Assembly (NCBI RefSeq): GCF_947495995.1
Contig: NZ_CANMAX010000002.1
Coordinates: 1 to 64,000, forward strand
Length of the DNA stretch: 64,000 nucleotides
Reading direction: 5' to 3'
From: an uncultured Tenacibaculum sp.
Lineage (GTDB): Bacteria; Bacteroidota; Bacteroidia; Flavobacteriales; Flavobacteriaceae
Positions 1-64,000 of this stretch are shown here, in pieces. The notes under the pieces were generated by a model that saw only the letters and a program-made list of their open reading frames with translations, was not told the origin of the DNA and did not search any database. Both the position numbers and the translations under genes were made by a program. Each line of letters opens with the position of its first letter. Position 1 is the stretch's first letter.

Positions 1-65
1 CCATACAATTTTAACGATAGACCATATTGGATTTTTAACTAGTAAGATTTAGTCACTCGAATCCT

Positions 66-122
66 TTAGATTGCAGAGTAAGAGTAAGCAAGAATAATAA
101 TTAAATACACTAACCACAACAT
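66..122 (-). pseudogene. Vestigial 5' copy of the neighbouring PAS gene
   Basis: Read on the minus strand from an ATG, this stretch encodes the 18-residue peptide MLWLVYLIIILAYSYSAI and then TAA. The PAS-domain gene at 274-849 has, from its internal Met31, MLWLVYLIIVFAYSY. The match covers about 50 bases and is lost downstream, where no PAS-like reading frame follows. I read it as the remnant of a tandem duplication. An independently used short hydrophobic peptide cannot be excluded. Confidence 0.5.
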
Positions 123-145
123 TTTTAAAAGGTGTTGTGGTTTTT
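112..145 (+). terminator. Hairpin with T-tract (copy 1)
   Basis: Arms AACCACAAC (112-120) and GTTGTGGTT (133-141) enclose a 12-base loop and are followed by TTTT, as in a rho-independent terminator on the plus strand. It may end a plus-strand gene left of the window. The same hairpin recurs at 749-778, and on the minus strand both contain the ATG of the duplicated PAS-gene 5' end, so a 5'-leader role is also possible. Confidence 0.5.
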
Positions 146-210
146 AGTTTTTAGAGAATCGTTTGCAATCAACAATAATATATTAAGGAAACTAGTTACT
201 CATCATCCAA

Positions 211-246
211 AAAAAAAACTTGAAATTCATTTACAGAATTTCAAAG
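211..246 (-). terminator. Terminator of the PAS gene
   Basis: On the minus strand the arms CTTTGAAATTC and GAATTTCAAG enclose a 7-base loop and are followed by a run of about ten T. This is a strong intrinsic terminator placed about 30 bases after the stop codon of the PAS gene. Confidence 0.75.
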
Positions 247-273
247 TTTTTTATGTGTTGTGATTACTTAAAA

Positions 274-849
274 CTAAGCAATTTGTCTTTCTAAAGCTAA
301 AAAGTGAGTAACTTCATTTTTATCCTTTAATGGGAAAATATGAATCTCACATTTATATTGAGTTTTATCTTTCTTATGGTTTATAATTACTTCCTTAAAA
401 GGATTACCTAAAGCTAATTTCTTGCGAATTCTGGATCTAACAGTATCAGAAGTAGCATTCCCTTGTAAGAAATTAGGTGTTTTACGTATTGCGTAATTTT
501 TAGGATAACCAGTCATTTTAGAAAAACCATCGTTTACCCAAAGAATATTTCTATCGATATCCGTTAGAATTAAAGCTTCAAAAGAATTCTTAGAAAGAAT
601 GTGTTCAATATTACTTTTCCAAGTAAACTTTTTCGCTAGACTTTGTAGTGAAAATATGTCTTGTTGTAAAGAATACTCTTCCCCCGCTAGCGCCCGAATC
701 TTTTCGGGTGCCAAGTATGAGTAAGCAAAAACAATAATTAAATATACTAACCACAACATTTTTAAAAATGTTGTGGTTATTTTTTTAATGATAATACAAA
801 CCAAAAAACAACTTGTTGCTAAATAGAAATAAAGATAAATTCTTTCCAA
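274..849 (-). CDS. LOV-like PAS domain protein, membrane-anchored
   Basis: A 191-residue protein with hydrophobic N-terminal segments (about 9-25 and 31-47) and one PAS domain at about 85-188. The domain has the LOV-type order WVNDGFSKMTGY, then a FLQG turn, then a long helix, then a strand rich in H/K/D, and ends in FPLKDKNEVTHFLAL. In true LOV photoreceptors the turn reads NCRFLQ with the flavin-reactive Cys. Here it is TPNFLQG, so photo-adduct chemistry is not expected. No output domain is attached. Met1 (849) and Met31 (759) are both possible starts; Met31 lies inside a perfect palindrome and is the start shared with the vestigial copy upstream. The role is probably small-molecule or partner sensing, unknown in detail. 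Confidence 0.75.
   Translation of the reverse strand: MERIYLYFYLATSCFLVCIIIKKITTTFLKMLWLVYLIIVFAYSYLAPEKIRALAGEEYSLQQDIFSLQSLAKKFTWKSNIEHILSKNSFEALILTDIDRNILWVNDGFSKMTGYPKNYAIRKTPNFLQGNATSDTVRSRIRKKLALGNPFKEVIINHKKDKTQYKCEIHIFPLKDKNEVTHFLALERQIA
749..785. other. Perfect 30-nt palindrome over an alternative start codon
   Basis: Two 15-base arms, AACCACAACATTTTT and its exact complement, abut at 763/764. On the plus strand a T-rich run follows, as in a terminator. On the minus strand the palindrome contains the Met31 ATG of the PAS gene. No plus-strand gene needs a terminator here, so hiding a start codon in mRNA structure is an alternative. Confidence 0.6.
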
Positions 850-879
850 ACCCCTTTTAAAACAAGGGGTTATTTTTTT
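850..879 (+). terminator. Terminator-like hairpin
   Basis: Arms ACCCCTT (850-856) and AAGGGGT (864-870) are followed by TATTTTTTT. It lies in the roughly 290-base spacer between the divergent PAS and adhesin genes, where I see no gene. A second small hairpin (GGTTTC/GAAACC, 901-919) follows. Confidence 0.4.
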
Positions 880-1135
880 GCACCCCTTTTTGCACCCTTT
901 GGTTTCTTTTTTTGAAACCCAAAAAGAAATACTATTGCATTGTGTTTACGTCAAAACAAAAATTAACATGATGCAATGTTTTACCTTTTTACAGTCATAA
1001 AAACTTCAAAAGGATTAATCATTAATCGGTAATTGAAATGTGTCAGAAAATGTTTCAGTAAACATAATAAACCGTAAAAATTAATTGTAATAATAATTTT
1101 CAAATTAAGAGCACAGTAAATTAAAAATTTAAAAA

Positions 1136-2836
1136 ATGAGATTAAAGTTACTTTTTCAAGCATTAATTCTTTTTGTAGGTATTCATGCTTTCGCACAAAC
1201 ACCAGAAGGTTTTAATTATCAATCTGTAGTTAGAGATGCATCAGGAAATATTATCGCTAATACTGCAATAGGGGTGCAGTTTAAGTTACATCAAGCAACA
1301 GCAGATGGAACAGTGATTTATACAGAAACACATACGCCAACAACAAATGCATATGGAGTTTTTAGTTTAGTAGTAGGGCAAGGAACAACAGCAGATACTT
1401 TTTCAACAATAGATTGGGCATCTAATAGTCACTTTTTAGAAGTAAGTATCGATACAGCTGGAGGAACAACTTATGTAAGTATGGGAACAACTCAATTATT
1501 AAGTGTTCCTTATGCTTTACATGCAGCTAGCTCAACTACAGCAGAAAATGTTTCTGGTTTAGAAGCGATAGATGAAGGAAACGGAACAGGATGGCGTTTA
1601 ATTGATTCTAATTCTGGTAATTATGGTAATATTGGTAATTCTTCCATTGACTTAAGTATATCAACTAATGCAAGTACAACCAACGGAGCAATAGGTTCTA
1701 GAAGTATTGCCATAGGAGGAAATGCAAGTGCTCAAAAAGAGCAATCGATTGCCATAGGTAATTATGCAACTTCAACAACAAGTGATGCTACTGCAATAGG
1801 ACCTAACGCTACGGCAACAGGAATTAATAGTTTAGCAATAGGTCGTTTAGCCAATACTTCAGGTTTAGATTCTAAAGCAATTGGCTCTAATGCAACGGCA
1901 CAAGGTCAGGGATCTTTTGCTTCAGGTTCTGTTTCTAATGCAGTTGGTACACATTCTGTTGCATTTGGAAATTTTGTAACATCAAATGGTGACTATAGTT
2001 ACAGCTTAGGTAATAACACAACATCGGATGCTTATAATAGTTTTGTACTAGGACGTTACAACGTAGGGGGCGGAACAACAGACAGTTGGTTAGATACTGA
2101 TGCTTTATTAGAAGTAGGAAATGGAACAAGTACTACGAGTAAATCAAACGCCTTAACCATTTTAAAGAACGGAACTATAATCGCTCCATCTTTTGATCTA
2201 GCTGAAATTACAGACGATAAAGCTTTAATAACAAAAGAATATGCTGACGCTAATCTTACAGCTGACAATTTAGGAAACCACACGCTAACAGAGAATTTAA
2301 AAATTGGAGGTAACTGGATTTCTAATGACGGAGATGATGAAGGTTTGATAATAGGAGATGCAGGGAGAGTAACAACTTCCAATAAATTATTTCTTGGAAG
2401 TAATATTAATTTAGATACACACTGGATTAATGGTGATGGAACCGATAATAAAGGAATTCAGTTTGATACTAATGGAAATACTAATTTAGGAGGAAACTTA
2501 AAATTAAGTGATAATTGGATTTCTAATGATGGAGATAATGAAGGAATTGCAATTTTAGCTAATGGAAACGTAGGAATCGGAGAATCAAATCCGCAAACCA
2601 GCTTAGATGTCGCAGATACTGCAGTTATTGGAAATATTGCAGTTGGTTCTCAAAGTACGACTCAGAATGCTTCTAACCAAAAAGATGAAGGTTACATGAC
2701 TACACCATGGATTTATACATCGGCTATACAAGCACCAGGAGAACGTGACAGTTCACCAACAATGATTGCTGTTGGAGGAGATAATAATTTTGGAAAAGCT
2801 GATGAAATTCATTTTGTTACCAATGGAGCTTCTTAA
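1136..2836 (+). CDS. YadA-head-repeat adhesin, N-terminal part, ended by in-frame TAA
   Basis: The 566-residue product starts with a signal peptide ending near AFAQ (residue 21). An N-terminal domain of about 110 residues follows, starting PEGFNYQSVVRDASG, typical of flavobacterial surface proteins. Residues about 180-310 hold a run of trimeric-autotransporter head repeats of the SxAIGxxAxA type (SIAIGGNA, SIAIGNYA, ATAIGPNA, SLAIGRLA, SKAIGSNA). Repeats of the GNWISNDGD type follow. The frame stops at TAA 2834-2836 inside a conserved context (TNGAS then VDISNG), and the same frame stays open to 3583. The adhesin is therefore truncated by a nonsense change or a base error. Function (surface attachment) is inferred from the repeats. 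Confidence 0.8.
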   Translation: MRLKLLFQALILFVGIHAFAQTPEGFNYQSVVRDASGNIIANTAIGVQFKLHQATADGTVIYTETHTPTTNAYGVFSLVVGQGTTADTFSTIDWASNSHFLEVSIDTAGGTTYVSMGTTQLLSVPYALHAASSTTAENVSGLEAIDEGNGTGWRLIDSNSGNYGNIGNSSIDLSISTNASTTNGAIGSRSIAIGGNASAQKEQSIAIGNYATSTTSDATAIGPNATATGINSLAIGRLANTSGLDSKAIGSNATAQGQGSFASGSVSNAVGTHSVAFGNFVTSNGDYSYSLGNNTTSDAYNSFVLGRYNVGGGTTDSWLDTDALLEVGNGTSTTSKSNALTILKNGTIIAPSFDLAEITDDKALITKEYADANLTADNLGNHTLTENLKIGGNWISNDGDDEGLIIGDAGRVTTSNKLFLGSNINLDTHWINGDGTDNKGIQFDTNGNTNLGGNLKLSDNWISNDGDNEGIAILANGNVGIGESNPQTSLDVADTAVIGNIAVGSQSTTQNASNQKDEGYMTTPWIYTSAIQAPGERDSSPTMIAVGGDNNFGKADEIHFVTNGAS

Positions 2837-3583
2837 GTTGATATTTCGAATGGATTGTTAAACGTTTCTGGAGATGTAAAAACAACTGGAAATTTTGAAT
2901 TTGATGGTATGTTAACAACAACTACTACAGAAAACCAAATCTTTGGATCATACAATGATACAAGTAACCTTTCGAATCTTAGTGATAGAAATGTAATTAT
3001 AGGACATCAAGCAGCAGAAGGTGCACAATCAGGAAGAAGTAATGTTGTTATTGGATACTTTGCCGGATATAATTTAAATGGAGATTCTAATGTATTGATT
3101 GGAACAGCAGCAGGAGCAGGTGGTACATTTTCTAATCAATTACATATTAGAGATTTAGTTTATGGAGAATTTGATAATGATTTATTACAAGTAAAAGGAG
3201 AATTAAAAGTAGATGAAAATATAGAAACTGATGGGAATGTAATTATCGATAAAGATGGTGATGACCTTAGAGCCGCTGGTGCAGCTAATAATGTAGAAAT
3301 GATATCGCTAATTATAAGTGCAGATGGTTCTATTAATTCAAATGTTACAGGTTCAAGTGGTATTACAACTTCTTTAAGTGATGAAACATATACCATCAAT
3401 TACAATAATCATTTTTCAGATATACCAGCAGTAACAATTACGTGTCTTTCAACTACAGCAAGAACTAGAATTGGTCAAATCATAACGCTTGGTATAGGAA
3501 AAGTAACCTATAAGGTTAAAAGTGAAAATAATAATTCCGAAACAGATGCTATGACGATTGTAAATATCGTTGGTAAAAGATAA
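2837..3583 (+). pseudogene. C-terminal continuation of the interrupted adhesin
   Basis: This is in the same frame as 1136-2836 and begins immediately after its TAA. The product runs VDISNGLLNVSGDVKTTGNF and continues with two further head-like repeats (NVVIGYFAG, NVLIGTAAG) and a C-terminal domain of about 90 residues ending NIVGKR. There is no ATG or ribosome binding site at the junction; the only near start is TTG at 2855. One base substitution (CAA or AAA to TAA) would explain the break and give an 815-residue protein. Separate translation of this half is unlikely but not excluded. Confidence 0.7.
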
Positions 3584-3590
3584 TCAGAGT

Positions 3591-4457
3591 ATGAAACAAT
3601 TTTTATTCATAATATTATTGCTGATTACATCTTCTTTGTCTTCTCAAACAATAGAAAGAACTGTAATTGGATCAAGCGGAGCAACATTAAGTAATGTTAG
3701 CGGAAGTATAAACTTTACTGTTGGTGAACTTGCGGTAGCAACATACTCGAACGGAACAGCAGCAGTAAACCAAGGCTTTCATCAAGAAACAATAATTCTT
3801 AAAGTTAAGCTTTCTCCAATTGCTTTTTTACAAGGTCCGTTAACAACATCAGGAACAACAACTATGGATGATAGTTTACGTAGCAATAGTTTATTACCAA
3901 CTAAGAGTCCATATTCCGATGGTTTAACGTGTGAAACTTCAGTTTTTGATAACACAGGAAACGATGCTATTATCGATTGGGTTTGGGTTACCTTACGTGA
4001 TAAAAATGATAAATCGATTATAATAGCAAGTCAGTCTGCATTATTACAAGCAGATGGAGATATTGTTGATGTAGATGGAAGTTCTCCTGTAGAAATTAGT
4101 GTTCCTACAGAAAGTTATTATATCGCAATAAATCATAGAAATCATTTAGGAGTAATGAGTGCAAATTCAGTCGCTTTAAATACAACAACGGCTACAACTG
4201 TTAATCTTAGTGATACAACAATTTCGGTATTTGGAGGAACAAATTCAGTAGTAAATATGGGAAACGGAATTTTCGCCATGATTTCTGGTGATTTTGATGA
4301 AAACGGACAAATACAAAATATAGATACCAACTCAGTAATTCAGTTATTAGGAATTTCTGGATACAACAAAGGCGATTTAGATATGAACGGACAAGTTCAG
4401 AATATCGATATCAATAATGTTTTAAATCCAAATATTGGAAAAGGAGAGCAATTTTAA
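3591..4457 (+). CDS. Secreted protein with C-terminal dockerin-like repeats
   Basis: A 288-residue protein. I choose the ATG at 3591 because it begins a clean signal peptide (MKQFLFIILLLITSSLSSQ). The N-terminus matches the common flavobacterial pattern of IGSSGATLSNVSGSINFTVGE followed by NQGFHQ. The C-terminus carries two calcium-loop-like repeats, GDFDENGQIQNIDTNSVIQL and GDLDMNGQVQNIDINNVL, resembling type I dockerin loops, and ends NIGKGEQF. It begins 8 bases after the adhesin frame, so the two are probably co-transcribed and may act together at the surface. It is not a recognised cellulosome part. The repeats probably serve calcium-dependent folding or attachment. Confidence 0.7.
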   Translation: MKQFLFIILLLITSSLSSQTIERTVIGSSGATLSNVSGSINFTVGELAVATYSNGTAAVNQGFHQETIILKVKLSPIAFLQGPLTTSGTTTMDDSLRSNSLLPTKSPYSDGLTCETSVFDNTGNDAIIDWVWVTLRDKNDKSIIIASQSALLQADGDIVDVDGSSPVEISVPTESYYIAINHRNHLGVMSANSVALNTTTATTVNLSDTTISVFGGTNSVVNMGNGIFAMISGDFDENGQIQNIDTNSVIQLLGISGYNKGDLDMNGQVQNIDINNVLNPNIGKGEQF

Positions 4458-4542
4458 AGCCTTTATTCAATAAAAGAAAAGCTTAAAAGCTAACAATACT
4501 ACATACATGGAAGCTTTCTGTGCTCATTTCCATGTACCTTTC

Positions 4543-4580
4543 GAGCATTGGGTAATCCCCTTATCCCAATGCTCATTTTT
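4543..4580 (+). terminator. Terminator of the adhesin operon
   Basis: Arms GAGCATTGGG (4543-4552) and CCCAATGCTC (4565-4574) are followed by ATTTTT. A second, weaker inverted repeat (TACATGGAA/TTCCATGTA) lies just upstream in the same spacer. Confidence 0.8.
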
Positions 4581-4592
4581 AGGGAATAAAGA

Positions 4593-4632
4593 AGACGATA
4601 TATAATTTCTAAATTATATACCGTCTTTTATT
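4593..4632. terminator. Hairpin between convergent genes, serves mnmE
   Basis: AGACGATATATAATTT pairs with AAATTATATACCGTCT with one bulge, and T-rich sequence flanks it on both strands. It lies just beyond the stop codon of the minus-strand mnmE and can act in both directions. Confidence 0.7.
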
Positions 4633-4644
4633 TGTTTAAATAGA

Positions 4645-6063
4645 TTACTTCCCAATACAAAAGTTAGAGAAAATATGTCCTAAAATATCTTTATCTACAT
4701 CATATTCACCAGTAATATTTCCAAGGTGACGTAAACATTCACGAATATCAATAGCAAATAAATCAGAAGAAATTCCTAGTTCAATTCCATTATCAACAGA
4801 TTGAATACTTTCTAAAGCATTGTTTAAAGCTTCAAAATGACGAGAGTTTGTTACAATAGTTTCATTATTACTTAAAGCTCCTGTATTTACTAAAGAAGTC
4901 AATTCGTTTTTTAAAGTATCTACACCAATTTTTTGTTTTGCTGATAACAACAGAGCATCAGGAAGTAAATAATTTAATTCAGATAGTTTGTCTTCCGAAA
5001 TATTATCAATCTTATTAGCAATAGTTAGTACACGTTTATGAGAAAAGCGATCTTTAACTTTAGTGATTTCAGAAAGTAGTTTAGAGGATTTTATGATAGC
5101 TTCCTCTGCATTTACTAAAAAGATAACAAGTTGTGCTTTATCCGCTTTTTCGTAAGCTTTTTGTATACCAATACTTTCAACTACATCTTCAGTTTCACGA
5201 ATTCCAGCAGTATCAATAAAACGAAAAGCAACACCATCAATAATCATTTCATCTTCAATAGCATCTCTTGTAGTACCAGCAATATCAGAAACAATTGCTT
5301 TTTCTTCGTTTAATAAAGCATTTAAAAGTGTAGATTTTCCAACGTTTGGCTCACCAATAATAGCAACCGGAATTCCATTTTTCATGGCATTTCCAAAAGC
5401 AAAACTATCAATCAAACGTTTTAAAACAGAAGTAATTTTAGTTACTAATTCACGGAATTTTGTTCGATCTGCAAATTCTACATCTTCACCAGAAAAATCT
5501 AATTCTAATTCTATTAAAGCTGCAAAATCTAAAAGTTGTCCGCGTAATTCTTTCAACTCATTAGTAATACCACCACGCATTTGCTGAATTGCCATTTGAT
5601 GCGAGGCTTCAGAGTTTGAAGCAATAACATCTGCAACTGCTTCAGCCTGACTTAAATCCATTTTTCCATTCAAAAAAGCACGCATGGTAAACTCTCCATT
5701 ATCGGCCATTCTACAACCATTACGTAAGAATAATTGTAAAATTTCTTGCTGAATAAACACAGAACCGTGACAAGAAATTTCAACAACATTTTCACCCGTA
5801 TAAGAATTCGGATTTTTAAATATCGAGACTAAAACTTCATCTATAATTCTATTGTTTTCAATAATATGTCCTAAATGAATTGTATGTGTTTTTTGATCAG
5901 CTAATTGTTTGTTTTTACGAACAGATTTAAAAAATTTACTGACAATCTCAATGGCTTGCTCTCCAGAAAGTCGAATTACAGAAATAGCTCCAACTCCAGA
6001 AGGAGTAGCTAAGGCAACAATGGTATCGTTAATAAGTGCTTGCAAATCGTATTTTTTATGCAA
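4645..6063 (-). CDS. mnmE: tRNA modification GTPase MnmE (TrmE)
   Basis: With MnmG this enzyme installs the 5-carboxymethylaminomethyl group on U34 of tRNAs reading NNA/NNG codons. The 472-residue protein has the N-terminal formyl-THF-binding domain (about 10-125, with TPSGVGAISVIRLSG), a helical domain, and an inserted G domain. The G motifs are GEPNVGKS (G1), DIAGTTRD (G2/switch I), DTAG (G3) and NKID (G4). It ends in the invariant FCIGK motif, whose Cys is needed for modification. Length and domains are normal. It is a single-gene unit convergent with the adhesin operon. Housekeeping gene, firmly identified. Confidence 0.97.
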   Translation of the reverse strand: MHKKYDLQALINDTIVALATPSGVGAISVIRLSGEQAIEIVSKFFKSVRKNKQLADQKTHTIHLGHIIENNRIIDEVLVSIFKNPNSYTGENVVEISCHGSVFIQQEILQLFLRNGCRMADNGEFTMRAFLNGKMDLSQAEAVADVIASNSEASHQMAIQQMRGGITNELKELRGQLLDFAALIELELDFSGEDVEFADRTKFRELVTKITSVLKRLIDSFAFGNAMKNGIPVAIIGEPNVGKSTLLNALLNEEKAIVSDIAGTTRDAIEDEMIIDGVAFRFIDTAGIRETEDVVESIGIQKAYEKADKAQLVIFLVNAEEAIIKSSKLLSEITKVKDRFSHKRVLTIANKIDNISEDKLSELNYLLPDALLLSAKQKIGVDTLKNELTSLVNTGALSNNETIVTNSRHFEALNNALESIQSVDNGIELGISSDLFAIDIRECLRHLGNITGEYDVDKDILGHIFSNFCIGK

Positions 6064-6190
6064 ATATACTACAGTTAATTACAATCTTAGTTTTAAGATT
6101 TATCAGAAATGTTGATTTTATTTTTAACATTAAATTTTTTGTAACAAAACGAATTTGTTTGCGTCTAATAAGTGTAAACAACAACAAAAA

Positions 6191-6529
6191 ATGCAGAGAA
6201 ATAAAGAATTATTAGCAATTACACATTTAAGTCAATTATTAGATCTAATTACCGTTATCGGAGGTTTTGTAACGCCTTTGATTATATGGATTCTTAAGAA
6301 AGATGAAGTTGAAGGAATGGATGAGCACGGTAAGGCTATTCTTAACTTTAGAATTTCGATGTTTATTTATGCTTTAATATGTATTCCGTTAATTTTCTTC
6401 TTCGGATTAGGAATTTTAGGATATATTTTATTAGCAATTTTTTACTTCATATTTCCAATTATAAATGCAATAAAAGCAACAAACAACGAAGAACCTAATT
6501 ATCCGTTTAGTATGCGTTTTATACACTAA
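6191..6529 (+). CDS. DUF4870 family membrane protein
   Basis: A 112-residue protein with two or three hydrophobic helices, of the small DUF4870 (Tic20-like) type. It has LDLITVIGGFVTPLIIWILKK as a first segment, then DEHGKAILNFRISM, the family signature, then a long hydrophobic region ending in a PIINAIKA motif. I use the ATG at 6191; an upstream in-frame TTG (6155) would add 12 residues with no recognisable feature. Function is unknown. It is monocistronic with its own terminator. Confidence 0.8.
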   Translation: MQRNKELLAITHLSQLLDLITVIGGFVTPLIIWILKKDEVEGMDEHGKAILNFRISMFIYALICIPLIFFFGLGILGYILLAIFYFIFPIINAIKATNNEEPNYPFSMRFIH

Positions 6530-6554
6530 ACAGCATAAATAGTTATACACAAAG

Positions 6555-6582
6555 AACCTTCATTTTTATGAAGGTTTTTTTA
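6555..6582. terminator. Bidirectional terminator
   Basis: AACCTTCAT and ATGAAGGTT enclose a short loop, with a T-run on the plus side and an A-run that becomes T on the minus strand. It serves the DUF4870 gene and the convergent tetR gene, whose stop codon begins at its edge. Confidence 0.8.
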
Positions 6583-7215
6583 TGCTTTAATTATTCTATC
6601 ATAGGCATTTGCAAAAGCTTTTACACCTTTTTTAGTCAAAGCAGCACTTATCATAGAGAAAAGAAGTTCTATGTAATATTTGGTATGATCTGTTTTTATA
6701 CCTGAATCTAACATTGAAAAAATAGTTTTATCAAAAATCCAAGAATTGAATATGATTAGTAATCCGTGAATCTTTAACTTCAATTGTTTTTCATTGAGTT
6801 CTCTCATGTATCCATTTTCAATCAAAAATTGAGAAATTTTAAGAATGATACTGCTATATACTTTTGAACGTTCGATTGTTTTTTCTTTTATTTTGATATA
6901 TTTCAAGGTAATATCATAGCCATTTAATAGGAAAAAACGATACTTATATGTTAAGTTCATCATATTCTCTAAACTTCTTAACATAAAATCGAATTCAAAA
7001 ATTTCACCTTTTAAATTTAGTAACGATTCATCTAATTCATCCATGAAGTTTTGATGTAATCGAATTACAATATCTTCTTTCTTAGGGAAATGATAGCATA
7101 AATTCCCGTAACTAATTTCGATATGTTCGCTTATAGTTTTACTTGAAGTATTCGCATAACCTTCTTCATTAAATAGCTGTAAAGAGGCTTCTAAAATTTT
7201 CTGTTTAGTTGTCAT
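6580..7215 (-). CDS. TetR/AcrR family transcriptional regulator
   Basis: A 211-residue protein with the N-terminal TetR helix-turn-helix (residues 3-50): KQKILEASLQLFNEEGYANT, then TISEHIEISYGNLCYHFPKKEDI. The C-terminal ligand domain is all-helical and not recognisable to a specific effector. It is divergent from an acyl-CoA dehydrogenase-patatin operon across 94 bases that contain two inverted repeats of the same half-site (TTAGGC/GCCTAA). That makes it a likely local repressor answering to fatty acyl-CoA or a lipid, with autoregulation. The effector is inferred from neighbours only. Confidence 0.88.
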   Translation of the reverse strand: MTTKQKILEASLQLFNEEGYANTSSKTISEHIEISYGNLCYHFPKKEDIVIRLHQNFMDELDESLLNLKGEIFEFDFMLRSLENMMNLTYKYRFFLLNGYDITLKYIKIKEKTIERSKVYSSIILKISQFLIENGYMRELNEKQLKLKIHGLLIIFNSWIFDKTIFSMLDSGIKTDHTKYYIELLFSMISAALTKKGVKAFANAYDRIIKA

Positions 7216-7224
7216 AATTTCAAA

Positions 7225-7243
7225 ATTAGGCTTTTTAGCCTAT
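7225..7243. promoter_or_regulatory. Candidate TetR operator 1
   Basis: Inverted repeat ATTAGGC-TTTTT-AGCCTAT lying 10 bases before the tetR start codon on its own 5' side. It has the same half-site as operator 2. Position suggests autorepression of the regulator gene. Confidence 0.6.
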
Positions 7244-7260
7244 TTTTTAAAATTTTTTTA

Positions 7261-7290
7261 TACTTTTGAATTAGGTATAAATGCCTAATT
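7261..7290. promoter_or_regulatory. Promoter -7 box and candidate TetR operator 2
   Basis: TACTTTTG (7261-7268) fits the Bacteroidota -7 consensus TAnnTTTG for the acyl-CoA dehydrogenase gene. It is followed directly by AATTAGG-N8-CCTAATT (7269-7290), which would cover the transcription start. Binding of a TetR dimer here would block initiation. Confidence 0.6.
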
Positions 7291-7309
7291 AATCTTTAAT
7301 CGAATAAAA

Positions 7310-9082
7310 ATGAATGAAATTTTAACTCCAAAACGAGGTGGAGATTTTTTACTGAACGATGTAAAAACAGAAGAATATTATATACCAGAGTTAATCTCTG
7401 AGGAAACAAAAATGATGAAAGACGCTGGAGAATCTTTTTTAGACAATGAGATTGAAAGTCGTTTAGAATTTATGGAAACTAGAGAAGCCATTACCGAAAC
7501 TCCTAAGTTATTAGAGAAGTGTGGTGAGTATGGTTTTTTAGGATTAGAAGTTTCTGAAGCATACGGAGGATTAGATTTATCCTTCAAAGATGTACTGCAT
7601 TTTACGGTGACAATGAGTAGAGGTTATTCTTTTACCGGAGCCTTAGGAGTACAAACTAGTATTGGTATTGCACCGATTTTTTTATACGGAACATCGTATT
7701 TAAAAGAGAAGTATTTAACTGAAATGATTTCAGGTAAATTATTGTCAGCTTTTGCGTTAACAGAACCTAATGCCGGAAGTGATGCAAATGCAGGAAAGAC
7801 AAAAGCAACGATTGATAGTGATGGGAATTATGTTATAAACGGACAAAAAGCTTGGATTTCTAATGCAGGGATTGCTGATTTATTTATTGTTTTCGCAAAA
7901 GTAGAAGACGATAAAAATTTATCTGCTTTTGTTGTAGAAAAAGATTTTGGCGGAATTACAATCGGACCAGAAGAGCATAAAATGGGGTTTTCAGGTTGGA
8001 GTACTTGTCAGGTTTTCTTCGAAAATGTAAAAGTGCCTAAAGAACAATTATTAGGAGAACGAAATAAAGGTTTAAAAATAGCTTTAAATACATTAAATAC
8101 AGGTAGAATTAAATTAGGAGCTTCTTGTATTGGAGTAGGGAAGAAGGCATTATTTCATGCTGTTGATTATGCAAAACAACGCGAACAATTCGGAAAATCT
8201 ATAAGTAGTTTTGGAGCAATTCAAGATAAAATTGCTAGAATGCAAGCGTACATTTTTGCTAACGAGTCTGCTGTATTTAGATTAGGAAATGCTATTGATG
8301 AACTTAGAGAAGAATTTCAACAAGAAGGAAAAGATTTTTCTGAAGCTAAAATCAATTCACTAAAAGAATTTAGTATTGAAAGTGCGATCGTAAAAGTTTA
8401 CGGATCGGAAATACAAGATTATATTGTAGATCAAGCTGTTCAAATTTATGGGGGTATGGGATTCTCTGCTGAATCTCCAGTTGAAAAATTATACAGAGCT
8501 GTAAGAATTAGTAGAATTTACGAAGGAACTAATGAAATAAACAGACTTGTAATTATAAAAGAGTTCGTAAAAAAAGGAATGAAAGGAGAGCTAGATATTT
8601 TCTCTCGCTTTACTAAAATTGCTGAAGAACTTGAGGAAGACATTGCAGATTTTAATAATGATGTTATAGATCAATATCAAGAGTTTGTAAACAGATTAAA
8701 ATCAATTGCTGTTTTTATTTCAGGAGTTTGTTTACAAAAGTTCATGACACAATTGGAAGAAGAACAAGAAATAGCAATGCATATTTCAGATTTATTAATT
8801 CAACTTTATGTGTTAGAAAGTACACTTTCTAGAATTAAAAAACTTAAAGAATTACGTAAGCTAAACGAAGAATATCACATCGCTATTTTAAAAACTATAG
8901 GATTTGATGTGTTTACGAAAGTATCTAATACAATTAATGAATTGATAGTTTCTTTTGATAGTGAAAAAGATGTCACAACTATCATTAAAGCTTGGGATAA
9001 ATACATGAAATTACCGCATGCTAACGTGAAAGAAGAACGAAGAAAAATAGCAAACTATATTTTAACTAACGGAGTAAACTAA
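7310..9082 (+). CDS. Acyl-CoA dehydrogenase with C-terminal extension
   Basis: FAD-dependent alpha,beta-dehydrogenation of an acyl-CoA, the first step of beta-oxidation. The 590-residue protein has the usual N-terminal, beta-barrel and C-terminal helical domains up to about residue 420, followed by about 160 residues as in long-chain (VLCAD-like) enzymes. Visible motifs are FALTEPNAGSDA (flavin/substrate loop), GQKAWISNAG, REQFGKSI, QIYGGMGF and RISRIYEGTNEINR, the last carrying the catalytic-base Glu of the long/short-chain type. It is five bases from the patatin gene, so acyl release and oxidation are probably coupled. Substrate chain length is inferred. Confidence 0.92.
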   Translation: MNEILTPKRGGDFLLNDVKTEEYYIPELISEETKMMKDAGESFLDNEIESRLEFMETREAITETPKLLEKCGEYGFLGLEVSEAYGGLDLSFKDVLHFTVTMSRGYSFTGALGVQTSIGIAPIFLYGTSYLKEKYLTEMISGKLLSAFALTEPNAGSDANAGKTKATIDSDGNYVINGQKAWISNAGIADLFIVFAKVEDDKNLSAFVVEKDFGGITIGPEEHKMGFSGWSTCQVFFENVKVPKEQLLGERNKGLKIALNTLNTGRIKLGASCIGVGKKALFHAVDYAKQREQFGKSISSFGAIQDKIARMQAYIFANESAVFRLGNAIDELREEFQQEGKDFSEAKINSLKEFSIESAIVKVYGSEIQDYIVDQAVQIYGGMGFSAESPVEKLYRAVRISRIYEGTNEINRLVIIKEFVKKGMKGELDIFSRFTKIAEELEEDIADFNNDVIDQYQEFVNRLKSIAVFISGVCLQKFMTQLEEEQEIAMHISDLLIQLYVLESTLSRIKKLKELRKLNEEYHIAILKTIGFDVFTKVSNTINELIVSFDSEKDVTTIIKAWDKYMKLPHANVKEERRKIANYILTNGVN

Positions 9083-9087
9083 GAATA

Positions 9088-9837
9088 ATGAAGAACATAG
9101 GAGTTGTTTTTTCTGGTGGAGGAGCATTAGCAACAGCACATTTAGGTTTATTAAAAGTTTTAGAAGAACAAGGTATACAACCAACACATTTTTCTGGAAA
9201 TAGTGCAGGTGCATTAATCGGAACATTATATGCGTATGAATATAGTGTAGAAGATATTCTAGAAATTATATCAAAAGAGCAATGGTTAGCTGTTCCTTTT
9301 CAAAAGTTGAAAGAAAAACGAATCTTAGATATCAACGATATGTTTGAAGGTTTCAAGAACTATTTGCCAGAAACTTTTAAGTCAGAGAATGTTTTTATTT
9401 CTGCAACAGATATAAATTCAGGTGAAGTTGTAACCTACAACTCCGGAGATTTAAAACAGGCTTTAAAAGCATCTGTAGCGTTGTCTACTTTTTTTAAGCC
9501 TGTTGAATATTTAGGAAAACATTTGGTTGATAGTGCTTTGCTCGATAATTTTCACGTGGCTCCTTTACAAGATAAATGTGATGTAATTTATGGAAGCTAC
9601 GCAATTCCTATGACACCATATCACACAGATTTAGAAAATAATGTGCAACAACTATTAAACAGATTATTTGCAATTAATAGTTACCAAAGAGCAAAGCCTA
9701 AATTTAACCAATGCGATTACATGTTAGATCATCAATATCTTAACGAATTTAAGGTGTTAGATAAAGATAAACTAAGTGTTATTTACGAAAAGAGTTACGA
9801 ATATTGTAAACGAAAACTCGAATTTGTATCGGTGTAA
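9088..9837 (+). CDS. Patatin-like phospholipase
   Basis: A 249-residue cytosolic Ser-Asp lipid acyl hydrolase. The oxyanion glycines are in VFSGGGALATAHLG (residues 7-20) and the nucleophile is Ser39 in GNSAG. The catalytic Asp is in LVDSALLDN, where the usual DGG/DGA reads DSA. That is a slight variant, but the Asp is kept. The gene ends with its stop codon directly adjacent to the stop codon of the convergent CAP-domain gene. Co-transcribed with acyl-CoA dehydrogenase and probably under the same TetR control. Physiological substrate unknown. Confidence 0.9.
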   Translation: MKNIGVVFSGGGALATAHLGLLKVLEEQGIQPTHFSGNSAGALIGTLYAYEYSVEDILEIISKEQWLAVPFQKLKEKRILDINDMFEGFKNYLPETFKSENVFISATDINSGEVVTYNSGDLKQALKASVALSTFFKPVEYLGKHLVDSALLDNFHVAPLQDKCDVIYGSYAIPMTPYHTDLENNVQQLLNRLFAINSYQRAKPKFNQCDYMLDHQYLNEFKVLDKDKLSVIYEKSYEYCKRKLEFVSV

Positions 9838-10326
9838 TTATCTTCTAATAAAAATATTGGTATAATACCAAGTACCATTATTATTTTGCTTTGCAGTAAG
9901 ATGAAAATGTGTAAAATTTCCCTCAATATTTCTACGATGCCCGTCACTATTTATCCATCCGTTAACTAGCGATTGGGCATTGTTATATCCAAAAGCTACA
10001 TTTTCACCAATATTTCTAGCATCAGCATTTTGTTGTAAATAAGCACTACGACTACTAAAATTATCATGAGAAATATCTCCTTGACGAATCATATAATCAG
10101 TATGTTCATCTGTTTGAGTTTTAATAATATCTAAAACATCTAATCTAGCTAAACCTTTATTAGCTCTATAATCGTTTAATAGATTTAAAATTTGATTTTC
10201 GTAATCAATTTCGTTTGTTGGATTTTCTGTGTTCACATCAATATCAGTATCTACATTTTCTTCATTAGAAGAACAAGATAAAATAGTTAAACAACAAACT
10301 AAAAGTAGGGATTTTAATAATTTCAT
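9838..10326 (-). CDS. CAP-domain (SCP-like) lipoprotein
   Basis: A 162-residue lipoprotein: signal sequence with lipobox LTILSCSS (Cys18), an acidic linker, then a CAP domain from about residue 43. CAP motifs are present: ILNLLNDYRANKGL (helix 1), ISHDNFSSR (first His), NIGENVAFGY and WINSDGHRRNI (second His). The ending is shortened to YYTNIFIRR compared with secreted PR-1-like proteins. It is the last gene of a three-gene minus unit with DUF4268 and miaE, 26-base spacing. Role of bacterial CAP proteins is uncertain. Confidence 0.88.
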   Translation of the reverse strand: MKLLKSLLLVCCLTILSCSSNEENVDTDIDVNTENPTNEIDYENQILNLLNDYRANKGLARLDVLDIIKTQTDEHTDYMIRQGDISHDNFSSRSAYLQQNADARNIGENVAFGYNNAQSLVNGWINSDGHRRNIEGNFTHFHLTAKQNNNGTWYYTNIFIRR

Positions 10327-10352
10327 TTTAGGGGAATGAATGGGATTAATAA

Positions 10353-10790
10353 TTATATGGCTTGTTTTATAAAATCTTCATATTCATAATAAAACAGTTC
10401 AAACTGCGTCATAGTTTCTACAAAAAACTCATAACAATCACGCCAAGTGTTTTTATTATGAATACTAAATTTCTTCTCATGTAAAACGTATATTCTTTGA
10501 ATATATTTTCCGCTGTCCAATTGAAAAGCATTATCGAAAATTACTTCTGGTAGATATTCAGTTTCTAAAATTTTCTTTAAAGAAACTAACTGATCGTATA
10601 ACAATTCGTTAGCAATTTCCTCAGGATGTTCAAAGTCTAAACAAACAAAAGCCTTTTTTCTATCCGCTTGAAATTTAAAAGAAAAACCTTTGATTTTAGT
10701 GTTGTACAACAACCATTTTCTAGGGAAAGACTTTCCGAAGCTTGTCCAGAATTCTTTTCTGATTTTTGCAGATTCTTCTTTACTAAACAT
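10353..10790 (-). CDS. DUF4268 domain protein
   Basis: A 145-residue soluble protein made of one DUF4268 domain: FWTSFGKSFPRKWLLYNTKI near the N-terminus, then FKFQADRKKAFVCLDFEH, and an aromatic C-terminus rich in F/Y/E. No catalytic motif is obvious. The DUF4268 fold is nuclease-like and is sometimes found next to DNA-processing genes, but here it stands between MiaE and a CAP lipoprotein. Conserved in flavobacteria; function unknown. Confidence 0.82.
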   Translation of the reverse strand: MFSKEESAKIRKEFWTSFGKSFPRKWLLYNTKIKGFSFKFQADRKKAFVCLDFEHPEEIANELLYDQLVSLKKILETEYLPEVIFDNAFQLDSGKYIQRIYVLHEKKFSIHNKNTWRDCYEFFVETMTQFELFYYEYEDFIKQAI

Positions 10791-10815
10791 GAATTATCAG
10801 TTATTGATTATTGAA

Positions 10816-11397
10816 TTATCCGTGAACTTTAGCCGAAGTACCTCTATTTTTCATCATTAGAGCTTCAAAAGTTAATAAATCATTCCATTTTTGATCAACA
10901 ATCTCTCTATCCATATATTTTCTAGCATAACCTAAAAATAAAGTATAGTGATTTGCTTCAGAAATCATTAAATCTTTATAAAACTCAGATAACTGTTCAT
11001 CAGACATATTATCAGAAAAAACCTTAAAACGTTCGCAACTTCTAGCTTCGATTAAAGCAGCAACAAGTAAACGATGTACTAAAGCTTCTGTTCTGTCTTG
11101 AGTTTTAGGAAAGAAACCTTGTAGTTTTAAAGCATAATCGTTCTTAGTAGCCTGACCTAAAACCATTCCACGATCTACCATTAAATTATGTACCATTCTA
11201 AAATGTTCCATTTCCTCAATGGCTATATCACTCATGTCTTTTACAAGCTCAGTTTCTTCTGAGTAATTGATAATGATTGATACGGCATTACTAGCTGCTT
11301 TTTGTTCAGCAAAAGCATGATCAGTTAATAATTGTTGTAATCCGTTTTTAGCAACATCTACCCAAGAAGTTTCTGTATCAAAGTGTAATCCAAGCAT
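10816..11397 (-). CDS. miaE: tRNA-(ms2io6A)-hydroxylase-like di-iron protein
   Basis: A 193-residue ferritin-like four-helix protein of the MiaE family, which hydroxylates the isopentenyl side chain of ms2i6A37 in tRNA. Iron-ligand candidates lie in ordered motifs: DHAFAEQKAA (helix 1), EEMEHFRMVH (helix 2), ALIEARSCERF (helix 3) and SEANHYTLF (helix 4), giving Glu and ExxH pairs as expected. It is the first gene of the three-gene minus unit. The preceding spacer 11398-11556 holds the divergent promoter of the macroglobulin gene. Confidence 0.9.
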   Translation of the reverse strand: MLGLHFDTETSWVDVAKNGLQQLLTDHAFAEQKAASNAVSIIINYSEETELVKDMSDIAIEEMEHFRMVHNLMVDRGMVLGQATKNDYALKLQGFFPKTQDRTEALVHRLLVAALIEARSCERFKVFSDNMSDEQLSEFYKDLMISEANHYTLFLGYARKYMDREIVDQKWNDLLTFEALMMKNRGTSAKVHG

Positions 11398-11495
11398 TGT
11401 AACCGTGGTTTTATAATTTTCTTATTAAAATGCAAATTTAACAAAAGCTCAAACGAATATTTGACAGATGGTATCAAATTTTTAAATTCCTATCG

Positions 11496-11522
11496 TTGTT
11501 CAGACTTATTTTATTAGTTTTG
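11496..11522 (+). promoter_or_regulatory. Bacteroidota-type promoter
   Basis: TTG (11496-11498) and TAGTTTTG (11515-11522), separated by 16 bases, fit the -33/-7 pattern. The start site would lie about 30 bases before the macroglobulin ATG. Confidence 0.5.
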
Positions 11523-11556
11523 AAATCGTTAAATCTACACTAAAGGAAATAAAATT

Positions 11557-14500
11557 ATGAAAAAGGTTCTGTCGTACTGCGTTCTAGTACTATTGCTACT
11601 AGTATCTGGATGTAAGAAAAAAGAAACAAAAGAAATAAGTGATGTAACAACTTTTACAGAATACATTAGCGTGTATCCTGAAAAGCTAATTTCCATTGCT
11701 CCAAAACTCGATTTTTACTTAAATAAAAAAGTTGATGTGGAAGAGTTAGGAGATGACATTATTACGATGAATCCAAAAGTAAAAGGAAAGGTAGAAATCA
11801 ATAATTCTATTTTATCTTTTGTTCCAGATGAAAAGTTAGAAAGTAATAAAGAGTATTCGTTAACGCTTCATCTTGATAAATTATACAGTAATGTAGACAA
11901 ATCGTTAGAAGATTTTACAATTTTATTAAAAACCAAACCTTTACAATTTAGTTTAGCTTTACAAGCACCATCTATTTACGATAAAGATTGGTATTATGTA
12001 GAAGGAAGTTTAAATGCAAGTGATGTAATTGAAGAACAAAAAGTTGCAGAGTTAGTAAAAGCAAATTACAATGGAGCTGCACAAAAAATCAAGTTTGATG
12101 TTTCTTCAGATGGTTACACCAATTTTGTACGCTTTAAAATAGATAGTTTACAACGTTTTGCTGATGATAAAACAGTAAAAGTAAATTGGGATGGAGGAAT
12201 TATAAATTCTAAGTCAAAAGGAGAAAGAGAGATTGTTATCACAGGAAAATCTAATTTTAAAGTATTGTCTTTTGATGTTTTCAATGATAACAAGCAGCGT
12301 ATAGATATTAATTTTTCAGATCCTATAAATAGTAATCAAAACTTAAAAGGATTAATTCAGTTTGTAAATACTCAGAAACAAAACTTTACAACTAAAATTA
12401 AGAACAATGTTATTAGTGTATATCCGAAATCATCAATTCGTAGTAAAGTAGATATTGAAGTTTTTAAAGGAATTAAAAACAAAGCAGGATATACTTTAAA
12501 GAATAATGTAATACGAACATTATACTTCGAACAATTAAAACCAGAGTTAAGCTTTATTAAAAGCGGGACAATTCTTCCCAATTCGAATAATTTAAAGGTA
12601 AACTTTACGGCTGTAAATTTAAAAGCTGTAGATGCTACAGTTTATAAAATATATAAAAGCAACGTCTTACAATTTTTACAGGGGAATAATTTAAATAACC
12701 AAGGAAACATTCGATACGTAGGTCGACCAACAGCAAAATACACTGTAAACTTATCTAATCAAGGATTAAGTTTAGGAAAACCTAATGCTTTTGCTGTAGA
12801 TTTATCTGATTTGGTTGATGTTGAAAATGGAGCAGTGTATCGTGTAGAATTATCTTACCATAAAGAATATTCAAACTATTCTTGTGATGGAGAAGAAAAT
12901 ACAAGTACGATTGTGTTCGGAAAAAAAGAAGTAGACACGCGTAGATTTGATCGTGCCGGTTACAGTTATTACAATGACGATTATTATGATGATTACAACT
13001 GGAATGAAAGAAAAGATCCGTGTAAAAAATCATACTACAGAAATAAAAAGATCAGTAGAAATTTCTTGGCTTCAGATTTAGGGGTTATAGTTAAAAAAGG
13101 AAATAACGATAATACTTTTGTCGCTGTTACAAATTTACTAACTACAGATCCTGTAAATGCAGCAAAAGTAGAGTTGATTAATTTACAACAACAAACAATT
13201 GTTGCCGCATCTACAAATACAGAAGGTGTAGCATCTTTTGAAAGCGTACAAGGAGCTTATTTCGCTAAAGTATCTAACAATGAAAGTACAACTTACGTAA
13301 AGTTAAACGACGGAAACGCTTTGTCGATGAGTAAATTCGATGTTTCTGGAGCTAAGTTACAGAAAGGAATTAAAGGATATATTTATGGAGAAAGAGGTGT
13401 TTGGCGACCAGGAGATCAAATGTTTTTAACTTTTGTATTGAACGATAAAGCCAATCCAATTCCAGAAGAACATCCAATTAAATTCGAATTGGTTAATCCG
13501 CAAGGAAAAATAATTGACCGTAAAATAGTTCAAAAAAATAAGTTGAATGTATACACTTATACACCAAAAACAGATGCAGAAGCAATTACAGGAAATTGGA
13601 AACTACGTGTAAATGTTGGTGTAGCTAATTTTAATAAAGAACTAAAAGTAGAAACGATTAAACCTAATCGTTTAAAAATTAAAGTAAATACTTATGAAGA
13701 GTTTGTAAAATACGGAAAACCAATTAACGGAGATTTAGAAGTAAAGTGGTTACATGGAGCAATTGCAAGAGGACTTAAATATGATATTGAGTCTAAGTTT
13801 TCTTCAACAAAAACAGCGTTCCCTAAATACGATAATTACGTGTTTGATGATGTAACAAGAAGTTTAAGAACAAGTAATAGTGTAGTTGCTTCAGGAAATT
13901 TAAATAATGAAGGAAAGGTTTCTTTTACTAAGAAAACAGATTTAGGAAATCGTGTTCCTGGTATGGTTAGAGCTAGTTTTATCACTAAAGTATATGAAAA
14001 CGGAGGAGATTTTAGTACCGATGTTTATAGTATGAAAGTGTCTCCATATAAATCTTACGCAGGTTTAAATTTAGCAGAAGAGCAACAATCTAAGAATTAT
14101 CTTTTCACAGATCAAGAATATGCATTTAATGTTGCTTCTGTGAATGAAGAAGGTAAAGGAATTTCGAATGATTTAGAAGTTAAAGTATACAAACTGAACT
14201 GGAGATGGTGGTGGAGTTCTTCAGATGATGGATTATCGTATTATGATGGTTCTTCAGAAAGATCTTCTTATGAAACAAAACGAGTTACTACTAATGCAAA
14301 TGGTAAAGGTTCATTTTCATTAAAAGTTGATAAAGGTGATTGGGGAAGATATTTGATTAAAGTAAAAGACAAGAAAAGTAAACACGTAACTTCTGCGGTA
14401 GTATATTTTGATTGGCCTTCTTGGTACGGAACAAAAAGAGGTAATCAGGATAAAACAAACGCGACTATGTTAGTTTTTTCAAGTGACAAAGATGAATATA

Positions 14501-17064
14501 ATGTTAATGAAAAAGCTACAGTTAAATTTCCTTCATCTGCTGGTGGAAGAGCTTTAATTACTATAGAAAACGGAACAGAAGTATTAGATCATTTTTGGGT
14601 AGAAACTCAAGATAAACAAACCGACTTTAGTTTCCCTGTATTAAGTACATATACACCTAATGTATTTGTAAATATTTCATTATTACAAGAACATGCTCAA
14701 ACGAAGAACGATTTACCAATTCGTATGTATGGAGCAATTCCAATGTTAGTAAATGATCCTGCAACTAAGCTTGCACCAGAAATTCAATTAGCAGACGAAT
14801 TACAACCAGAAAGTGTTGCAAAGATTAGAGTAAAAGAAAAGAATGCAAAAGCGATGACATATACAATTGCTTTAGTAGACGACGGTTTATTAGATTTAAC
14901 TCGATTCAAAACACCAAATCCGTGGAGTTCATTTTATAGGAGACAATCTTTAGGAGTTAAAACTTGGGATATTTTTGACGATGTAATCGGAGCTTACGGA
15001 GGAGAAGTAAATCAGATTCTAAGTATTGGTGGAGATGAAGCTAAAGCTGGAAGTAAGAATAAAAAAGCGAATCGTTTTAAACCAATGGTTTCGTTTTTAG
15101 GTCCGTTTAAATTAGGTTCAGGTGAAGTAAAAACACATGAAATAAAAATACCAAATTATGTAGGTTCTGTTCGTGCAATGGTGGTTGCTTCTAATATTGA
15201 TAAAGAAGCTTATGGTAGTGATGAAAAAAATGCTTTTGTTCGTAAACCAGTAATGGTATTAGCATCGTTACCACGTAAAATCACGCCTAAAGAAACAGTG
15301 ACTTTACCTGTAACGGTTTTTGCTATGAAAGAAAATGTGAAAAACGTAAAAGTTACAGTAAAACCAGATCCATCTTACAGTATTGTTGGAGACCAAACAC
15401 AAACTATTCGTTTCGATCAGCCAGATGAAAAAATGGCATATTTTACATTAAAAGTAAACGATTTTAAAGGTATAGGAAAAGTTAGAGTAGAAGCAAGTTC
15501 TGGAAGTGAAAAAGCTTTTTATGAAGTAGAAATTGATGTGTTAAATCCGAATCCAATTACAACTGAAGTTAAAGATTTAGTATTAAAATCAGGAGAAGAG
15601 AAAACTATAGATTTTACAACATTTGGAACAAAAGGAACGAATACTGCAAGTGTAGAATTATCTACATTGCCACCAATGAATTTTACAAGCCGTATGGAAT
15701 ATTTAATTCGTTATCCTCATGGTTGTGTAGAACAAACAACATCAGGAGCATTTCCGCAGTTATATTTCCCAGAGTTATTTGAGCTTCCAAAAGAAAGAAA
15801 GCAATCGATAGAAAGAAATATAAAAGCAGCAATTAAAAGATTAGCAACGTTCCAAAAATCTGATGGTGGACTTTCATATTGGCCAGGTTCAGGAAGTTCT
15901 AACAGTTGGGGAACATCATATGCTGGTCATTTCTTATTAGAAGCAGCAAAAAGAGGGTATGCCTTACCAATCGGATTTAAAGCGAAATGGTTAAACTATC
16001 AAAAGAATGAAGCAAGAAGATGGAGAAACTCTTCGAAGTATTATAATAATGAGTTAGCTCAAGCATATCGATTATATACATTGAGTTTAGCTAATAGTCC
16101 AGATTTAGCTTCTATGAATAGATTAAGAGAAACATCTGGAATTTCAAATTTATCGAAGAGACGTTTAGCAGCAGCTTATGCTTTAATTGGTAAGAAATCT
16201 ATAGCACAATCTATTTTAAGTACAATCAACAGCAACGATTATTCAAATAGATATTATTATAATTATGGTTCTGAAATTCGTGATAAAGCAATGTCTTTAG
16301 AGACTTATACTTTAATTGGAGACGAGGTAAAAGCTATAAAATTAGCAAAAGATATTGCAGAACGATTGTCTAGTAGTGAGTGGATGAGTACTCAAACAAC
16401 ATCGTATAGTTTATTGGCGATAGCGCAATACGCACTTAAGAATGGTGAAAATGCTGGAATTAATACAAATTATACTTGGAATGGTAATAAAGCTAATGTA
16501 AGTACATCTAAATCATTATTTGTGAAAGATTTAGAAGGATTACTGAAAGAGAATAAGTTTGTAATGAGTAACAATTCAAATAGTCCGTTGTATGTACGAG
16601 TGTACAACAGAGGAATTTTACCAGTTGGTGAAGAAAAAGTAATTCAAAAGAACTTTGATGTTACAATAACTTATAAAGACAAGAATAATAATAGAATTGA
16701 TGTTAGTAATTTATCGCAAGGAACAAACTTTGTAGCAGAAATTACGATTAGAAATGCTACTGGAGAGAAAGTAGAAAATATCGCATTAACGCAATATTTA
16801 CCTTCTGGATGGGAAGTAGTAAATACGCGTTTTACAGAGTTTGGTAGCAATACAAACTCAGCAGCTGTTGACTTTACAGATATTAGAGATGCAAGTATTA
16901 GTAACTACTTTACATTACAAGGATATAAATCTAAAACATTTAGAGTTTTATTGAATGCTTCTTACTTAGGAGATTATTACTTACCAGGTGTTCAAGCAGA
17001 AGCAATGTATGATAACGATTACATTTCTAGAACAAAAGGACAATGGATTAAAGTAGTAAAGTAA
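11557..17064 (+). CDS. Bacterial alpha-2-macroglobulin lipoprotein
   Basis: An 1835-residue periplasmic protease trap of the YfhM type. The N-terminus is a lipoprotein signal with VSGCKKK (Cys19). A long series of macroglobulin-type beta-sandwich domains follows, including KGIKGYIYGERGVWRPGDQM, which marks an MG domain common in these proteins. A TED-like helical region contains the thioester motif GCVEQ near residue 1390, so covalent trapping should work. In enterobacteria and many others this gene adjoins pbpC, the peptidoglycan repair enzyme. Here pbpC lies 7 kb downstream. A good terminator follows. Confidence 0.93.
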   Translation: MKKVLSYCVLVLLLLVSGCKKKETKEISDVTTFTEYISVYPEKLISIAPKLDFYLNKKVDVEELGDDIITMNPKVKGKVEINNSILSFVPDEKLESNKEYSLTLHLDKLYSNVDKSLEDFTILLKTKPLQFSLALQAPSIYDKDWYYVEGSLNASDVIEEQKVAELVKANYNGAAQKIKFDVSSDGYTNFVRFKIDSLQRFADDKTVKVNWDGGIINSKSKGEREIVITGKSNFKVLSFDVFNDNKQRIDINFSDPINSNQNLKGLIQFVNTQKQNFTTKIKNNVISVYPKSSIRSKVDIEVFKGIKNKAGYTLKNNVIRTLYFEQLKPELSFIKSGTILPNSNNLKVNFTAVNLKAVDATVYKIYKSNVLQFLQGNNLNNQGNIRYVGRPTAKYTVNLSNQGLSLGKPNAFAVDLSDLVDVENGAVYRVELSYHKEYSNYSCDGEENTSTIVFGKKEVDTRRFDRAGYSYYNDDYYDDYNWNERKDPCKKSYYRNKKISRNFLASDLGVIVKKGNNDNTFVAVTNLLTTDPVNAAKVELINLQQQTIVAASTNTEGVASFESVQGAYFAKVSNNESTTYVKLNDGNALSMSKFDVSGAKLQKGIKGYIYGERGVWRPGDQMFLTFVLNDKANPIPEEHPIKFELVNPQGKIIDRKIVQKNKLNVYTYTPKTDAEAITGNWKLRVNVGVANFNKELKVETIKPNRLKIKVNTYEEFVKYGKPINGDLEVKWLHGAIARGLKYDIESKFSSTKTAFPKYDNYVFDDVTRSLRTSNSVVASGNLNNEGKVSFTKKTDLGNRVPGMVRASFITKVYENGGDFSTDVYSMKVSPYKSYAGLNLAEEQQSKNYLFTDQEYAFNVASVNEEGKGISNDLEVKVYKLNWRWWWSSSDDGLSYYDGSSERSSYETKRVTTNANGKGSFSLKVDKGDWGRYLIKVKDKKSKHVTSAVVYFDWPSWYGTKRGNQDKTNATMLVFSSDKDEYNVNEKATVKFPSSAGGRALITIENGTEVLDHFWVETQDKQTDFSFPVLSTYTPNVFVNISLLQEHAQTKNDLPIRMYGAIPMLVNDPATKLAPEIQLADELQPESVAKIRVKEKNAKAMTYTIALVDDGLLDLTRFKTPNPWSSFYRRQSLGVKTWDIFDDVIGAYGGEVNQILSIGGDEAKAGSKNKKANRFKPMVSFLGPFKLGSGEVKTHEIKIPNYVGSVRAMVVASNIDKEAYGSDEKNAFVRKPVMVLASLPRKITPKETVTLPVTVFAMKENVKNVKVTVKPDPSYSIVGDQTQTIRFDQPDEKMAYFTLKVNDFKGIGKVRVEASSGSEKAFYEVEIDVLNPNPITTEVKDLVLKSGEEKTIDFTTFGTKGTNTASVELSTLPPMNFTSRMEYLIRYPHGCVEQTTSGAFPQLYFPELFELPKERKQSIERNIKAAIKRLATFQKSDGGLSYWPGSGSSNSWGTSYAGHFLLEAAKRGYALPIGFKAKWLNYQKNEARRWRNSSKYYNNELAQAYRLYTLSLANSPDLASMNRLRETSGISNLSKRRLAAAYALIGKKSIAQSILSTINSNDYSNRYYYNYGSEIRDKAMSLETYTLIGDEVKAIKLAKDIAERLSSSEWMSTQTTSYSLLAIAQYALKNGENAGINTNYTWNGNKANVSTSKSLFVKDLEGLLKENKFVMSNNSNSPLYVRVYNRGILPVGEEKVIQKNFDVTITYKDKNNNRIDVSNLSQGTNFVAEITIRNATGEKVENIALTQYLPSGWEVVNTRFTEFGSNTNSAAVDFTDIRDASISNYFTLQGYKSKTFRVLLNASYLGDYYLPGVQAEAMYDNDYISRTKGQWIKVVK

Positions 17065-17090
17065 AAAGTTTTACGAAGTAATAAAAAATA

Positions 17091-17125
17091 AAGGTCACTC
17101 ATTTCTGAGTGACCTTTTTATTTTT
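17091..17125. terminator. Bidirectional terminator
   Basis: AAGGTCACTCA (17091-17101) pairs with TGAGTGACCTT (17106-17116) and is followed by a T-run; the minus side also has T. It separates the macroglobulin gene from the convergent T9SS gene. Confidence 0.85.
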
Positions 17126-17138
17126 TTAAGCAGTTTGT

Positions 17139-20100
17139 TTACTTTTTAATGAAACGTTTAGTAACGGCTTTACCATTAGAAACAAATTTCACGAAATAAG
17201 TACCTGCAGCATATTCAGAAATATCAATTGTAGTTTTCTCTTCTATTTCTTTATTAGAAGTGTAAACCATTTTTCCTGTAATAGAGTAAATAGAAATTTC
17301 ATTAAAGTTACCATTTAAGATCTCAATATTTAAGCTATTAACAGCTGGGTTTGGATATACTTTAATATTGTTTAATGAGTTGTTTGTAAAGTCTATTAAT
17401 TCTTCACGTGGAGTACTTTCATTCTTTGTATCATGAACATAAGGAGCTCTTACATTATCACCGCTAATAGTGATTTGATCGAAATATACTCGATCTGCAT
17501 TTCCACTAGCATCACAACGGAAACGGAATTTGTTTGCGCTATTGAAGTTGAAATTAGCAGCATTTAAAGTAATAATATCTGTAAAGAATTCTTCATTATT
17601 ATAATCTACACCAACAGTATATTGCCCGATAACTTCATAAGAAGATCCGTTAAAGAATTCAACTAAGAAATTTTCACCAGCTTCAAAACTATTGATAAAA
17701 GCGAAGAACTCGAAAGTAACTTCAGAATTTCCAGAAAGATCTAAGTCTGGAGATTCAGTGTTTGAAGTAGAAGTATCATCTCTTAAACGCATAGAAAAGC
17801 TTCCATCATAAGATCTAGCTGCGTTATTTACTCGAGCACAATCACTACCAGGATCACTCCAACCTTCAAGTCCAGTTTCAAAGCTAAATCCAGCAATAAC
17901 ACCAGGATTTCCTCCACCGCCGCCGTTACCAGCTTCTAAGTTAATTGTATAATCTTCAACTTCACCATAAGTAAAAGTTTCACAAGAAGTTGGAATTCCA
18001 TTATATTTCATAGAAACTCTCATTCTTACAGCAGTTTGAGCTGTATTACTTGGAACTGTAAAAGTACCAGAGTTTGTAGGATCGCTAGATGGCGATTTAG
18101 ACCAAACTAATTCTCCAGAATCATCAAAATCACCATTGTTGTTATAATCAATCCAAACAGCATAACCTTCAGCATAAACAGTTCCTGTCCAAGTAGGAGT
18201 TACTGTAATCGTATAATTTTGTCCTTCACTTAAATTAGTTGAAATACCTGAAAAATCAGAATATCCTTGCGCTCCAGAATTGTTATTAATTGTGTTTAAA
18301 GTAACATTACTAATAAACTCATCATTTACATTATTTCCTGTTGAATCACAATACGGTAACGGTCCGTCTGTAGTTGTGAATGTAGTACTTACACTACCAG
18401 AAGAATTTCCAGCAGCATCTTGTGCAACTACAGCAGCAGTATATTGTGTATTTGGAGATAATCCAGTTGCATCAAAAGTTGTATTTGAAGAAGTTCCTAC
18501 TTGGTTTCCGTCAATAGAAATTAAATATCTAGCTACAGCAACATTATCCGTAGCAGCTGTCCAACTTAAAGAAGCACCACTTGATGTAATATTAGAAACT
18601 GTTAAGTTTGATGGATTTGTTGGCGCTTGAGTATCTGGTGGACCTGCAGGTTGCATTTCAAAAGTACCGATAACACCTTTTCTTCCATTGTTCATATATT
18701 CAGTAATATACCAGAATGTACTATTGTTAGAAGGATCAACATCAATTTTACTATAATCACCATAACGAGTTCCAGGAATGTTTTGATTACCATTAGCAAT
18801 TAAACCTTCCATTGCTGTCATTGTTCCTAAAGGATCTCCGTTAGATCTTCCTGTAAAATAAGAACTTACTCTTGTAGTTGTTGTTGTGGTTGGTCCAGAT
18901 AAAGAAGTATATCCCATACCAATATTCCCACTAGCATCCATTGCTAAACTTGCATTCCAAGCATGTCTTCCATCAGGAGCATTATAAGTTCCTTCTTGAT
19001 ATAAAGACCAAGGCTGATTGTCGCCACTTTGACGAAATTCCATCCAACGAACACCAGCTAATTTACCAGAAGAAGCATCTGTATCTACTACAAAGTTAAA
19101 TACAGCTGAATTATGAGTAGCAAATTTTCTAAATTGAGCCTGATTCATAATTGTAGCTTGTAAAGCATCAATTGTTGCTCCACCATTTGGCTGTGGTAAA
19201 TTTGAAAAACTACCACCATCAAAAACACCAATAAACGGAGTTACTGTAATTTCTTGTGGATTAGAAACTGTTGAAGCAGCTGTGTTCGCCCAATCTACAT
19301 CAATAGTCCATACTTTTACATGATCTGTAGAAACTCCAGTCCAAGCATTATCTTGCATGTACACAACTGTTGCTCCACCATCGGCAGGTAAATTGTTATC
19401 TGTTACATTTAAAACTTGCGGACTGTAAAATCCACTTGTTCTAATGTTTGGTAAGTTAAATCCTAAGATACCAGCATTAGCATCTCCATTTAACATAGCG
19501 CTTCTTTCTAAAGCCCAAACTCTATTAGAACCACTAGTATTATCAGTCAAATAATATCCATCACTCCAAACTGATAATTTTTGATAATCTTGTATCTGAT
19601 TAATATTGTATATATACCAACCAGCAGTTAAAGGGTTTGGTCCATCAGAAACTGCGATTTGAGCACCAGATCCTAAAAAAGATAATACCCATCTATCGGC
19701 AGCATTATCGTAAGAAACGGTTAAATCACAACATCCACCAGAAGGGAAAATTGCTGGATTTGGAGCAGTTTCTCCAAGTAATTCATTTCCTTGTTTGTCG
19801 TAAATCATAAATCCAGTATTAAATACAACCATAACATGATCTGGACCAACAGCTAAAGAAGGGTCGGTAGGCTGTGAACTAGAAGAATAAGTGTCGAAAA
19901 CTAATCCGGCATTTGCCATTCTTCTACTTTGTTCTTGTGGATGTCTATTCAATTTGAAATAGTCATCTTGCTTTTGCGGGTCTTGTCTTGGAACAATAAT
20001 ACTTCCCATAGATCTTTTGTCTTTTGCTTCTTTTTTAACATCAACAAAAGGAACCAAGTCTGCAGATCTTGAAGCCAGAGGAGCTACATATTCTACGGAA

Positions 20101-20189
20101 GAAATTTTTCCACGATAAAAGGGTTTGTTTTCTTGTGAGATAGCCACAATAGATAATAGGAAAAACACAATGAGTAATTGTTTTTTCAT
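17139..20189 (-). CDS. T9SS-exported multidomain surface protein
   Basis: A 1016-residue protein. Order: signal peptide (1-18); a long N-terminal region of about 500 residues with propeller-like Trp/Gly-rich strands (LAVGPDHVMVVFNTGFMIYD, then ALERSAML, then GNIGMGYTSLSG); a fibronectin type III domain (about 522-612); a GEVED domain (about 615-750, with AVWIDYNNNGDFDDSGE and FTYGEVEDYTI); a jelly-roll-like domain (about 760-910, FETGLEGWSDPGSDC); and a type A sorting domain (about 940-1016, VYPNPAVNSLNIE to KRFIKK). The last targets it to the outer surface through the type IX secretion system. Enzyme activity is not evident, so a carbohydrate-binding or adhesive role is inferred. Confidence 0.88.
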   Translation of the reverse strand: MKKQLLIVFFLLSIVAISQENKPFYRGKISSVEYVAPLASRSADLVPFVDVKKEAKDKRSMGSIIVPRQDPQKQDDYFKLNRHPQEQSRRMANAGLVFDTYSSSSQPTDPSLAVGPDHVMVVFNTGFMIYDKQGNELLGETAPNPAIFPSGGCCDLTVSYDNAADRWVLSFLGSGAQIAVSDGPNPLTAGWYIYNINQIQDYQKLSVWSDGYYLTDNTSGSNRVWALERSAMLNGDANAGILGFNLPNIRTSGFYSPQVLNVTDNNLPADGGATVVYMQDNAWTGVSTDHVKVWTIDVDWANTAASTVSNPQEITVTPFIGVFDGGSFSNLPQPNGGATIDALQATIMNQAQFRKFATHNSAVFNFVVDTDASSGKLAGVRWMEFRQSGDNQPWSLYQEGTYNAPDGRHAWNASLAMDASGNIGMGYTSLSGPTTTTTTRVSSYFTGRSNGDPLGTMTAMEGLIANGNQNIPGTRYGDYSKIDVDPSNNSTFWYITEYMNNGRKGVIGTFEMQPAGPPDTQAPTNPSNLTVSNITSSGASLSWTAATDNVAVARYLISIDGNQVGTSSNTTFDATGLSPNTQYTAAVVAQDAAGNSSGSVSTTFTTTDGPLPYCDSTGNNVNDEFISNVTLNTINNNSGAQGYSDFSGISTNLSEGQNYTITVTPTWTGTVYAEGYAVWIDYNNNGDFDDSGELVWSKSPSSDPTNSGTFTVPSNTAQTAVRMRVSMKYNGIPTSCETFTYGEVEDYTINLEAGNGGGGGNPGVIAGFSFETGLEGWSDPGSDCARVNNAARSYDGSFSMRLRDDTSTSNTESPDLDLSGNSEVTFEFFAFINSFEAGENFLVEFFNGSSYEVIGQYTVGVDYNNEEFFTDIITLNAANFNFNSANKFRFRCDASGNADRVYFDQITISGDNVRAPYVHDTKNESTPREELIDFTNNSLNNIKVYPNPAVNSLNIEILNGNFNEISIYSITGKMVYTSNKEIEEKTTIDISEYAAGTYFVKFVSNGKAVTKRFIKK

Positions 20190-20506
20190 AATAAATAGGG
20201 TTTTTAGGTTAATTAATTAACATAAAATTAACGAAATGTTTTTTATATATTGTTCTGTTTTACAGTGTTTTTCCTGTTTTTTTAACAATGTTATTACTTA
20301 ATGAAAATAGAAGGAGAGATTTTACTTACAGATTTGTATTGTTAATCATTGTTTTAATATTAAAAAGCAACTAAGGTGCATTTAGAGGCTTGTCAAATAA
20401 AGAATCATGGCCTACAGAAATAAATTGAAAACAATAAAAAAGAGATTGTCAAAATCAAAATGAGTACTATTGTATTAGTTTTGTTATGATCAATTAAATC
20501 AATAAT
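20190..20506. other. Divergent AT-rich spacer
   Basis: The 317 bases between the T9SS gene and the lipoprotein gene hold no ORF. The only signal I see is a possible -7 box TAGTTTTG at 20476-20483 for the rightward operon. Its TTG partner is not at a normal distance, so it is weak. Confidence 0.4.
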
Positions 20507-21817
20507 ATGAAAAAGCTAATATTATTGCTAGTTACACTAGTATTAATAAGTTGTTCTAGTGAAGAAAAAACAGATGCAGCATTATTAAAATTAGATAAAA
20601 AGAAGTTAGAGAAAAGTCTAGATTCTTATAAAATATTCCCGTATAAATTCGGAAAAATTGCAATACGATCTTCAGTTACAAAAGATACTATTTCAGAAGA
20701 ATATCAGAAATTTAAAACAACTCTAGATAAAATATCAAAACGTTTAATGCGTCACGATTTGTCAAATCCAGATAAGCTTTCAGTGTTAGATTATTTGAGT
20801 ATTTATCGTGATTATAAAAAGATGGAAAACTTTATCATGAAAACTGATGAAGATATATTTCCAACACTTGTAGATGCGTTAAGAGTTACTTATGCCGATT
20901 CTATTTCAAGAAAATTACCATATGTTTCAGGAAATAATAAAAAGATTGTAGAAGGTTTAGAACATGCTGTACTTAGTGCAATAGTAATCTTGAGTAAAGA
21001 CTTAGGAAAAGAAGTTTCTTTGTACGAATGCTCTAAAACAGATCCTAATGTTTTACCAGATTCAGAATTAAAAGCTTTGCTTAGTTATTTTAGAGGTTTT
21101 TTATTTTTTGAAAAGAAACTGTATTACCTTTCAGAAGATGAGATTTCCAGAAATATAGCATGGTTAGATAAAAATGAAGGGATTGATTTACCTTACACCA
21201 GAGCGATGTTTCAATGGGGAAATTTAAGTAATGAACAAACTCATATAGGTTTTCATGCGTTAAATCATCTATTTAGAGGTTTTGATAGATTGATGATGGA
21301 GCGTGATATCGACGAAAAACGTGCATTAGAAGATTTTGAAGCTTTTTTAAAAGATGCTAATAACATTGGATTGAATAATGAAATTACTTGGTCGATAGAA
21401 ACTTACCTGTATTTAAAAACTGAAGAAAAAGAAAAAGCGATTGTTTCTTTAGAAAAGTTAAAAACAAGTGCATTATTATCTACAAGAGAGAAAGAAAAGA
21501 TCGAAGAATCTATTACCTATTTAAAAGATCGAGATTCAGGTAAACTTTTAAACGGTGTTTATGATAAGTTTTTCTTAAGTAAAATAGCAACAAAATATAT
21601 GTTTTCGGTTTTGTCAAAAGTTGATTGGCAAAAACTTTTGAAAGACAATAATGTTCCGCATACAGATGAAATGTTTGTTGTAATAGATAATTTCAAAAAC
21701 TTTTTAGAAAATCTAAGTACTTACACATCTGCTGATGGTTTAAAAGAAGCCGGAAAAGAATTAAAAGATAAAGGTAAAAGTCTTTTCGATAAAGCTAAAG
21801 GTTTAATTGAGAAGTAA
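20507..21817 (+). CDS. Predicted lipoprotein, helical, unknown function
   Basis: A 436-residue protein with lipobox LISCSSEE (Cys16). The body is mostly alpha-helical with many Lys/Glu residues, and the C-terminus is an amphipathic KELKDKGKSLFDKAKGLIEK. I do not recognise a family. It is the first gene of a tight plus-strand set (spacings 13, 7 and 28 bases) with an SH3 protein, an LRR-like protein and penicillin-binding protein 1C, which suggests an envelope or peptidoglycan-related role. Confidence 0.75.
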   Translation: MKKLILLLVTLVLISCSSEEKTDAALLKLDKKKLEKSLDSYKIFPYKFGKIAIRSSVTKDTISEEYQKFKTTLDKISKRLMRHDLSNPDKLSVLDYLSIYRDYKKMENFIMKTDEDIFPTLVDALRVTYADSISRKLPYVSGNNKKIVEGLEHAVLSAIVILSKDLGKEVSLYECSKTDPNVLPDSELKALLSYFRGFLFFEKKLYYLSEDEISRNIAWLDKNEGIDLPYTRAMFQWGNLSNEQTHIGFHALNHLFRGFDRLMMERDIDEKRALEDFEAFLKDANNIGLNNEITWSIETYLYLKTEEKEKAIVSLEKLKTSALLSTREKEKIEESITYLKDRDSGKLLNGVYDKFFLSKIATKYMFSVLSKVDWQKLLKDNNVPHTDEMFVVIDNFKNFLENLSTYTSADGLKEAGKELKDKGKSLFDKAKGLIEK

Positions 21818-21830
21818 ATTTAGATTTCAT

Positions 21831-22880
21831 ATGAAAAAGATATTATTATTACTTTTTATCAGTATTACATGCGTTGTTTATAGTCAGAAACAATATGTAG
21901 TTACAGCGAAAAGTGGACTTTCAATCCGTAACAAACCAAGTATAAAAGGGGATCGAATAGGTAAATTAACTTACGGAGAAAAAATAACTATAATAGCGCA
22001 AACTGATTTTTCTTTCACTACAGAAAACATTAATGGGTATTGGGTAAGAATACAAAAGGAAAACCTAAAAGAAGCGTATGTGTTTAATGGTTTTTTAAAA
22101 CCTTTTTCAGATATAGATATTCAGTATAGTACGTATAAAGAAGAAGGAAAATTATATGATGGTTTAGTAGCAAAGATTAACACCAAAGAAATTAAAATTC
22201 TAAGTATTGACGATGAGCAATGTTTCAGTATTTTAGAAGTAAAAGATTACGATTACGATGGTGTAGAAGAAATATTATTAGAGTTAGATGCTTGTGGAGG
22301 TAATTGTTGTGGTAATTCTATTATGATATATTCTTACAACGGAAAAGAATTTGTACCTACTGAAAAAGTGGGATATGATTTTGATGGTATAAAATTGAAT
22401 TACGATAAGAATAAAGTCAGGCAGTTTATTGTAGATGAACAACATATCGGACACGGAAATACTACTTTGTGTGAAGATGAAGAAAAAACATATGTTTTTG
22501 AAAATGCTCAACTTAAATTAATAAAAACTAAAAAACAACATAAGCGAAAAGCATTATTGGAAATAAAATCAGAAGATTTTGAACCATTTAATATCGAGGA
22601 GGTTGATAAAATAAATGCTATTGAATATGATATAGATAATAATGGAATTAAAGACAGAATAGAAAGTGGTTACTTTGGTAGATGGGGAGTTTTGCATGAA
22701 ATTAAAATCATTATGAATGGCAAGGGATTAAAGAATGAAGCATTAAGCTCTTCAAAGAGAATAGGAATTTTAAACACAAAGACAAATAATGTACATGATT
22801 TAGTGTTAGAGTGTGAAGAAATATTTGTTTGGAATGGAAAGAAGTACGTGTATGATAAAAAGAGATCTAAGAAGAAGTAA
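21831..22880 (+). CDS. Secreted SH3-domain protein
   Basis: A 349-residue exported protein. ATG 21831 is chosen because it starts the signal peptide (MKKILLLLFISITCVVYSQ), 13 bases after the previous stop. Residues about 20-90 form a bacterial SH3 (SH3b type) domain: VVTAKSGLSIRNKPSIKGDR then IGKLTYGEKITI. The rest contains Asp-rich, VCBS/EF-like stretches (DYDYDGVEEILLELD, DIDNNGIKDRIESG) and a Cys cluster, CGGNCCG. SH3b domains often bind peptidoglycan, in line with the linked pbpC. Exact function unknown. Confidence 0.8.
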   Translation: MKKILLLLFISITCVVYSQKQYVVTAKSGLSIRNKPSIKGDRIGKLTYGEKITIIAQTDFSFTTENINGYWVRIQKENLKEAYVFNGFLKPFSDIDIQYSTYKEEGKLYDGLVAKINTKEIKILSIDDEQCFSILEVKDYDYDGVEEILLELDACGGNCCGNSIMIYSYNGKEFVPTEKVGYDFDGIKLNYDKNKVRQFIVDEQHIGHGNTTLCEDEEKTYVFENAQLKLIKTKKQHKRKALLEIKSEDFEPFNIEEVDKINAIEYDIDNNGIKDRIESGYFGRWGVLHEIKIIMNGKGLKNEALSSSKRIGILNTKTNNVHDLVLECEEIFVWNGKKYVYDKKRSKKK

Positions 22881-22887
22881 GTTGAAT

Positions 22888-23997
22888 ATGAAAGTCGTTT
22901 TAAGTTATTGCTGCATCTTGATTTTTTCAATTCAGATCAATGCGCAGCTGTATAAAGGGAGTTTACAATTTAAAACTCAAGAAGAAATCAACAAAGCATT
23001 TAGCGCTACAGGAATACTCAAAAATAAAACAAGTATAGAAGGATATCTTATTATTGGAGATCGAGCAAACTTAAGTAATATCAAAAGTGTTGCATTGTTT
23101 TCTAAGATTACCAATATCAAAGGAGGAATCTATATATTTAATAATCCAGAGTTAAAATCATTACAGGGATTTGAAAAATTAACCAGTATTTTAGAGCTAG
23201 AAATCACAGCAAATTCAGGATTGAAAAATTTTGTAGGATTCAATAATGTAACAGAGATTAAAGAATTATGTAAAATCACTCATAATGGTTCACTAACTTC
23301 TTTTAAAGGATTCAATAAATTGAAAAAAGTGGGAGAGTTTGAGTTGTTCCTAAATAAGAATTTGAAAAAATGTAAAGGTTTAGAACAGTTGACTGATGTA
23401 AAAACAAATTTCAGTATCGATGATAACGAGAGTCTAGAAAGTATATCTGACTTAAACCTGAAAAGAATAGGCAACGTTTTAAGTATCAAAAACAATTATA
23501 AACTTCAATCTTTACAGGGTTTAGAACAAATAAAAACAGTTGATAATATTGTGCTAGCGAGTAATAAAAGTATTACAACATTAAAAGGTTTAGATAATTT
23601 GAAATCTATTACAGAAGGAATTTTGATTAGAGGAAATTCAGCTTTAGTTTCTCTTGAAGGACTTCAGAACTTAGAAAAGGTTGTTGATTATTTAGATATC
23701 TGGTTAAATGAAAGTTTAACATCTTTATCAGAACTTACAGCTTTAGTAAAAGTAGGAGGTGAGCTACATATTGCAGAGAATAGAGTATTGACAAATCTTA
23801 AAGGCTTAGAAAATGTAAAAACTATAGGAAGTTTAAGTATTCGTTACAACACAAACTTGAATGATTATTGTGCATTAGATACCTTTTTTAAAAGTATAGA
23901 TGAGCAAGTTTTTCTAAAACAGTTTGATGTAAGATACAATAAGTTTAATCCTAGTATTAAGAATTTAAAAACAGGAAAATGTTTGGTAACTAACTAA
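22888..23997 (+). CDS. Secreted leucine-rich / L-domain-like repeat protein
   Basis: A 369-residue protein starting at ATG 22888, 7 bases after the previous stop, with signal peptide MKVVLSYCCILIFSIQINAQ. About eleven repeats of roughly 23-25 residues follow, built around SLQGLEQIKTV, TLKGLDNLKSIT, SLEGLQNLEKV and NLKGLENVKTIG. They resemble receptor L-domain or bacterial LRR solenoids. No T9SS sorting domain is seen, so it is probably periplasmic. Binding role inferred from the fold; partner unknown. Confidence 0.8.
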   Translation: MKVVLSYCCILIFSIQINAQLYKGSLQFKTQEEINKAFSATGILKNKTSIEGYLIIGDRANLSNIKSVALFSKITNIKGGIYIFNNPELKSLQGFEKLTSILELEITANSGLKNFVGFNNVTEIKELCKITHNGSLTSFKGFNKLKKVGEFELFLNKNLKKCKGLEQLTDVKTNFSIDDNESLESISDLNLKRIGNVLSIKNNYKLQSLQGLEQIKTVDNIVLASNKSITTLKGLDNLKSITEGILIRGNSALVSLEGLQNLEKVVDYLDIWLNESLTSLSELTALVKVGGELHIAENRVLTNLKGLENVKTIGSLSIRYNTNLNDYCALDTFFKSIDEQVFLKQFDVRYNKFNPSIKNLKTGKCLVTN

Positions 23998-24025
23998 ACT
24001 GTTTTCTAGTTACTTTTACAGAAAA

Positions 24026-26386
24026 ATGCAATTGAATAGGGAAATATATATCATGTTTTTTAAAAGACACAAGAAGAAAACTATAGTTTTCTTCATATTG
24101 CTAATTGCATATTATTTTTCATTACCCAAAGAATTATTTAAAAATCCAACATCTACAGTAGTCACTTCTAGTAATAACGAATTATTAGGAGCAACAATTG
24201 CGAGTGACGGTCAATGGCGTTTTCCTGAGTTAGATTCTGTACCAACTAAATTCAAACATTGCATTATTCAGTTTGAAGATGCGCACTTTTATAAACACTT
24301 CGGATTCAATCCTGTTTCCATTGTAAAAGCACTAGGTCAAAATTTAAAAGCTAAAAGAGTAGTTCGTGGAGGTAGTACTTTAACGCAGCAAGTTATTCGA
24401 TTATCAAGAAAGAATCAGCAACGATCGTATATAGAAAAGTTGAAAGAACTTATTCTAGCAACACGATTAGAGTTTCGTTATTCTAAAGAAAGAATACTAG
24501 AATTATATGCATCTCATGCACCTTTTGGAGGAAATGTAGTCGGACTAGAAATGGCTGCTTGGCGATATTACAGACTACAACCGCATCAACTTTCATGGGC
24601 CGAAAGTGCCACTTTAGCAGTGTTACCTAACGCTCCATCTTTAATTTATCCAGGGAAGAATCAAATACGATTAAAAAACAAAAGAAATCGTTTATTAAAA
24701 AAGCTTTATACTTCAAAAGTAATCGATAGTCTTACCTATAGTTTAGCGATAGAAGAAGAATTACCACAACGTCCACATCAACTTCCAAATATTGCTCCGC
24801 ATTTTGTGCAAGAAATAAAAAAAGAGCATAACGGACAACGATTACAGAGTTCAATAGATATCAATTTACAGCAGCAAGTAAATAACTTAGCAAAGTTACA
24901 TTACGAGCAAATGAAACAAAACGAAGTCTACAATTTAGCAGTACTAGTTTTAGATGTAACTACTCGAAAAGTAAAAGCCTATGTCGGAAATGCGCCAACA
25001 GATAAAAAGCATCAAAAAGATGTAAATAATGTAGTTTCTCCTAGAAGTACTGGAAGTACATTAAAACCTTTTTTATATGCACACATGCTACAATCAGGAG
25101 ATCTATTACCAAGTCAGTTAGTAAAAGATATTCCTACGGAAATTTCAGGGTATACACCTAAAAATTTCGATTTATCATTTGATGGAGCTGTGCCAGCAGA
25201 TAAAGCCTTAACACGATCGTTAAATATTCCCGCTGTACGAATGTTACAAGAATACGGATTAGAAAAATTTAGAGATCATTTAAAAGAATACGATATCACA
25301 CACATTAATAAATCAGCAGACTATTATGGTTTATCTCTTATTCTAGGAGGAGCAGAAGCAAGTTTGTGGGATTTATGTAAAGTGTTCGCAGGTTATGCAG
25401 GAGCAGTTAATCATTTTGAAGAACTGAAACATAATTATTACAGTAATGAATTTTTAAATCCGAGTTATCAAAGTAATACAGATGTAGATTTTGGTAATAT
25501 CATCAAAAATCAAAATGTTATTGATGCTGGATCGGCATATATTACTCTAGAAACACTAACAAATGTTAATCGACCACTATCAGATCAAGCTTGGAAATAT
25601 TACGATTCTTCTCAAAAGATTGCTTGGAAAACAGGAACAAGTTTCGGAAACAAAGATGCTTGGGCAATTGGAACTACATCAAAATATGTTGTAGGAGTTT
25701 GGGTAGGAAATTCCGATGGAGAAGGGCGACCTGACTTAACAGGAGTGGGAAGTGCAGCGCCGCTAATGTTTTCTGTGTTTGATGTTTTACCAAAAGCAAC
25801 GTGGTTTTTAGAGCCTTTTGAAGATTTAGAAGAAGTACAGATCTGCAAACAAAGTGGTTGTATAGCATTACCAATTTGTCCTTCAGTAAAGAAAAGAGTT
25901 TCAAAAAACGGAGTAAGAGGAACTTCATGTGTATACCATCGTGAAGTTTTATTAGATCGTTCAGAAAGTTTTAGAGTAAATTCCGATTGTGAATCGATTA
26001 ACAATATGATTACCAAATCTTGGTTTGTATTGCCTCCATTAATGGGCTATTATTACAAACAAAAAAATCCCGAATATAGAAAGCTTCCTGATATAAAAGT
26101 AGGATGTTCAACTATAGAAAAAAACACGATCGATTTTGTATATCCAACAACAATTCAGTCAAAAATGTCGTTAACTAAAGACAGTAACGGAGTTGTAAAT
26201 CCAGTATTGATAAAACTTACGCATAGTAATCCTGAAGCAAAAGTCTATTGGTATTTAGATGATGTTTTCATAAAGGTTACAGAAGATTATCATGAACTGC
26301 CAATAAAACCTTCCAAAGGAAAACACACAATTACAGTAATTGATAATGCAGGAAATCAAGTAAAACGATTTATAGAGATTTATTAG
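24026..26386 (+). CDS. pbpC: Penicillin-binding protein 1C
   Basis: A bifunctional peptidoglycan glycosyltransferase/transpeptidase-type protein, 786 residues. One N-terminal membrane anchor (about 17-34) is followed by a GT51 domain with FEDAHFYKHFGFNP, RGGSTLTQQVIRL and RILELYASHAPFG. The transpeptidase domain has STGSTLKPF (SxxK Ser), SLN and WKTGTSFGNKDAW (KTG). A C-terminal BiPBP_C domain ends the protein (about 700-786). ATG 24053 (MFFKRHKKK) is an equally good start. It is the usual partner of alpha-2-macroglobulin, here at the end of a four-gene set. Confidence 0.93.
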   Translation: MQLNREIYIMFFKRHKKKTIVFFILLIAYYFSLPKELFKNPTSTVVTSSNNELLGATIASDGQWRFPELDSVPTKFKHCIIQFEDAHFYKHFGFNPVSIVKALGQNLKAKRVVRGGSTLTQQVIRLSRKNQQRSYIEKLKELILATRLEFRYSKERILELYASHAPFGGNVVGLEMAAWRYYRLQPHQLSWAESATLAVLPNAPSLIYPGKNQIRLKNKRNRLLKKLYTSKVIDSLTYSLAIEEELPQRPHQLPNIAPHFVQEIKKEHNGQRLQSSIDINLQQQVNNLAKLHYEQMKQNEVYNLAVLVLDVTTRKVKAYVGNAPTDKKHQKDVNNVVSPRSTGSTLKPFLYAHMLQSGDLLPSQLVKDIPTEISGYTPKNFDLSFDGAVPADKALTRSLNIPAVRMLQEYGLEKFRDHLKEYDITHINKSADYYGLSLILGGAEASLWDLCKVFAGYAGAVNHFEELKHNYYSNEFLNPSYQSNTDVDFGNIIKNQNVIDAGSAYITLETLTNVNRPLSDQAWKYYDSSQKIAWKTGTSFGNKDAWAIGTTSKYVVGVWVGNSDGEGRPDLTGVGSAAPLMFSVFDVLPKATWFLEPFEDLEEVQICKQSGCIALPICPSVKKRVSKNGVRGTSCVYHREVLLDRSESFRVNSDCESINNMITKSWFVLPPLMGYYYKQKNPEYRKLPDIKVGCSTIEKNTIDFVYPTTIQSKMSLTKDSNGVVNPVLIKLTHSNPEAKVYWYLDDVFIKVTEDYHELPIKPSKGKHTITVIDNAGNQVKRFIEIY

Positions 26387-26410
26387 TGTAATTAAGTTGA
26401 GTTTATAGTG

Positions 26411-26612
26411 TTGACTGAGTTTATCGAAGTCTGGTGACTGAGCTATGCCGAAGTCAAGTCTGGTGACTGAGTTTATCGAAGTCAATACGGCCCTTCGAGT
26501 GCCTCAGGGACCTTTGCAATCAAAATTAAGTAGTATGGATTTGGAGATAGAGTTCTGCCGAAACTTGGAGAATAAGTTTATCTAAGTTTGTTGACTGAGC
26601 TACGTCGAAGTC
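26411..26612. repeat. Interspersed repeat cluster A
   Basis: Several copies of a unit of about 22 bases, GACTGAG-N5-6-CGAAGTC, occupy the spacer after pbpC: 26411-26431, 26432-26455, 26461-26483 and 26591-26612. Degenerate copies lie near 26545 and 26570. An opposite-oriented copy is at 26491-26509 (CCTTCGAGTGCCTCAGG). The core CTGAGC-N-GTCGAAG is the reverse of CTTCGAC-N-GCTCAG, a short palindromic intergenic repeat seen in many Bacteroidota genomes. I find no gene in 26387-26752. Confidence 0.75.
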
Positions 26613-26752
26613 AGAAATCAGTAAATCAACAAATTAAAACGATCACAAAAAACACCAGATGAACAGCGCTTGAACAATCAGCAACAGAATTGCATCAAAG
26701 TTTTAATTTGAACTAAAAATAGCATACATTTACAGGTAATAATTAAATAAAA

Positions 26753-28564
26753 ATGTTAGAATTAGCAGGAATTATCATTTTAGGGATTTTAGCGCAGTGG
26801 TTTGCATGGAAATTAAAAATCCCTGCCATATTACCTTTAATTTTAATAGGATTATTGGTAGGTCCAGTTGCTGCAGAATATTTCAATGAAGGTAGTAAAT
26901 GGATTGAACCAATTTGGAACGGTAAAAAAGGATTATTTCCAGGTGAAGGCTTATTCTATTTTGTTTCCTTAGCTATTAGTATTATTCTTTTTGAAGGTGG
27001 ATTGACCTTAAAAAAGAGTGAAATAAGAAACGTTGGTCCAGTTATTACAAAGTTAATCACCTTAGGTTCTGTAGTAACATTTTTCGGAGCAGGAATCTTT
27101 GCTAAATATATCTTCGATTTAAGTTGGGAAATGGCCTTGTTGTTTTCATCATTAATTATTGTGACAGGACCAACAGTAATTTCTCCGATACTTCGAAACA
27201 TTCCATTAAAAAAAGATGTCGCAGCAGTATTAAAATGGGAAGGAATTTTAATTGATCCAATCGGAGCTTTAGTTGCCGTTTTAGTTTTTGAATTTATTAG
27301 TGTTGGAGGCGATAGCGGATTTACACAAACCGCTCTAATCGAATTCTTCAAAATTGTATTATTTGGTACCACTCTAGGATTCATTTTTGCTAAAGGATTA
27401 ATCTTCATCGTTAATAGAAAATTCGTTCCACATTACTTGTTAAATGTTGTATCACTTTCTATGGTGTTGTTAGTATTTGTACTATCAGATTTATTAGCAC
27501 ACGAATCAGGTTTATTAGCTGTAGTGGTAATGGGAATGGTAATTGCAAATAGTAAATTAAAAAGTTTCGACGAACTATTATACTTTAAAGAATCACTAAC
27601 TGTATTATTAATTTCTATACTATTCATTTTACTAGCTGCAAATATGAATATGTCGGAGTTAATGCTAATTTTCAATTGGAAAACAGTAGTATTATTTGCT
27701 TTAGTAGTTTTTATTGTACGTCCACTAGCAGTATTTTTAAGTACTCACAAATCTACTTTACAGTTAAACGAAAAAATATTTATCAGTTGGGTAGGACCAA
27801 GAGGTATTGTAGCGGCTGGTATTGCTTCTTTATTCGGAACCAAGTTAATGAAGCAAAATGTACCTGGAGCAGAATACATTACTCCACTAGTATTTATGAT
27901 TGTTTTAGGAACCGTATTATTAAACGCCACTACCGCAAGAATGTTAGCAAAAATGATTGGTGTATTTCTTAAAAAGTCTGAAGCAATTGTATTTGTTGGA
28001 GCGTCACGTTCAGCACGATTAATTGCCGATTATTTAAAGCAAAACAATCGTCGAGTAATTTTATTAGATAGCAATAAAGATTATGTGAATGATGCTAAAG
28101 AAATGGGAATTGAAGCATTTAATATTGATATTTATAATGACAATTTAGATGATAATGTTGAACTGAATGATGTTGGATATTTAATTGCAATGACAGGAAG
28201 TGATGTAATTAATAAATACGCATTAGAACGTTTTTCTGATATCTATGGAGAAATGGGAGCCTATCGTTTAGCAACATCAAGAGAAGTAGCATCTAAGCAA
28301 TTAGAAAATACAGATGTTCTATTTACAGCCAAAGACGATTTTATTAATGTAACTGAAATTGTTCGTGATTTCCCACAAGTTAATGAACTAAAAGTAAGCT
28401 CACCAGAAGATTTCACAGCTAAAGTAGAAGTGATGAATGAAAGAGATAACTCAATTCCTTTATTCTTGAAGTCAGATAAAACTATTAAAATCTTGGCAGA
28501 AGTAACCTCACAAGACATCAAAGAGAATGATATCATTGTTTATGTAGGTGAAGAGATAGAATAA
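26753..28564 (+). CDS. CPA1-type cation/proton antiporter with TrkA-N domain
   Basis: A 603-residue inner-membrane sodium- or potassium/proton antiporter. About 12 hydrophobic segments cover residues 1-400, with FEGGLTLKKSE, VTGPTVISPILR and EGILIDPIGALVAV, motifs of the NhaP-like CPA1 group including the ion-site Asp. A Rossmann TrkA-N domain (about 410-520, IVFVGASRSARLIADYL then ILLDSNKDYV) and a short C-terminal part follow, implying nucleotide control. Monocistronic with a strong terminator. Ion specificity cannot be told from sequence. Confidence 0.9.
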   Translation: MLELAGIIILGILAQWFAWKLKIPAILPLILIGLLVGPVAAEYFNEGSKWIEPIWNGKKGLFPGEGLFYFVSLAISIILFEGGLTLKKSEIRNVGPVITKLITLGSVVTFFGAGIFAKYIFDLSWEMALLFSSLIIVTGPTVISPILRNIPLKKDVAAVLKWEGILIDPIGALVAVLVFEFISVGGDSGFTQTALIEFFKIVLFGTTLGFIFAKGLIFIVNRKFVPHYLLNVVSLSMVLLVFVLSDLLAHESGLLAVVVMGMVIANSKLKSFDELLYFKESLTVLLISILFILLAANMNMSELMLIFNWKTVVLFALVVFIVRPLAVFLSTHKSTLQLNEKIFISWVGPRGIVAAGIASLFGTKLMKQNVPGAEYITPLVFMIVLGTVLLNATTARMLAKMIGVFLKKSEAIVFVGASRSARLIADYLKQNNRRVILLDSNKDYVNDAKEMGIEAFNIDIYNDNLDDNVELNDVGYLIAMTGSDVINKYALERFSDIYGEMGAYRLATSREVASKQLENTDVLFTAKDDFINVTEIVRDFPQVNELKVSSPEDFTAKVEVMNERDNSIPLFLKSDKTIKILAEVTSQDIKENDIIVYVGEEIE

Positions 28565-28590
28565 TCATCACAAAAAATAACTCAATATAA

Positions 28591-28620
28591 AATCCTTGAA
28601 TTACTTCAAGGATTTTTTTA
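28591..28620 (+). terminator. Terminator of the antiporter gene
   Basis: AATCCTTGAA and TTCAAGGATT, with loop TTAC, followed by a run of T. Confidence 0.88.
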
Positions 28621-28712
28621 TTCTTACTGTTGAGTAACTAAACATAGTCGAAACCACGGAAATCCACATTTTTTTCTGCAGAAATCACATTTTTTATCAA
28701 ATACTTGTCTAT

Positions 28713-28720
28713 TAGTTTTG
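28713..28720 (+). promoter_or_regulatory. -7 promoter box
   Basis: TAGTTTTG fits TAnnTTTG. A start site near 28727 leaves a 20-base leader containing AAGGGGA before the ATG at 28747. This supports that ATG and argues against longer in-frame starts upstream. Confidence 0.5.
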
Positions 28721-28746
28721 TACATATAATTAAAAGGGGAATAGAT

Positions 28747-29025
28747 ATGGAAGAAATCGTTTTTAAAACATTAGCAAACAAAAAGAAATACACAAGTATA
28801 GATCACTTTATAGCAGAAGTGATGAAAAGTAATGAAGCAGATGAATTTATATATAATGGTATAAAAGATGCTGTTTTCAAACTTATCATTTACGGATTCA
28901 TAACAGTAGATACTTCATCAGTTAAAAACTGTATAAAAAAAGAAGGTAACTTTTATAAAGCAAAGAAGTTAGGTGGAGTAGGAGAATGGTTAAAATACCG
29001 TCAATCTCATAGAAATGCAGCTTAA
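28747..29025 (+). CDS. Small conserved-looking protein, unknown
   Basis: A 92-residue basic, soluble protein: MEEIVFKTLANKKKYTSIDH at the start and a C-terminal GVGEWLKYRQSHRNAA. No signal, membrane segment or known motif is seen. It has its own -7 box, a purine-rich ribosome binding site and a terminator, so it is a real gene expressed alone. The predicted helix-strand mix and Lys-rich character could suit nucleic-acid or protein binding, but this is a guess. Confidence 0.7.
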   Translation: MEEIVFKTLANKKKYTSIDHFIAEVMKSNEADEFIYNGIKDAVFKLIIYGFITVDTSSVKNCIKKEGNFYKAKKLGGVGEWLKYRQSHRNAA

Positions 29026-29047
29026 ACAACATAAAAATATAAAAACG

Positions 29048-29077
29048 AATCCTGAACTAGTTTCAGGATTTTTTTAT
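29048..29077 (+). terminator. Terminator of the small gene
   Basis: AATCCTGAA and TTCAGGATT with a 5-base loop, followed by TTTTTT. Confidence 0.85.
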
Positions 29078-29121
29078 GCAAAGTTTTTTAGCTGTAAATC
29101 GTATTGTACTTTAAGTACGGT

Positions 29122-29353
29122 CCTTCGAGAACCTCAGGAACCTTGTAATTGAAAAATCGAAACCTGTTGGGAGAGTTTAGTCTAAACTCTGTAGAAGTTA
29201 GGTAACTGAGATTTTGAAAGTCACGTTAAAAATCCTATGATTTAATTAATTAATGATAAGTGGTTGAGAGCTTATCGAAGTTCGGTAGCTGAGCTCTGTC
29301 GAAGCTCGGTGACTGAGGTTCTCGAAGTTTGGTGACTGAGGTTCTCGAAGTCA
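29122..29353. repeat. Interspersed repeat cluster B
   Basis: The same repeat as at 26.4-26.6 kb: an inverted copy 29122-29138 (CCTTCGAGAACCTCAGG), degenerate copies near 29201 and 29260, and three close copies at about 29284-29305, 29307-29328 and 29331-29353 (GGTGACTGAGGTTCTCGAAGT). The last copy ends on the stop codon of dnaX. The spacer 29026-29350 otherwise holds only the terminator at 29048. Confidence 0.75.
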
Positions 29354-30001
29354 GACATCCAACCCAAACGTCTGCTTCAACTTATCTAGAAGCGGATTTT
29401 TCTCACGTAACTTGGCGTATTTTTCTTGCGGAGTATAAGCGAACTTTTTCTCTACGGTTTCACTTACTTTAATATTAATTACAAGTCCGTAGTTGTTTAA
29501 ACGTACACGGATAAACTTTAATAAAGCAGGTTTACTTTTTTCAAGTTGATTCTTCATTAAAGTATTAGGAAGTGTTACAATAACCTCGAAATTCTGATGC
29601 AATTTAGGTTGTCCTGCTAATAAGATTGAGGCTGTATTTTTCTCACCTAATTCTTGTAATTTAAAATAATATTTCTTCCAAGCTTCTTCTAGTTGCTCTT
29701 GCGTAAACGGAGTTCTAGGGTGATTGTCGTAGTTTTCTTCTTCAACTTCAACAACCTGAGTTTCCTTCTTTTGCTTTAATCCTTTAAAAGATAGCGCAGA
29801 AGTTCTTCGTTTAATGTTTTTTATTGAAGGTTTTGTCTCTTCTTGTGGTTTAGCTACTGGAGCTTTTGGAGGAGGAGGAACAGCTTTAGATTGTTGTACA
29901 GATGAAATCGCGTCAGCCACTTGTTTTTTGGTAGGAGCTAACGAAGTAAAGAAAGTAGCAGGAATTATAAAGTTGCTATTTTTTTTTTGCTCCATCAAAA
30001 T
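29351..30001 (-). CDS. dnaX: DNA polymerase III tau-specific C-terminal part, out of frame with gamma
   Basis: This frame continues dnaX after the A-run: ...KKNSNFIIPATFFTSLAP, a Pro/Lys-rich linker, then a C-terminal domain ending KLKQTFGLDV. Its codons are offset +1 from the upstream dnaX frame. An ATG in this frame (29999-30001, ME-QKKN) lies just before the A-run but has no clear ribosome binding site. Skipping one A of the ten would fuse both frames into a protein of about 565 residues, the normal length for tau. Tau's C-terminus binds the polymerase core and DnaB, so the cell needs some fused product. Confidence 0.8.
   Translation of the reverse strand: MLMEQKKNSNFIIPATFFTSLAPTKKQVADAISSVQQSKAVPPPPKAPVAKPQEETKPSIKNIKRRTSALSFKGLKQKKETQVVEVEEENYDNHPRTPFTQEQLEEAWKKYYFKLQELGEKNTASILLAGQPKLHQNFEVIVTLPNTLMKNQLEKSKPALLKFIRVRLNNYGLVINIKVSETVEKKFAYTPQEKYAKLREKNPLLDKLKQTFGLDV
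29976..29990 (-). other. A10 slippage or frame-break site in dnaX
   Basis: On the minus strand the text is GCA-AAA-AAA-AAA-TAG. Ten consecutive A stand directly before the stop. Reading nine A instead gives KKNSNFIIP with no stop. Thermus dnaX uses an A9 run for transcriptional slippage, and E. coli uses A-AAA-AAG for -1 frameshifting. A homopolymer length error is the competing explanation. Confidence 0.65.
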
Positions 30002-31049
30002 TGATAGAGGCAATTTGCATTAAGCACAGCTCAACTAGCAATCGTTGATTCTTACTTGCTTTATACTTTAAGTCGCAATCATTTGCCTTATCAATAGCCG
30101 GTAATAAGAATGGCATGGCAGCCTTGTTGGCTTGCTCTAAGTATTTCTTTTTAGTAGTATCTCCAACTTCTAATAAAGGAATTGTAGCAGCGTCTTTTGC
30201 TACTAACAAATCTCTAAAGTGTGAAGCCAATCCGCTAATAAAATGTTGTCCCTCAAAACCTTTTGCTAATACTTCATTATAAGCCATTAACACTTCAGGA
30301 ATTTTATTTTCTAGTAATAAATCCGTCATGTTAAAATACACTTCATAATCCAGAACATTTAAGTTTTGAGTAACAGCTTCACGAGTTAAATTATTTCCAG
30401 AAAAACTAACTACACGGTCAAAGATTGATAACGCATCACGCATCGCTCCATCTGCTTTCTGAGCTATAATATGTAAAGCATCATCATCTGCAGTAATATT
30501 TTCACGCTCACAAATTACTTTCAAATAATTTTTAGCATCTAAAACACCAATACGTTTAAAGTCAAAAATCTGACAACGTGATAAAATCGTTGGAATAATT
30601 TTATGTTTCTCAGTAGTTGCTAAAATAAAAATAGCATGTGCAGGCGGTTCTTCTAAAGTCTTTAAAAAAGCATTAAAAGCTGCTTGAGACAACATGTGCA
30701 CCTCATCAATAATATAAACTTTATATTTTCCTGTTTGAGGCGGAATTCGAACTTGATCGGTTAGGTTACGAATATCATCTACAGAGTTATTAGAAGCCGC
30801 ATCCAATTCGAAAATGTTAAATGCAAAATCTTCATCTGCACTATCTGAACTTTCTTGATTGATACGTTTTGCTAAAATACGCGCACACGATGTTTTACCA
30901 ACACCACGCGGACCTGTAAATAATAAAGCTTGAGCTAAATGGTTATTTTTAATAGCATTTTCAAGCGTATTTGTAATCGCTTGTTGACCCACAACATCCT
31001 CAAAGTTTTGAGGTCTGTATTTTCGTGCCGATACTATAAAATGTTCCAT
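29976..31049 (-). CDS. dnaX: DNA polymerase III clamp-loader subunit gamma (dnaX zero-frame product)
   Basis: ATPase of the clamp loader. Start at 31049 (MEHFIVSARKYRPQNFEDVV) is the standard start for the family; an earlier ATG at 31082 is less likely. Motifs: Walker A GPRGVGKT, DEVHMLSQAAFNAFLKTLEE (Walker B and arginine region) and SRCQIFDFKR. Domains I-III are complete, then the frame reads DGAKKK and stops at TAG (29976-29978) right after ten A. The result is a 357-residue gamma-like protein. The tau-specific part lies downstream in the +1 frame. No zinc-site Cys cluster is evident in the first domain. Confidence 0.9.
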   Translation of the reverse strand: MEHFIVSARKYRPQNFEDVVGQQAITNTLENAIKNNHLAQALLFTGPRGVGKTSCARILAKRINQESSDSADEDFAFNIFELDAASNNSVDDIRNLTDQVRIPPQTGKYKVYIIDEVHMLSQAAFNAFLKTLEEPPAHAIFILATTEKHKIIPTILSRCQIFDFKRIGVLDAKNYLKVICERENITADDDALHIIAQKADGAMRDALSIFDRVVSFSGNNLTREAVTQNLNVLDYEVYFNMTDLLLENKIPEVLMAYNEVLAKGFEGQHFISGLASHFRDLLVAKDAATIPLLEVGDTTKKKYLEQANKAAMPFLLPAIDKANDCDLKYKASKNQRLLVELCLMQIASINFDGAKKK

Positions 31050-31244
31050 TCGATCTTGTGAATTATATAGCAAATGTAGCAAAGACTAAGACTAGAAACA
31101 AACAAAGTTTCTAACAATGTTTTATCATAAAAATAAAGCATAAAGTTACCAACCTCATTTTGATTATTATTACATATATAAACCAATAGAAAATTATAGC
31201 GTGTTATGAATAAAAATAGTGGAGCGATAGCCGTTAAATTTGAT

Positions 31245-31400
31245 CTTTGATAAGAATTACAAAAAATCAAGGTAGCAGAGGTGGAGGTTAGATGAAAAGC
31301 TGTTTGAGCAAAGCGAGTTCTTTTCATCTTTGGCAGGTAATACCGTAGTATTTTTTAATTCTTATCCTAAATCTTGATTTTTGCTTCTTTGTATCAAGAC
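31245..31400. repeat. Candidate structured intergenic element
   Basis: Part of the gene-free spacer 31050-31421. It contains a hairpin with arms AGATGAAAAG (31290-31299) and CTTTTCATCT (31320-31329), enclosing GTTTGAGCAAAGCGAG. An outer pair is ATAAGAATTA (about 31250) with TAATTCTTAT (about 31356), and a further complementary pair is AAAAAATCAAG with CTTGATTTTT. The layout looks like a dispersed, folded repeat rather than a gene. Confidence 0.45.
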
Positions 31401-31421
31401 AAAGAAAGAAGTAATAGCTTT

Positions 31422-32123
31422 TTACAAACTCAAAAACTCTTTTACATTAATTTTATAGACTTTTCCGATAGGAATAATATGATGATTAATAAAAATTCGA
31501 TTCCCTTCTACAGACTTGATTTTCCTTTTAGCTACTAAAAAAGATTTATGTACTTGTAGAATATGATCTTTTGGAAATAACGTTAGTAAATCTGAGATTT
31601 TCTCTCGTATGGTGAGTTCTTCTTGCTCGGTTACGATTTTACAATAATTCCCAACCGCTTCAATATATAATAAATCGTCTAATAAGATTTGATAATACTT
31701 CTTATTCGATTTTATAATAACATGTTTATCGCCAGTAGTTTCTGGTACTGTTGCTGAAACTGTTTTTGGAGTATGAACAACTTCTGTTTTTTGTATTGCT
31801 TTTACAAAACGTTCGAAACTAAAAGGTTTCAATAAATAATCTACAATATTAAGTTCATAACCTTCTAGCGCATATTCTTTATATGCGGTAGTAACAATCA
31901 CTTTAGGCGGATTGGTTAAGGTTTTTAAAAAATCAAAACCTTTTAATTTAGGCATATTTAAATCTAGAAAGATTAAATCTACCGAGTTGTTTTTCAAACA
32001 TTCTAAAGCTTCAATAGCATCGTAACAACTTTTCACCAAATTATAATTCGGTAACAAATCACAATATCCTTTTATAATATCGTGAGCAATATATTCATCA
32101 TCAATAATTAAATAATTGGTCAT
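31422..32123 (-). CDS. LytTR-family response regulator
   Basis: A 233-residue regulator: receiver domain (1-115) with acidic pair Asp8/Asp9, phospho-acceptor Asp54 in IFLDLNMP, a Thr in VIVTTAYKEYA and the Lys in YLLKPFSFERF. A linker follows, then a LytTR DNA-binding domain (about 135-233, with VGNYCKIVTEQEELTIR and HKSFLVAKRKI). It overlaps the sensor kinase by 4 bases (ATGA), so translation is coupled. Target genes unknown; the divergent phosphoesterase gene is a nearby candidate. Confidence 0.93.
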   Translation of the reverse strand: MTNYLIIDDEYIAHDIIKGYCDLLPNYNLVKSCYDAIEALECLKNNSVDLIFLDLNMPKLKGFDFLKTLTNPPKVIVTTAYKEYALEGYELNIVDYLLKPFSFERFVKAIQKTEVVHTPKTVSATVPETTGDKHVIIKSNKKYYQILLDDLLYIEAVGNYCKIVTEQEELTIREKISDLLTLFPKDHILQVHKSFLVAKRKIKSVEGNRIFINHHIIPIGKVYKINVKEFLSL

Positions 32124-32944
32124 ATTGTAATGCTTAAAAATGCTTCAAAAGTATTATTTACTGTACGAGTAGTAAATGTATGGTTATTCGGATAGGTAAG
32201 TTCTAATCGACGTGTTAAATTTTCCAATCCGATTCCTTTTTGAGTTACATGCGTGGGATCAAAATTATTTTTAATTGTAAACTTAAATTCTGAATTAGTA
32301 GTTGTCAATTCAATTGAAACAAAAGCTTCATTACGTAGTACTTCAACGCCGTGTTTAAAAGCATTTTCTACAAGAATAATAAACAGAAGCGGGACAATAT
32401 TTACATTATTATTTTTAATGTTTGTTTTAAAATAAATATCAATATTCTTCTTGTAACGCATTTGATGTAAACTGATAAAGTTTTGAATAAAATCGATTTC
32501 TTCTTGAATAAAAACAGAGTCTTTTAAACCTTCGTAAACACTGTAACGCATCATATCAGAAAGTTTTAAAACCAATTGTTTAGCTTTTTCCGAATCACGA
32601 TCTATAAGTCCGTATAAATTATTCAGCATGTTAAAAAAGAAATGCGGATTAACCTGAGTTTGCAGATGAATTAACTCTGTTTTTTTCTTTTCATTTTTTA
32701 AATCGATGATCGTTTTTATTTGCTGAACCAACCAATGTATAGCGATTCCAAGAATAGTTAATATGAGAAGAATATAATATCCTAATAAAATAAAAACTAC
32801 GCTTGAAGGCCAATCTACGGTAATAATAAAAGAATCTTTATCGGTACCAATAATTTTATAACTAAGCCATAGTAACGGAATAGCGATAGAAATAAAACTA
32901 ATAAGTATAAATATTCTTTTGTTTTGTTTGAACCATTGTATCAT
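32120..32944 (-). CDS. LytS-type sensor histidine kinase
   Basis: A 274-residue membrane kinase with two hydrophobic segments (about 12-30 and 46-70) and a His-kinase domain of the LytS/YehU type: HLQTQVNPHFFFNMLNNLYG with the phospho-acceptor His of the NPHF motif, DMMRYSVYEG, and an ATPase part with IILVENAFKHGV (N box) and KGIGLENLTRRL (G box). No extracytoplasmic sensor domain beyond the membrane loops. Partner of the overlapping LytTR regulator. Confidence 0.93.
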   Translation of the reverse strand: MIQWFKQNKRIFILISFISIAIPLLWLSYKIIGTDKDSFIITVDWPSSVVFILLGYYILLILTILGIAIHWLVQQIKTIIDLKNEKKKTELIHLQTQVNPHFFFNMLNNLYGLIDRDSEKAKQLVLKLSDMMRYSVYEGLKDSVFIQEEIDFIQNFISLHQMRYKKNIDIYFKTNIKNNNVNIVPLLFIILVENAFKHGVEVLRNEAFVSIELTTTNSEFKFTIKNNFDPTHVTQKGIGLENLTRRLELTYPNNHTFTTRTVNNTFEAFLSITI

Positions 32945-33118
32945 ACAGCTAAATTAAAGATTGACTAGGATTCTACAAATAAAGAAGACAAACGTTCATT
33001 AACTCATAATAAACAGACAATAACTCGTAATAAAGGTGCTTTTCAAGAAGAATTGAAGATTTTAATACAACTTAAGAGTCGTTTATCCCAATAGTTTTAA
33101 AAGGTTAAAGTGCTAAAA

Positions 33119-33126
33119 TACTTTTG
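33119..33126 (+). promoter_or_regulatory. -7 promoter box
   Basis: TACTTTTG fits TAnnTTTG, 22 bases before the phosphoesterase ATG; no clear -33 element. Confidence 0.45.
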
Positions 33127-33148
33127 AGGAAACTTAAAACTTTAACCG

Positions 33149-34321
33149 ATGAAAAAAAGAATCTTTCGCTATGTAAAACATGTTTTTGTAACACTAACTG
33201 TATTGATTTTAGTAGGAAGCGGAATTATAATCGCAATGAACGGAACTTTAAATTATAATCAGAATAGTTTACGTTACAATCTAGAAGAAGAAGGTCCGTA
33301 TATTTTTTATAAGAACGATAGTTTAGTCAGTGTTGAATATGTAAAAGGAAATAAAAATGACGGTTTCTATGTAGATAGAAAAACATATGATACTAAAGCT
33401 GAAGAAGAGTTAACTTGTTTCTTTCCTTTGGATTCCTCACGATTTTCTTTTGACTTACAAACAGCATTTGAAACTCCAAAATCTATATATAATGATGGAA
33501 ATAAAATTTTAGCAATTTCAGATATTGAAAGTGGTTACAAAACATTTCGAGATTTCTTAATTCAAAACAAAGTTATCGATGCGAATTTAAATTGGACTTT
33601 CGGTAAAGGTCATTTAGTATTAGTTGGTGATTTTGTAGATAGAGGGTTTTCTACAACCCAAGTACTTTGGTTTATTTACAAACTAGAACAAGAAGCTAAG
33701 AAAAAAGGTGGGATAGTACATTTTATTATCGGAAATCATGAGCTGAAGAATATGCAAGGTCAGTATAAATCAGCAGAACAAAAATACTACGCAGTAGCTT
33801 CAATTTTAGGAAAACAACAGTATGATTTATATAGTAAAAATTCTGTTTTAGGCAGATGGATGTCAAGTAAAAACACAATTGAATCTATCAACGGAACTTT
33901 ATTTGCTCACGGAGGAATTCATCCCGAAATAGCAGAAACTAATTTAACATTAGATGATATCAATCGAATAAACAGAACGAATTACTATCAACGTCATTTT
34001 CCTAAACCTAACAAAACTGTAGAAGATAAAGTATTATCAACTAAAACTGGGATTTGTTGGTACAGAGGATATTTTAAAAATGAATTATCGCAAGAAGAAG
34101 TAGCAAAAGGCATTTCAAAATTCAATGCAGAAAACATTGTAGTCGGACATACATTACAATGGAAAGTCAATAAAATGTATGAAGGAAAAGTGTATGCTAT
34201 TGATGTAAAACATCCGAGTGATTATATATCTATGTTACCAAATAAAAAATCAGAAGGATTATTAATTGAAAATAAAACCTTTTATAGAATTCTACACAAC
34301 GGAAAACAATACCCTTTATAA
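33149..34321 (+). CDS. Calcineurin-like metallophosphoesterase, membrane-anchored
   Basis: A 390-residue protein with an N-terminal anchor (about 10-30) and a metallophosphoesterase domain (from about 118). The metal-ligand motifs are in order: AISDIESGY (the usual DxH is replaced by DIE), GDFVDRG, GNHE, FAHGGIHP and VGHT. The first motif is thus atypical; a His at that place normally binds metal. It resembles Shewanella-type or PPP-like phosphoesterases. Substrate unknown. Divergent from the LytS/LytTR pair. Confidence 0.87.
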   Translation: MKKRIFRYVKHVFVTLTVLILVGSGIIIAMNGTLNYNQNSLRYNLEEEGPYIFYKNDSLVSVEYVKGNKNDGFYVDRKTYDTKAEEELTCFFPLDSSRFSFDLQTAFETPKSIYNDGNKILAISDIESGYKTFRDFLIQNKVIDANLNWTFGKGHLVLVGDFVDRGFSTTQVLWFIYKLEQEAKKKGGIVHFIIGNHELKNMQGQYKSAEQKYYAVASILGKQQYDLYSKNSVLGRWMSSKNTIESINGTLFAHGGIHPEIAETNLTLDDINRINRTNYYQRHFPKPNKTVEDKVLSTKTGICWYRGYFKNELSQEEVAKGISKFNAENIVVGHTLQWKVNKMYEGKVYAIDVKHPSDYISMLPNKKSEGLLIENKTFYRILHNGKQYPL

Positions 34322-34449
34322 AGCTAAAAACACCTAGAAGAAGTGTCGTTTTTTTGGTTCGTTTTTTTGGACAAGCAAAAAAATGAACAGTTAATAAATA
34401 ACACAAATTCTTGCAATAAAAATATCATCAATTCAAAAATTTAATTCAA

Positions 34450-35097
34450 ATGAAAACAAAAATATATACACAATTAAGTAAATCTTACATCGTAGTTTTA
34501 GTAATGATCATAGCTCCTTTTTTAGGATATTTCGATAGAAACTTTAGTTACTTTTTCGGATTAACAATAGCAGGTTTATTATTATGGTCGAGCCAATACA
34601 ATTGGTCGCTATTTGGTTTCGGTAAGAAAATCAATAAAAGAACAATAGTGAGAGGAATTATTTATGCATCAATTTTATATGCAATTTTTATTCCTATTGA
34701 TTCAATTATAGAAAGTTACTTAGGAAAAGCAAACCTATCGTCATTAGCAGGAATAGAAGGAAACTTTATAAACTATATAATTACTTTAATTGTAATTTGG
34801 ATTTTCGCAGCTTTTGGAGAAGAATTCTTGTTTAGAGGCTTTTACTTAAAAGGTTTAGTTGCTTTATTCGGAAATACAAAGAAGGCTTGGTATTTAGGAA
34901 TTGTAATTGTCTCGTTATATTTTAGTGTTTCTCATATTTACCAAGGAATAACAGGAGTTGTACAAATATTTCCTTTAGCGTTAATATATTCGATCATTTT
35001 TTATAAAAATAAAGAGAATTTAAGTTTACTAGTAATTATGCATGGTTTTCACGATACAATAGCGTTAACATTACTATACTTAGGATTGTATAGATAA
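34450..35097 (+). CDS. CPBP family intramembrane metalloprotease
   Basis: A 215-residue multi-pass membrane protein, about six hydrophobic helices. The CPBP (Abi/Rce1-like) motifs are present: FGEEFLFRGF (EExxxR), the FSVSHIYQG His, and a final HGFHDTIAL with the HxxxD/N-type site. Metal-dependent cleavage within the membrane is expected. Some members protect against bacteriocins; no such link is visible here. Followed by a good terminator. Confidence 0.9.
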   Translation: MKTKIYTQLSKSYIVVLVMIIAPFLGYFDRNFSYFFGLTIAGLLLWSSQYNWSLFGFGKKINKRTIVRGIIYASILYAIFIPIDSIIESYLGKANLSSLAGIEGNFINYIITLIVIWIFAAFGEEFLFRGFYLKGLVALFGNTKKAWYLGIVIVSLYFSVSHIYQGITGVVQIFPLALIYSIIFYKNKENLSLLVIMHGFHDTIALTLLYLGLYR

Positions 35098-35108
35098 ATT
35101 GAAAAGAA

Positions 35109-35139
35109 AAAGCCTTACTTTTTAAAGTAAGGCTTTTAT
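35109..35139. terminator. Bidirectional terminator
   Basis: AAAGCCTTACTTT and AAAGTAAGGCTTT with a minimal loop, between the convergent CPBP and DUF6607 genes. Confidence 0.85.
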
Positions 35140-35174
35140 AAATATAACATAACAAATTACAACAACGAACGAAA

Positions 35175-36077
35175 TTATTTGATAAAACTATCTATAATCT
35201 CATTTACTTGTTTTTTAGAAGCACCTGCTTTTAATTTAAAAAGATGCGAGTATAATTTTTTATTATTCACTTTAGCTTGTAAAGCAATATCTTTATCATT
35301 ATCGAAAGCTTTATCCCATCTTTTACGAACTTTTTTCCATAAGCCATGGTTGTTTTTCCACCAGTTCTGAGCTGCAATACATTTATTATCAGGAACTCTT
35401 TTGTAAGTGTTAAACCCTTTTTCCTGAGCTAATAAGAAATCTTCTTTACCATCTTCTCTAACTATTTTATCATTATCCTGATTGTGAATCCAACCGTTTT
35501 CTGTAATCTCATGTCTGTTTCTTCTTAACATAACATTATAGTCAGATCTTTTTGTCAATTCTCTTCTTGCTAAAGGAGCATCAGCAGTATTTTCCCAGAA
35601 ACTTTTTCCATCAACATGTACCCAAGTTGCAGTTCCTTCGTATCTCGGACTATCATCTACTTGATAAACTTTTTGCGTCCATTGCCCTTGTACGCTTTCT
35701 TTATCTAACTTTTTGTATTTCCAATGACTATCTTTATGGAAAAGATATAAATCTTGGTTTTCGTACAACCAATCTTGGCGCCAATGTTTTACAATATGTG
35801 GCCTTTCTTTTGGTCCAACTATAAGTAAATGTTGCATCTGAATTTTACTCTTTTTGTCAGTAATTACTTCTACCCATTCTAAAGCTTTGTCATGTTTCTT
35901 TTTAGATGGTTTATATAAACTGTCTTTAGAATAATTGAAGGTTTCAGCAAAATTGAATCCTACTTCAAAGCATCCGCTCATAGATTTAATAGCTTTTAAA
36001 TCTTGCGCTTTTTTGTCTTGTTGTGCATTAGCTATCAAAATGAAACTAATCATTAAAACAGTTACTACTTTTTTCAT
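35175..36077 (-). CDS. DUF6607 family exported protein
   Basis: A 300-residue protein with signal peptide MKKVVTVLMISFILIANAQQ and a single DUF6607-type region rich in Trp and His: MSGCFEVGFNFAETF, HIVKHWRQDWLYE, DSHWKYKKL, NGWIHNQDNDKI and CIAAQNWWKNNHGLW. It is divergent from a TonB receptor and an HmuY-like gene across 90 bases. The many His/Trp residues and the setting suggest a periplasmic role linked to haem or iron, but this is inference. Confidence 0.8.
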   Translation of the reverse strand: MKKVVTVLMISFILIANAQQDKKAQDLKAIKSMSGCFEVGFNFAETFNYSKDSLYKPSKKKHDKALEWVEVITDKKSKIQMQHLLIVGPKERPHIVKHWRQDWLYENQDLYLFHKDSHWKYKKLDKESVQGQWTQKVYQVDDSPRYEGTATWVHVDGKSFWENTADAPLARRELTKRSDYNVMLRRNRHEITENGWIHNQDNDKIVREDGKEDFLLAQEKGFNTYKRVPDNKCIAAQNWWKNNHGLWKKVRKRWDKAFDNDKDIALQAKVNNKKLYSHLFKLKAGASKKQVNEIIDSFIK

Positions 36078-36116
36078 TTTATGTCTGATTAAATAATTCG
36101 AGACAAATTTATAATT

Positions 36117-36150
36117 TATTTAGATCAATTAAAAATAAAATATATATTTG
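36117..36150 (+). promoter_or_regulatory. Receptor promoter with possible Fur-like site
   Basis: TATATTTG (36143-36150) is a -7 box for the TonB receptor. Just upstream lies TTATTTAGA-N5-AAAAATAA, an imperfect inverted repeat reminiscent of a Fur box. Weak, based on pattern only. Confidence 0.35.
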
Positions 36151-36167
36151 CATCAAAATTATTAAGA

Positions 36168-38222
36168 ATGTTTCTAAATAAGTGTTTCGGATTTTTAATT
36201 TGCTTGATTACTTTGAATAGTTTTTCACAAGAAAAGAAAGTAGTAAAAGATACGATAGATGATAGATTAGATGAAGTTGTGGTAACTGCAACAAGAACGA
36301 AGAGACAGTTATCTTCTTTACCAATGCCGGTAACTTTAATTTCTAAAAAACAAATTTTAGCAACGGGTTCTACTCGTTTAAGAGATATTATCGCTGAACA
36401 AACAGGAATTATTATTGTTTCTGATGTAGGAAATTCAGAAGGAGTACAAATGCAAGGTGTTGCTGCCGATTATGTTCTAATTTTAATAAATGGTTTGCCT
36501 TTAGTTGGAAGAACCTCGGGAAATATTGATTTGAATAGACTTTCGGTAAACAATATCAAACAAATTGAAATTGTTAAAGGTCCGTCTTCTTCTTTATACG
36601 GATCAGAAGCTTTAGGTGGTGTTATCAATATCATAACTAAAACGCCTGACAAAGATAAAACATCTGGTAATGTTAGTTTTATGACTCGATTTTTAGCTCG
36701 TGAAGAATTAGACTTAAATGCTAATCTTACGCATCAAAAAAATAAGTTAGGACTAGATGCGAGTGTTAATTTAAATTCAGGCGGAGCTTACGATTTATCA
36801 CCAGAAACTCCTGGAAATACAGGTATACCATATCAGAATTTTACTGGGAATTTACGTTTGTTTTATGAACTTTCAGATCAATTACAAATAAATACGGATG
36901 CTAGATATTTAAATGAAGAAGTTTTTGAAGCTGCAGGCGATAGTGAAAAAACAGATTTTTATTCATCAATAAATGTATCACATCAATTAACAGATGCAAT
37001 AAAAATAGATTATCTATTGTTTGGTACGCGTTTTAAGACGGAAAGTGTTTTTAATGGAACCACTTCTGTTTTTGATAGAACATTATACAGACCTGAAATT
37101 AAAGCAGAGTTTGATTTTTCTTTCGGAAATATTATTGCTGGAGCAGGAGGGAATTTTGATGGACTAGAACGTACTTTCTTTGAAGGAAACGAGCAATACA
37201 ATGCCAAGTATCTTTTTGGACAATATGATACAAATATTGGAAAAGATCTAAATGTAATCTTAGGATTTAGATACGATACATTCAATAAATTCAAATCTGC
37301 GTTTAGCCCAAAACTATCAGCAAATTATAAAATAAATAATTGGTTAACTACTAAAGTTTCTGTCGGTTTTGGTTATAAAGTTCCAGATTTCAGACATTTA
37401 TTTTTCAACTTCAGAAATACAGCTAGTGGTTACATTGTGTTAGGAACACATGTGTTAGAAGATCTTTATGGAGACAGACCAGAAGTTCAAAATCTAGATA
37501 AAGAACTTAAACCAGAAAGTTCTATTGGTTATAATTTTGGTTTTCAATTAAAACCGCTGCGTGGTGTAAGATTAAACATTAATTTCTTCAGAAACGACTT
37601 CAAAGACTTAATCAATACGTTTGCTGTAACTAGAGGAAACTTTCCAGATCTTCCTGGAGTCTCAGTGTTCTCATATGAAAATAGAGCAGAAGTATTTACG
37701 CAAGGAGTAGAAGTTGATGTGAATTACAAGATCAATAATAATTTAAGATTTTCAACAGGTTATCAATTTCTGGATACCGGAGATAAACAAGAATTAGATG
37801 CAATAAAATCAGGTACAGTATTCTTTAGAAGAACTCCAAGTTCTCCATCAGAAATATTAACTACAAGTCAATATTTCGGTTTACCGAACAGATCTAAACA
37901 TATTGTAAACGCAAAACTATTTTACGAAAACTTCGAACACGATTTCTCAGCAAATGTGAGGGTTTTATATAGAAGTAAATATGCATTGTTTGATACAAAT
38001 AATAGTGGTGGGATTATCGACAATTATGATGCTTTTATAGCAGGAAATACTCAAGTTAATACCGCATTACAAAAGACATTCTTTAATCTGATGAGTGTAC
38101 AATTAGGAGTAGATAATGTATTTGATAGCAGAGGAACAGAAAACCTAGATGATTTTCCTGGTCAAGATTCAGCATTACGTTTAGGCCGAACTTTTTACAC
38201 AAGAATACAATTTAACTTATAG
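36168..38222 (+). CDS. TonB-dependent outer-membrane receptor (haem/iron type)
   Basis: A 684-residue receptor. Signal peptide (1-20), a TonB-box-like DEVVVTATRTKR, then a plug domain (about 45-165: RLRDIIAEQTGI, GVQMQGVAADYVLILING, GPSSSLYGSEALGGVINI) and a 22-strand beta-barrel ending in the aromatic FYTRIQFNL. It lacks the N-terminal carboxypeptidase-like domain of SusC proteins, so it is of the FecA/HmuR type. The next gene, an HmuY-like lipoprotein, points to haem as the ligand. About 40 bases separate the two genes. Confidence 0.92.
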   Translation: MFLNKCFGFLICLITLNSFSQEKKVVKDTIDDRLDEVVVTATRTKRQLSSLPMPVTLISKKQILATGSTRLRDIIAEQTGIIIVSDVGNSEGVQMQGVAADYVLILINGLPLVGRTSGNIDLNRLSVNNIKQIEIVKGPSSSLYGSEALGGVINIITKTPDKDKTSGNVSFMTRFLAREELDLNANLTHQKNKLGLDASVNLNSGGAYDLSPETPGNTGIPYQNFTGNLRLFYELSDQLQINTDARYLNEEVFEAAGDSEKTDFYSSINVSHQLTDAIKIDYLLFGTRFKTESVFNGTTSVFDRTLYRPEIKAEFDFSFGNIIAGAGGNFDGLERTFFEGNEQYNAKYLFGQYDTNIGKDLNVILGFRYDTFNKFKSAFSPKLSANYKINNWLTTKVSVGFGYKVPDFRHLFFNFRNTASGYIVLGTHVLEDLYGDRPEVQNLDKELKPESSIGYNFGFQLKPLRGVRLNINFFRNDFKDLINTFAVTRGNFPDLPGVSVFSYENRAEVFTQGVEVDVNYKINNNLRFSTGYQFLDTGDKQELDAIKSGTVFFRRTPSSPSEILTTSQYFGLPNRSKHIVNAKLFYENFEHDFSANVRVLYRSKYALFDTNNSGGIIDNYDAFIAGNTQVNTALQKTFFNLMSVQLGVDNVFDSRGTENLDDFPGQDSALRLGRTFYTRIQFNL

Positions 38223-38261
38223 GAACGTATATAAATTTTAATACAATCAATAATAATAATC

Positions 38262-38897
38262 ATGAAGCAAATAAAATTAATTTTAGCATTATTAGTCATA
38301 GGTTTTGTGGCCACATCTTGTAACGATGAAGATAATACGATACCAACTGCACCAGTAGAATCTAAAACAATTACAAACTTAGCAGCATTACAAGACACAG
38401 ATTTCACACAAAATCCTCCAGTAACAACAGGAAGTTTTACAAAGTTTAGTTTTAAAGCTGGAGGAGAAGTAACTGATGATAGTTGGGATATTGCGTTTAG
38501 AGGAACTACAATTTTAGTAAACGGAGGTGCTAAAATAGGAAGTCTGTCTGATGAACCAGAAAGAACAGGAAATGCAGGTTTAATTATACAAAATGGAATT
38601 TTTGGTAACATAACTACTGTACCAAGTGAAGTTACTTTTGCACAAGATGCTGCAGGAAGTTATGCATTACCTACAGGAAGTGATAATGGATGGTATAATT
38701 ACGCAGGACCACCAACACACTTAATTAGTCCTTTAGCAGGAAAAGTAATTATTGTAAGAACTATAGATGGTAATTATGCAAAAATTGAAATTTTAAATTA
38801 CTATAAAGATAATGATCCTACAGAAGCAGATAATGCTAGATACTACTCATTTAACTATGTGTACAATCCTAATGTAGGTGATAAAAGCATTCAGTAG
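38262..38897 (+). CDS. HmuY family lipoprotein
   Basis: A 211-residue lipoprotein with lipobox FVATSCNDED (Cys20). The region from about 40 on follows HmuY: FTKFSFKAGGEVTDDSWDIA, IAFRGTTILVNGGAK, GWYNYAGPPTHLISPLAGKV, then ILNYYKDNDPTE and ARYYSFNYVYN. In Porphyromonas HmuY takes haem from host proteins and passes it to HmuR; two His residues bind haem there, while here I see only one His (in THLISP). It may be a distant member with another ligand mode. A terminator follows. Confidence 0.85.
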   Translation: MKQIKLILALLVIGFVATSCNDEDNTIPTAPVESKTITNLAALQDTDFTQNPPVTTGSFTKFSFKAGGEVTDDSWDIAFRGTTILVNGGAKIGSLSDEPERTGNAGLIIQNGIFGNITTVPSEVTFAQDAAGSYALPTGSDNGWYNYAGPPTHLISPLAGKVIIVRTIDGNYAKIEILNYYKDNDPTEADNARYYSFNYVYNPNVGDKSIQ

Positions 38898-38934
38898 GAG
38901 TCTCTATTGAATTTTGTTAGTTTATAATTTGAAA

Positions 38935-38963
38935 AGCTATCCGTATCTTCGGGTAGCTTTTTG
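38935..38963 (+). terminator. Terminator of the haem-uptake operon
   Basis: AGCTATCC and GGGTAGCT, with loop GTATCTTC and one G-T pair, followed by TTTTT. Confidence 0.75.
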
Positions 38964-39008
38964 TATGAAAGCGTATTTTTAAACGACATAAAAGAAAATA
39001 ATCTAATA

Positions 39009-39611
39009 ATGAAAAATTTAATAGTAATAGCGTTTTTAATAATAGGAACATCAGTAAAAGCACAAAAAGATCAAAAAGTAGCTTATTTTGCTAGTGGATG
39101 TTTTTGGTGTGTAGAAGCAATTTTTGAAAGTATGGAAGGAGTAAATGAAGCTGTTTCTGGTTATGCAGGAGGTCATACTAAAAATCCTACTTATAAAAGT
39201 ATTGGAACTGGTAGAACAGGACATGCAGAAACTGTAGCGGTGTATTATAATCCTAAAAAAGTTGATTTTGCAACTTTAGTTATTGCGTTTTTCGGTTCTC
39301 ACGATCCTACAACAGTTAATGGTCAGCATCCAGATTATGGAACTCAATACAGATCAATTGCTTTCTATAATAATGATGAAGAAAAGGATATTATCGAAAA
39401 ATATATTAAATCATTAAACTATAAGGTATACAAAGGTAAAGTTGCTACAGAAGTATTACCGATTAAAAAATTCCATGAAGCTGAAGATTATCACCAAAAC
39501 TATGAGCGTTTGAATCCTAATAATCCATACGTGAAAAATGTATCTATTCCTAGATTAAACAGATTCAAGAAAAGATTTCCAACGCTTTTAAAAGAAAACG
39601 CGCGTCATTAA
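39009..39611 (+). CDS. msrA: Peptide methionine (S)-S-oxide reductase, exported
   Basis: A 200-residue protein. ATG 39009 starts a signal peptide (MKNLIVIAFLIIGTSVKAQ); an upstream ATG (38961) would spoil it. MsrA motifs: FASGCFWCVEAIFES with catalytic Cys, GYAGGHTKNPTYK, GRTGHAETVAVYYNP, and HPDYGTQYRSIAFY. No C-terminal resolving Cys is seen; the second Cys of CFWC may resolve. Export suggests repair of oxidised periplasmic proteins. 12 bases before the DUF302 gene. Confidence 0.93.
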   Translation: MKNLIVIAFLIIGTSVKAQKDQKVAYFASGCFWCVEAIFESMEGVNEAVSGYAGGHTKNPTYKSIGTGRTGHAETVAVYYNPKKVDFATLVIAFFGSHDPTTVNGQHPDYGTQYRSIAFYNNDEEKDIIEKYIKSLNYKVYKGKVATEVLPIKKFHEAEDYHQNYERLNPNNPYVKNVSIPRLNRFKKRFPTLLKENARH

Positions 39612-39623
39612 AAGAAAGAAAAC

Positions 39624-40085
39624 ATGAAGAAATATATAATTGTTTTATGTGCTGTATTGGGTTTTGTTTCTTGTCAACAGAAAGAAAAAAACAAAAAGAT
39701 GTCAGATAGTTTTATAAAAAAAGAGAGTCCGTTAAGTTTTCAAGCTACGTACGAGAAAGTAAAGAATAATATAGAAAGTAATCCGAATTTAAAACTCATT
39801 TTTGAATTAGATCATAGTGAAAATGCGAGTAAAAAAGGATTATCGTTGCGACCAACTAAATTACTAATATTTGGAAATCCAAATTTAGGTACTCCATTAA
39901 TGGAAGTAGCGCCAACTTTAGCTATTGATCTTCCTCAAAAAATCATGATTTTCGAAGAGGCAGGAAAAGTATTTATCACATACAATAATCCTGAATATTT
40001 AAAAGAAAGACATAATATTGAAGGCAAAGATGAATTGTTGAATAAAATTTCAAATGCCTTAAATAAATTAACCACAGTTGAGTAA
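39624..40085 (+). CDS. DUF302 domain lipoprotein
   Basis: A 153-residue lipoprotein with lipobox GFVSCQQK (Cys17) and a DUF302 domain: LIFELDHSENASKKGLSLRP, then KLLIFGNPNLGTPLMEVAPT, LPQKIMIFEEAGKVFITYNN and PEYLKERHNI. These are the normal family motifs. DUF302 proteins have a dimeric fold with unknown function. It follows msrA closely, so it may act in the same oxidative-stress unit. Its stop is 4 bases from the convergent btuF-like gene. Confidence 0.88.
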   Translation: MKKYIIVLCAVLGFVSCQQKEKNKKMSDSFIKKESPLSFQATYEKVKNNIESNPNLKLIFELDHSENASKKGLSLRPTKLLIFGNPNLGTPLMEVAPTLAIDLPQKIMIFEEAGKVFITYNNPEYLKERHNIEGKDELLNKISNALNKLTTVE

Positions 40086-40089
40086 GCTT

Positions 40090-41211
40090 TTATTCAACTA
40101 ATCTATAAAAAGACAGTTGATAATCTGGTAATAATTCTGGATTAGTAATTTTTATTAAGTCTTTTAAAATTAAATCTGGACGAATAGGTGCAAATTCAAA
40201 GTACTTTATTCCTCCAGATTTTCCTTTTACAGCACCAATAGTATATGTTTTATTAGTTTTTAAAGGTGTAAACTGATCGAAATTCTTGTTCGTACTTAAC
40301 AATTGTGATTTGGTTTCATGTATACCACATCCAATCCAATATTCTGCTTCTTGAGCTTTTTCTAAAACATTTTCAAAGTTCAGCTGTATACTACCAGTTC
40401 CTTTAGAATCTTTCCACAAATAATCTAAGTTGGCATCAGCTAAAAATTTTCCAATAAAACTTTCCCCAGCAGGAGCATACCATATGTCTTTAAAAAAACT
40501 ACCAGACATTATTTTTGGTGATTTATCAACACTTTGAGCTATTTTTTTAACTGTTAAATAATCTTTTTCAATAGTTTCGAAAACCTTTTTAGCTTCTTTT
40601 TCTTTACCTAATAAAACACCGAAAAATTTAATCCATTCAGCTCTTCCTAATGGAGTTTCTTCTAACCATTCACCATTAAAAACAACAGGAAAACCTAACT
40701 TAGTAATATTATTATATAATTTATTATTCGGATGCAATGAAAAACCAACAACTAAATCTGGAACCAAATCAATTAAGATTTCTGTATTCATACTTTGTTC
40801 AGAGCCAAGTTCAGTAATCAATCCGTCTTCGATACGTTTTCTTGTCTTTTCTGAAGAAATATATTTAGTATTTGGGAAACCAATAATTCGATCTTCTGCA
40901 CCTAACAGTTCAATCATTGGAATATGAGTAGTACTTGTAACAACTAATCGATTTACTGGAACTTTGATCTCGTTATTTTTAAAGTCATTTTTTTCTGAAA
41001 GCAAGTATTTAAAAGAGCTTATTTCGTTCTGAAAAACTTTTTTTATAAGTAGATATTTATTTCCATTTTCTTCGATAATATCAAATCCTTTAGCATATTT
41101 AATTGTCGAAGTGTTCTGACTTTGAATGTTTTCTTTGGCTTTTTCTTGTTTACATCGAATAAAAAGAAAAAGACTTAAGATTGTATAGATGTAAGATAAT
41201 TTAGTTGTCAT
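40090..41211 (-). CDS. BtuF-like ABC substrate-binding lipoprotein
   Basis: A 373-residue lipoprotein (lipobox near FLFIRCKQE, Cys20) with a class III helical-backbone metal-receptor fold. Motifs: VNRLVVTSTTHIPMIELLGAE, DLVPDLVVGFS, FPVVFNGEWLEETPLGRAEW, ADANLDYLW and NPELLPDYQLSFYRLVE. It is the last gene of the cob transcription unit, so cobalamin or cobinamide is the probable ligand. No BtuC or BtuD gene is in the window. The start codon lies next to a 20-base repeat derived from the cobC end. Confidence 0.85.
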   Translation of the reverse strand: MTTKLSYIYTILSLFLFIRCKQEKAKENIQSQNTSTIKYAKGFDIIEENGNKYLLIKKVFQNEISSFKYLLSEKNDFKNNEIKVPVNRLVVTSTTHIPMIELLGAEDRIIGFPNTKYISSEKTRKRIEDGLITELGSEQSMNTEILIDLVPDLVVGFSLHPNNKLYNNITKLGFPVVFNGEWLEETPLGRAEWIKFFGVLLGKEKEAKKVFETIEKDYLTVKKIAQSVDKSPKIMSGSFFKDIWYAPAGESFIGKFLADANLDYLWKDSKGTGSIQLNFENVLEKAQEAEYWIGCGIHETKSQLLSTNKNFDQFTPLKTNKTYTIGAVKGKSGGIKYFEFAPIRPDLILKDLIKITNPELLPDYQLSFYRLVE

Positions 41212-41230
41212 TATCGGTTGATATTTTTAA
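41211..41230. repeat. 20-bp direct repeat, left copy
   Basis: TTATCGGTTGATATTTTTAA, identical to 41957-41976. On the minus strand it encodes LKISTD in the same phase as the end of cobC, and continues into the btuF-like start codon. It looks like the old end of cobC. Confidence 0.85.
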
Positions 41231-41309
41231 AAAGTAATTGAAAGTGTTTTTTTAGATAAAATTCAGTCACAATTAATTATAAACGTTGTTGCACTTAATG
41301 TTAATGATT

Positions 41310-41951
41310 TTACCTTTCTAGTTTATCAATACTTTCTAGTTTATTTAAAATTAGAGATAACTCTTTTAGATTCCATTTAGATAATACTTTTAAACTCTCT
41401 TTTTCTTTGTATAAATCTTTAATGAATCCTTCATAGGTTAAAGTTATCTTTTTGTTCTTTGTTATTTTCTTATTCAATAATTCTTTCTTGTAGTATACAA
41501 TTTGTTTATCAATAACATCCACTCGATTCTCTTCAATTATTTTCTCAATTAATTGAAATTGTCTTTTGATTACCTCTTTTAAACTAACAGCTTGAACTTC
41601 ACAACCACTTTGATAAGAAACTTTCATAGGATACGATGAATAGAACTCATATAACCAAATAACTTTATCAATGTCTTTTCGATTAACTAGTGACCTTAAA
41701 GAGTAAAATCTGAGAGAATTACTTCCATTTTTTGCAAAATGAAATAGCTCTTCATTTGTTGCTATTGAATCAATTTTTCTATAATCAGAATAGATTATAC
41801 TTGGTCTTCCAGAAACACCAACATGACTACTTTCTGCATAATGAATAGTTTCTAACTTTTTTGATAACTCAGATACTTGACTAGAGACTTGAGATAGAAT
41901 ACTTCCGATTGAGATAAAAAATAACGATATGAAGACAGCTTTTTTAATCAT
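41310..41951 (-). CDS. Orphan exported protein inserted in the cob operon
   Basis: A 213-residue protein with signal peptide MIKKAVFISLFFISIGSILS. The mature part is helical and Lys-rich, with HVGVSGRPSIIYSDYRKIDS early and KNKKITLTYEGFIKDLYKEK late. It has one Cys pair candidate at most and no motif I recognise. It overlaps the end of cobC by 8 bases and sits between two copies of a 20-bp sequence from the cobC end. No role in B12 metabolism can be read from it. It is best explained as acquired cargo. Confidence 0.7.
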   Translation of the reverse strand: MIKKAVFISLFFISIGSILSQVSSQVSELSKKLETIHYAESSHVGVSGRPSIIYSDYRKIDSIATNEELFHFAKNGSNSLRFYSLRSLVNRKDIDKVIWLYEFYSSYPMKVSYQSGCEVQAVSLKEVIKRQFQLIEKIIEENRVDVIDKQIVYYKKELLNKKITKNKKITLTYEGFIKDLYKEKESLKVLSKWNLKELSLILNKLESIDKLER

Positions 41952-42483
41952 TGAGTTTATCGGTTGATATTTTTAAGATTTGACCATAAGTCAATTTCAA
42001 TTCAAAAGTTTTATCTAACGGAATATTATTGTAGTGTGCCCAAATACAACGCATAACTCCAGCATGAGTTACAATAACAATATTTTTAGTGTTTAATTTT
42101 TCTATTTCTTGTAAGAAATTCACGACACGATTATTTAAGTCGATGTACGATTCTCCATTAGTTACAGGAACTTCAACAAAATTTTCCATCCAAGGATTAA
42201 TCTCTTCAGCTGGAATATCATCCCATTTTTTTAATTCCCAATCACCAAAATCTAATTCTTTCAATCTATTATCGAAAGTAATATTTGTGCTAATTTTTTC
42301 AGCTAGTTTTTTACAACGCTGTAACGGACTAGCATATATATGGTCAAAATCAATTGATTTTAATTCTTTCAATATGGGTTGTAATTCTTCGGAAAAAGTA
42401 GCAGTAACATCAATGTCTACTTGTCCGTAACAAATTCCTTTTTCTATGTTTGGAGTTGTATGTCGTACTATAATAATTTCCAT
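41944..42483 (-). CDS. cobC: Alpha-ribazole phosphatase (histidine phosphatase family)
   Basis: A 179-residue enzyme that dephosphorylates alpha-ribazole-5'-phosphate in the lower-ligand branch of B12 synthesis. Phosphoglycerate-mutase-type motifs: IIIVRHTTPNIEKGICYGQ (RHT with catalytic His), YASPLQRCKKLAE, LKELDFGDWELKKWDDIP and VIVTHAGVMRCIW (second His). Its 5' end overlaps cobS by 16 bases. The 3' end has been rewritten by the insertion of the orphan gene: it now ends KISTDKLND. Confidence 0.92.
   Translation of the reverse strand: MEIIIVRHTTPNIEKGICYGQVDIDVTATFSEELQPILKELKSIDFDHIYASPLQRCKKLAEKISTNITFDNRLKELDFGDWELKKWDDIPAEEINPWMENFVEVPVTNGESYIDLNNRVVNFLQEIEKLNTKNIVIVTHAGVMRCIWAHYNNIPLDKTFELKLTYGQILKISTDKLND
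41957..41976. repeat. 20-bp direct repeat, right copy
   Basis: Identical to 41211-41230 and lying within the last codons of cobC (ILKISTD). The two copies border about 725 bases that hold the orphan gene. Confidence 0.85.
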
Positions 42484-43232
42484 ATGGCAATTAAAGAAAT
42501 GTAAAAAACAACTTCAGTAACTTGCTGTAAAGCACCCGCGCAATCACCAGTTTGACCACCAATCCATTTTTTAAAGAAATTCCCCATATATAAATAAGCA
42601 ACTAACAAAGGGAAAATGCTAATAAATACAATTGGTTTTTGAAAAAAGAATAATGGTAGTACACCAAAAATAGCAGAGATGACTAGTGATATTGTACTCA
42701 TTTGTTTTGTAGTTGGTTTTACTTTAGAGCTATCAAAATCTCTTACATATTCGTGAGTATAGAGTAAAATAGTTGCTATAAAACGACTGATTGCATGACC
42801 AGAAATTAAAACTAATGGAATATTAATTTGACTCGAAAGTTCTTTTAAACTCAAGAATTTTAAACTTAAAATACTGAGTAAACCAATAACTCCGAAAGTT
42901 CCTAAGCGAGAATCTTTCATTATGGTAAGAATCTTTTCTTTAGTCCATCCACCACCAAATCCATCACAACTATCAGCAAAACCATCTTCATGAAAAGCAC
43001 CTGTAATCCAAATAGAACTTACCATACTTAAAACCAGAGAAATTTCAGTGGAGAAAATAAAAGAACTTGCGTAATACACAGCAGCAGCAATACTACCAAC
43101 TACAATTCCAACCAATGAAAAATAGCGACTACTTTTATTTAAAGCTTCAGAAGAATGATCTACCCATTTCGGACAAGGAATTCTTGTAAAGAATAATACA
43201 GCAGTTAAAAAATAATGGATTTGTTTTTTCAT
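42468..43232 (-). CDS. cobS: Adenosylcobinamide-GDP ribazoletransferase
   Basis: A 254-residue integral membrane enzyme that joins adenosylcobinamide-GDP and alpha-ribazole to give adenosylcobalamin. About six or seven hydrophobic helices. The family signature is present: FTRIPCPKWVDHS, AFHEDGFADSCDGFGGGW (Asp-rich metal site), MKDSRLGTFGV and GGQTGDCAGALQQVTEV. It overlaps the WD40/2OG gene by 4 bases upstream and cobC downstream, so translation is coupled across all three. Confidence 0.95.
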   Translation of the reverse strand: MKKQIHYFLTAVLFFTRIPCPKWVDHSSEALNKSSRYFSLVGIVVGSIAAAVYYASSFIFSTEISLVLSMVSSIWITGAFHEDGFADSCDGFGGGWTKEKILTIMKDSRLGTFGVIGLLSILSLKFLSLKELSSQINIPLVLISGHAISRFIATILLYTHEYVRDFDSSKVKPTTKQMSTISLVISAIFGVLPLFFFQKPIVFISIFPLLVAYLYMGNFFKKWIGGQTGDCAGALQQVTEVVFYISLIAIWKLL

Positions 43233-44716
43233 GAAATAGTATCTTGGATAGGAAGCTGAAATTGATGTATTTCTCCTTCATATGAAACAGAAATAATTTT
43301 ATCATCTAAAACTTCTAAATCTTGAACAAAGTTTTTATGGTCATAAGATTGAACTGTTTTCAATGTTGCTAAGTTATGAATCTTTAAAAAATTATCTTCA
43401 CTAGCAGTAAGTAAATAACTCTTATGTATTTTAATTCTTCTAATTATTCCAGAATGGATCTTTTCTTTATATAATTCAGAGATAATTAGCTTTTTGTAAT
43501 CGAATTGAAGTTTAATAAGGTAGCCATTAAAAGTTCCAACGTAAATAATATTTTCTTTAATGGTTAATGAGTTTAAAGGCTCAAGATATTTCCATTCAGA
43601 AATTAATTTGAAACTATCACAAGACCAAACTTTTAAAGAGCCAGTTTCACTAATAGTAATAAAAAAAGATTCATCTATAATCTTAATATCCCAAATCCAT
43701 TCTTTATGAGCTTTTAATGATTTTATTAATTTTCCATTTACGTCGATTTGATTAACGATTCCTTCTGCATCTGCAGAAAAGAAAGAACTATCATCAATTT
43801 TGCACAGTGAAAGTATTGTAGACTTATGATGTTTTATTTTATTAAATAATTCAAAAGAATCATTTTGATGAAGTTTCAAAATATTTATAGTTGCATCTCT
43901 AGATGCACTTACAATTGTATTTTTATTTAAGACTATTACTTTAAGAATAGAGTTTTTGTGTTCAGCAATTTCTGTTCTCTTTTCACCTTTATTAGACCAA
44001 ACTTTTATTTTTTTATCTCTTCCAGAAGTGATTAAATTATCATTGAACTTCGTGATGTTCCATATATAGCCTAAATGTCCTTCAGAAAAAGGAATTTCTT
44101 TTCTTGTAATCGAGGAGTTTATCTTTTGGTATATAATATCACTTCTTAAAACATATTTAATACCATCAAGAACTATTTCACCAGAATGCCAAAGATTGTG
44201 GTCGAAAATTATTAGATCGCCTTTTTCAGGAGTATATTTTTTAAATGGATGAATTGAATTTTTAGTATCAAAAAATAGAGTTTTACCTCCAGAGAAATCT
44301 TCTTTACCATTTAAATAGATCATGAATGTTAACTTAGATTGCATGTCATCAGAAATGTAATGAACGCCGTCTAGATGTTTATTGAAGTATTGATTTGGTA
44401 AATACCTACATACTCTTATTCTTGAATTTAAAGCCTTTAAAATCCATTCACCAGATTCTTTTTTACTAATTCCTGAATATTTGATGTTATTTGGAATGTA
44501 ATTTTTTATTTCATTAAATAATGATGTAGAATATGTTTCATCATCAATAACTTGTCTTTCATTATTTCTATAAGAAGTAGGGTAGTGAGTTATAGCTTTT
44601 TTAAAGTTAGATTTAGTAGTATTTATGATTTTATCACAAAAGCTAGTATCGAAAGCAGATTTAATTAATAAACAATATTCTTGTCTATTTGGTAAAAGGT
44701 TAATTACTTTTTTCAT
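43229..44716 (-). CDS. 2OG-Fe(II) oxygenase / WD40 propeller fusion
   Basis: A 495-residue protein with two parts. Residues about 15-200 form a prolyl-4-hydroxylase-type 2OG-Fe(II) dioxygenase: iron ligands His114 and Asp116 in NKHLDG and His177 in LWHSGE, with Lys187 or Arg191 for 2-oxoglutarate. Residues about 210-495 are six or seven WD40-like blades (IWNITKFNDNLITSGRDKKI, TIVSASRDATINILKLHQ, ITISETGSLKVWSC, LLTASEDNFLKIHN). No signal peptide, so cytosolic. It sits between cobT and cobS with a 4-base overlap to cobS. No known B12 step needs it. Probably a protein or small-molecule hydroxylase with a docking propeller. Confidence 0.85.
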   Translation of the reverse strand: MKKVINLLPNRQEYCLLIKSAFDTSFCDKIINTTKSNFKKAITHYPTSYRNNERQVIDDETYSTSLFNEIKNYIPNNIKYSGISKKESGEWILKALNSRIRVCRYLPNQYFNKHLDGVHYISDDMQSKLTFMIYLNGKEDFSGGKTLFFDTKNSIHPFKKYTPEKGDLIIFDHNLWHSGEIVLDGIKYVLRSDIIYQKINSSITRKEIPFSEGHLGYIWNITKFNDNLITSGRDKKIKVWSNKGEKRTEIAEHKNSILKVIVLNKNTIVSASRDATINILKLHQNDSFELFNKIKHHKSTILSLCKIDDSSFFSADAEGIVNQIDVNGKLIKSLKAHKEWIWDIKIIDESFFITISETGSLKVWSCDSFKLISEWKYLEPLNSLTIKENIIYVGTFNGYLIKLQFDYKKLIISELYKEKIHSGIIRRIKIHKSYLLTASEDNFLKIHNLATLKTVQSYDHKNFVQDLEVLDDKIISVSYEGEIHQFQLPIQDTIS

Positions 44717-44736
44717 AGTCTCTTATACTATTCTTT

Positions 44737-45768
44737 TTACTCTGCTTCAGAAACATTAGCACTTTCGAACGTTGCCATTTCATTTAAAAAGTTTACTGCC
44801 GATTTAATTATAGGATAGGCAACTGCAACACCAGAACCTTCACCTAATCGCATTCCTAAATTAAGAATTGGTTTTACGTTTAAGTAAGACAACATTTTTT
44901 CATGGCCTTGTTCTCCTGACGTATGAGAAAAAATACAATAATCTAAAACATTTTTATCTATAGCTTGAGCAGCAAGTAGGGCAGAAGTAACAATAAATCC
45001 GTCAATTAAAATTGTCATTTGTAATCGAACTGCTTCCAACATTGCACCACATAACATAACAATTTCAAATCCACCAAAACTAGTTAAAACATCAATCGGG
45101 TTGTGAATATTGTTTTTATGTAAATCAAATACAGCTCTTAAAATTTCACCTTTAGTATTTACACCATTATCATCTAAACCAGTTCCTTTTCCAACGCACT
45201 TTTCAATTGGTGTGTTAGTAAAATAACTCATTAATAAAGATGCCGCCGAAGTATTTCCAATTCCCATTTCACCAAAACCAACAATATTTGTTCCTTGGTT
45301 ATGTAGTTTTTGAATTACTTTTTTACCAGCCTTTAAAGCAGCTTTACATTGATTTTCAGACATTGCTTTTCCTTCAGAATAATCTGAAGTTCCATTAGCA
45401 ATTTTATGATTTAAAAGTTTTTCGCTGTACTCAAAAGTTCCATTTACACCAGCATCAACAATGTATAAGTCAATATTATTTTGTTTACAAAATACATTAA
45501 TTGCTGCTCCACCTTGGGTGAAGTTTAAAACCATTTGTTGCGTAACTTCTTGTGGATACGGACTTACAGGTTTGTTTTTTACAATTCCATGATCACCAGC
45601 AAAAACTACAACTGCAGGATTGTTTAGTTCTGGAGTTAATGTATTTTGAATCTGACTAATTTGTAATGCGATTTTTTCTAAAACACCTAACGAACCAATA
45701 GGTTTAGTCTTAAAATCTATTTTCTTCTGTATATCGTTAATTAACGTAGTAGAGATTGGTGTAATCAT
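44737..45768 (-). CDS. cobT: Nicotinate-nucleotide--dimethylbenzimidazole phosphoribosyltransferase
   Basis: A 343-residue cytosolic enzyme that makes alpha-ribazole-phosphate from a benzimidazole base and nicotinate mononucleotide. Motifs: LTKPIGSLG-like (KTKPIGSLGVLEKIALQI), VFAGDHGIV, TQGGAAINVF, GEMGIGNTSAAS, GKGTGLD and near the C-terminus SGEQGHEKML with the catalytic Glu region, then LGMRLGEGSG. Normal length. Six bases from cobU and 20 from the fusion gene. Confidence 0.96.
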   Translation of the reverse strand: MITPISTTLINDIQKKIDFKTKPIGSLGVLEKIALQISQIQNTLTPELNNPAVVVFAGDHGIVKNKPVSPYPQEVTQQMVLNFTQGGAAINVFCKQNNIDLYIVDAGVNGTFEYSEKLLNHKIANGTSDYSEGKAMSENQCKAALKAGKKVIQKLHNQGTNIVGFGEMGIGNTSAASLLMSYFTNTPIEKCVGKGTGLDDNGVNTKGEILRAVFDLHKNNIHNPIDVLTSFGGFEIVMLCGAMLEAVRLQMTILIDGFIVTSALLAAQAIDKNVLDYCIFSHTSGEQGHEKMLSYLNVKPILNLGMRLGEGSGVAVAYPIIKSAVNFLNEMATFESANVSEAE

Positions 45769-45774
45769 CTAGTT

Positions 45775-46284
45775 TTATTTTAAAGTTAAAGGTAAGCCAG
45801 AGACCATAAAAGTTGCGGTATCAGATTTTTTTGCAATAAACTGATTTACCCAACCTTGTAATTCAGTAAACTGTCTTCCAGATTTAGTTTGCGCGTGTAA
45901 TCCCATTCCTATTTCATTTGAAATAATAATAATAGTAGCATCAATTTCTAAAAGTTTTAGAATTTCTTCTTTAGCAAGTTGTAAACAAAGTTCAACATTA
46001 CTATCGGTATCCATAAAAAAGTTTGTTAACCATAAAGTCACACAATCTATTACCACAGTACTTTTAGCAGGAATTACAGTACTTATATTTTTTTCTTCTT
46101 CAATGGTAGTCCAACGTTCGTCTCTTTCAGAAATATGACGTTGTACACGATTTCTAAAATTATCATCCCATATTCTAGAAGTTGCTAAATAATAAGGATT
46201 ATCAGACAAAGATTCAGCAAGTTGTTGTGCGTAACTACTTTTACCAGATCGTTCTCCTCCTGAGATATAATGCATCATAATCAA
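45775..46284 (-). CDS. cobU: Adenosylcobinamide kinase / guanylyltransferase
   Basis: A 169-residue bifunctional enzyme that phosphorylates adenosylcobinamide and transfers GMP to it. P-loop SGGERSGKSSYAQ, RDERWTTIEEE with the region that carries the guanylylated residue (a His in HISERDERW), and VVIDCVTLWLTN (Walker B-like). First gene of the leftward cob unit. Two Met codons close together (46284 and 46275) are possible starts; the second, MHYISGG, is the more typical. No riboswitch is seen in the 82-base divergent spacer. Confidence 0.95.
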   Translation of the reverse strand: MIMMHYISGGERSGKSSYAQQLAESLSDNPYYLATSRIWDDNFRNRVQRHISERDERWTTIEEEKNISTVIPAKSTVVIDCVTLWLTNFFMDTDSNVELCLQLAKEEILKLLEIDATIIIISNEIGMGLHAQTKSGRQFTELQGWVNQFIAKKSDTATFMVSGLPLTLK

Positions 46285-46348
46285 AGAAAATTTGAAAACA
46301 AAGATTATAAAGATTTTTTAGAAAAAGAAAATATAATTTATTACTCCG

Positions 46349-46356
46349 TATTTTTG
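46349..46356 (+). promoter_or_regulatory. -7 promoter box
   Basis: TATTTTTG fits TAnnTTTG for the rightward cobalamin-binding-like gene. It lies only 10 bases before the first ATG (46367), which favours the second ATG (46376) as start or a near-leaderless mRNA. Confidence 0.45.
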
Positions 46357-46366
46357 TGCTGTTAAA

Positions 46367-47314
46367 ATGAATAGTATGAAAGTATCGTCGTTTATGCCTG
46401 CAGTAACCCAAATGATCTATGATATGGGGTTGCAAGAATACTTAGAAGGAATAACATTCGAATGTCCTGCGGTGGCTTTAGAAGAGAAAAAAGTTGTGGT
46501 AAAATATAAGTTAGAAGGACAAACGCTTACTAGTGAAGAAATCAATACGATTTTTTCGAAAACCAAAGCTGAAGGAGGAACTTTATATTATGTAGATGAA
46601 CCAGTTTTAGAAAGTATTGCTCCTGATTTAATTTTTACCCAAGATGTATGTGATGTTTGTCAAATCGATACTGAATCTGTAGCAAAATCAGCTTATAAAT
46701 TACCAAAGATTCCTGAGTTAATTTCAATTACACCAAATTCTTTAGAAGATGTTTTTGATAGTGCTTTAACTGTAGCTAAAGCTATGGGAAAAGAAGAAGT
46801 AGGAATTAATTATATTCAAAAATTACGAGATCGTATTGCGGCTGTAGTTGATGTTCAACGTGAAAATAAAATCCAATCTAAAAGTATTATGTTATTAGAA
46901 TGGATTGAACCTTTATTTAACTGCGGACATTGGATTCCTCATCAAATCGGTTATGCTGGTGGAATCGATTTATTGTCACATCCTTCAGGAGATAGTATAG
47001 TAATTTCTTGGGATAAAATAGTAAAATATGATCCAGAAGTTCTAATTATTGCGCCTTGTGGTTATGGAATAGAAAGAACTCTAGAAGACATGGAGTTTTT
47101 AACAAATAAAGCTGGTTGGAACGAATTACGAGCTGTGAAAAATAAGAATGTTTACATCGCAAATTTTGCCATGTTTACACAATCTTCTGCAGGAACTTTA
47201 GTAGACGGAATTGAATGTTTAGCCGCTATGATTCACCCAGAATACTACTCAGTTTCAGAAGATTTAAACGTTAAATTCGCAAATTATCACGATTTATTAG
47301 TGACTAATTTATAA
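46367..47314 (+). CDS. Cobalamin-binding-like protein without signal peptide
   Basis: A 315-residue protein of the helical-backbone metal-receptor (BtuF/COG0614) fold but with no signal peptide or lipobox, so it stays in the cytosol. Motifs: SFMPAVTQMIYDMGLQEYLE, TQDVCDVCQID (two Cys), MLLEWIEPLFNCGHWIPHQIG, YAGGIDLLSHP and a WNELRAVKNKNVYIAN ending pattern. The LEWI-P-FNCGHW motif is typical for the cytosolic cobalamin-binding branch. The ATG at 46376 may be the true start. Divergent from cobU and upstream of the B12 riboswitch, it could carry corrinoid inside the cell. Confidence 0.85.
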   Translation: MNSMKVSSFMPAVTQMIYDMGLQEYLEGITFECPAVALEEKKVVVKYKLEGQTLTSEEINTIFSKTKAEGGTLYYVDEPVLESIAPDLIFTQDVCDVCQIDTESVAKSAYKLPKIPELISITPNSLEDVFDSALTVAKAMGKEEVGINYIQKLRDRIAAVVDVQRENKIQSKSIMLLEWIEPLFNCGHWIPHQIGYAGGIDLLSHPSGDSIVISWDKIVKYDPEVLIIAPCGYGIERTLEDMEFLTNKAGWNELRAVKNKNVYIANFAMFTQSSAGTLVDGIECLAAMIHPEYYSVSEDLNVKFANYHDLLVTNL

Positions 47315-47329
47315 TTAAACAATACATTT

Positions 47330-47545
47330 GCCGAAAATTTTGGTTTTTCTTCAACTTTCAATTGGAGAAAATTAAAAGGGAATTCGGTGTAAAACCGAAG
47401 CTGTTCCCGCAACTGTAAGCTATAAAGCTTGTAACTAATTACTTTTTAACCACTGCGAAAGCGGGAAGGTAAGTTACAAGACGCAAGCCAGGAGACCTGC
47501 CAAATTTTTATTTGATAACAAACCTTCGGGATAAAGGTTTTTACA
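47330..47545 (+). ncRNA. Cobalamin riboswitch
   Basis: The B12 box GCCAGGAGACCTGCC is at 47487-47501. The core upstream is canonical: AAAGGGAA, CGGTG, ACCGAAGCTG, then CCCGCAACTGTAA (47377-47419). Peripheral stems include GTAAGTTACAAG pairing with the CTTGTAAC strand. A hairpin with AACCTT/AAGGTT and a short T-run (47521-47542) lies just before the ribosome binding site AGGGG. Binding of adenosyl- or aquocobalamin should shut off the btuB-like gene at 47556. Confidence 0.95.
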
Positions 47546-47555
47546 GGGGTATATA

Positions 47556-49433
47556 ATGAAGCAAGTTTTATTTTTGGTTATTTGTTTTTGTAGCATCTTT
47601 TTAAAAGTTAATGCACAAAAAGATACGATACAGAATCGTTTGAACGAAGTTGTAGTTCAGGCGAATAAGAGACTTTTAATGAATTCTAAATCGTTAAAGG
47701 TTGTCAATTTGAATGATTCTATTATTACAAATAATTTAGAATCGTTTACTTCTTTATTACGTTTTAATACTGCAATTTATTTACGCGAGCATGGAGTAGG
47801 AGGAACAAGTTCTGCAAGTTTTAGAGGAACCAGTGCTTCAAATACAGCTGTGATGTGGAATGGGATTAATATTAATTCTATTAACAACGGACAAACGGGA
47901 TTCAATTCTTTAACGGTAGGATTGTATGATGAATTAAATGTAAGAAGTGGTGGTGGAAGTATAGAATATGGTTCTGGAGCAATTGGAGGAACCGTTCATT
48001 TAAACGATGTATTAAAATTCAGAGAAAATAAAGAGTTTACAAATCAAATTGTAAGTGCTGTAGGAAGTTTTAGTACTATAAATAGTTTGTATAAATTGAA
48101 ATATGGTTCAGAAAAATATACAGCTAACTTCGGAATTTCTTATAACAGGTCAGATAATGATTATCCGTTTTTGAACTCAGATTTCAGAAATTCAAATGGT
48201 GATTATGAGAACTATGCGATCAATTTTTCTAATGCATATCGATTTTCTGATGAATTAGTATTACAGTTTTTCACAACATATTATTTTGGTGATAGATTAC
48301 TTTCGGGTGAATTACCTAATCCAACTTCAGCAGATGATAAGTATCAAGATATAAATCAGAGGAATTTACTGTCTCTTGAGTTTAAACGTAATAATTTCAG
48401 ATTAAATACTCGAGTTGGTTATCTGTTTCAGAAGTATAAATATTTTGATGATAAAGATTCTGATGTTTTTAACTTCGGAAGTTCTAACCGTTTATATACA
48501 GATATTACTGCCGATTATACTTTTCAAAAGCTTAATGCTACGGTAACATCGAATACAAGATTTGAAAGTGTAAACGGAAGAACTGATCAAATTACAGAAA
48601 GAAATAGACAAGAATTTTCGCAATCATTAATCCTTAATCATAAAGTAAAGAGTTCTTTTTCTTATGATATTAAGGTAAGAAAAGATTATAATTCAGATTT
48701 TGATGTGCCTTTGAGTTATGCTTTTGGTTTTAAGTTAACTCCTTACAAAGGTTTCTTTTTTAGAGCGAATACATCAAGAAACTACAGAGTTCCTACATAC
48801 AACGATTTATTTTGGCCAGGTCAAGGTAATTTAAATTTAATTCCTGAAAACTCATTACAAGGTGAATTTGGAATTGGCTTTAAATCGAATCAATTATTTG
48901 TTGATGTAGCATATTTCAATATTAATTCAAAAGATAAAATTATTTGGACGCCAAATGGTGATCCGAATCGACCAGGAATTTGGACGCCAATTAATCTAGA
49001 TGAAACAACAAATCAAGGAATTGAATTTGCTGCAAATTACAAGCGTTTGTTTTTTGATAATATTCAAACAGATCTTTCTGTAAACTATACCTATGTAGAT
49101 GCAATTAACGAAGCTACGAAAACAGCGATTCCATTTGTTCCTAAACATGTTGCAAATACTAATGTTAGAATGAATTATAATCGTTTTTCGATATTCTATC
49201 AGTTCTTATTTAACGGTAAAACATACACTACTCAGAGTAATAGAGAAGACTTTGTTGTTGATGAGTTTTTTATATCAAATATCGGAGGGAGCTACAACAT
49301 TTTAAAAAGAGAAAAACAAAACTTAAGTATTGGTTTTAAAGTCAATAATATTTTGAATGAAGATTACACTATTATTCGAGCTAGACCAATGCCAGGTATT
49401 AACTATAATTTCAACGTAAACTATAAATTTTAA
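47556..49433 (+). CDS. btuB: BtuB-like TonB-dependent cobalamin receptor
   Basis: A 625-residue outer-membrane receptor. Signal peptide (1-20), TonB-box-like RLNEVVVQANKR, plug (about 40-150: LLRFNTAIYLREHGVGGTSS, SFRGTSASNTAVMWNGININ, GGGSIEYGSGAIGGTVHL) and a beta-barrel ending with FNVNYKF. It has no carboxypeptidase-like N-domain. Ligand assignment rests on the cobalamin riboswitch directly upstream and the flanking cob genes. The next gene starts 2 bases after its stop. Confidence 0.93.
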   Translation: MKQVLFLVICFCSIFLKVNAQKDTIQNRLNEVVVQANKRLLMNSKSLKVVNLNDSIITNNLESFTSLLRFNTAIYLREHGVGGTSSASFRGTSASNTAVMWNGININSINNGQTGFNSLTVGLYDELNVRSGGGSIEYGSGAIGGTVHLNDVLKFRENKEFTNQIVSAVGSFSTINSLYKLKYGSEKYTANFGISYNRSDNDYPFLNSDFRNSNGDYENYAINFSNAYRFSDELVLQFFTTYYFGDRLLSGELPNPTSADDKYQDINQRNLLSLEFKRNNFRLNTRVGYLFQKYKYFDDKDSDVFNFGSSNRLYTDITADYTFQKLNATVTSNTRFESVNGRTDQITERNRQEFSQSLILNHKVKSSFSYDIKVRKDYNSDFDVPLSYAFGFKLTPYKGFFFRANTSRNYRVPTYNDLFWPGQGNLNLIPENSLQGEFGIGFKSNQLFVDVAYFNINSKDKIIWTPNGDPNRPGIWTPINLDETTNQGIEFAANYKRLFFDNIQTDLSVNYTYVDAINEATKTAIPFVPKHVANTNVRMNYNRFSIFYQFLFNGKTYTTQSNREDFVVDEFFISNIGGSYNILKREKQNLSIGFKVNNILNEDYTIIRARPMPGINYNFNVNYKF

Positions 49434-49435
49434 AA

Positions 49436-50497
49436 ATGAAAAAAATCAATTTTATATTCAAAACACTATTCTTTGCTAGTATTTTAGTATTAGTATCATG
49501 TAGTGATGATACTGAGCAGCAAGAACCAAGAGGTGATTATGAAAATGGAATATTAATTTCAGGAGAAGGAGCTAGTGCAGCAGCTGGAGGAACTATTTCT
49601 TTTATTTCTAACGATTATACTACGGTAGAAAGTAAAATATACAATAAAGTAAATGGTACTGATCTTAGTGTTTTTTTACAGTCAATGACATTAGAAGGAG
49701 ATAATGCATATATAGTTGTTGATAATCAAAATACAATTTCGGTAGTAAATAGATATACTTTTCAAGAATTAGGAAAAATAACAGAGGAGTTATCAAAGCC
49801 TAGATATATTGCTGTAATAGGTAATAGAGGTTATGTAACAAACTGGGGCGATACGAGTGACGAAACAGATGATTTTATTGCAGTTGTTGATGTAACTACT
49901 TTTGAGTTTATTGAAAAGATTGCTGTAGGAAATGGACCAGAAAGAATTGTTGAGAAAGACGGAAAATTATTTGTGAGTCATAAAGGAGGTTTTACAACTA
50001 ACAATATTATTTCTGTAATAGATATTAATACTAAAAACGTGTCTACAATTGAGGTGAAATCTAAACCAGATGAAATGGAATTTAGTTCTAATGGAGATTT
50101 AATTGTACTTTCTGGAGGTAATGAGCCTTGGACAGGAAATGAGACAAAAGCTGCTATTGCAACTATAAATACCAACTCTTTACAAGTTACTTCTGAGTTA
50201 GTGTTTGCAGATGGTGTTCACCCATCTCTTATGACATTAAACAATAATAGTATTTATTATTCAGTAGGTAATGATGTTTATAACGTTTCTATTGGAGCTA
50301 CTAATGCTGCAACTACTACTTTATTAACTGCAGTAGATGGTTTCTTTTACGGTATGGCAGTAAAAAATGGAAAATTATATGCGTTAGATGCTAGCTTCTC
50401 TGATATAAGTAAAGTAAATATTTTCGATTTATCATCTAACGAGAAAACGAATACTTTCGATGCACCATTAGGAGCTTCAAAAATATATTTTAACTAA
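49436..50497 (+). CDS. BtuG-like beta-propeller surface lipoprotein
   Basis: A 353-residue lipoprotein with lipobox LVLVSCSDD (Cys22) followed by acidic residues, as for surface-exposed lipoproteins. The body is a YncE-like propeller with repeated strands: NAYIVVDNQNTISVVNRYTF, KPRYIAVIGNRGYVTNWGD, FIAVVDVTTFEFIEKIAVGN, LFVSHKGG and NNIISVIDINTK. In Bacteroides the propeller lipoprotein BtuG caps BtuB and binds B12 very tightly. The same pairing 2 bases behind btuB under a B12 riboswitch makes this the likely counterpart. Sequence similarity to BtuG was not tested. Confidence 0.82.
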   Translation: MKKINFIFKTLFFASILVLVSCSDDTEQQEPRGDYENGILISGEGASAAAGGTISFISNDYTTVESKIYNKVNGTDLSVFLQSMTLEGDNAYIVVDNQNTISVVNRYTFQELGKITEELSKPRYIAVIGNRGYVTNWGDTSDETDDFIAVVDVTTFEFIEKIAVGNGPERIVEKDGKLFVSHKGGFTTNNIISVIDINTKNVSTIEVKSKPDEMEFSSNGDLIVLSGGNEPWTGNETKAAIATINTNSLQVTSELVFADGVHPSLMTLNNNSIYYSVGNDVYNVSIGATNAATTTLLTAVDGFFYGMAVKNGKLYALDASFSDISKVNIFDLSSNEKTNTFDAPLGASKIYFN

Positions 50498-50537
50498 GAA
50501 ATACTTCTGTAGATAGAAGTCCTTTTTTTCTAAAAAG

Positions 50538-50570
50538 GAAAAGGTTACCTAATTTTAGGTAACCTTTTTA
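50538..50570. terminator. Bidirectional terminator
   Basis: AAGGTTACCT (50541-50550) and AGGTAACCTT (50557-50566) followed by TTTTA. It ends the btuB unit and the convergent membrane-protein gene. Confidence 0.85.
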
Positions 50571-50571
50571 T

Positions 50572-51084
50572 TTAAATCAACTTCTTTACTTGTTGTTTTA
50601 TAATAGCTATTGCAGTTTCTGTTGGACTTTCGATTTGAGAATAATCGATAAGTAGATTTTCTCTTAATTCTTTTGCAGTTTCACAATTTTCTGCTGTGTT
50701 ACGAATCTTATTTGTTATTGCTAATTTAGAGCCTACAACTGCTTTCCAAGCATCATCATGAACATAAATTTGTTGTACCATGTTATGTTCATATTCTTGT
50801 TCTATATTTCCTAAAAGCAAATGAACATAACTATTAACGTCATCGCCAATAGGGTTTACTCTTGTTAATAATTTAGGCGGACTTAAACGTTCACAGAAAA
50901 GTAATAATCGTTCGTAAGCTTGAAGTTTCATTGGTAAGCTTTCACGCTTTTTAGAAATTAAAGCTTCTAACTTTTTTTCATTTTCATCTCTTTGTAAAAA
51001 AGCACTAAACATAAAATAAGCAACACCACCTGCTACTAATGCTGGTAATGCATATGCTAGTCCTTCAATTAATTTGTCTTCCAT
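50572..51084 (-). CDS. Conserved small membrane-anchored protein
   Basis: A 170-residue protein with one N-terminal membrane segment (about 8-28, GLAYALPALVAGGVAYFMFSA), then a cytosolic helical part: ESLPMKLQAYERLLLFCERL, SPPKLLTRVNP, QEYEHNMVQQIYVHDDAW. I believe this is a widespread flavobacterial hypothetical (DUF7935-like), function unknown. It is 8 bases downstream of the M20 amidohydrolase gene on the same strand and is probably co-transcribed. Confidence 0.78.
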   Translation of the reverse strand: MEDKLIEGLAYALPALVAGGVAYFMFSAFLQRDENEKKLEALISKKRESLPMKLQAYERLLLFCERLSPPKLLTRVNPIGDDVNSYVHLLLGNIEQEYEHNMVQQIYVHDDAWKAVVGSKLAITNKIRNTAENCETAKELRENLLIDYSQIESPTETAIAIIKQQVKKLI

Positions 51085-51092
51085 GTATTCAG

Positions 51093-52364
51093 TTAATTAT
51101 TTAAAAAATCTAAAGCTAATTGAGTCATTGTTTTTACTCCTAAAAGCATTCCACTCTCATCAATTATAAAATCAGGAGTATGATGTGGATAAGGATTATC
51201 ATTACCTATTGTTTTTCCTCCTAAGAAAAAATAAAAGCCTGGTATTTCTTTTTGAAAAAAAGAAAAGTCTTCGGCTCCGGTAATTGCTTTAATAAGTTTC
51301 ACATTATTTTTTCCTGCCACATTCTGTAAAGTAGGTAAAGCTTGTTTAGTAAGTTCAATATTGTTGAATGTTATAGGATATCCTTTTTCAATTTCTATTG
51401 ATGCTTCAGCTCGATAAGCTTTAGCAATAGCTGGAACCATTTCTTTCATACGATTGTTAATTTGTTTTTGCATTCCATAATCTAACGTACGAATAGTACC
51501 GATCATTTCAGCAGACTCAGGAATAATATTACTTCTCACACCAGAATCTATTTTTCCAACAGTTATTACGGCTCCTTCATTAGTTAAATCTGCTTCTCTA
51601 CTTATTATCGTTTGCAATCCATCTATTATTTTTGCTGAAATCATTATAGGATCAATACTAGTCCAAGGCCTCGATCCGTGTGATTGCTTTCCTTTAACTT
51701 TAATTTTAAAACTTTGTGATGCAGCCATGATTCCTCCAGGTTTATAACTAATGTTACCTACATCAAGTCCAGAAGAAATGTGTAATCCAAAAATAGCATC
51801 AACATCAGGATTTTTAAGAACACCTTCTTTAACCATAAGTTCAGCACCACCTTCTTCTCCTTCAGGGGCTCCTTCTTCAGCAGGTTGGAAAATAAATTTT
51901 ACTGTTCCTTTAATTTGATCTCTATGTTTTGAAAGAATTTCAGCAACACCCATAAGAATAGCAGTATGTGTATCATGACCACAAGCATGCATTACACCAA
52001 CATCTTTTCCTAAATAGTTAGATTTAACTGTAGATTTGAACGGTAAATCATTACGTTCAACTACTGGTAAAGCGTCTATATCTGCACGTAGAGCAACTAC
52101 TTTTCCAGGTTGATTTCCTTTTAAAATTCCTATAACTCCGGTTTTAGCTACATTTTCTTTTGTTTCTATACCAAGACTTTTTAAATGTTTGGCGATAGTT
52201 TTTGCAGTGTTAAATTCTCTGTTAGAAAGTTCAGGGTTTTCATGAAAATGTCTTCTCCATTGAATTACCTTATCTTCAATTGCTTTAAAGTCTTCAGTAA
52301 AATCTTGAGAGAAAATTGTAAACGATATACTAAAGAAAATAAAACTTAATATTGTTTTTTTCAT
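51093..52364 (-). CDS. M20 family amidohydrolase, exported
   Basis: A 423-residue zinc hydrolase of the hippurate/N-acyl-amino-acid type. Signal peptide MKKTILSFIFFSISFTIFSQ; catalytic domain with RRHFHENPELSN, HACGHDTHTAILMG (metal ligands), FQPAEEGAPEGEEGG (Glu base and ligand), the FGLHISSGLDVG His, and a dimerisation domain (about 205-320, with KGKQSHGSRPW). A final metal-site His is in PYPHHTPDF. Likely removes acyl groups from amino acids or small peptides in the periplasm. Substrate unknown. Confidence 0.9.
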   Translation of the reverse strand: MKKTILSFIFFSISFTIFSQDFTEDFKAIEDKVIQWRRHFHENPELSNREFNTAKTIAKHLKSLGIETKENVAKTGVIGILKGNQPGKVVALRADIDALPVVERNDLPFKSTVKSNYLGKDVGVMHACGHDTHTAILMGVAEILSKHRDQIKGTVKFIFQPAEEGAPEGEEGGAELMVKEGVLKNPDVDAIFGLHISSGLDVGNISYKPGGIMAASQSFKIKVKGKQSHGSRPWTSIDPIMISAKIIDGLQTIISREADLTNEGAVITVGKIDSGVRSNIIPESAEMIGTIRTLDYGMQKQINNRMKEMVPAIAKAYRAEASIEIEKGYPITFNNIELTKQALPTLQNVAGKNNVKLIKAITGAEDFSFFQKEIPGFYFFLGGKTIGNDNPYPHHTPDFIIDESGMLLGVKTMTQLALDFLNN

Positions 52365-52542
52365 ATTGAAATTTGAGTTTGAAAAGTCTCCGAATAGATA
52401 AATCCGCTAGCGTAAATATACAATTATATATTTTTTATAAACTCTAAATAATTGTGAATAAATTTGAGAAACTCTACTAGAAAAAGAAGAAATAATGGTT
52501 TAATTTAGCACTTAATTACTTACAACCTATTATACAATTTCA

Positions 52543-54870
52543 TTGAATAATTATTTAGAACAACTTAACGAACCTCAAAGGGCTGCAGTTTTGCAGAAAG
52601 ATGGACCAATGATTATTATTGCTGGAGCAGGTTCAGGAAAAACAAGAGTGTTAACCTACAGGATTGCTTATTTAATGCAGCAAGGAGTAGATCCTTTTAA
52701 TATTTTATCATTAACCTTTACAAACAAGGCAGCTCGTGAAATGAAAGAGAGGATTGGTAAGGTTGTAGGTAACAGTCAAGCCAAGAGTTTATGGATGGGA
52801 ACATTTCACTCTGTTTTTGCAAGAATTTTAAGAGCAGAAGCAGATAAGTTAGGATATCCATCAAACTTTACAATTTATGATGCACAAGATGCTGTTCGCT
52901 TAATTACGACGATTATTAAGGAAATGAATCTTGATAAAGATCGTTACAAACCAAAACAGATCTTAAGTAGAATATCTTCATTTAAAAATAGTTTAATAAC
53001 TGTTAGAGCCTACTTTAATAATTCTGATTTGCAAGAAGCAGATTTAATGGCAAGCAGACCAAAAGTTGGAGATATTTATAAAGAATATGTAGATCGTTGC
53101 TTTAAATCTGGAGCAATGGATTTCGATGATTTATTATTAAGAACGAACGAATTATTAGCGCGTTTCCCAGATGTTTTAGCTAGATATCAAGATCGTTTTA
53201 GATATATACTGGTAGATGAGTACCAAGATACCAACCATTCTCAGTATTTAATTGTTCGTGCTTTAGCTGATCGTTTTCAGAATATTTGTGTGGTAGGAGA
53301 CGATTCTCAGAGTATTTATGCTTTCCGTGGTGCAAATATTCAGAATATCTTAAATTTCCAGAAAGATTATCCAGATGTAAAAACATTCAAGTTAGAACAG
53401 AATTATCGTTCAACAAGTAATATTGTTAATGCTGCAAATTCTGTAATCGCTAAAAATAAAACACGTTTAGATAAAGAAGTTTGGACAGCCAACGAGTCTG
53501 GTGGATATATAAAAGTAATGCGTACCATTTCTGATGGAGAAGAAGGAAGGTTTGTAGCGCAATCGATTTTCGATAATAAAATGAATAACCAGTTAACAAA
53601 TAACGAGTTTGCCATTTTATATAGAACAAACGCACAGTCGAGAGCTATGGAAGACGCGTTACGTAAAAAAGATATTAAATATAAAATTTACGGTGGAATT
53701 TCATTCTATCAGAGAAAAGAGATTAAAGATTTACTATCATATTTACGTTTGTTAATTAATCCTAACGATGAAGAAGCGTTAAAACGTGTGATCAATTATC
53801 CTGCTAGAGGAATTGGTCAAACAACTGTAGATAAGCTTGCAATCGCTGCAAATCATTATAAAAAATCAATTTTCGAGGTTATTTTAAATATGTCTTCTGT
53901 AGATTTAAAAATAAATGCAGGAACAAAAACTAAGCTTGAAAATTTTGCAAATATGATTCAGCGTTTTCAAATTGAATCGCAAACTAAAAATGCTTTTGAA
54001 GTGGCAGATTTAGTGGTAAAGAAAACGCAGTTAGTAAAAGATTTACAAAAAGACGGAACACCAGAAGGGATTAGTAAAGTAGAAAACGTTCAAGAATTAT
54101 TAAACGGTATTAAAGATTTTATTACAGATAAAATCGAAGCAGGCGAAGATGCTTCATTACCAATTTTCTTAGAAGATGTTGCCTTAGCTACCGATTTTGA
54201 TAGTGATAAAAAAGATGAAACTCCTCGTGTATCGTTAATGACAATTCACTTGGCTAAAGGATTAGAGTTTCCATACGTTTATATTGTTGGTATGGAAGAA
54301 AACTTATTTCCTTCAGCAATGAGTATGAACACTCGATCTGAATTAGAAGAAGAAAGACGATTATTCTATGTAGCTTTAACAAGAGCAGAAAAACAGGCGT
54401 ATTTAACATATGCTCAGACAAGATATCGTTGGGGAAAACTGACAGATGGAGAACCAAGTCGCTTCTTAGAAGAGATAGATGATAAATTCTTAGAATATAT
54501 TACACCAAAGCTTCCAGAACCAAGAGCAAATAGATTTATTGACGCTGATTTATTTGGAGATGCTCCAAAGAAAATACGTTTTCAAAAACCTATTCAGAAA
54601 AAGCGAAAAGAGTTCATGGATAAGAAATCAGGGGACTTAGCTCCTAAGAAAGGAAAAATGAAAAAAGTTTCTGAAGTTTCTAGTACAAAAGCGAATCTAT
54701 TTGATGGAGATATTACTGTGGGTAATATTGTTGAACATAATAGATTTGGAAAAGGTGAAGTTGTTGGTTTAGAAGGAAAAGGACCGAATAAAAAAGCAGA
54801 AATTCAATTTGCTACTGCTGGAAAGAAAAAATTATTATTACAATATGCAAAGCTAAAAGTAATAGGGTAA
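52543..54870 (+). CDS. UvrD/PcrA-type DNA helicase, TTG start
   Basis: A 775-residue superfamily 1A 3'-5' helicase for repair and replication-fork clearance. The frame opens at TTG 52543, immediately before NNYLEQLNEPQRAAVLQ, where the family begins. The only other candidate in frame before the stop at 52513 is ATT, so a non-ATG start is required. Motifs: IIAGAGSGKT (Walker A), TFTNKAAREM, TFHSVFARIL, LVDEYQDTNHSQ (Walker B), GDDSQSIYAFRGA (III), QNYRST (IV), MTIHLAKGLEF (V), VALTRAEK (VI). The C-terminal domain (about 725-775) is Tudor-like as in PcrA. Confidence 0.95.
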   Translation: MNNYLEQLNEPQRAAVLQKDGPMIIIAGAGSGKTRVLTYRIAYLMQQGVDPFNILSLTFTNKAAREMKERIGKVVGNSQAKSLWMGTFHSVFARILRAEADKLGYPSNFTIYDAQDAVRLITTIIKEMNLDKDRYKPKQILSRISSFKNSLITVRAYFNNSDLQEADLMASRPKVGDIYKEYVDRCFKSGAMDFDDLLLRTNELLARFPDVLARYQDRFRYILVDEYQDTNHSQYLIVRALADRFQNICVVGDDSQSIYAFRGANIQNILNFQKDYPDVKTFKLEQNYRSTSNIVNAANSVIAKNKTRLDKEVWTANESGGYIKVMRTISDGEEGRFVAQSIFDNKMNNQLTNNEFAILYRTNAQSRAMEDALRKKDIKYKIYGGISFYQRKEIKDLLSYLRLLINPNDEEALKRVINYPARGIGQTTVDKLAIAANHYKKSIFEVILNMSSVDLKINAGTKTKLENFANMIQRFQIESQTKNAFEVADLVVKKTQLVKDLQKDGTPEGISKVENVQELLNGIKDFITDKIEAGEDASLPIFLEDVALATDFDSDKKDETPRVSLMTIHLAKGLEFPYVYIVGMEENLFPSAMSMNTRSELEEERRLFYVALTRAEKQAYLTYAQTRYRWGKLTDGEPSRFLEEIDDKFLEYITPKLPEPRANRFIDADLFGDAPKKIRFQKPIQKKRKEFMDKKSGDLAPKKGKMKKVSEVSSTKANLFDGDITVGNIVEHNRFGKGEVVGLEGKGPNKKAEIQFATAGKKKLLLQYAKLKVIG

Positions 54871-54997
54871 ATAATGAATCGTTAATCTACAATAATCAAA
54901 TGTTGATCGTATTTGCACATCACATATTGATTACTGTTTTAACATAGTTATTAAATCATAATTAATCCTTACTTTGCACTAAATATTTAAACAAGAA

Positions 54998-55630
54998 ATG
55001 ACGTTTGATCTAGAATATAACTCAGGAAGAACTAAGCTAATTATACCAGAATATGGTCGACATATTCAAAAACTGGTAGATCATTGTATTAGTCTTCCAA
55101 CTAAAGAAGAGAGAAATACAATGGCGAAAGCTATTATAGATGTAATGGGGAATTTACAACCTCATTTACGTGATGTTCCTGATTTTAAACATAAACTATG
55201 GGATCAATTACACATCATGGCAGATTTTAAGCTTGATGTTGATTCTCCATATGAAAAGCCTTCTCAAGAAGAATTACAAGGGAAGCCTCAGTCAATGCCT
55301 TATCCGAAGTCAGCTTCAAAATATAGATTTTACGGAACTAACATCCAAACTATGATCGATGTTGCGTTAACTTGGGATGATGGTGAGATGAAAGAAGCAT
55401 TAGTATATACGATTGCTAATCATATGAAAAAATGTTACCTAAACTGGAATAAAGATAATGTTGATGATGAGGTGATCTTTGATCATTTATATGAACTTTC
55501 AGATGGTAAAATCGATTATAGAGGTAAAGAAGATGAGTTAGCAGAAGTAAAAATATTATTGAAACAACGTAGTTCTCAAGGGAAAAAGAAATCAACTCAC
55601 AATAAAAATTCTAAAAACAGAAAAAAATAA
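54998..55630 (+). CDS. DUF4290 family protein
   Basis: A 210-residue soluble protein: LEYNSGRTKLIIPEYGRHIQ at the start, then RDVPDFKHKLWDQLHIM, YPKSASKYRFYGTNIQTMID and a highly basic tail (KKKSTHNKNSKNRKK). These are DUF4290 features. In Bacteroidota this gene commonly stands directly before murA, as here, where murA begins at the next base. Its role is unknown but coupling to peptidoglycan synthesis is implied. The tail suggests nucleic-acid or membrane contact. Confidence 0.88.
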   Translation: MTFDLEYNSGRTKLIIPEYGRHIQKLVDHCISLPTKEERNTMAKAIIDVMGNLQPHLRDVPDFKHKLWDQLHIMADFKLDVDSPYEKPSQEELQGKPQSMPYPKSASKYRFYGTNIQTMIDVALTWDDGEMKEALVYTIANHMKKCYLNWNKDNVDDEVIFDHLYELSDGKIDYRGKEDELAEVKILLKQRSSQGKKKSTHNKNSKNRKK

Positions 55631-56941
55631 ATGGCATCTTTTAAAATAGAAGGAGGACATCAATTAAAAGGTACGATTACACCTCAAGGAGCAAAAAATG
55701 AAGCTTTACAAGTAATCTGTGCAGTTTTATTAACTGCTGAAAAAGTAGTAATCAATAATATTCCAGATATCATCGATGTAAATAAATTAATATTTATTCT
55801 TGGTGAATTAGGAGTTAAAATAGAAAAGTTATCATCTAACTCATATAGTTTTCAGTCAGATGAAATTAATTTAGAATATCTAGAAAGCGCAGAATTTAAA
55901 AGAGACGGAAGCTCATTAAGAGGTTCTATTATGATTGTAGGTCCTTTATTAGCTCGCTTCGGAAAAGGATATATTCCACGCCCAGGAGGAGATAAAATCG
56001 GAAGACGTCGTTTAGATACTCACTTCGAAGGTTTTATTAATCTTGGAGCAAAATTCCGTTATAACAGAGAAGAATATTTCTATGGTGTAGAAACAGATAC
56101 TGGATTAGTTGGTACTGATATGCTTTTAGATGAAGCTTCTGTAACAGGAACTGCAAATATCGTTATGGCTGCAGTTTTAGCTAAAGGAACGACTACGATT
56201 TACAATGCTGCTTGTGAACCATATTTACAACAACTTTGTAAGATGTTGAATAGTATGGGAGCTAAAATTACAGGTGTTGGCTCTAATCTTTTAACTATTG
56301 AAGGAGTTGAAGAATTAGGAGGATGTGAACATCGCATTTTACCTGATATGATTGAGATTGGAAGTTGGGTTGGAATGGCTGCTATGACAAAATCTGAACT
56401 TACAATTAAAGATGTAAGTTGGAAAGATTTAGGTCAAATTCCTAATGTCTTCAGAAAGTTAGGAATCAAGTTAGAAAGAAGAGACGACGATATTTATATT
56501 CCTGCCCAAGAAAGTTACGAAATACAAAATTACATAGATGGTTCTGTATTAACTGTTGCAGATGCACCTTGGCCAGGTTTTACTCCAGATTTATTAAGTA
56601 TAGTTTTAGTTGTAGCTACTCAAGCCAAAGGAACTGTATTAATACATCAAAAAATGTTTGAAAGCAGATTATTCTTTGTGGATAAGCTAATTGATATGGG
56701 AGCAAAGGTAATTTTATGTGATCCACATAGAGCAACAGTTATTGGTCATGATCGCCAATCACAATTAAAAGCTACGAAAATGACTTCTCCAGATATTAGA
56801 GCTGGAATCTCATTATTAATAGCTGCTCTTTCTGCTAAAGGAACTAGTATTATTCATAATATTGAGCAAATTGATAGAGGTTACGAGCGTATTGTAGAAC
56901 GTTTACAATCTATCGGAGCTAAAATTGAAAGAATTGAATAA
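55631..56941 (+). CDS. murA: UDP-N-acetylglucosamine 1-carboxyvinyltransferase
   Basis: A 436-residue enzyme for the first committed step of peptidoglycan synthesis (enolpyruvyl transfer to UDP-GlcNAc). Motifs: PQGAKNEALQ (Lys/Asn site), KRDGSSLRGSIMIVGPLLARF, and IPRPGGDKIGRRRLDTH. At the position where most MurA have the fosfomycin-reactive Cys (PGGCxIG) this one has Asp121. Asp there keeps activity and blocks fosfomycin alkylation in other bacteria. Also YLQQLCKML, DMIEIGSW and PWPGFTPDLLS. Starts at the base after the DUF4290 stop codon. Confidence 0.96.
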   Translation: MASFKIEGGHQLKGTITPQGAKNEALQVICAVLLTAEKVVINNIPDIIDVNKLIFILGELGVKIEKLSSNSYSFQSDEINLEYLESAEFKRDGSSLRGSIMIVGPLLARFGKGYIPRPGGDKIGRRRLDTHFEGFINLGAKFRYNREEYFYGVETDTGLVGTDMLLDEASVTGTANIVMAAVLAKGTTTIYNAACEPYLQQLCKMLNSMGAKITGVGSNLLTIEGVEELGGCEHRILPDMIEIGSWVGMAAMTKSELTIKDVSWKDLGQIPNVFRKLGIKLERRDDDIYIPAQESYEIQNYIDGSVLTVADAPWPGFTPDLLSIVLVVATQAKGTVLIHQKMFESRLFFVDKLIDMGAKVILCDPHRATVIGHDRQSQLKATKMTSPDIRAGISLLIAALSAKGTSIIHNIEQIDRGYERIVERLQSIGAKIERIE

Positions 56942-56970
56942 AATCAACTTTTAGTTTATTAAAATATATC

Positions 56971-56999
56971 AAGCAGTTACTAAGTAACTGCTTTTTTTA
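56971..56999 (+). terminator. murA terminator
   Basis: AGCAGTTAC and GTAACTGCT with loop TAA, followed by T6. Confidence 0.85.
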
Positions 57000-57004
57000 G
57001 GCAT

Positions 57005-57033
57005 AAAAAAAGACATCTTATTAAAGATGTCTT
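57005..57033 (-). terminator. Terminator of the first GG-leader peptide gene
   Basis: On the minus strand AAAGACATCTT and AAGATGTCTTT enclose a short loop and are followed by TTTTTTT. It lies 25 bases after the peptide stop codon. Confidence 0.8.
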
Positions 57034-57055
57034 TCTCGTAAAATGAAAGAATATT

Positions 57056-57259
57056 TTACATTGTTTCTTCACAAGTATAAACGGCTGGACAAGCAATATA
57101 CTTCTGGCAATATAAAGGACCAGTAACTCTAGCTGCACAATCGCATCCACATTTACTTAAGTCTACATCTTTACCGAAAGAGATTCCACCGTTAACTTCT
57201 TTTTGTTGTGCTTTACTTAAAGTACTAGCACCTTGAATACTTAAAAAACTTTTTTTCAT
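57056..57259 (-). CDS. Double-glycine-leader six-cysteine peptide 1
   Basis: A 67-residue precursor-like peptide. The leader MKKSFLSIQGASTLSKAQQK ends EVNGG at residue 25, a double-glycine cleavage motif as in bacteriocin and other Bacteroidota secreted-peptide leaders (with the LSKxxQKxxxGG pattern). The 42-residue core has six Cys in CxCxC-x9-C-x5-C-x5-C: KCGCDCAARVTGP, then YC, then IACPAVYTC. A paralogue with the same Cys spacing lies 310 bases upstream on the same strand. No peptidase-transporter or modification enzyme is adjacent. Possible toxin, signal or RiPP; activity unknown. Confidence 0.8.
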   Translation of the reverse strand: MKKSFLSIQGASTLSKAQQKEVNGGISFGKDVDLSKCGCDCAARVTGPLYCQKYIACPAVYTCEETM

Positions 57260-57568
57260 TATTCCTGAGGACTTTTAAAAAATTAATAATTTGATTAAAT
57301 GTGTGCTAAAATTATTTAAATTTTATATCTAAATGAAATAATATTTGTTAAAATTGTAATTTAATTTATTGTTTTTAATAATAAATTAAAACTATTTGGT
57401 TTTAATGAAATGTTTTTAAAATTGTTTATGATAATTATTGAAATATTGAGAATAATTGTAAATGAAGTATATGGAACTTGAAATAAGTTCAAATGTTTTG
57501 AATAGTTGCAAATTGATAATAGTCTTTAAAAGCTATTATCAATTTGTTTATTGTAAATAAAATAAAGT
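57260..57568. other. AT-rich spacer between the peptide genes
   Basis: About 310 very AT-rich bases without an ORF. A hairpin with AAATTGATAATAG (57510-57522) and CTATTATCAATTT (57533-57545) can end the second peptide gene. The size suggests that each peptide has its own promoter, but I cannot point to a -7 box. Confidence 0.5.
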
Positions 57569-57760
57569 TTAACTCGATTCATTACAAGTATATACTTGTG
57601 GGCAAGCAATTACTTGTTCGCAGAATTTCGGACCAGTAACACCACCAGCACAATCACATCCGCAATATTTAGAATCAATAAGAAGAATTCCTCCTGTTAA
57701 TGTTTTTTGATCTTTTTTGGTAAGCACAGAGACACCATTGACATTCAATAAGTTTTTCAT
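57569..57760 (-). CDS. Double-glycine-leader six-cysteine peptide 2
   Basis: A 63-residue paralogue of peptide 1. The leader MKNLLNVNGVSVLTKKDQKT ends LTGG (residue 24), then a 39-residue core with identical Cys spacing: YCGCDCAGGVTGP, then FC, then IACPQVYTC. Conserved positions are CGCDCA, VTGP, IACP and VYTC; the residues before the first Cys differ freely. That pattern indicates selection on a folded or modified core. Probably exported by a C39-peptidase ABC transporter encoded elsewhere. Confidence 0.8.
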   Translation of the reverse strand: MKNLLNVNGVSVLTKKDQKTLTGGILLIDSKYCGCDCAGGVTGPKFCEQVIACPQVYTCNESS

Positions 57761-57903
57761 AGTAAAGGTTAAAAGGTTAATTATGTTCCTAATTTAGATA
57801 AAATAAAAATGAAGTAGAATATATTTTATGTTAAAAAGTAAGGATTTAACTTTTTACCGACCTAAAGAATTAAATCAAATAAAACAATACAATCTAACTC
57901 ATT

Positions 57904-58662
57904 ATGAAAAAAGCTATTTTAAGTTTATTACTTGTTGCATCGTTTTCTACAGTTTTGGCACAAAATACTGCTGAACAATTTACATCTAGTATAGAAAAGG
58001 CACATCAAAAGGAAAGTTTCTCTGCCAAGAAATATATCTCTTATACAATAGATATAAAATTTGGTGGAAAAGATTATATGAAAGGATTAATCACGCAAGA
58101 AACAGGTGGCGGAAAAATTAAAATTGAAAAACCAGATGGAACCACTATTATTTTTGATGGTACTAATGTTTATGGAAAAGGAGTTCCAGCGAAAGCAAAA
58201 GGTGGTGCAAGGTTTGATATTTTTACATGGTCTTACTTTTTAGGTTTACCTTATAAATTAAACGATTCAGGAACGATTTGGTCAGATTTTGTTCCAAATA
58301 AATGGGGTAAAGAAAAGCTAAATACAGGTAAATTAGCATTTGAATCTGGAACCGGTGATGCACCAGATGATTGGTATGTAGTTTATAAAACAGATAAAAA
58401 CACTTTAGCTGGAGCTGCTTATATAGTTAGTTTTGGTAAAGGAAAAGAAGCAGCAGAAAAAGAGCCTCATGCAATAAAATATAACAACTATACTACTGTT
58501 CAAGGAATTCCTTTTGCTACAAATTGGACATTTCATATGTGGAGTTTAAAAGATGGATATACCACTCAAATAGGAGAAGTAAATTTGTCTGATATCAAAT
58601 TTTTAGAGGAAGCTAATTTTTCAATTCCAGAGGGATGCGAAATAATCAATGCTCCTAAATAA
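57904..58662 (+). CDS. DUF6503 family exported protein
   Basis: A 252-residue protein with signal peptide MKKAILSLLLVASFSTVLAQ. The mature part is beta-rich like an LolA/LppX-type lipid-binding barrel: SAKKYISYTIDIKFGGKDYM, TTIIFDGTNVYGKG, FDIFTWSYFLGLPYKL, DDWYVVYKTDKNT and IPFATNWTFHMWSLKDGYT. I recognise the DUF6503 pattern; function unknown. Own terminator downstream. Divergent from the peptide genes. Confidence 0.82.
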   Translation: MKKAILSLLLVASFSTVLAQNTAEQFTSSIEKAHQKESFSAKKYISYTIDIKFGGKDYMKGLITQETGGGKIKIEKPDGTTIIFDGTNVYGKGVPAKAKGGARFDIFTWSYFLGLPYKLNDSGTIWSDFVPNKWGKEKLNTGKLAFESGTGDAPDDWYVVYKTDKNTLAGAAYIVSFGKGKEAAEKEPHAIKYNNYTTVQGIPFATNWTFHMWSLKDGYTTQIGEVNLSDIKFLEEANFSIPEGCEIINAPK

Positions 58663-58689
58663 GATTTAATGTATAGTGTATATAAAACA

Positions 58690-58720
58690 AAAAACTACCG
58701 TGAAAACGGTAGTTTTTTTA
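58690..58720. terminator. Bidirectional terminator
   Basis: AAACTACCGT and ACGGTAGTTT with loop GAAA, T-run on the plus strand and A-run before it. It lies between the convergent DUF6503 and His-ladder lipoprotein genes. Confidence 0.85.
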
Positions 58721-58739
58721 TTTTGAAAAACTAAAAAGT

Positions 58740-59258
58740 TTATTTCTTTTCTTCTGTGCTAGCTTCCTCTTCAGTTTCTTTCTTCGCGTCTTCAGTCACC
58801 ATTTTTGCATCTTCAACTTTAACTTGTTCGTGGTCTTTAACCATTTTGTTATGCTCGTCTAACATTTCTTGGTGTTGCTTCTTTAAATCTTCGTGATCTT
58901 TAACCATTTGTTCTAAAGAAATTTCACCAGTTAAATGTTTTTCTTCTAAAGCTTTGTGCTCTGCGATTAATTTTTTATGCTTCTCAACTAAAGAAGTATG
59001 AGAACCTAAAATAGCTGCATGATTTTTTTCATTAACCACATGAAGAGAATCGTTTTCTAAATCTTTGTGTGAAGCAACCATAGCACTATGATCATCATTC
59101 ATAGTTGCATGTTTTTTCTCTATTTCTTCATGAGTTTTCATCATTACTTCATGCTCTGCAACTAAAGCTTTATGCTCTGGACTTTCAGCAGGGTTTTTCT
59201 TACAAGAAATAGCAACTAATGCTAAAGAAACTAAGATTGATTTTGATAATAATTTCAT
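58740..59258 (-). CDS. Histidine-ladder coiled-coil lipoprotein
   Basis: A 172-residue lipoprotein (lipobox LVAISCKK, Cys19) that is one long helix. Histidines recur every seven residues: 29, 36, 43, 50, 57, 64; then, after a two-residue shift, 73, 80, 87, 94, 101, 108, 122, 129, 136, 143. That is sixteen His in one heptad position, within units such as MVKDHEDLKKQHQEMLDEH. An acidic tail follows. In a dimer or trimer the His would line one stripe, suited to metal binding or pH sensing, or Lpp-like spacing. Function unknown. Divergent from grpE. Confidence 0.83.
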   Translation of the reverse strand: MKLLSKSILVSLALVAISCKKNPAESPEHKALVAEHEVMMKTHEEIEKKHATMNDDHSAMVASHKDLENDSLHVVNEKNHAAILGSHTSLVEKHKKLIAEHKALEEKHLTGEISLEQMVKDHEDLKKQHQEMLDEHNKMVKDHEQVKVEDAKMVTEDAKKETEEEASTEEKK

Positions 59259-59331
59259 AATTGGGTGTTTTGGGATTATTTAATTTGCAATATAACGATT
59301 AAAAAGAGAAAATAATATTTCGAATATTAAC

Positions 59332-59352
59332 AAAATGTCATAATGACATTTT
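59332..59352. promoter_or_regulatory. Inverted repeat upstream of grpE
   Basis: AAAATGTCA-TAA-TGACATTTT, a perfect 9-base inverted repeat with a 3-base centre, 10 bases upstream of the sigma-54-like -24 box. Likely binding site for a stress regulator. Confidence 0.65.
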
Positions 59353-59361
59353 TTACAGTGT

Positions 59362-59376
59362 TGGCAGTATTCTTGC
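59362..59376 (+). promoter_or_regulatory. Sigma-54-type promoter of grpE-dnaJ
   Basis: TGGCAG-N5-TTGC matches the -24/-12 consensus (TGGCAC-N5-TTGC) with GG and GC exactly 12 apart. The start site would be near 59388, 28 bases before the grpE ATG. It does not look like the usual TAnnTTTG promoter of this group. Confidence 0.65.
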
Positions 59377-59415
59377 TTGTAGTTAGCAAACTAAAAATTA
59401 AAGAAGCGATTTACA

Positions 59416-60000
59416 ATGAGTAAAGATCAATATACTAAGGAAGATGAATTAAATGATGAAATCAAAGGAGCTGAATTTGATGCAAAGCAGAAAGAATCTG
59501 AGGCTTTATCTGTAGAAAATGATAAGGAAAATGTAAAAGAAGAAGAAAATAAATCTACTTCTGAAGAGCTTTTACAGGCAGAGAAAGATAAGTATTTACG
59601 TTTGTTTGCAGAGTTTGAAAACTATAAAAAACGTACAACCAGAGAAAGAATTGAGCTTTTCAAAACTGCAAGTCAGGAATTAATGACAGTTTTACTGCCA
59701 ATTTTGGATGATTTTGAAAGAGCACTTGCACATATAGAAGAAGATAAAGAAGCAGAAGAGTTAAGAAAAGGTGTATTATTAATTTATCAGAAATTATTAA
59801 AAACACTAGAACAGAAAGGATTATCAGCAATTGAAGTAAATCAAGGAGATGTTTTCGATGCAGATACTCATGAAGCAATTACACAAATACCAGCACCGTC
59901 AGATGATTTAAAAGGAAAAATTATCGATTGTGTTGAAAAAGGATATAAACTAGGAGATAAAATTATTCGTCACCCTAAAGTTGTAGTAGGACAAGCGTAA
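59416..60000 (+). CDS. grpE: Nucleotide exchange factor GrpE
   Basis: A 194-residue co-chaperone that releases ADP from DnaK. A charged N-terminal coiled coil (about 1-60), then the GrpE core: KYLRLFAEFENYKKRTTRER, LMTVLLPILDDFERAL, then VNQGDVFDADTHEAITQIPA, and VEKGYKLGDKIIRHPKVVVG. All typical. It precedes dnaJ by 93 bases and is preceded by the inverted repeat and sigma-54-like promoter. dnaK itself is not in the window. Confidence 0.97.
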   Translation: MSKDQYTKEDELNDEIKGAEFDAKQKESEALSVENDKENVKEEENKSTSEELLQAEKDKYLRLFAEFENYKKRTTRERIELFKTASQELMTVLLPILDDFERALAHIEEDKEAEELRKGVLLIYQKLLKTLEQKGLSAIEVNQGDVFDADTHEAITQIPAPSDDLKGKIIDCVEKGYKLGDKIIRHPKVVVGQA

Positions 60001-60092
60001 GCGATTATCAGTAATATTGAACATTAGTCAAATATTTTAAATATTGATGGTTCAGTAGTAAATGTTAATTGTTTATTGATAATTGAAAAAAC

Positions 60093-61217
60093 ATGGCAAA
60101 GCAAGATTATTACGAAATACTAGGAGTAGCAAAATCTGCTACACAAGCAGAGATAAAGAAAGCATATCGTAAGATGGCTATTAAATACCATCCAGATAAA
60201 AATCCAGATAACAAAGAAGCTGAAGAGAAATTCAAACTTTGTGCAGAAGCTTATGAAATTTTAAGTGATGAGCAAAAGAAAGCTCGTTACGATCAGTTTG
60301 GTCATGCTGCATTTGAAGGTGGAGCCGGTGGTTTCGGCGGAGGCGGAATGAATATGGATGATATCTTTAGTCAGTTCGGAGATATTTTCGGAGGTGCCTT
60401 TGGTGGTGGTTTCGGAGGCTTCGGAGGCGGAGGCCGTGGAAGAGCTAGAGTTAAAGGAGGAAATCTTCGTATTCGTGTAAAACTTACTTTAGAAGAAATA
60501 GCTAACGGAGTAGAGAAGAAGGTAAAAGTTCGTAGAAAAGTACAAGCCGAAGGTGTAACTTATAAAACATGTAGTACATGTAATGGTACCGGGCAAATTA
60601 TGCGTGTTACTAATACGATTTTAGGTAGAATGCAAACTGCAACTACTTGTACTACTTGTCAAGGAGCTGGAGAAATGATTGATAAACGACCAAATGATGC
60701 AGATGCGCAGGGAATGGTTGTTAAAGAAGAAACAGTTACTATTAATATTCCTGAAGGAGTAACAGAAGGAGTACAATTAAAAGTTGGAGGTAAAGGAAAC
60801 GAAGCTCCAGGTAAAAATTCTATTCCAGGTGATTTATTAGTGTTAATTGAAGAAGTAGAGCACGAAACAATTAAAAGAGAAGGAAGTAACTTACATTACG
60901 ATTTATATATTAATTTTTCTGAAGCAGTTTTAGGAACATCTAAAGAAATAGAAACTGTAACTGGTAAGGTTAAAATTAAAGTTGATGCAGGTACTCAATC
61001 TGGAAAAATATTAAGACTTAAAGGTAAAGGATTACCAAGTATAGAAAGATACGGAACAGGAGACTTTTTAATTCATATTAATGTGTGGACGCCACAAGAA
61101 TTAACAAAAGAACAACGTAAGTTCTTTGAGTCTATGTTAGTAGATGATAACTTTTCACCAAATCCTCAAAAAACAGATAAGTCATTTTTTGATAGGGTGA
61201 AAGATATGTTTTCATAA
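60093..61217 (+). CDS. dnaJ: Chaperone DnaJ with reduced zinc centre
   Basis: A 374-residue Hsp40. J domain (1-70) with the KYHPDKNP motif; a long Gly/Phe region (about 75-120); then the Cys-rich region with only two CxxCxGxG motifs, CSTCNGTG and CTTCQGAG, instead of the four of E. coli. One zinc site can thus form. The C-terminal substrate-binding domains are normal ([31 protein letters not shown]). The reduction is a group trait of Bacteroidota as far as I know. Confidence 0.96.
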
Positions 61218-61240
61218 AAAGAATAATTTTTTTTACTTTT

Positions 61241-61273
61241 TTTTGTGGGAAGTTAAAAAAAGTTATATATTTG
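61241..61273 (+). promoter_or_regulatory. Strong Bacteroidota promoter
   Basis: TTTTG (61241-61245), 20 bases, then TATATTTG (61266-61273), the best -33/-7 match in the window. No ORF follows; the transcript would run into the terminator at 61323 after about 65 bases. Confidence 0.65.
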
Positions 61274-61279
61274 TAGTGT

Positions 61280-61350
61280 CTAGAAGACGTTCTAGATACT
61301 TTTTCTTTTTCATAGCAATTTTCCCACTCAATCTTTGAGTGGGTTTTTTT
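61280..61350 (+). ncRNA. Candidate small RNA
   Basis: Between the promoter above and the terminator is a 70-base unit with a first hairpin TCTAGAA/TTCTAGA (61280-61297), a U-rich single strand, and the terminator stem. No open reading frame with a start codon is present. The layout is that of a free-standing sRNA; it is not a 5' leader of rnpB because the terminator intervenes. Confidence 0.5.
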
Positions 61351-61351
61351 A
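61323..61351 (+). terminator. Terminator
   Basis: CCCACTCAA and TTGAGTGGG with a short loop, followed by TTTTTTT. Confidence 0.88.
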
Positions 61352-61379
61352 TGAAAGCTATCAAGTAAAAAATTAAATT

Positions 61380-61688
61380 AGCAGACCAGCCTTATCGCTA
61401 GGAATTTATTTTCTTAGAGGAAAGTCCGGACACCAAAGAGTAAGCATAGCGGATAACATCCGTCCAGTGAAAGCTGAGGACAAGTGCAACAGAAAGAATG
61501 TACAGGTAATGCTGTAGTGAAATCAGGTAAACTCTATGCGGTGCAATGCCACGTATATTAGAGCTCGAGTGTTACTCGCACGATTCTAAGGGGTAGGCAG
61601 ATAGATTTTTGCAGTAATGCTCTAACTAGATAAATGATAAGGGCTTTTTTGTATTAAAAAGTTACAGAATCCGGCTTATTGGTCTGCT
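61380..61688 (+). ncRNA. rnpB: RNase P RNA
   Basis: The catalytic RNA of RNase P, which matures tRNA 5' ends. The two ends pair (AGCAGACC at 61380 and GGTCTGCT at 61681-61688, P1). The universal P4 strands are present: GAGGAAAGTCCGGACACC (about 61418) and ACAGAATCCGGCTTATTGG (about 61665). The GTGCAACAGAAAG region and GGTGCAATGCCA also fit. About 309 bases, the usual size. A T-rich run follows. Confidence 0.96.
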
Positions 61689-62105
61689 TTTTCTTCTAAA
61701 TTATTTTTTAATATCTCAAAATCTCATATTTAAAATTGTGAATTTGATAATTTACGTTTTCTTTTTTAGTAAATTGATAAAAAACATCTTTTTAAAATGG
61801 TTTTTGTTAGATAATATTTAATGTTTAATCGAAAACGTTATATTATTTTCAAATATGAACGAAAATTAGTAAATTCGCCAGACTTAAAATTATAAACATT
61901 TACTGTGTAATTTTTGTTTGTAAGCAACTCATAAAAATTGAGTCTTATTTAATAGAACTTACATAGGACAATTAAACTAGAATAGTCTTGCAGATGATAT
62001 GCAACTATACAAACGACATTGTTACAATTAACTATGGCAAAGTAAGATTAGGTGTAAACAACTAATTGATAAAATTGCCTTTAACATTGAAAAGATTTTT
62101 CTATT
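61689..62105. other. Spacer before acnB
   Basis: About 417 AT-rich bases with no ORF of note. I see a possible but imperfect -7 box, TAAATTCG, near 61870, which would give acnB a 5' leader of about 230 bases. No riboswitch is recognised. Confidence 0.4.
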
Positions 62106-64000
62106 ATGAACTACCAAGATTACCTAAAAGAGATTGAAGAAAGGAAAGAGCTAGGTTTACATCCTAAGCCAATTGATGGCAGCGAATTGCTTAGTGAAAT
62201 TATCTCACAAATTAAAGATGTAAATAACGAGCACAGAAAAGAGTCTCTTAATTTCTTTATTTATAATACATTACCAGGTACAACAAGTGCAGCTGGCGTT
62301 AAAGCAAAGTTTTTAAAAGAGATTATCCTAGGAGAATCCGTAGTAGAGGAGATTACACCTACTTTTGCTTTTGAGCAGTTATCACATATGAAAGGAGGTC
62401 CTTCAATTGAAGTACTTTTAGATTTAGCATTAGGAAACGATTCTAGCATTGCTGAAGAAGCTGCGAAAGTTTTAAAAACACAAGTGTTCTTATATGAGGC
62501 TGATACTCAGCGTTTAGAAAATGCAATGAAAGATGGTAATAGCTTAGCTAAAGGTATTATCGAAAGCTACGCTAAAGCTGAATTCTTTACTGAGTTACCA
62601 GAAGTTGATGAAGAAATTGAAGTGGTAACTTACATTGCAGGGGTTGGAGATATCTCTACAGATTTACTTTCTCCAGGTGCAGATGCACACTCTAGATCAG
62701 ATCGTGAATTACACGGTCAATCTATGTTCGAGCATAATAAAGATATGCAGAACGAATTATTAGCTTTACAAAAGGAACACCCAGATAAGCGTGTAATGTT
62801 AATCGCAGAAAAAGGAACAATGGGAGTTGGTTCTTCAAGAATGTCAGGTGTAAATAACGTGGCTTTATGGACAGGTATTTCTTCTAGTCCATATGTACCA
62901 TTTATTAATATTGCTCCAGTAATTGCAGGAACTAATGGTATTGCGCCAATCTTTTTAACTACAGTTGGTGTTACAGGAGGTATTGGAATCGACCTTAAAA
63001 ACTGGGTGAAGCAAAAGGATGAAAATGGAAATACTATCGTAGATGAAGATGGTGATCCAATCTTAAAAGAAGTATATTCAGTTAAAACAGGTACAGTTTT
63101 AACAATCAATACTAAAGAAAAGAAATTATATAACGGAGATACTGAATTAAAAGATATTTCTACTGCGTTAACTCCTCAAAAAATGGAGTTTATTAAAGCA
63201 GGAGGTTCTTATGCTGTTGTTTTCGGTAAAAAATTACAAACTTTTGCATGTAAAGCTTTAGGTATTGATGTGCCTCAAGTTTATGCACCTTCTAAAGAGA
63301 TTTCTATTGAAGGTCAAGGTTTAACTGCAGTTGAAAAGATTTTTAATAGAAATGCAGTAGGAAATACTCCAGGAGTTACATTACATGCAGGATCAAATAC
63401 TCGTGTAGAAGTAAATATTGTTGGATCTCAGGATACTACAGGTTTAATGACTTCTCAAGAGTTAGAAATGATGGCTGCAACTATTATTTCTCCAATCGTA
63501 GATGCTGGTTATCAGTCAGGATGTCACACAGCTTCTGTATGGGATGATAAGTCAAAAGCTAACATTCCAAGATTAATGAAGTTTATGAATGACTTCGGAT
63601 TAATTACTGGACGTGATCCAAAAGGAGTTTACCATGCAATGACTGATGTAATTCACAAAGTATTAAATGACATTGCTGTTGATGATTGGGATGTTATTAT
63701 CGGTGGAGATTCTCACACAAGAATGGCAAAAGGTGTTGCTTTTGGAGCTGATTCGGGAACAGTAGCATTAGCTTTAGCAACAGGAGAGGCTACTATGCCA
63801 ATTCCTCAGTCTGTTAAAGTAACATTTAAAGGAAACATGGTTCCTTATATGGATTTCCGTGATGTAGTACATGCTACACAGCAACAAATGTTAGATCAAT
63901 TTGAAGGAGAAAATGTATTCCAAGGGAAGATTATTGAAGTACATATTGGTACTTTAACTTCTGATCAAGCATTTACATTTACAGATTGGACTGCAGAAAT
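62106..64000 (+). CDS. acnB: Aconitate hydratase B (truncated by window end)
   Basis: The first 631 residues of a protein of about 920, frame open to the window edge. TCA-cycle enzyme interconverting citrate and isocitrate, also a 2-methylisocitrate dehydratase. The AcnB-type N-terminal HEAT-like domain comes first (MNYQDYLKEIEERKELGLHP, then GLHPKPIDG and LPGTTSAAGVKAKFLKE). The swivel domain follows (AEKGTMGVGSSRMSGVNN). Then comes the start of the catalytic part (TLHAGSNTRVEVNIVGSQDT, GCHTASVWDDK, GGDSHTRMAKGV). Iron-sulfur Cys include GCHT; the others lie beyond the window. Confidence 0.97.
   Translation, partial: MNYQDYLKEIEERKELGLHPKPIDGSELLSEIISQIKDVNNEHRKESLNFFIYNTLPGTTSAAGVKAKFLKEIILGESVVEEITPTFAFEQLSHMKGGPSIEVLLDLALGNDSSIAEEAAKVLKTQVFLYEADTQRLENAMKDGNSLAKGIIESYAKAEFFTELPEVDEEIEVVTYIAGVGDISTDLLSPGADAHSRSDRELHGQSMFEHNKDMQNELLALQKEHPDKRVMLIAEKGTMGVGSSRMSGVNNVALWTGISSSPYVPFINIAPVIAGTNGIAPIFLTTVGVTGGIGIDLKNWVKQKDENGNTIVDEDGDPILKEVYSVKTGTVLTINTKEKKLYNGDTELKDISTALTPQKMEFIKAGGSYAVVFGKKLQTFACKALGIDVPQVYAPSKEISIEGQGLTAVEKIFNRNAVGNTPGVTLHAGSNTRVEVNIVGSQDTTGLMTSQELEMMAATIISPIVDAGYQSGCHTASVWDDKSKANIPRLMKFMNDFGLITGRDPKGVYHAMTDVIHKVLNDIAVDDWDVIIGGDSHTRMAKGVAFGADSGTVALALATGEATMPIPQSVKVTFKGNMVPYMDFRDVVHATQQQMLDQFEGENVFQGKIIEVHIGTLTSDQAFTFTDWTAE

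Follow-up and report, generated by a model that had tools for sequence, protein, structure and literature searches.

A Pair of Six-Cysteine Peptide Genes

The window (the whole 64,000-nucleotide stretch of Tenacibaculum DNA that was analyzed) contains two adjacent genes, A and B, encoding precursors of small, cysteine-rich peptides (Table 1). Their likeness is not due to chance, because a search of the window's own Tenacibaculum genome matched one to the other with E = 5e-17. Each has a leader of the form L[ST]KxxQKxxxGG, predicted to be 24–25 residues long and ending in a double glycine (GG), and a core with the pattern CxCxC-x9-C-x5-C-x5-C that includes the motifs VTGP and IACPxVYTC. A first-pass annotation had described two adjacent paralogs with these leader and cysteine patterns, and both open reading frames (ORFs) were found to be as it described them. 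The GG leader that it proposed also holds for A and B, but not as a constant of the family, from which 19 of 109 copies depart (see below).

Table 1. Positions of the Two Peptide Genes and of Their Predicted Leaders and Cores in the Window
Feature	Positions	Strand	Evidence
Six-Cys peptide precursor A, 67 aa	57056..57259	-	ORF; homologs in 20/149 relatives and 78 named loci
Predicted leader of A, MKKSFLSIQGASTLSKAQQKEVNGG; L(-12), Q(-7), V(-4), GG	57185..57259	-	Leader-position tally, family and exporter-adjacent peptides
Predicted mature core of A, 42 aa, six Cys	57059..57184	-	Invariant Cys pattern; AlphaFold2 core pLDDT 82
Six-Cys peptide precursor B, 63 aa, paralog of A	57569..57760	-	52% identity to A
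Predicted leader of B, MKNLLNVNGVSVLTKKDQKTLTGG	57689..57760	-	Leader-position tally as for A
Predicted mature core of B, 39 aa, six Cys	57572..57688	-	Invariant Cys pattern

None of the models in Pfam and NCBIfam reached its cut-off with the window pair. NF047798 (leader_Chryseo; cut-off 23.5 bits) scored 11.8 bits with A and did not match B; weak matches were obtained for 13 of 21 family members, the best from a member other than A and B having E = 1.8e-4. There was no match between TIGR04149 (cut-off 25 bits) and the window pair, and two Chryseobacterium members scored 18.5 and 17.8 bits. Searches of the PDB, by sequence profile and, using two AlphaFold2 models, by fold, gave no meaningful match; a single weak match to myelin transcription factor 1 (E = 0.15) was taken as chance. 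Application of AlphaFold2 to 103 cores yielded short strands and one helical turn, with a mean pLDDT of 82 and a pTM of 0.48, the latter suggesting only a local fold of the core.

A Family with an Almost Unchanged Core

A scan of genome contigs confirmed 168 relatives of the peptide, the best of which were returned as 78 loci, in Tenacibaculum, Kordia, Flavobacterium, Aquimarina, Dokdonia, Chryseobacterium and one Pedobacter. From these loci and the window (79 loci) we read 109 copies, with one to four copies per locus. The cysteine pattern, on whose conservation in related genomes the first-pass annotation had staked its proposal, was kept with exact spacing in 108 of the 109. Within the 27-residue core (consensus C-G-C-D/S-C-A/S-G-x-V-T-G-P-x-Y-C-x-x-Y-I-A/G-C-P-Q-V-Y-T-C), V9, G11 and all six cysteines were invariant in those 108 copies, and only two threonines were near-invariant in the 109-copy alignment. 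The six-cysteine family is therefore real and large, recurring across flavobacteria with an almost unchanged core.

Among 149 relatives of the window's genome, core-bearing homologs occurred in 20, spanning two genera of two families (the matches in G012 and G063 involved the leader only and were left out of this count). Because the peptide clusters in a few genera, an even sample of 351 genomes of the host family yielded only three with a strong match to the full-length core, i.e., the window's own genome, one other Tenacibaculum and one other genus. Searches of viral contigs and of plasmids found no member of the family, which makes a phage or plasmid passenger unlikely.

The cores are under strong purifying selection, as had been claimed from A and B: within genera, pN/pS was 0.17–0.23 for the core in every genus tested and 0.19–0.52 for the leader, the value for the core being the lower in four of five genera. 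As a control, the 149 relatives were also searched with the cores of two other GG peptides encoded in the window's genome. One had full-length relatives in just six Tenacibaculum genomes, the window's own included, and the other was also confined to the genus, save for one marginal match. Among peptides of its kind, the window family therefore stands out as unusually conserved.

Six-Cysteine Genes Lie Apart from Export Genes

Queries with PCAT (a C39-ABC exporter), HlyD and LuxR sequences gave zero matches in the 78 loci, which were of up to 20 kb, and none of these loci had an exporter within 10 kb of its six-cysteine genes. The absence of an exporter noted beside A and B thus extends to all 78. 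A query with the VKOR fusion described below gave one partial match only (29%, at L093). When neighboring genes at the 78 loci were clustered, no gene family was common to three or more genera except the peptide itself. Neither an immunity gene nor a cross-genus partner gene was found near the 78 loci, and no ORF with a CxxxCxxC (radical-SAM-type) motif occurred among the 468 ORFs within 3 kb.

The neighbors of the window pair, encoding MurA, a UvrD-like helicase, GrpE and DnaJ, were approximately 67–95% identical to those at named Tenacibaculum loci, and in the same order, which places the genome in Tenacibaculum. Tenacibaculum copies keep their position near murA and grpE, which points to vertical inheritance in that genus. 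Positions 58740–59258 of the window encode a predicted 172-aa lipoprotein made up of repeated H/E/K-rich units (KDHE, AEHK, KKH), for which Pfam gave no match.

A Probable Shared Exporter and Oxidase Elsewhere in the Genome

Three strong C39 matches were found in the window's own genome. On contig C3, one of them heads a 728-aa PCAT with an intact C39 motif, accompanied by an HlyD-type adaptor and by a 543-aa protein joining a C39-like domain, VKOR and thioredoxin, all within 7.3 kb; a LuxR-type regulator gene adjoins the cluster. The first-pass annotation had postulated a shared C39 exporter away from the peptide genes and had suggested looking for HlyD genes as well, and both are present here. 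By inspection, the fusion retains the CxxC motifs of VKOR (CLLC) and thioredoxin (CGHC), and its C39-like part is without the DCGPTC and HY residues that are both present in the PCAT. The Pfam C39 alignment to the fusion starts only at profile position 20.

Around the C3 machinery are about 20 other cysteine-rich GG peptides, whose leaders resemble those of A and B and have the form MKKSILNIGKALNKxEQKxINGG, and at least 13 further GG peptides are dispersed over the genome, this census being a minimum. The array that surrounds the PCAT, HlyD and fusion genes (G000:C3:83300-92500, L036) encodes cores that are highly diverse. The second C39 locus, on contig C1, is an NHLP/LanB-like system (G000:C1:667001-687000, L037), with two ABC exporters, HlyD, an outer-membrane channel, LanB-like proteins and an NHLP-like precursor of 109 aa whose last residues are VVGG. 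The third C39 match is a stand-alone protein of 174 aa.

The fusion was present in 20/20 peptide-positive genomes, versus 9/129 peptide-negative relatives (Fisher p ~3e-18, not corrected for phylogeny), and a PCAT of at least 60% identity in 20/20 versus 12/129 (Fisher p ~7e-17, likewise uncorrected). Within Tenacibaculum (with G000-G090 taken as the genus), the corresponding figures for the fusion were 14/14 and 9/77 (p ~8e-11, again without correction for phylogeny). A further 20 of 20 named peptide-bearing genomes, from seven genera, had both proteins, such that all 40 of the peptide-bearing genomes tested carry the C39-ABC exporter and the fusion. This co-occurrence may partly reflect shared ancestry. 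Machinery without the peptide, as seen in some genomes, is expected if the machinery serves other peptides.

Leaders Follow the Type of the Local Exporter

Published determinants of C39 recognition are hydrophobic residues at positions -12, -7 and -4 and a GG, GA or GS end (PMC10885120). Leu or Ile at -12, Leu, Ile or Val at -4 and Gly at -2 were present in 109/109 copies. Position -7 is Gln in nearly all copies outside Chryseobacterium, and hence mostly not hydrophobic there. In Tenacibaculum, Gln occupies this position in 17/19 copies and in 18/20 exporter-adjacent peptides, and in Chryseobacterium it is Leu in 29/29 copies and in the four exporter-adjacent peptides read. All 29 of the Chryseobacterium leaders were closer to the peptides of the local exporter than to the six-cysteine leaders of Tenacibaculum. 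The family in Chryseobacterium has a leader of the local exporter's type on an unchanged core, and the leader ties the peptide to the machinery more directly than co-occurrence does.

The leader ends in GG in 83 copies, GS in 4 and GA in 3 (90/109). In the other 19, all from Aquimarina or some Flavobacterium, G(-2) is followed by Gln, Glu, Lys or Met, endings that are not known as C39 sites; other peptides of the same genomes retain GG, GS or GA, and a PCAT approximately 70–75% identical to that of the window's genome is present. Cleavage after GG is therefore not universal in the family: these 19 copies misfit simple GG cleavage and may be cut differently or stay uncut.

Proposed Export and Oxidation in Trans

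We consider it likely, with a probability of about 0.7, that the six-cysteine peptides are exported in trans and oxidized by shared machinery. From gene anatomy and co-occurrence, we infer the following sequence of export, cleavage, disulfide formation and activity. The precursor would be made in the cytosol with its leader of 24–25 residues, which would be recognized in trans by the conserved PCAT of contig C3 and the HlyD adaptor. It would then be cut after GG, and a core of 39–42 residues would exit the cell. The VKOR-thioredoxin fusion, whose gene is next to that of the exporter, would join the six cysteines in three disulfides; the C39-like domain at the N terminus of the fusion, having lost its catalytic residues, may dock the leader or the exporter. 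By analogy with the bacteroidetocins, the peptide could serve, once exported, as a bacteriocin-like antagonist, the role that we tentatively favor over the others. It is also conceivable, although we think it rather unlikely, that the catalytically dead C39-like domain binds the leaders that the exporter also binds, so that disulfide formation is leader-guided on many unrelated cysteine-rich peptides, the six-cysteine family being a conserved, order-wide effector, either antagonist or signal, delivered from orphan genes via a shared "export and oxidize" hub.

The main alternative, in which a peptide leaving by the same route is a conserved, pheromone-like extracellular signal sensed by its producer, seems somewhat unlikely. 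The conservation of the core across genera under purifying selection, unlike that of the two genus-confined GG cores, would suit a signal, as would the stable place beside murA and grpE in Tenacibaculum, the LuxR-type regulator gene adjoining the exporter cluster and the failure to find an immunity gene nearby. However, no receptor gene travels with the peptide, a single genome can carry as many as four tandem copies whose cores differ, and signals usually diverge between species, thus keeping their specificity.

The cysteines might instead be cross-linked by a radical-SAM or lanthionine enzyme encoded elsewhere in the genome, making the peptide a modified RiPP. Some members do match TIGR04149 (rSAM-modified RiPP) and RumC below threshold, and the genome has the separate NHLP/LanB-like locus. 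Nevertheless, this is improbable: the TIGR04149 scores are under the cut-off, the 468 ORFs near the 78 loci include no modification enzyme, the core, with only two near-invariant threonines, does not offer its six cysteines enough Ser/Thr to form lanthionines, and the genes co-occur with the disulfide-forming fusion instead. With no modification enzyme near any copy, the RiPP option entertained by the first-pass annotation found no support. It is very improbable that the product is a cytosolic metal-binding (zinc or metallothionein-like) mini-protein retaining a leader-like N terminus. Such a protein would account for the CxCxC motif, for the loss of Gly(-1) in 19/109 copies and for matches to zinc-finger proteins, which were at chance level, but not for exporter-recognition positions that are kept in 109/109 leaders and follow the local exporter type, nor for the complete co-occurrence with exporter and oxidase in the genomes tested.

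Comparison with Known Systems

The bacteroidetocins are proposed class IIf bacteriocins of Bacteroidales, in which toxin activity requires the peptide, a thiol oxidoreductase and a PCAT, and there is no evident immunity gene (PMC6671954). The six-cysteine family resembles them in its small, cysteine-containing GG-leader peptide, C39-ABC exporter, thiol oxidoreductase and Bacteroidota hosts, and in the absence of a recognizable immunity gene. However, bacteroidetocins have four cysteines, leaders of 15–16 aa and one compact four-gene locus, whereas the present peptides have six cysteines, leaders of up to 25 aa and orphan genes, their exporter and oxidase being encoded elsewhere and common to dozens of further peptides. 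In view of these differences in the number of cysteines, the length of the leader and the arrangement of the locus, we do not class the family with the bacteroidetocins.

NF047798, annotated as "bacteriocin-like protein," also describes a short GG leader of Flavobacteriales peptides, but covers the Chryseobacterium-type leader only, and the six-cysteine core lies outside its description. TIGR04149 (GG_sam_targ_CFB), a model of precursors of rSAM-modified RiPPs, has a similar leader ending in GG, but the six-cysteine members score under its cut-off where tested and have no radical-SAM enzyme nearby. Class I and II lanthipeptides are characterized by a precursor-adjacent Lan enzyme and by conserved Ser/Thr; here, apart from the peptide itself, no neighbor family recurred across genera, and the core has only two near-invariant threonines. 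With the double-glycine class II bacteriocins and microcins that PCATs export, the family has in common the anatomy of its leader, a probable reliance on a C39 exporter and a core that is disulfide-rich or small. The cores of those bacteriocins and microcins usually diverge rapidly and are accompanied by genes for export and immunity, whereas the six-cysteine core is conserved across genera and neither type of gene is adjacent to it. Most bacteriocin-like peptides vary between strains; a 27-residue core almost fixed across seven genera therefore probably has one conserved job.

The kind to which the window pair probably belongs, that of GG-leader, disulfide-rich, PCAT-exported peptides, is known. 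We found no papers on an orphan six-cysteine family, or on its dependence on a C39-like/VKOR/thioredoxin fusion, in the open-access literature searched, and both the conserved family and its apparent dependence on the fusion appear new to the libraries covered. This fits the term "undescribed" in the first-pass annotation, as does the lack of a Pfam or NCBIfam match above cut-off and of a related structure. Cluster-based genome mining will easily overlook the six-cysteine genes, given their distance from the export machinery. Their tight dependence on the C39 exporter and fusion would provide a testable route to disulfide-rich secreted peptides in flavobacteria, and a way to find many more of them.

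Candidate Regulatory Elements

The motif TTG-N17-23-TAnnTTTG occurs upstream of 14/29 Chryseobacterium copies, versus ~2% of the window background; it is absent from the window pair and was rejected as a shared flavobacterial promoter. An Rfam scan of the window gave no match at the peptide pair. In Kordia, RF02914 (DUF805b cis-regulatory RNA) or close look-alikes precede 10 of 21 six-cysteine genes, at 19–25 nt from the start codon. Sites of this type include L073:9944-9978, 10304-10338, 10771-10806 and 11240-11275, L067:9483-9518 and, in the window's own genome, G000:C3:339555-339586(-). When 30 DUF805b sites from Kordia and the window's genome were read, about 10 were ahead of short GG-type peptide genes, and the remainder ahead of genes for other proteins that are small or secreted. 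This RNA may be connected with secreted-peptide genes, a possibility that seems to merit investigation.

In the window, a candidate sigma-54 type -24/-12 promoter (TTGGCAGTATTCTTGCT, 59361-59377), recognized by eye only, precedes grpE-dnaJ, with an ATGTCAT/ATGACAT palindrome just upstream. A cobalamin riboswitch lies on the + strand at 47324-47518, ~1.9 kb ahead of a gene for a DUF5074 secreted protein (49436).
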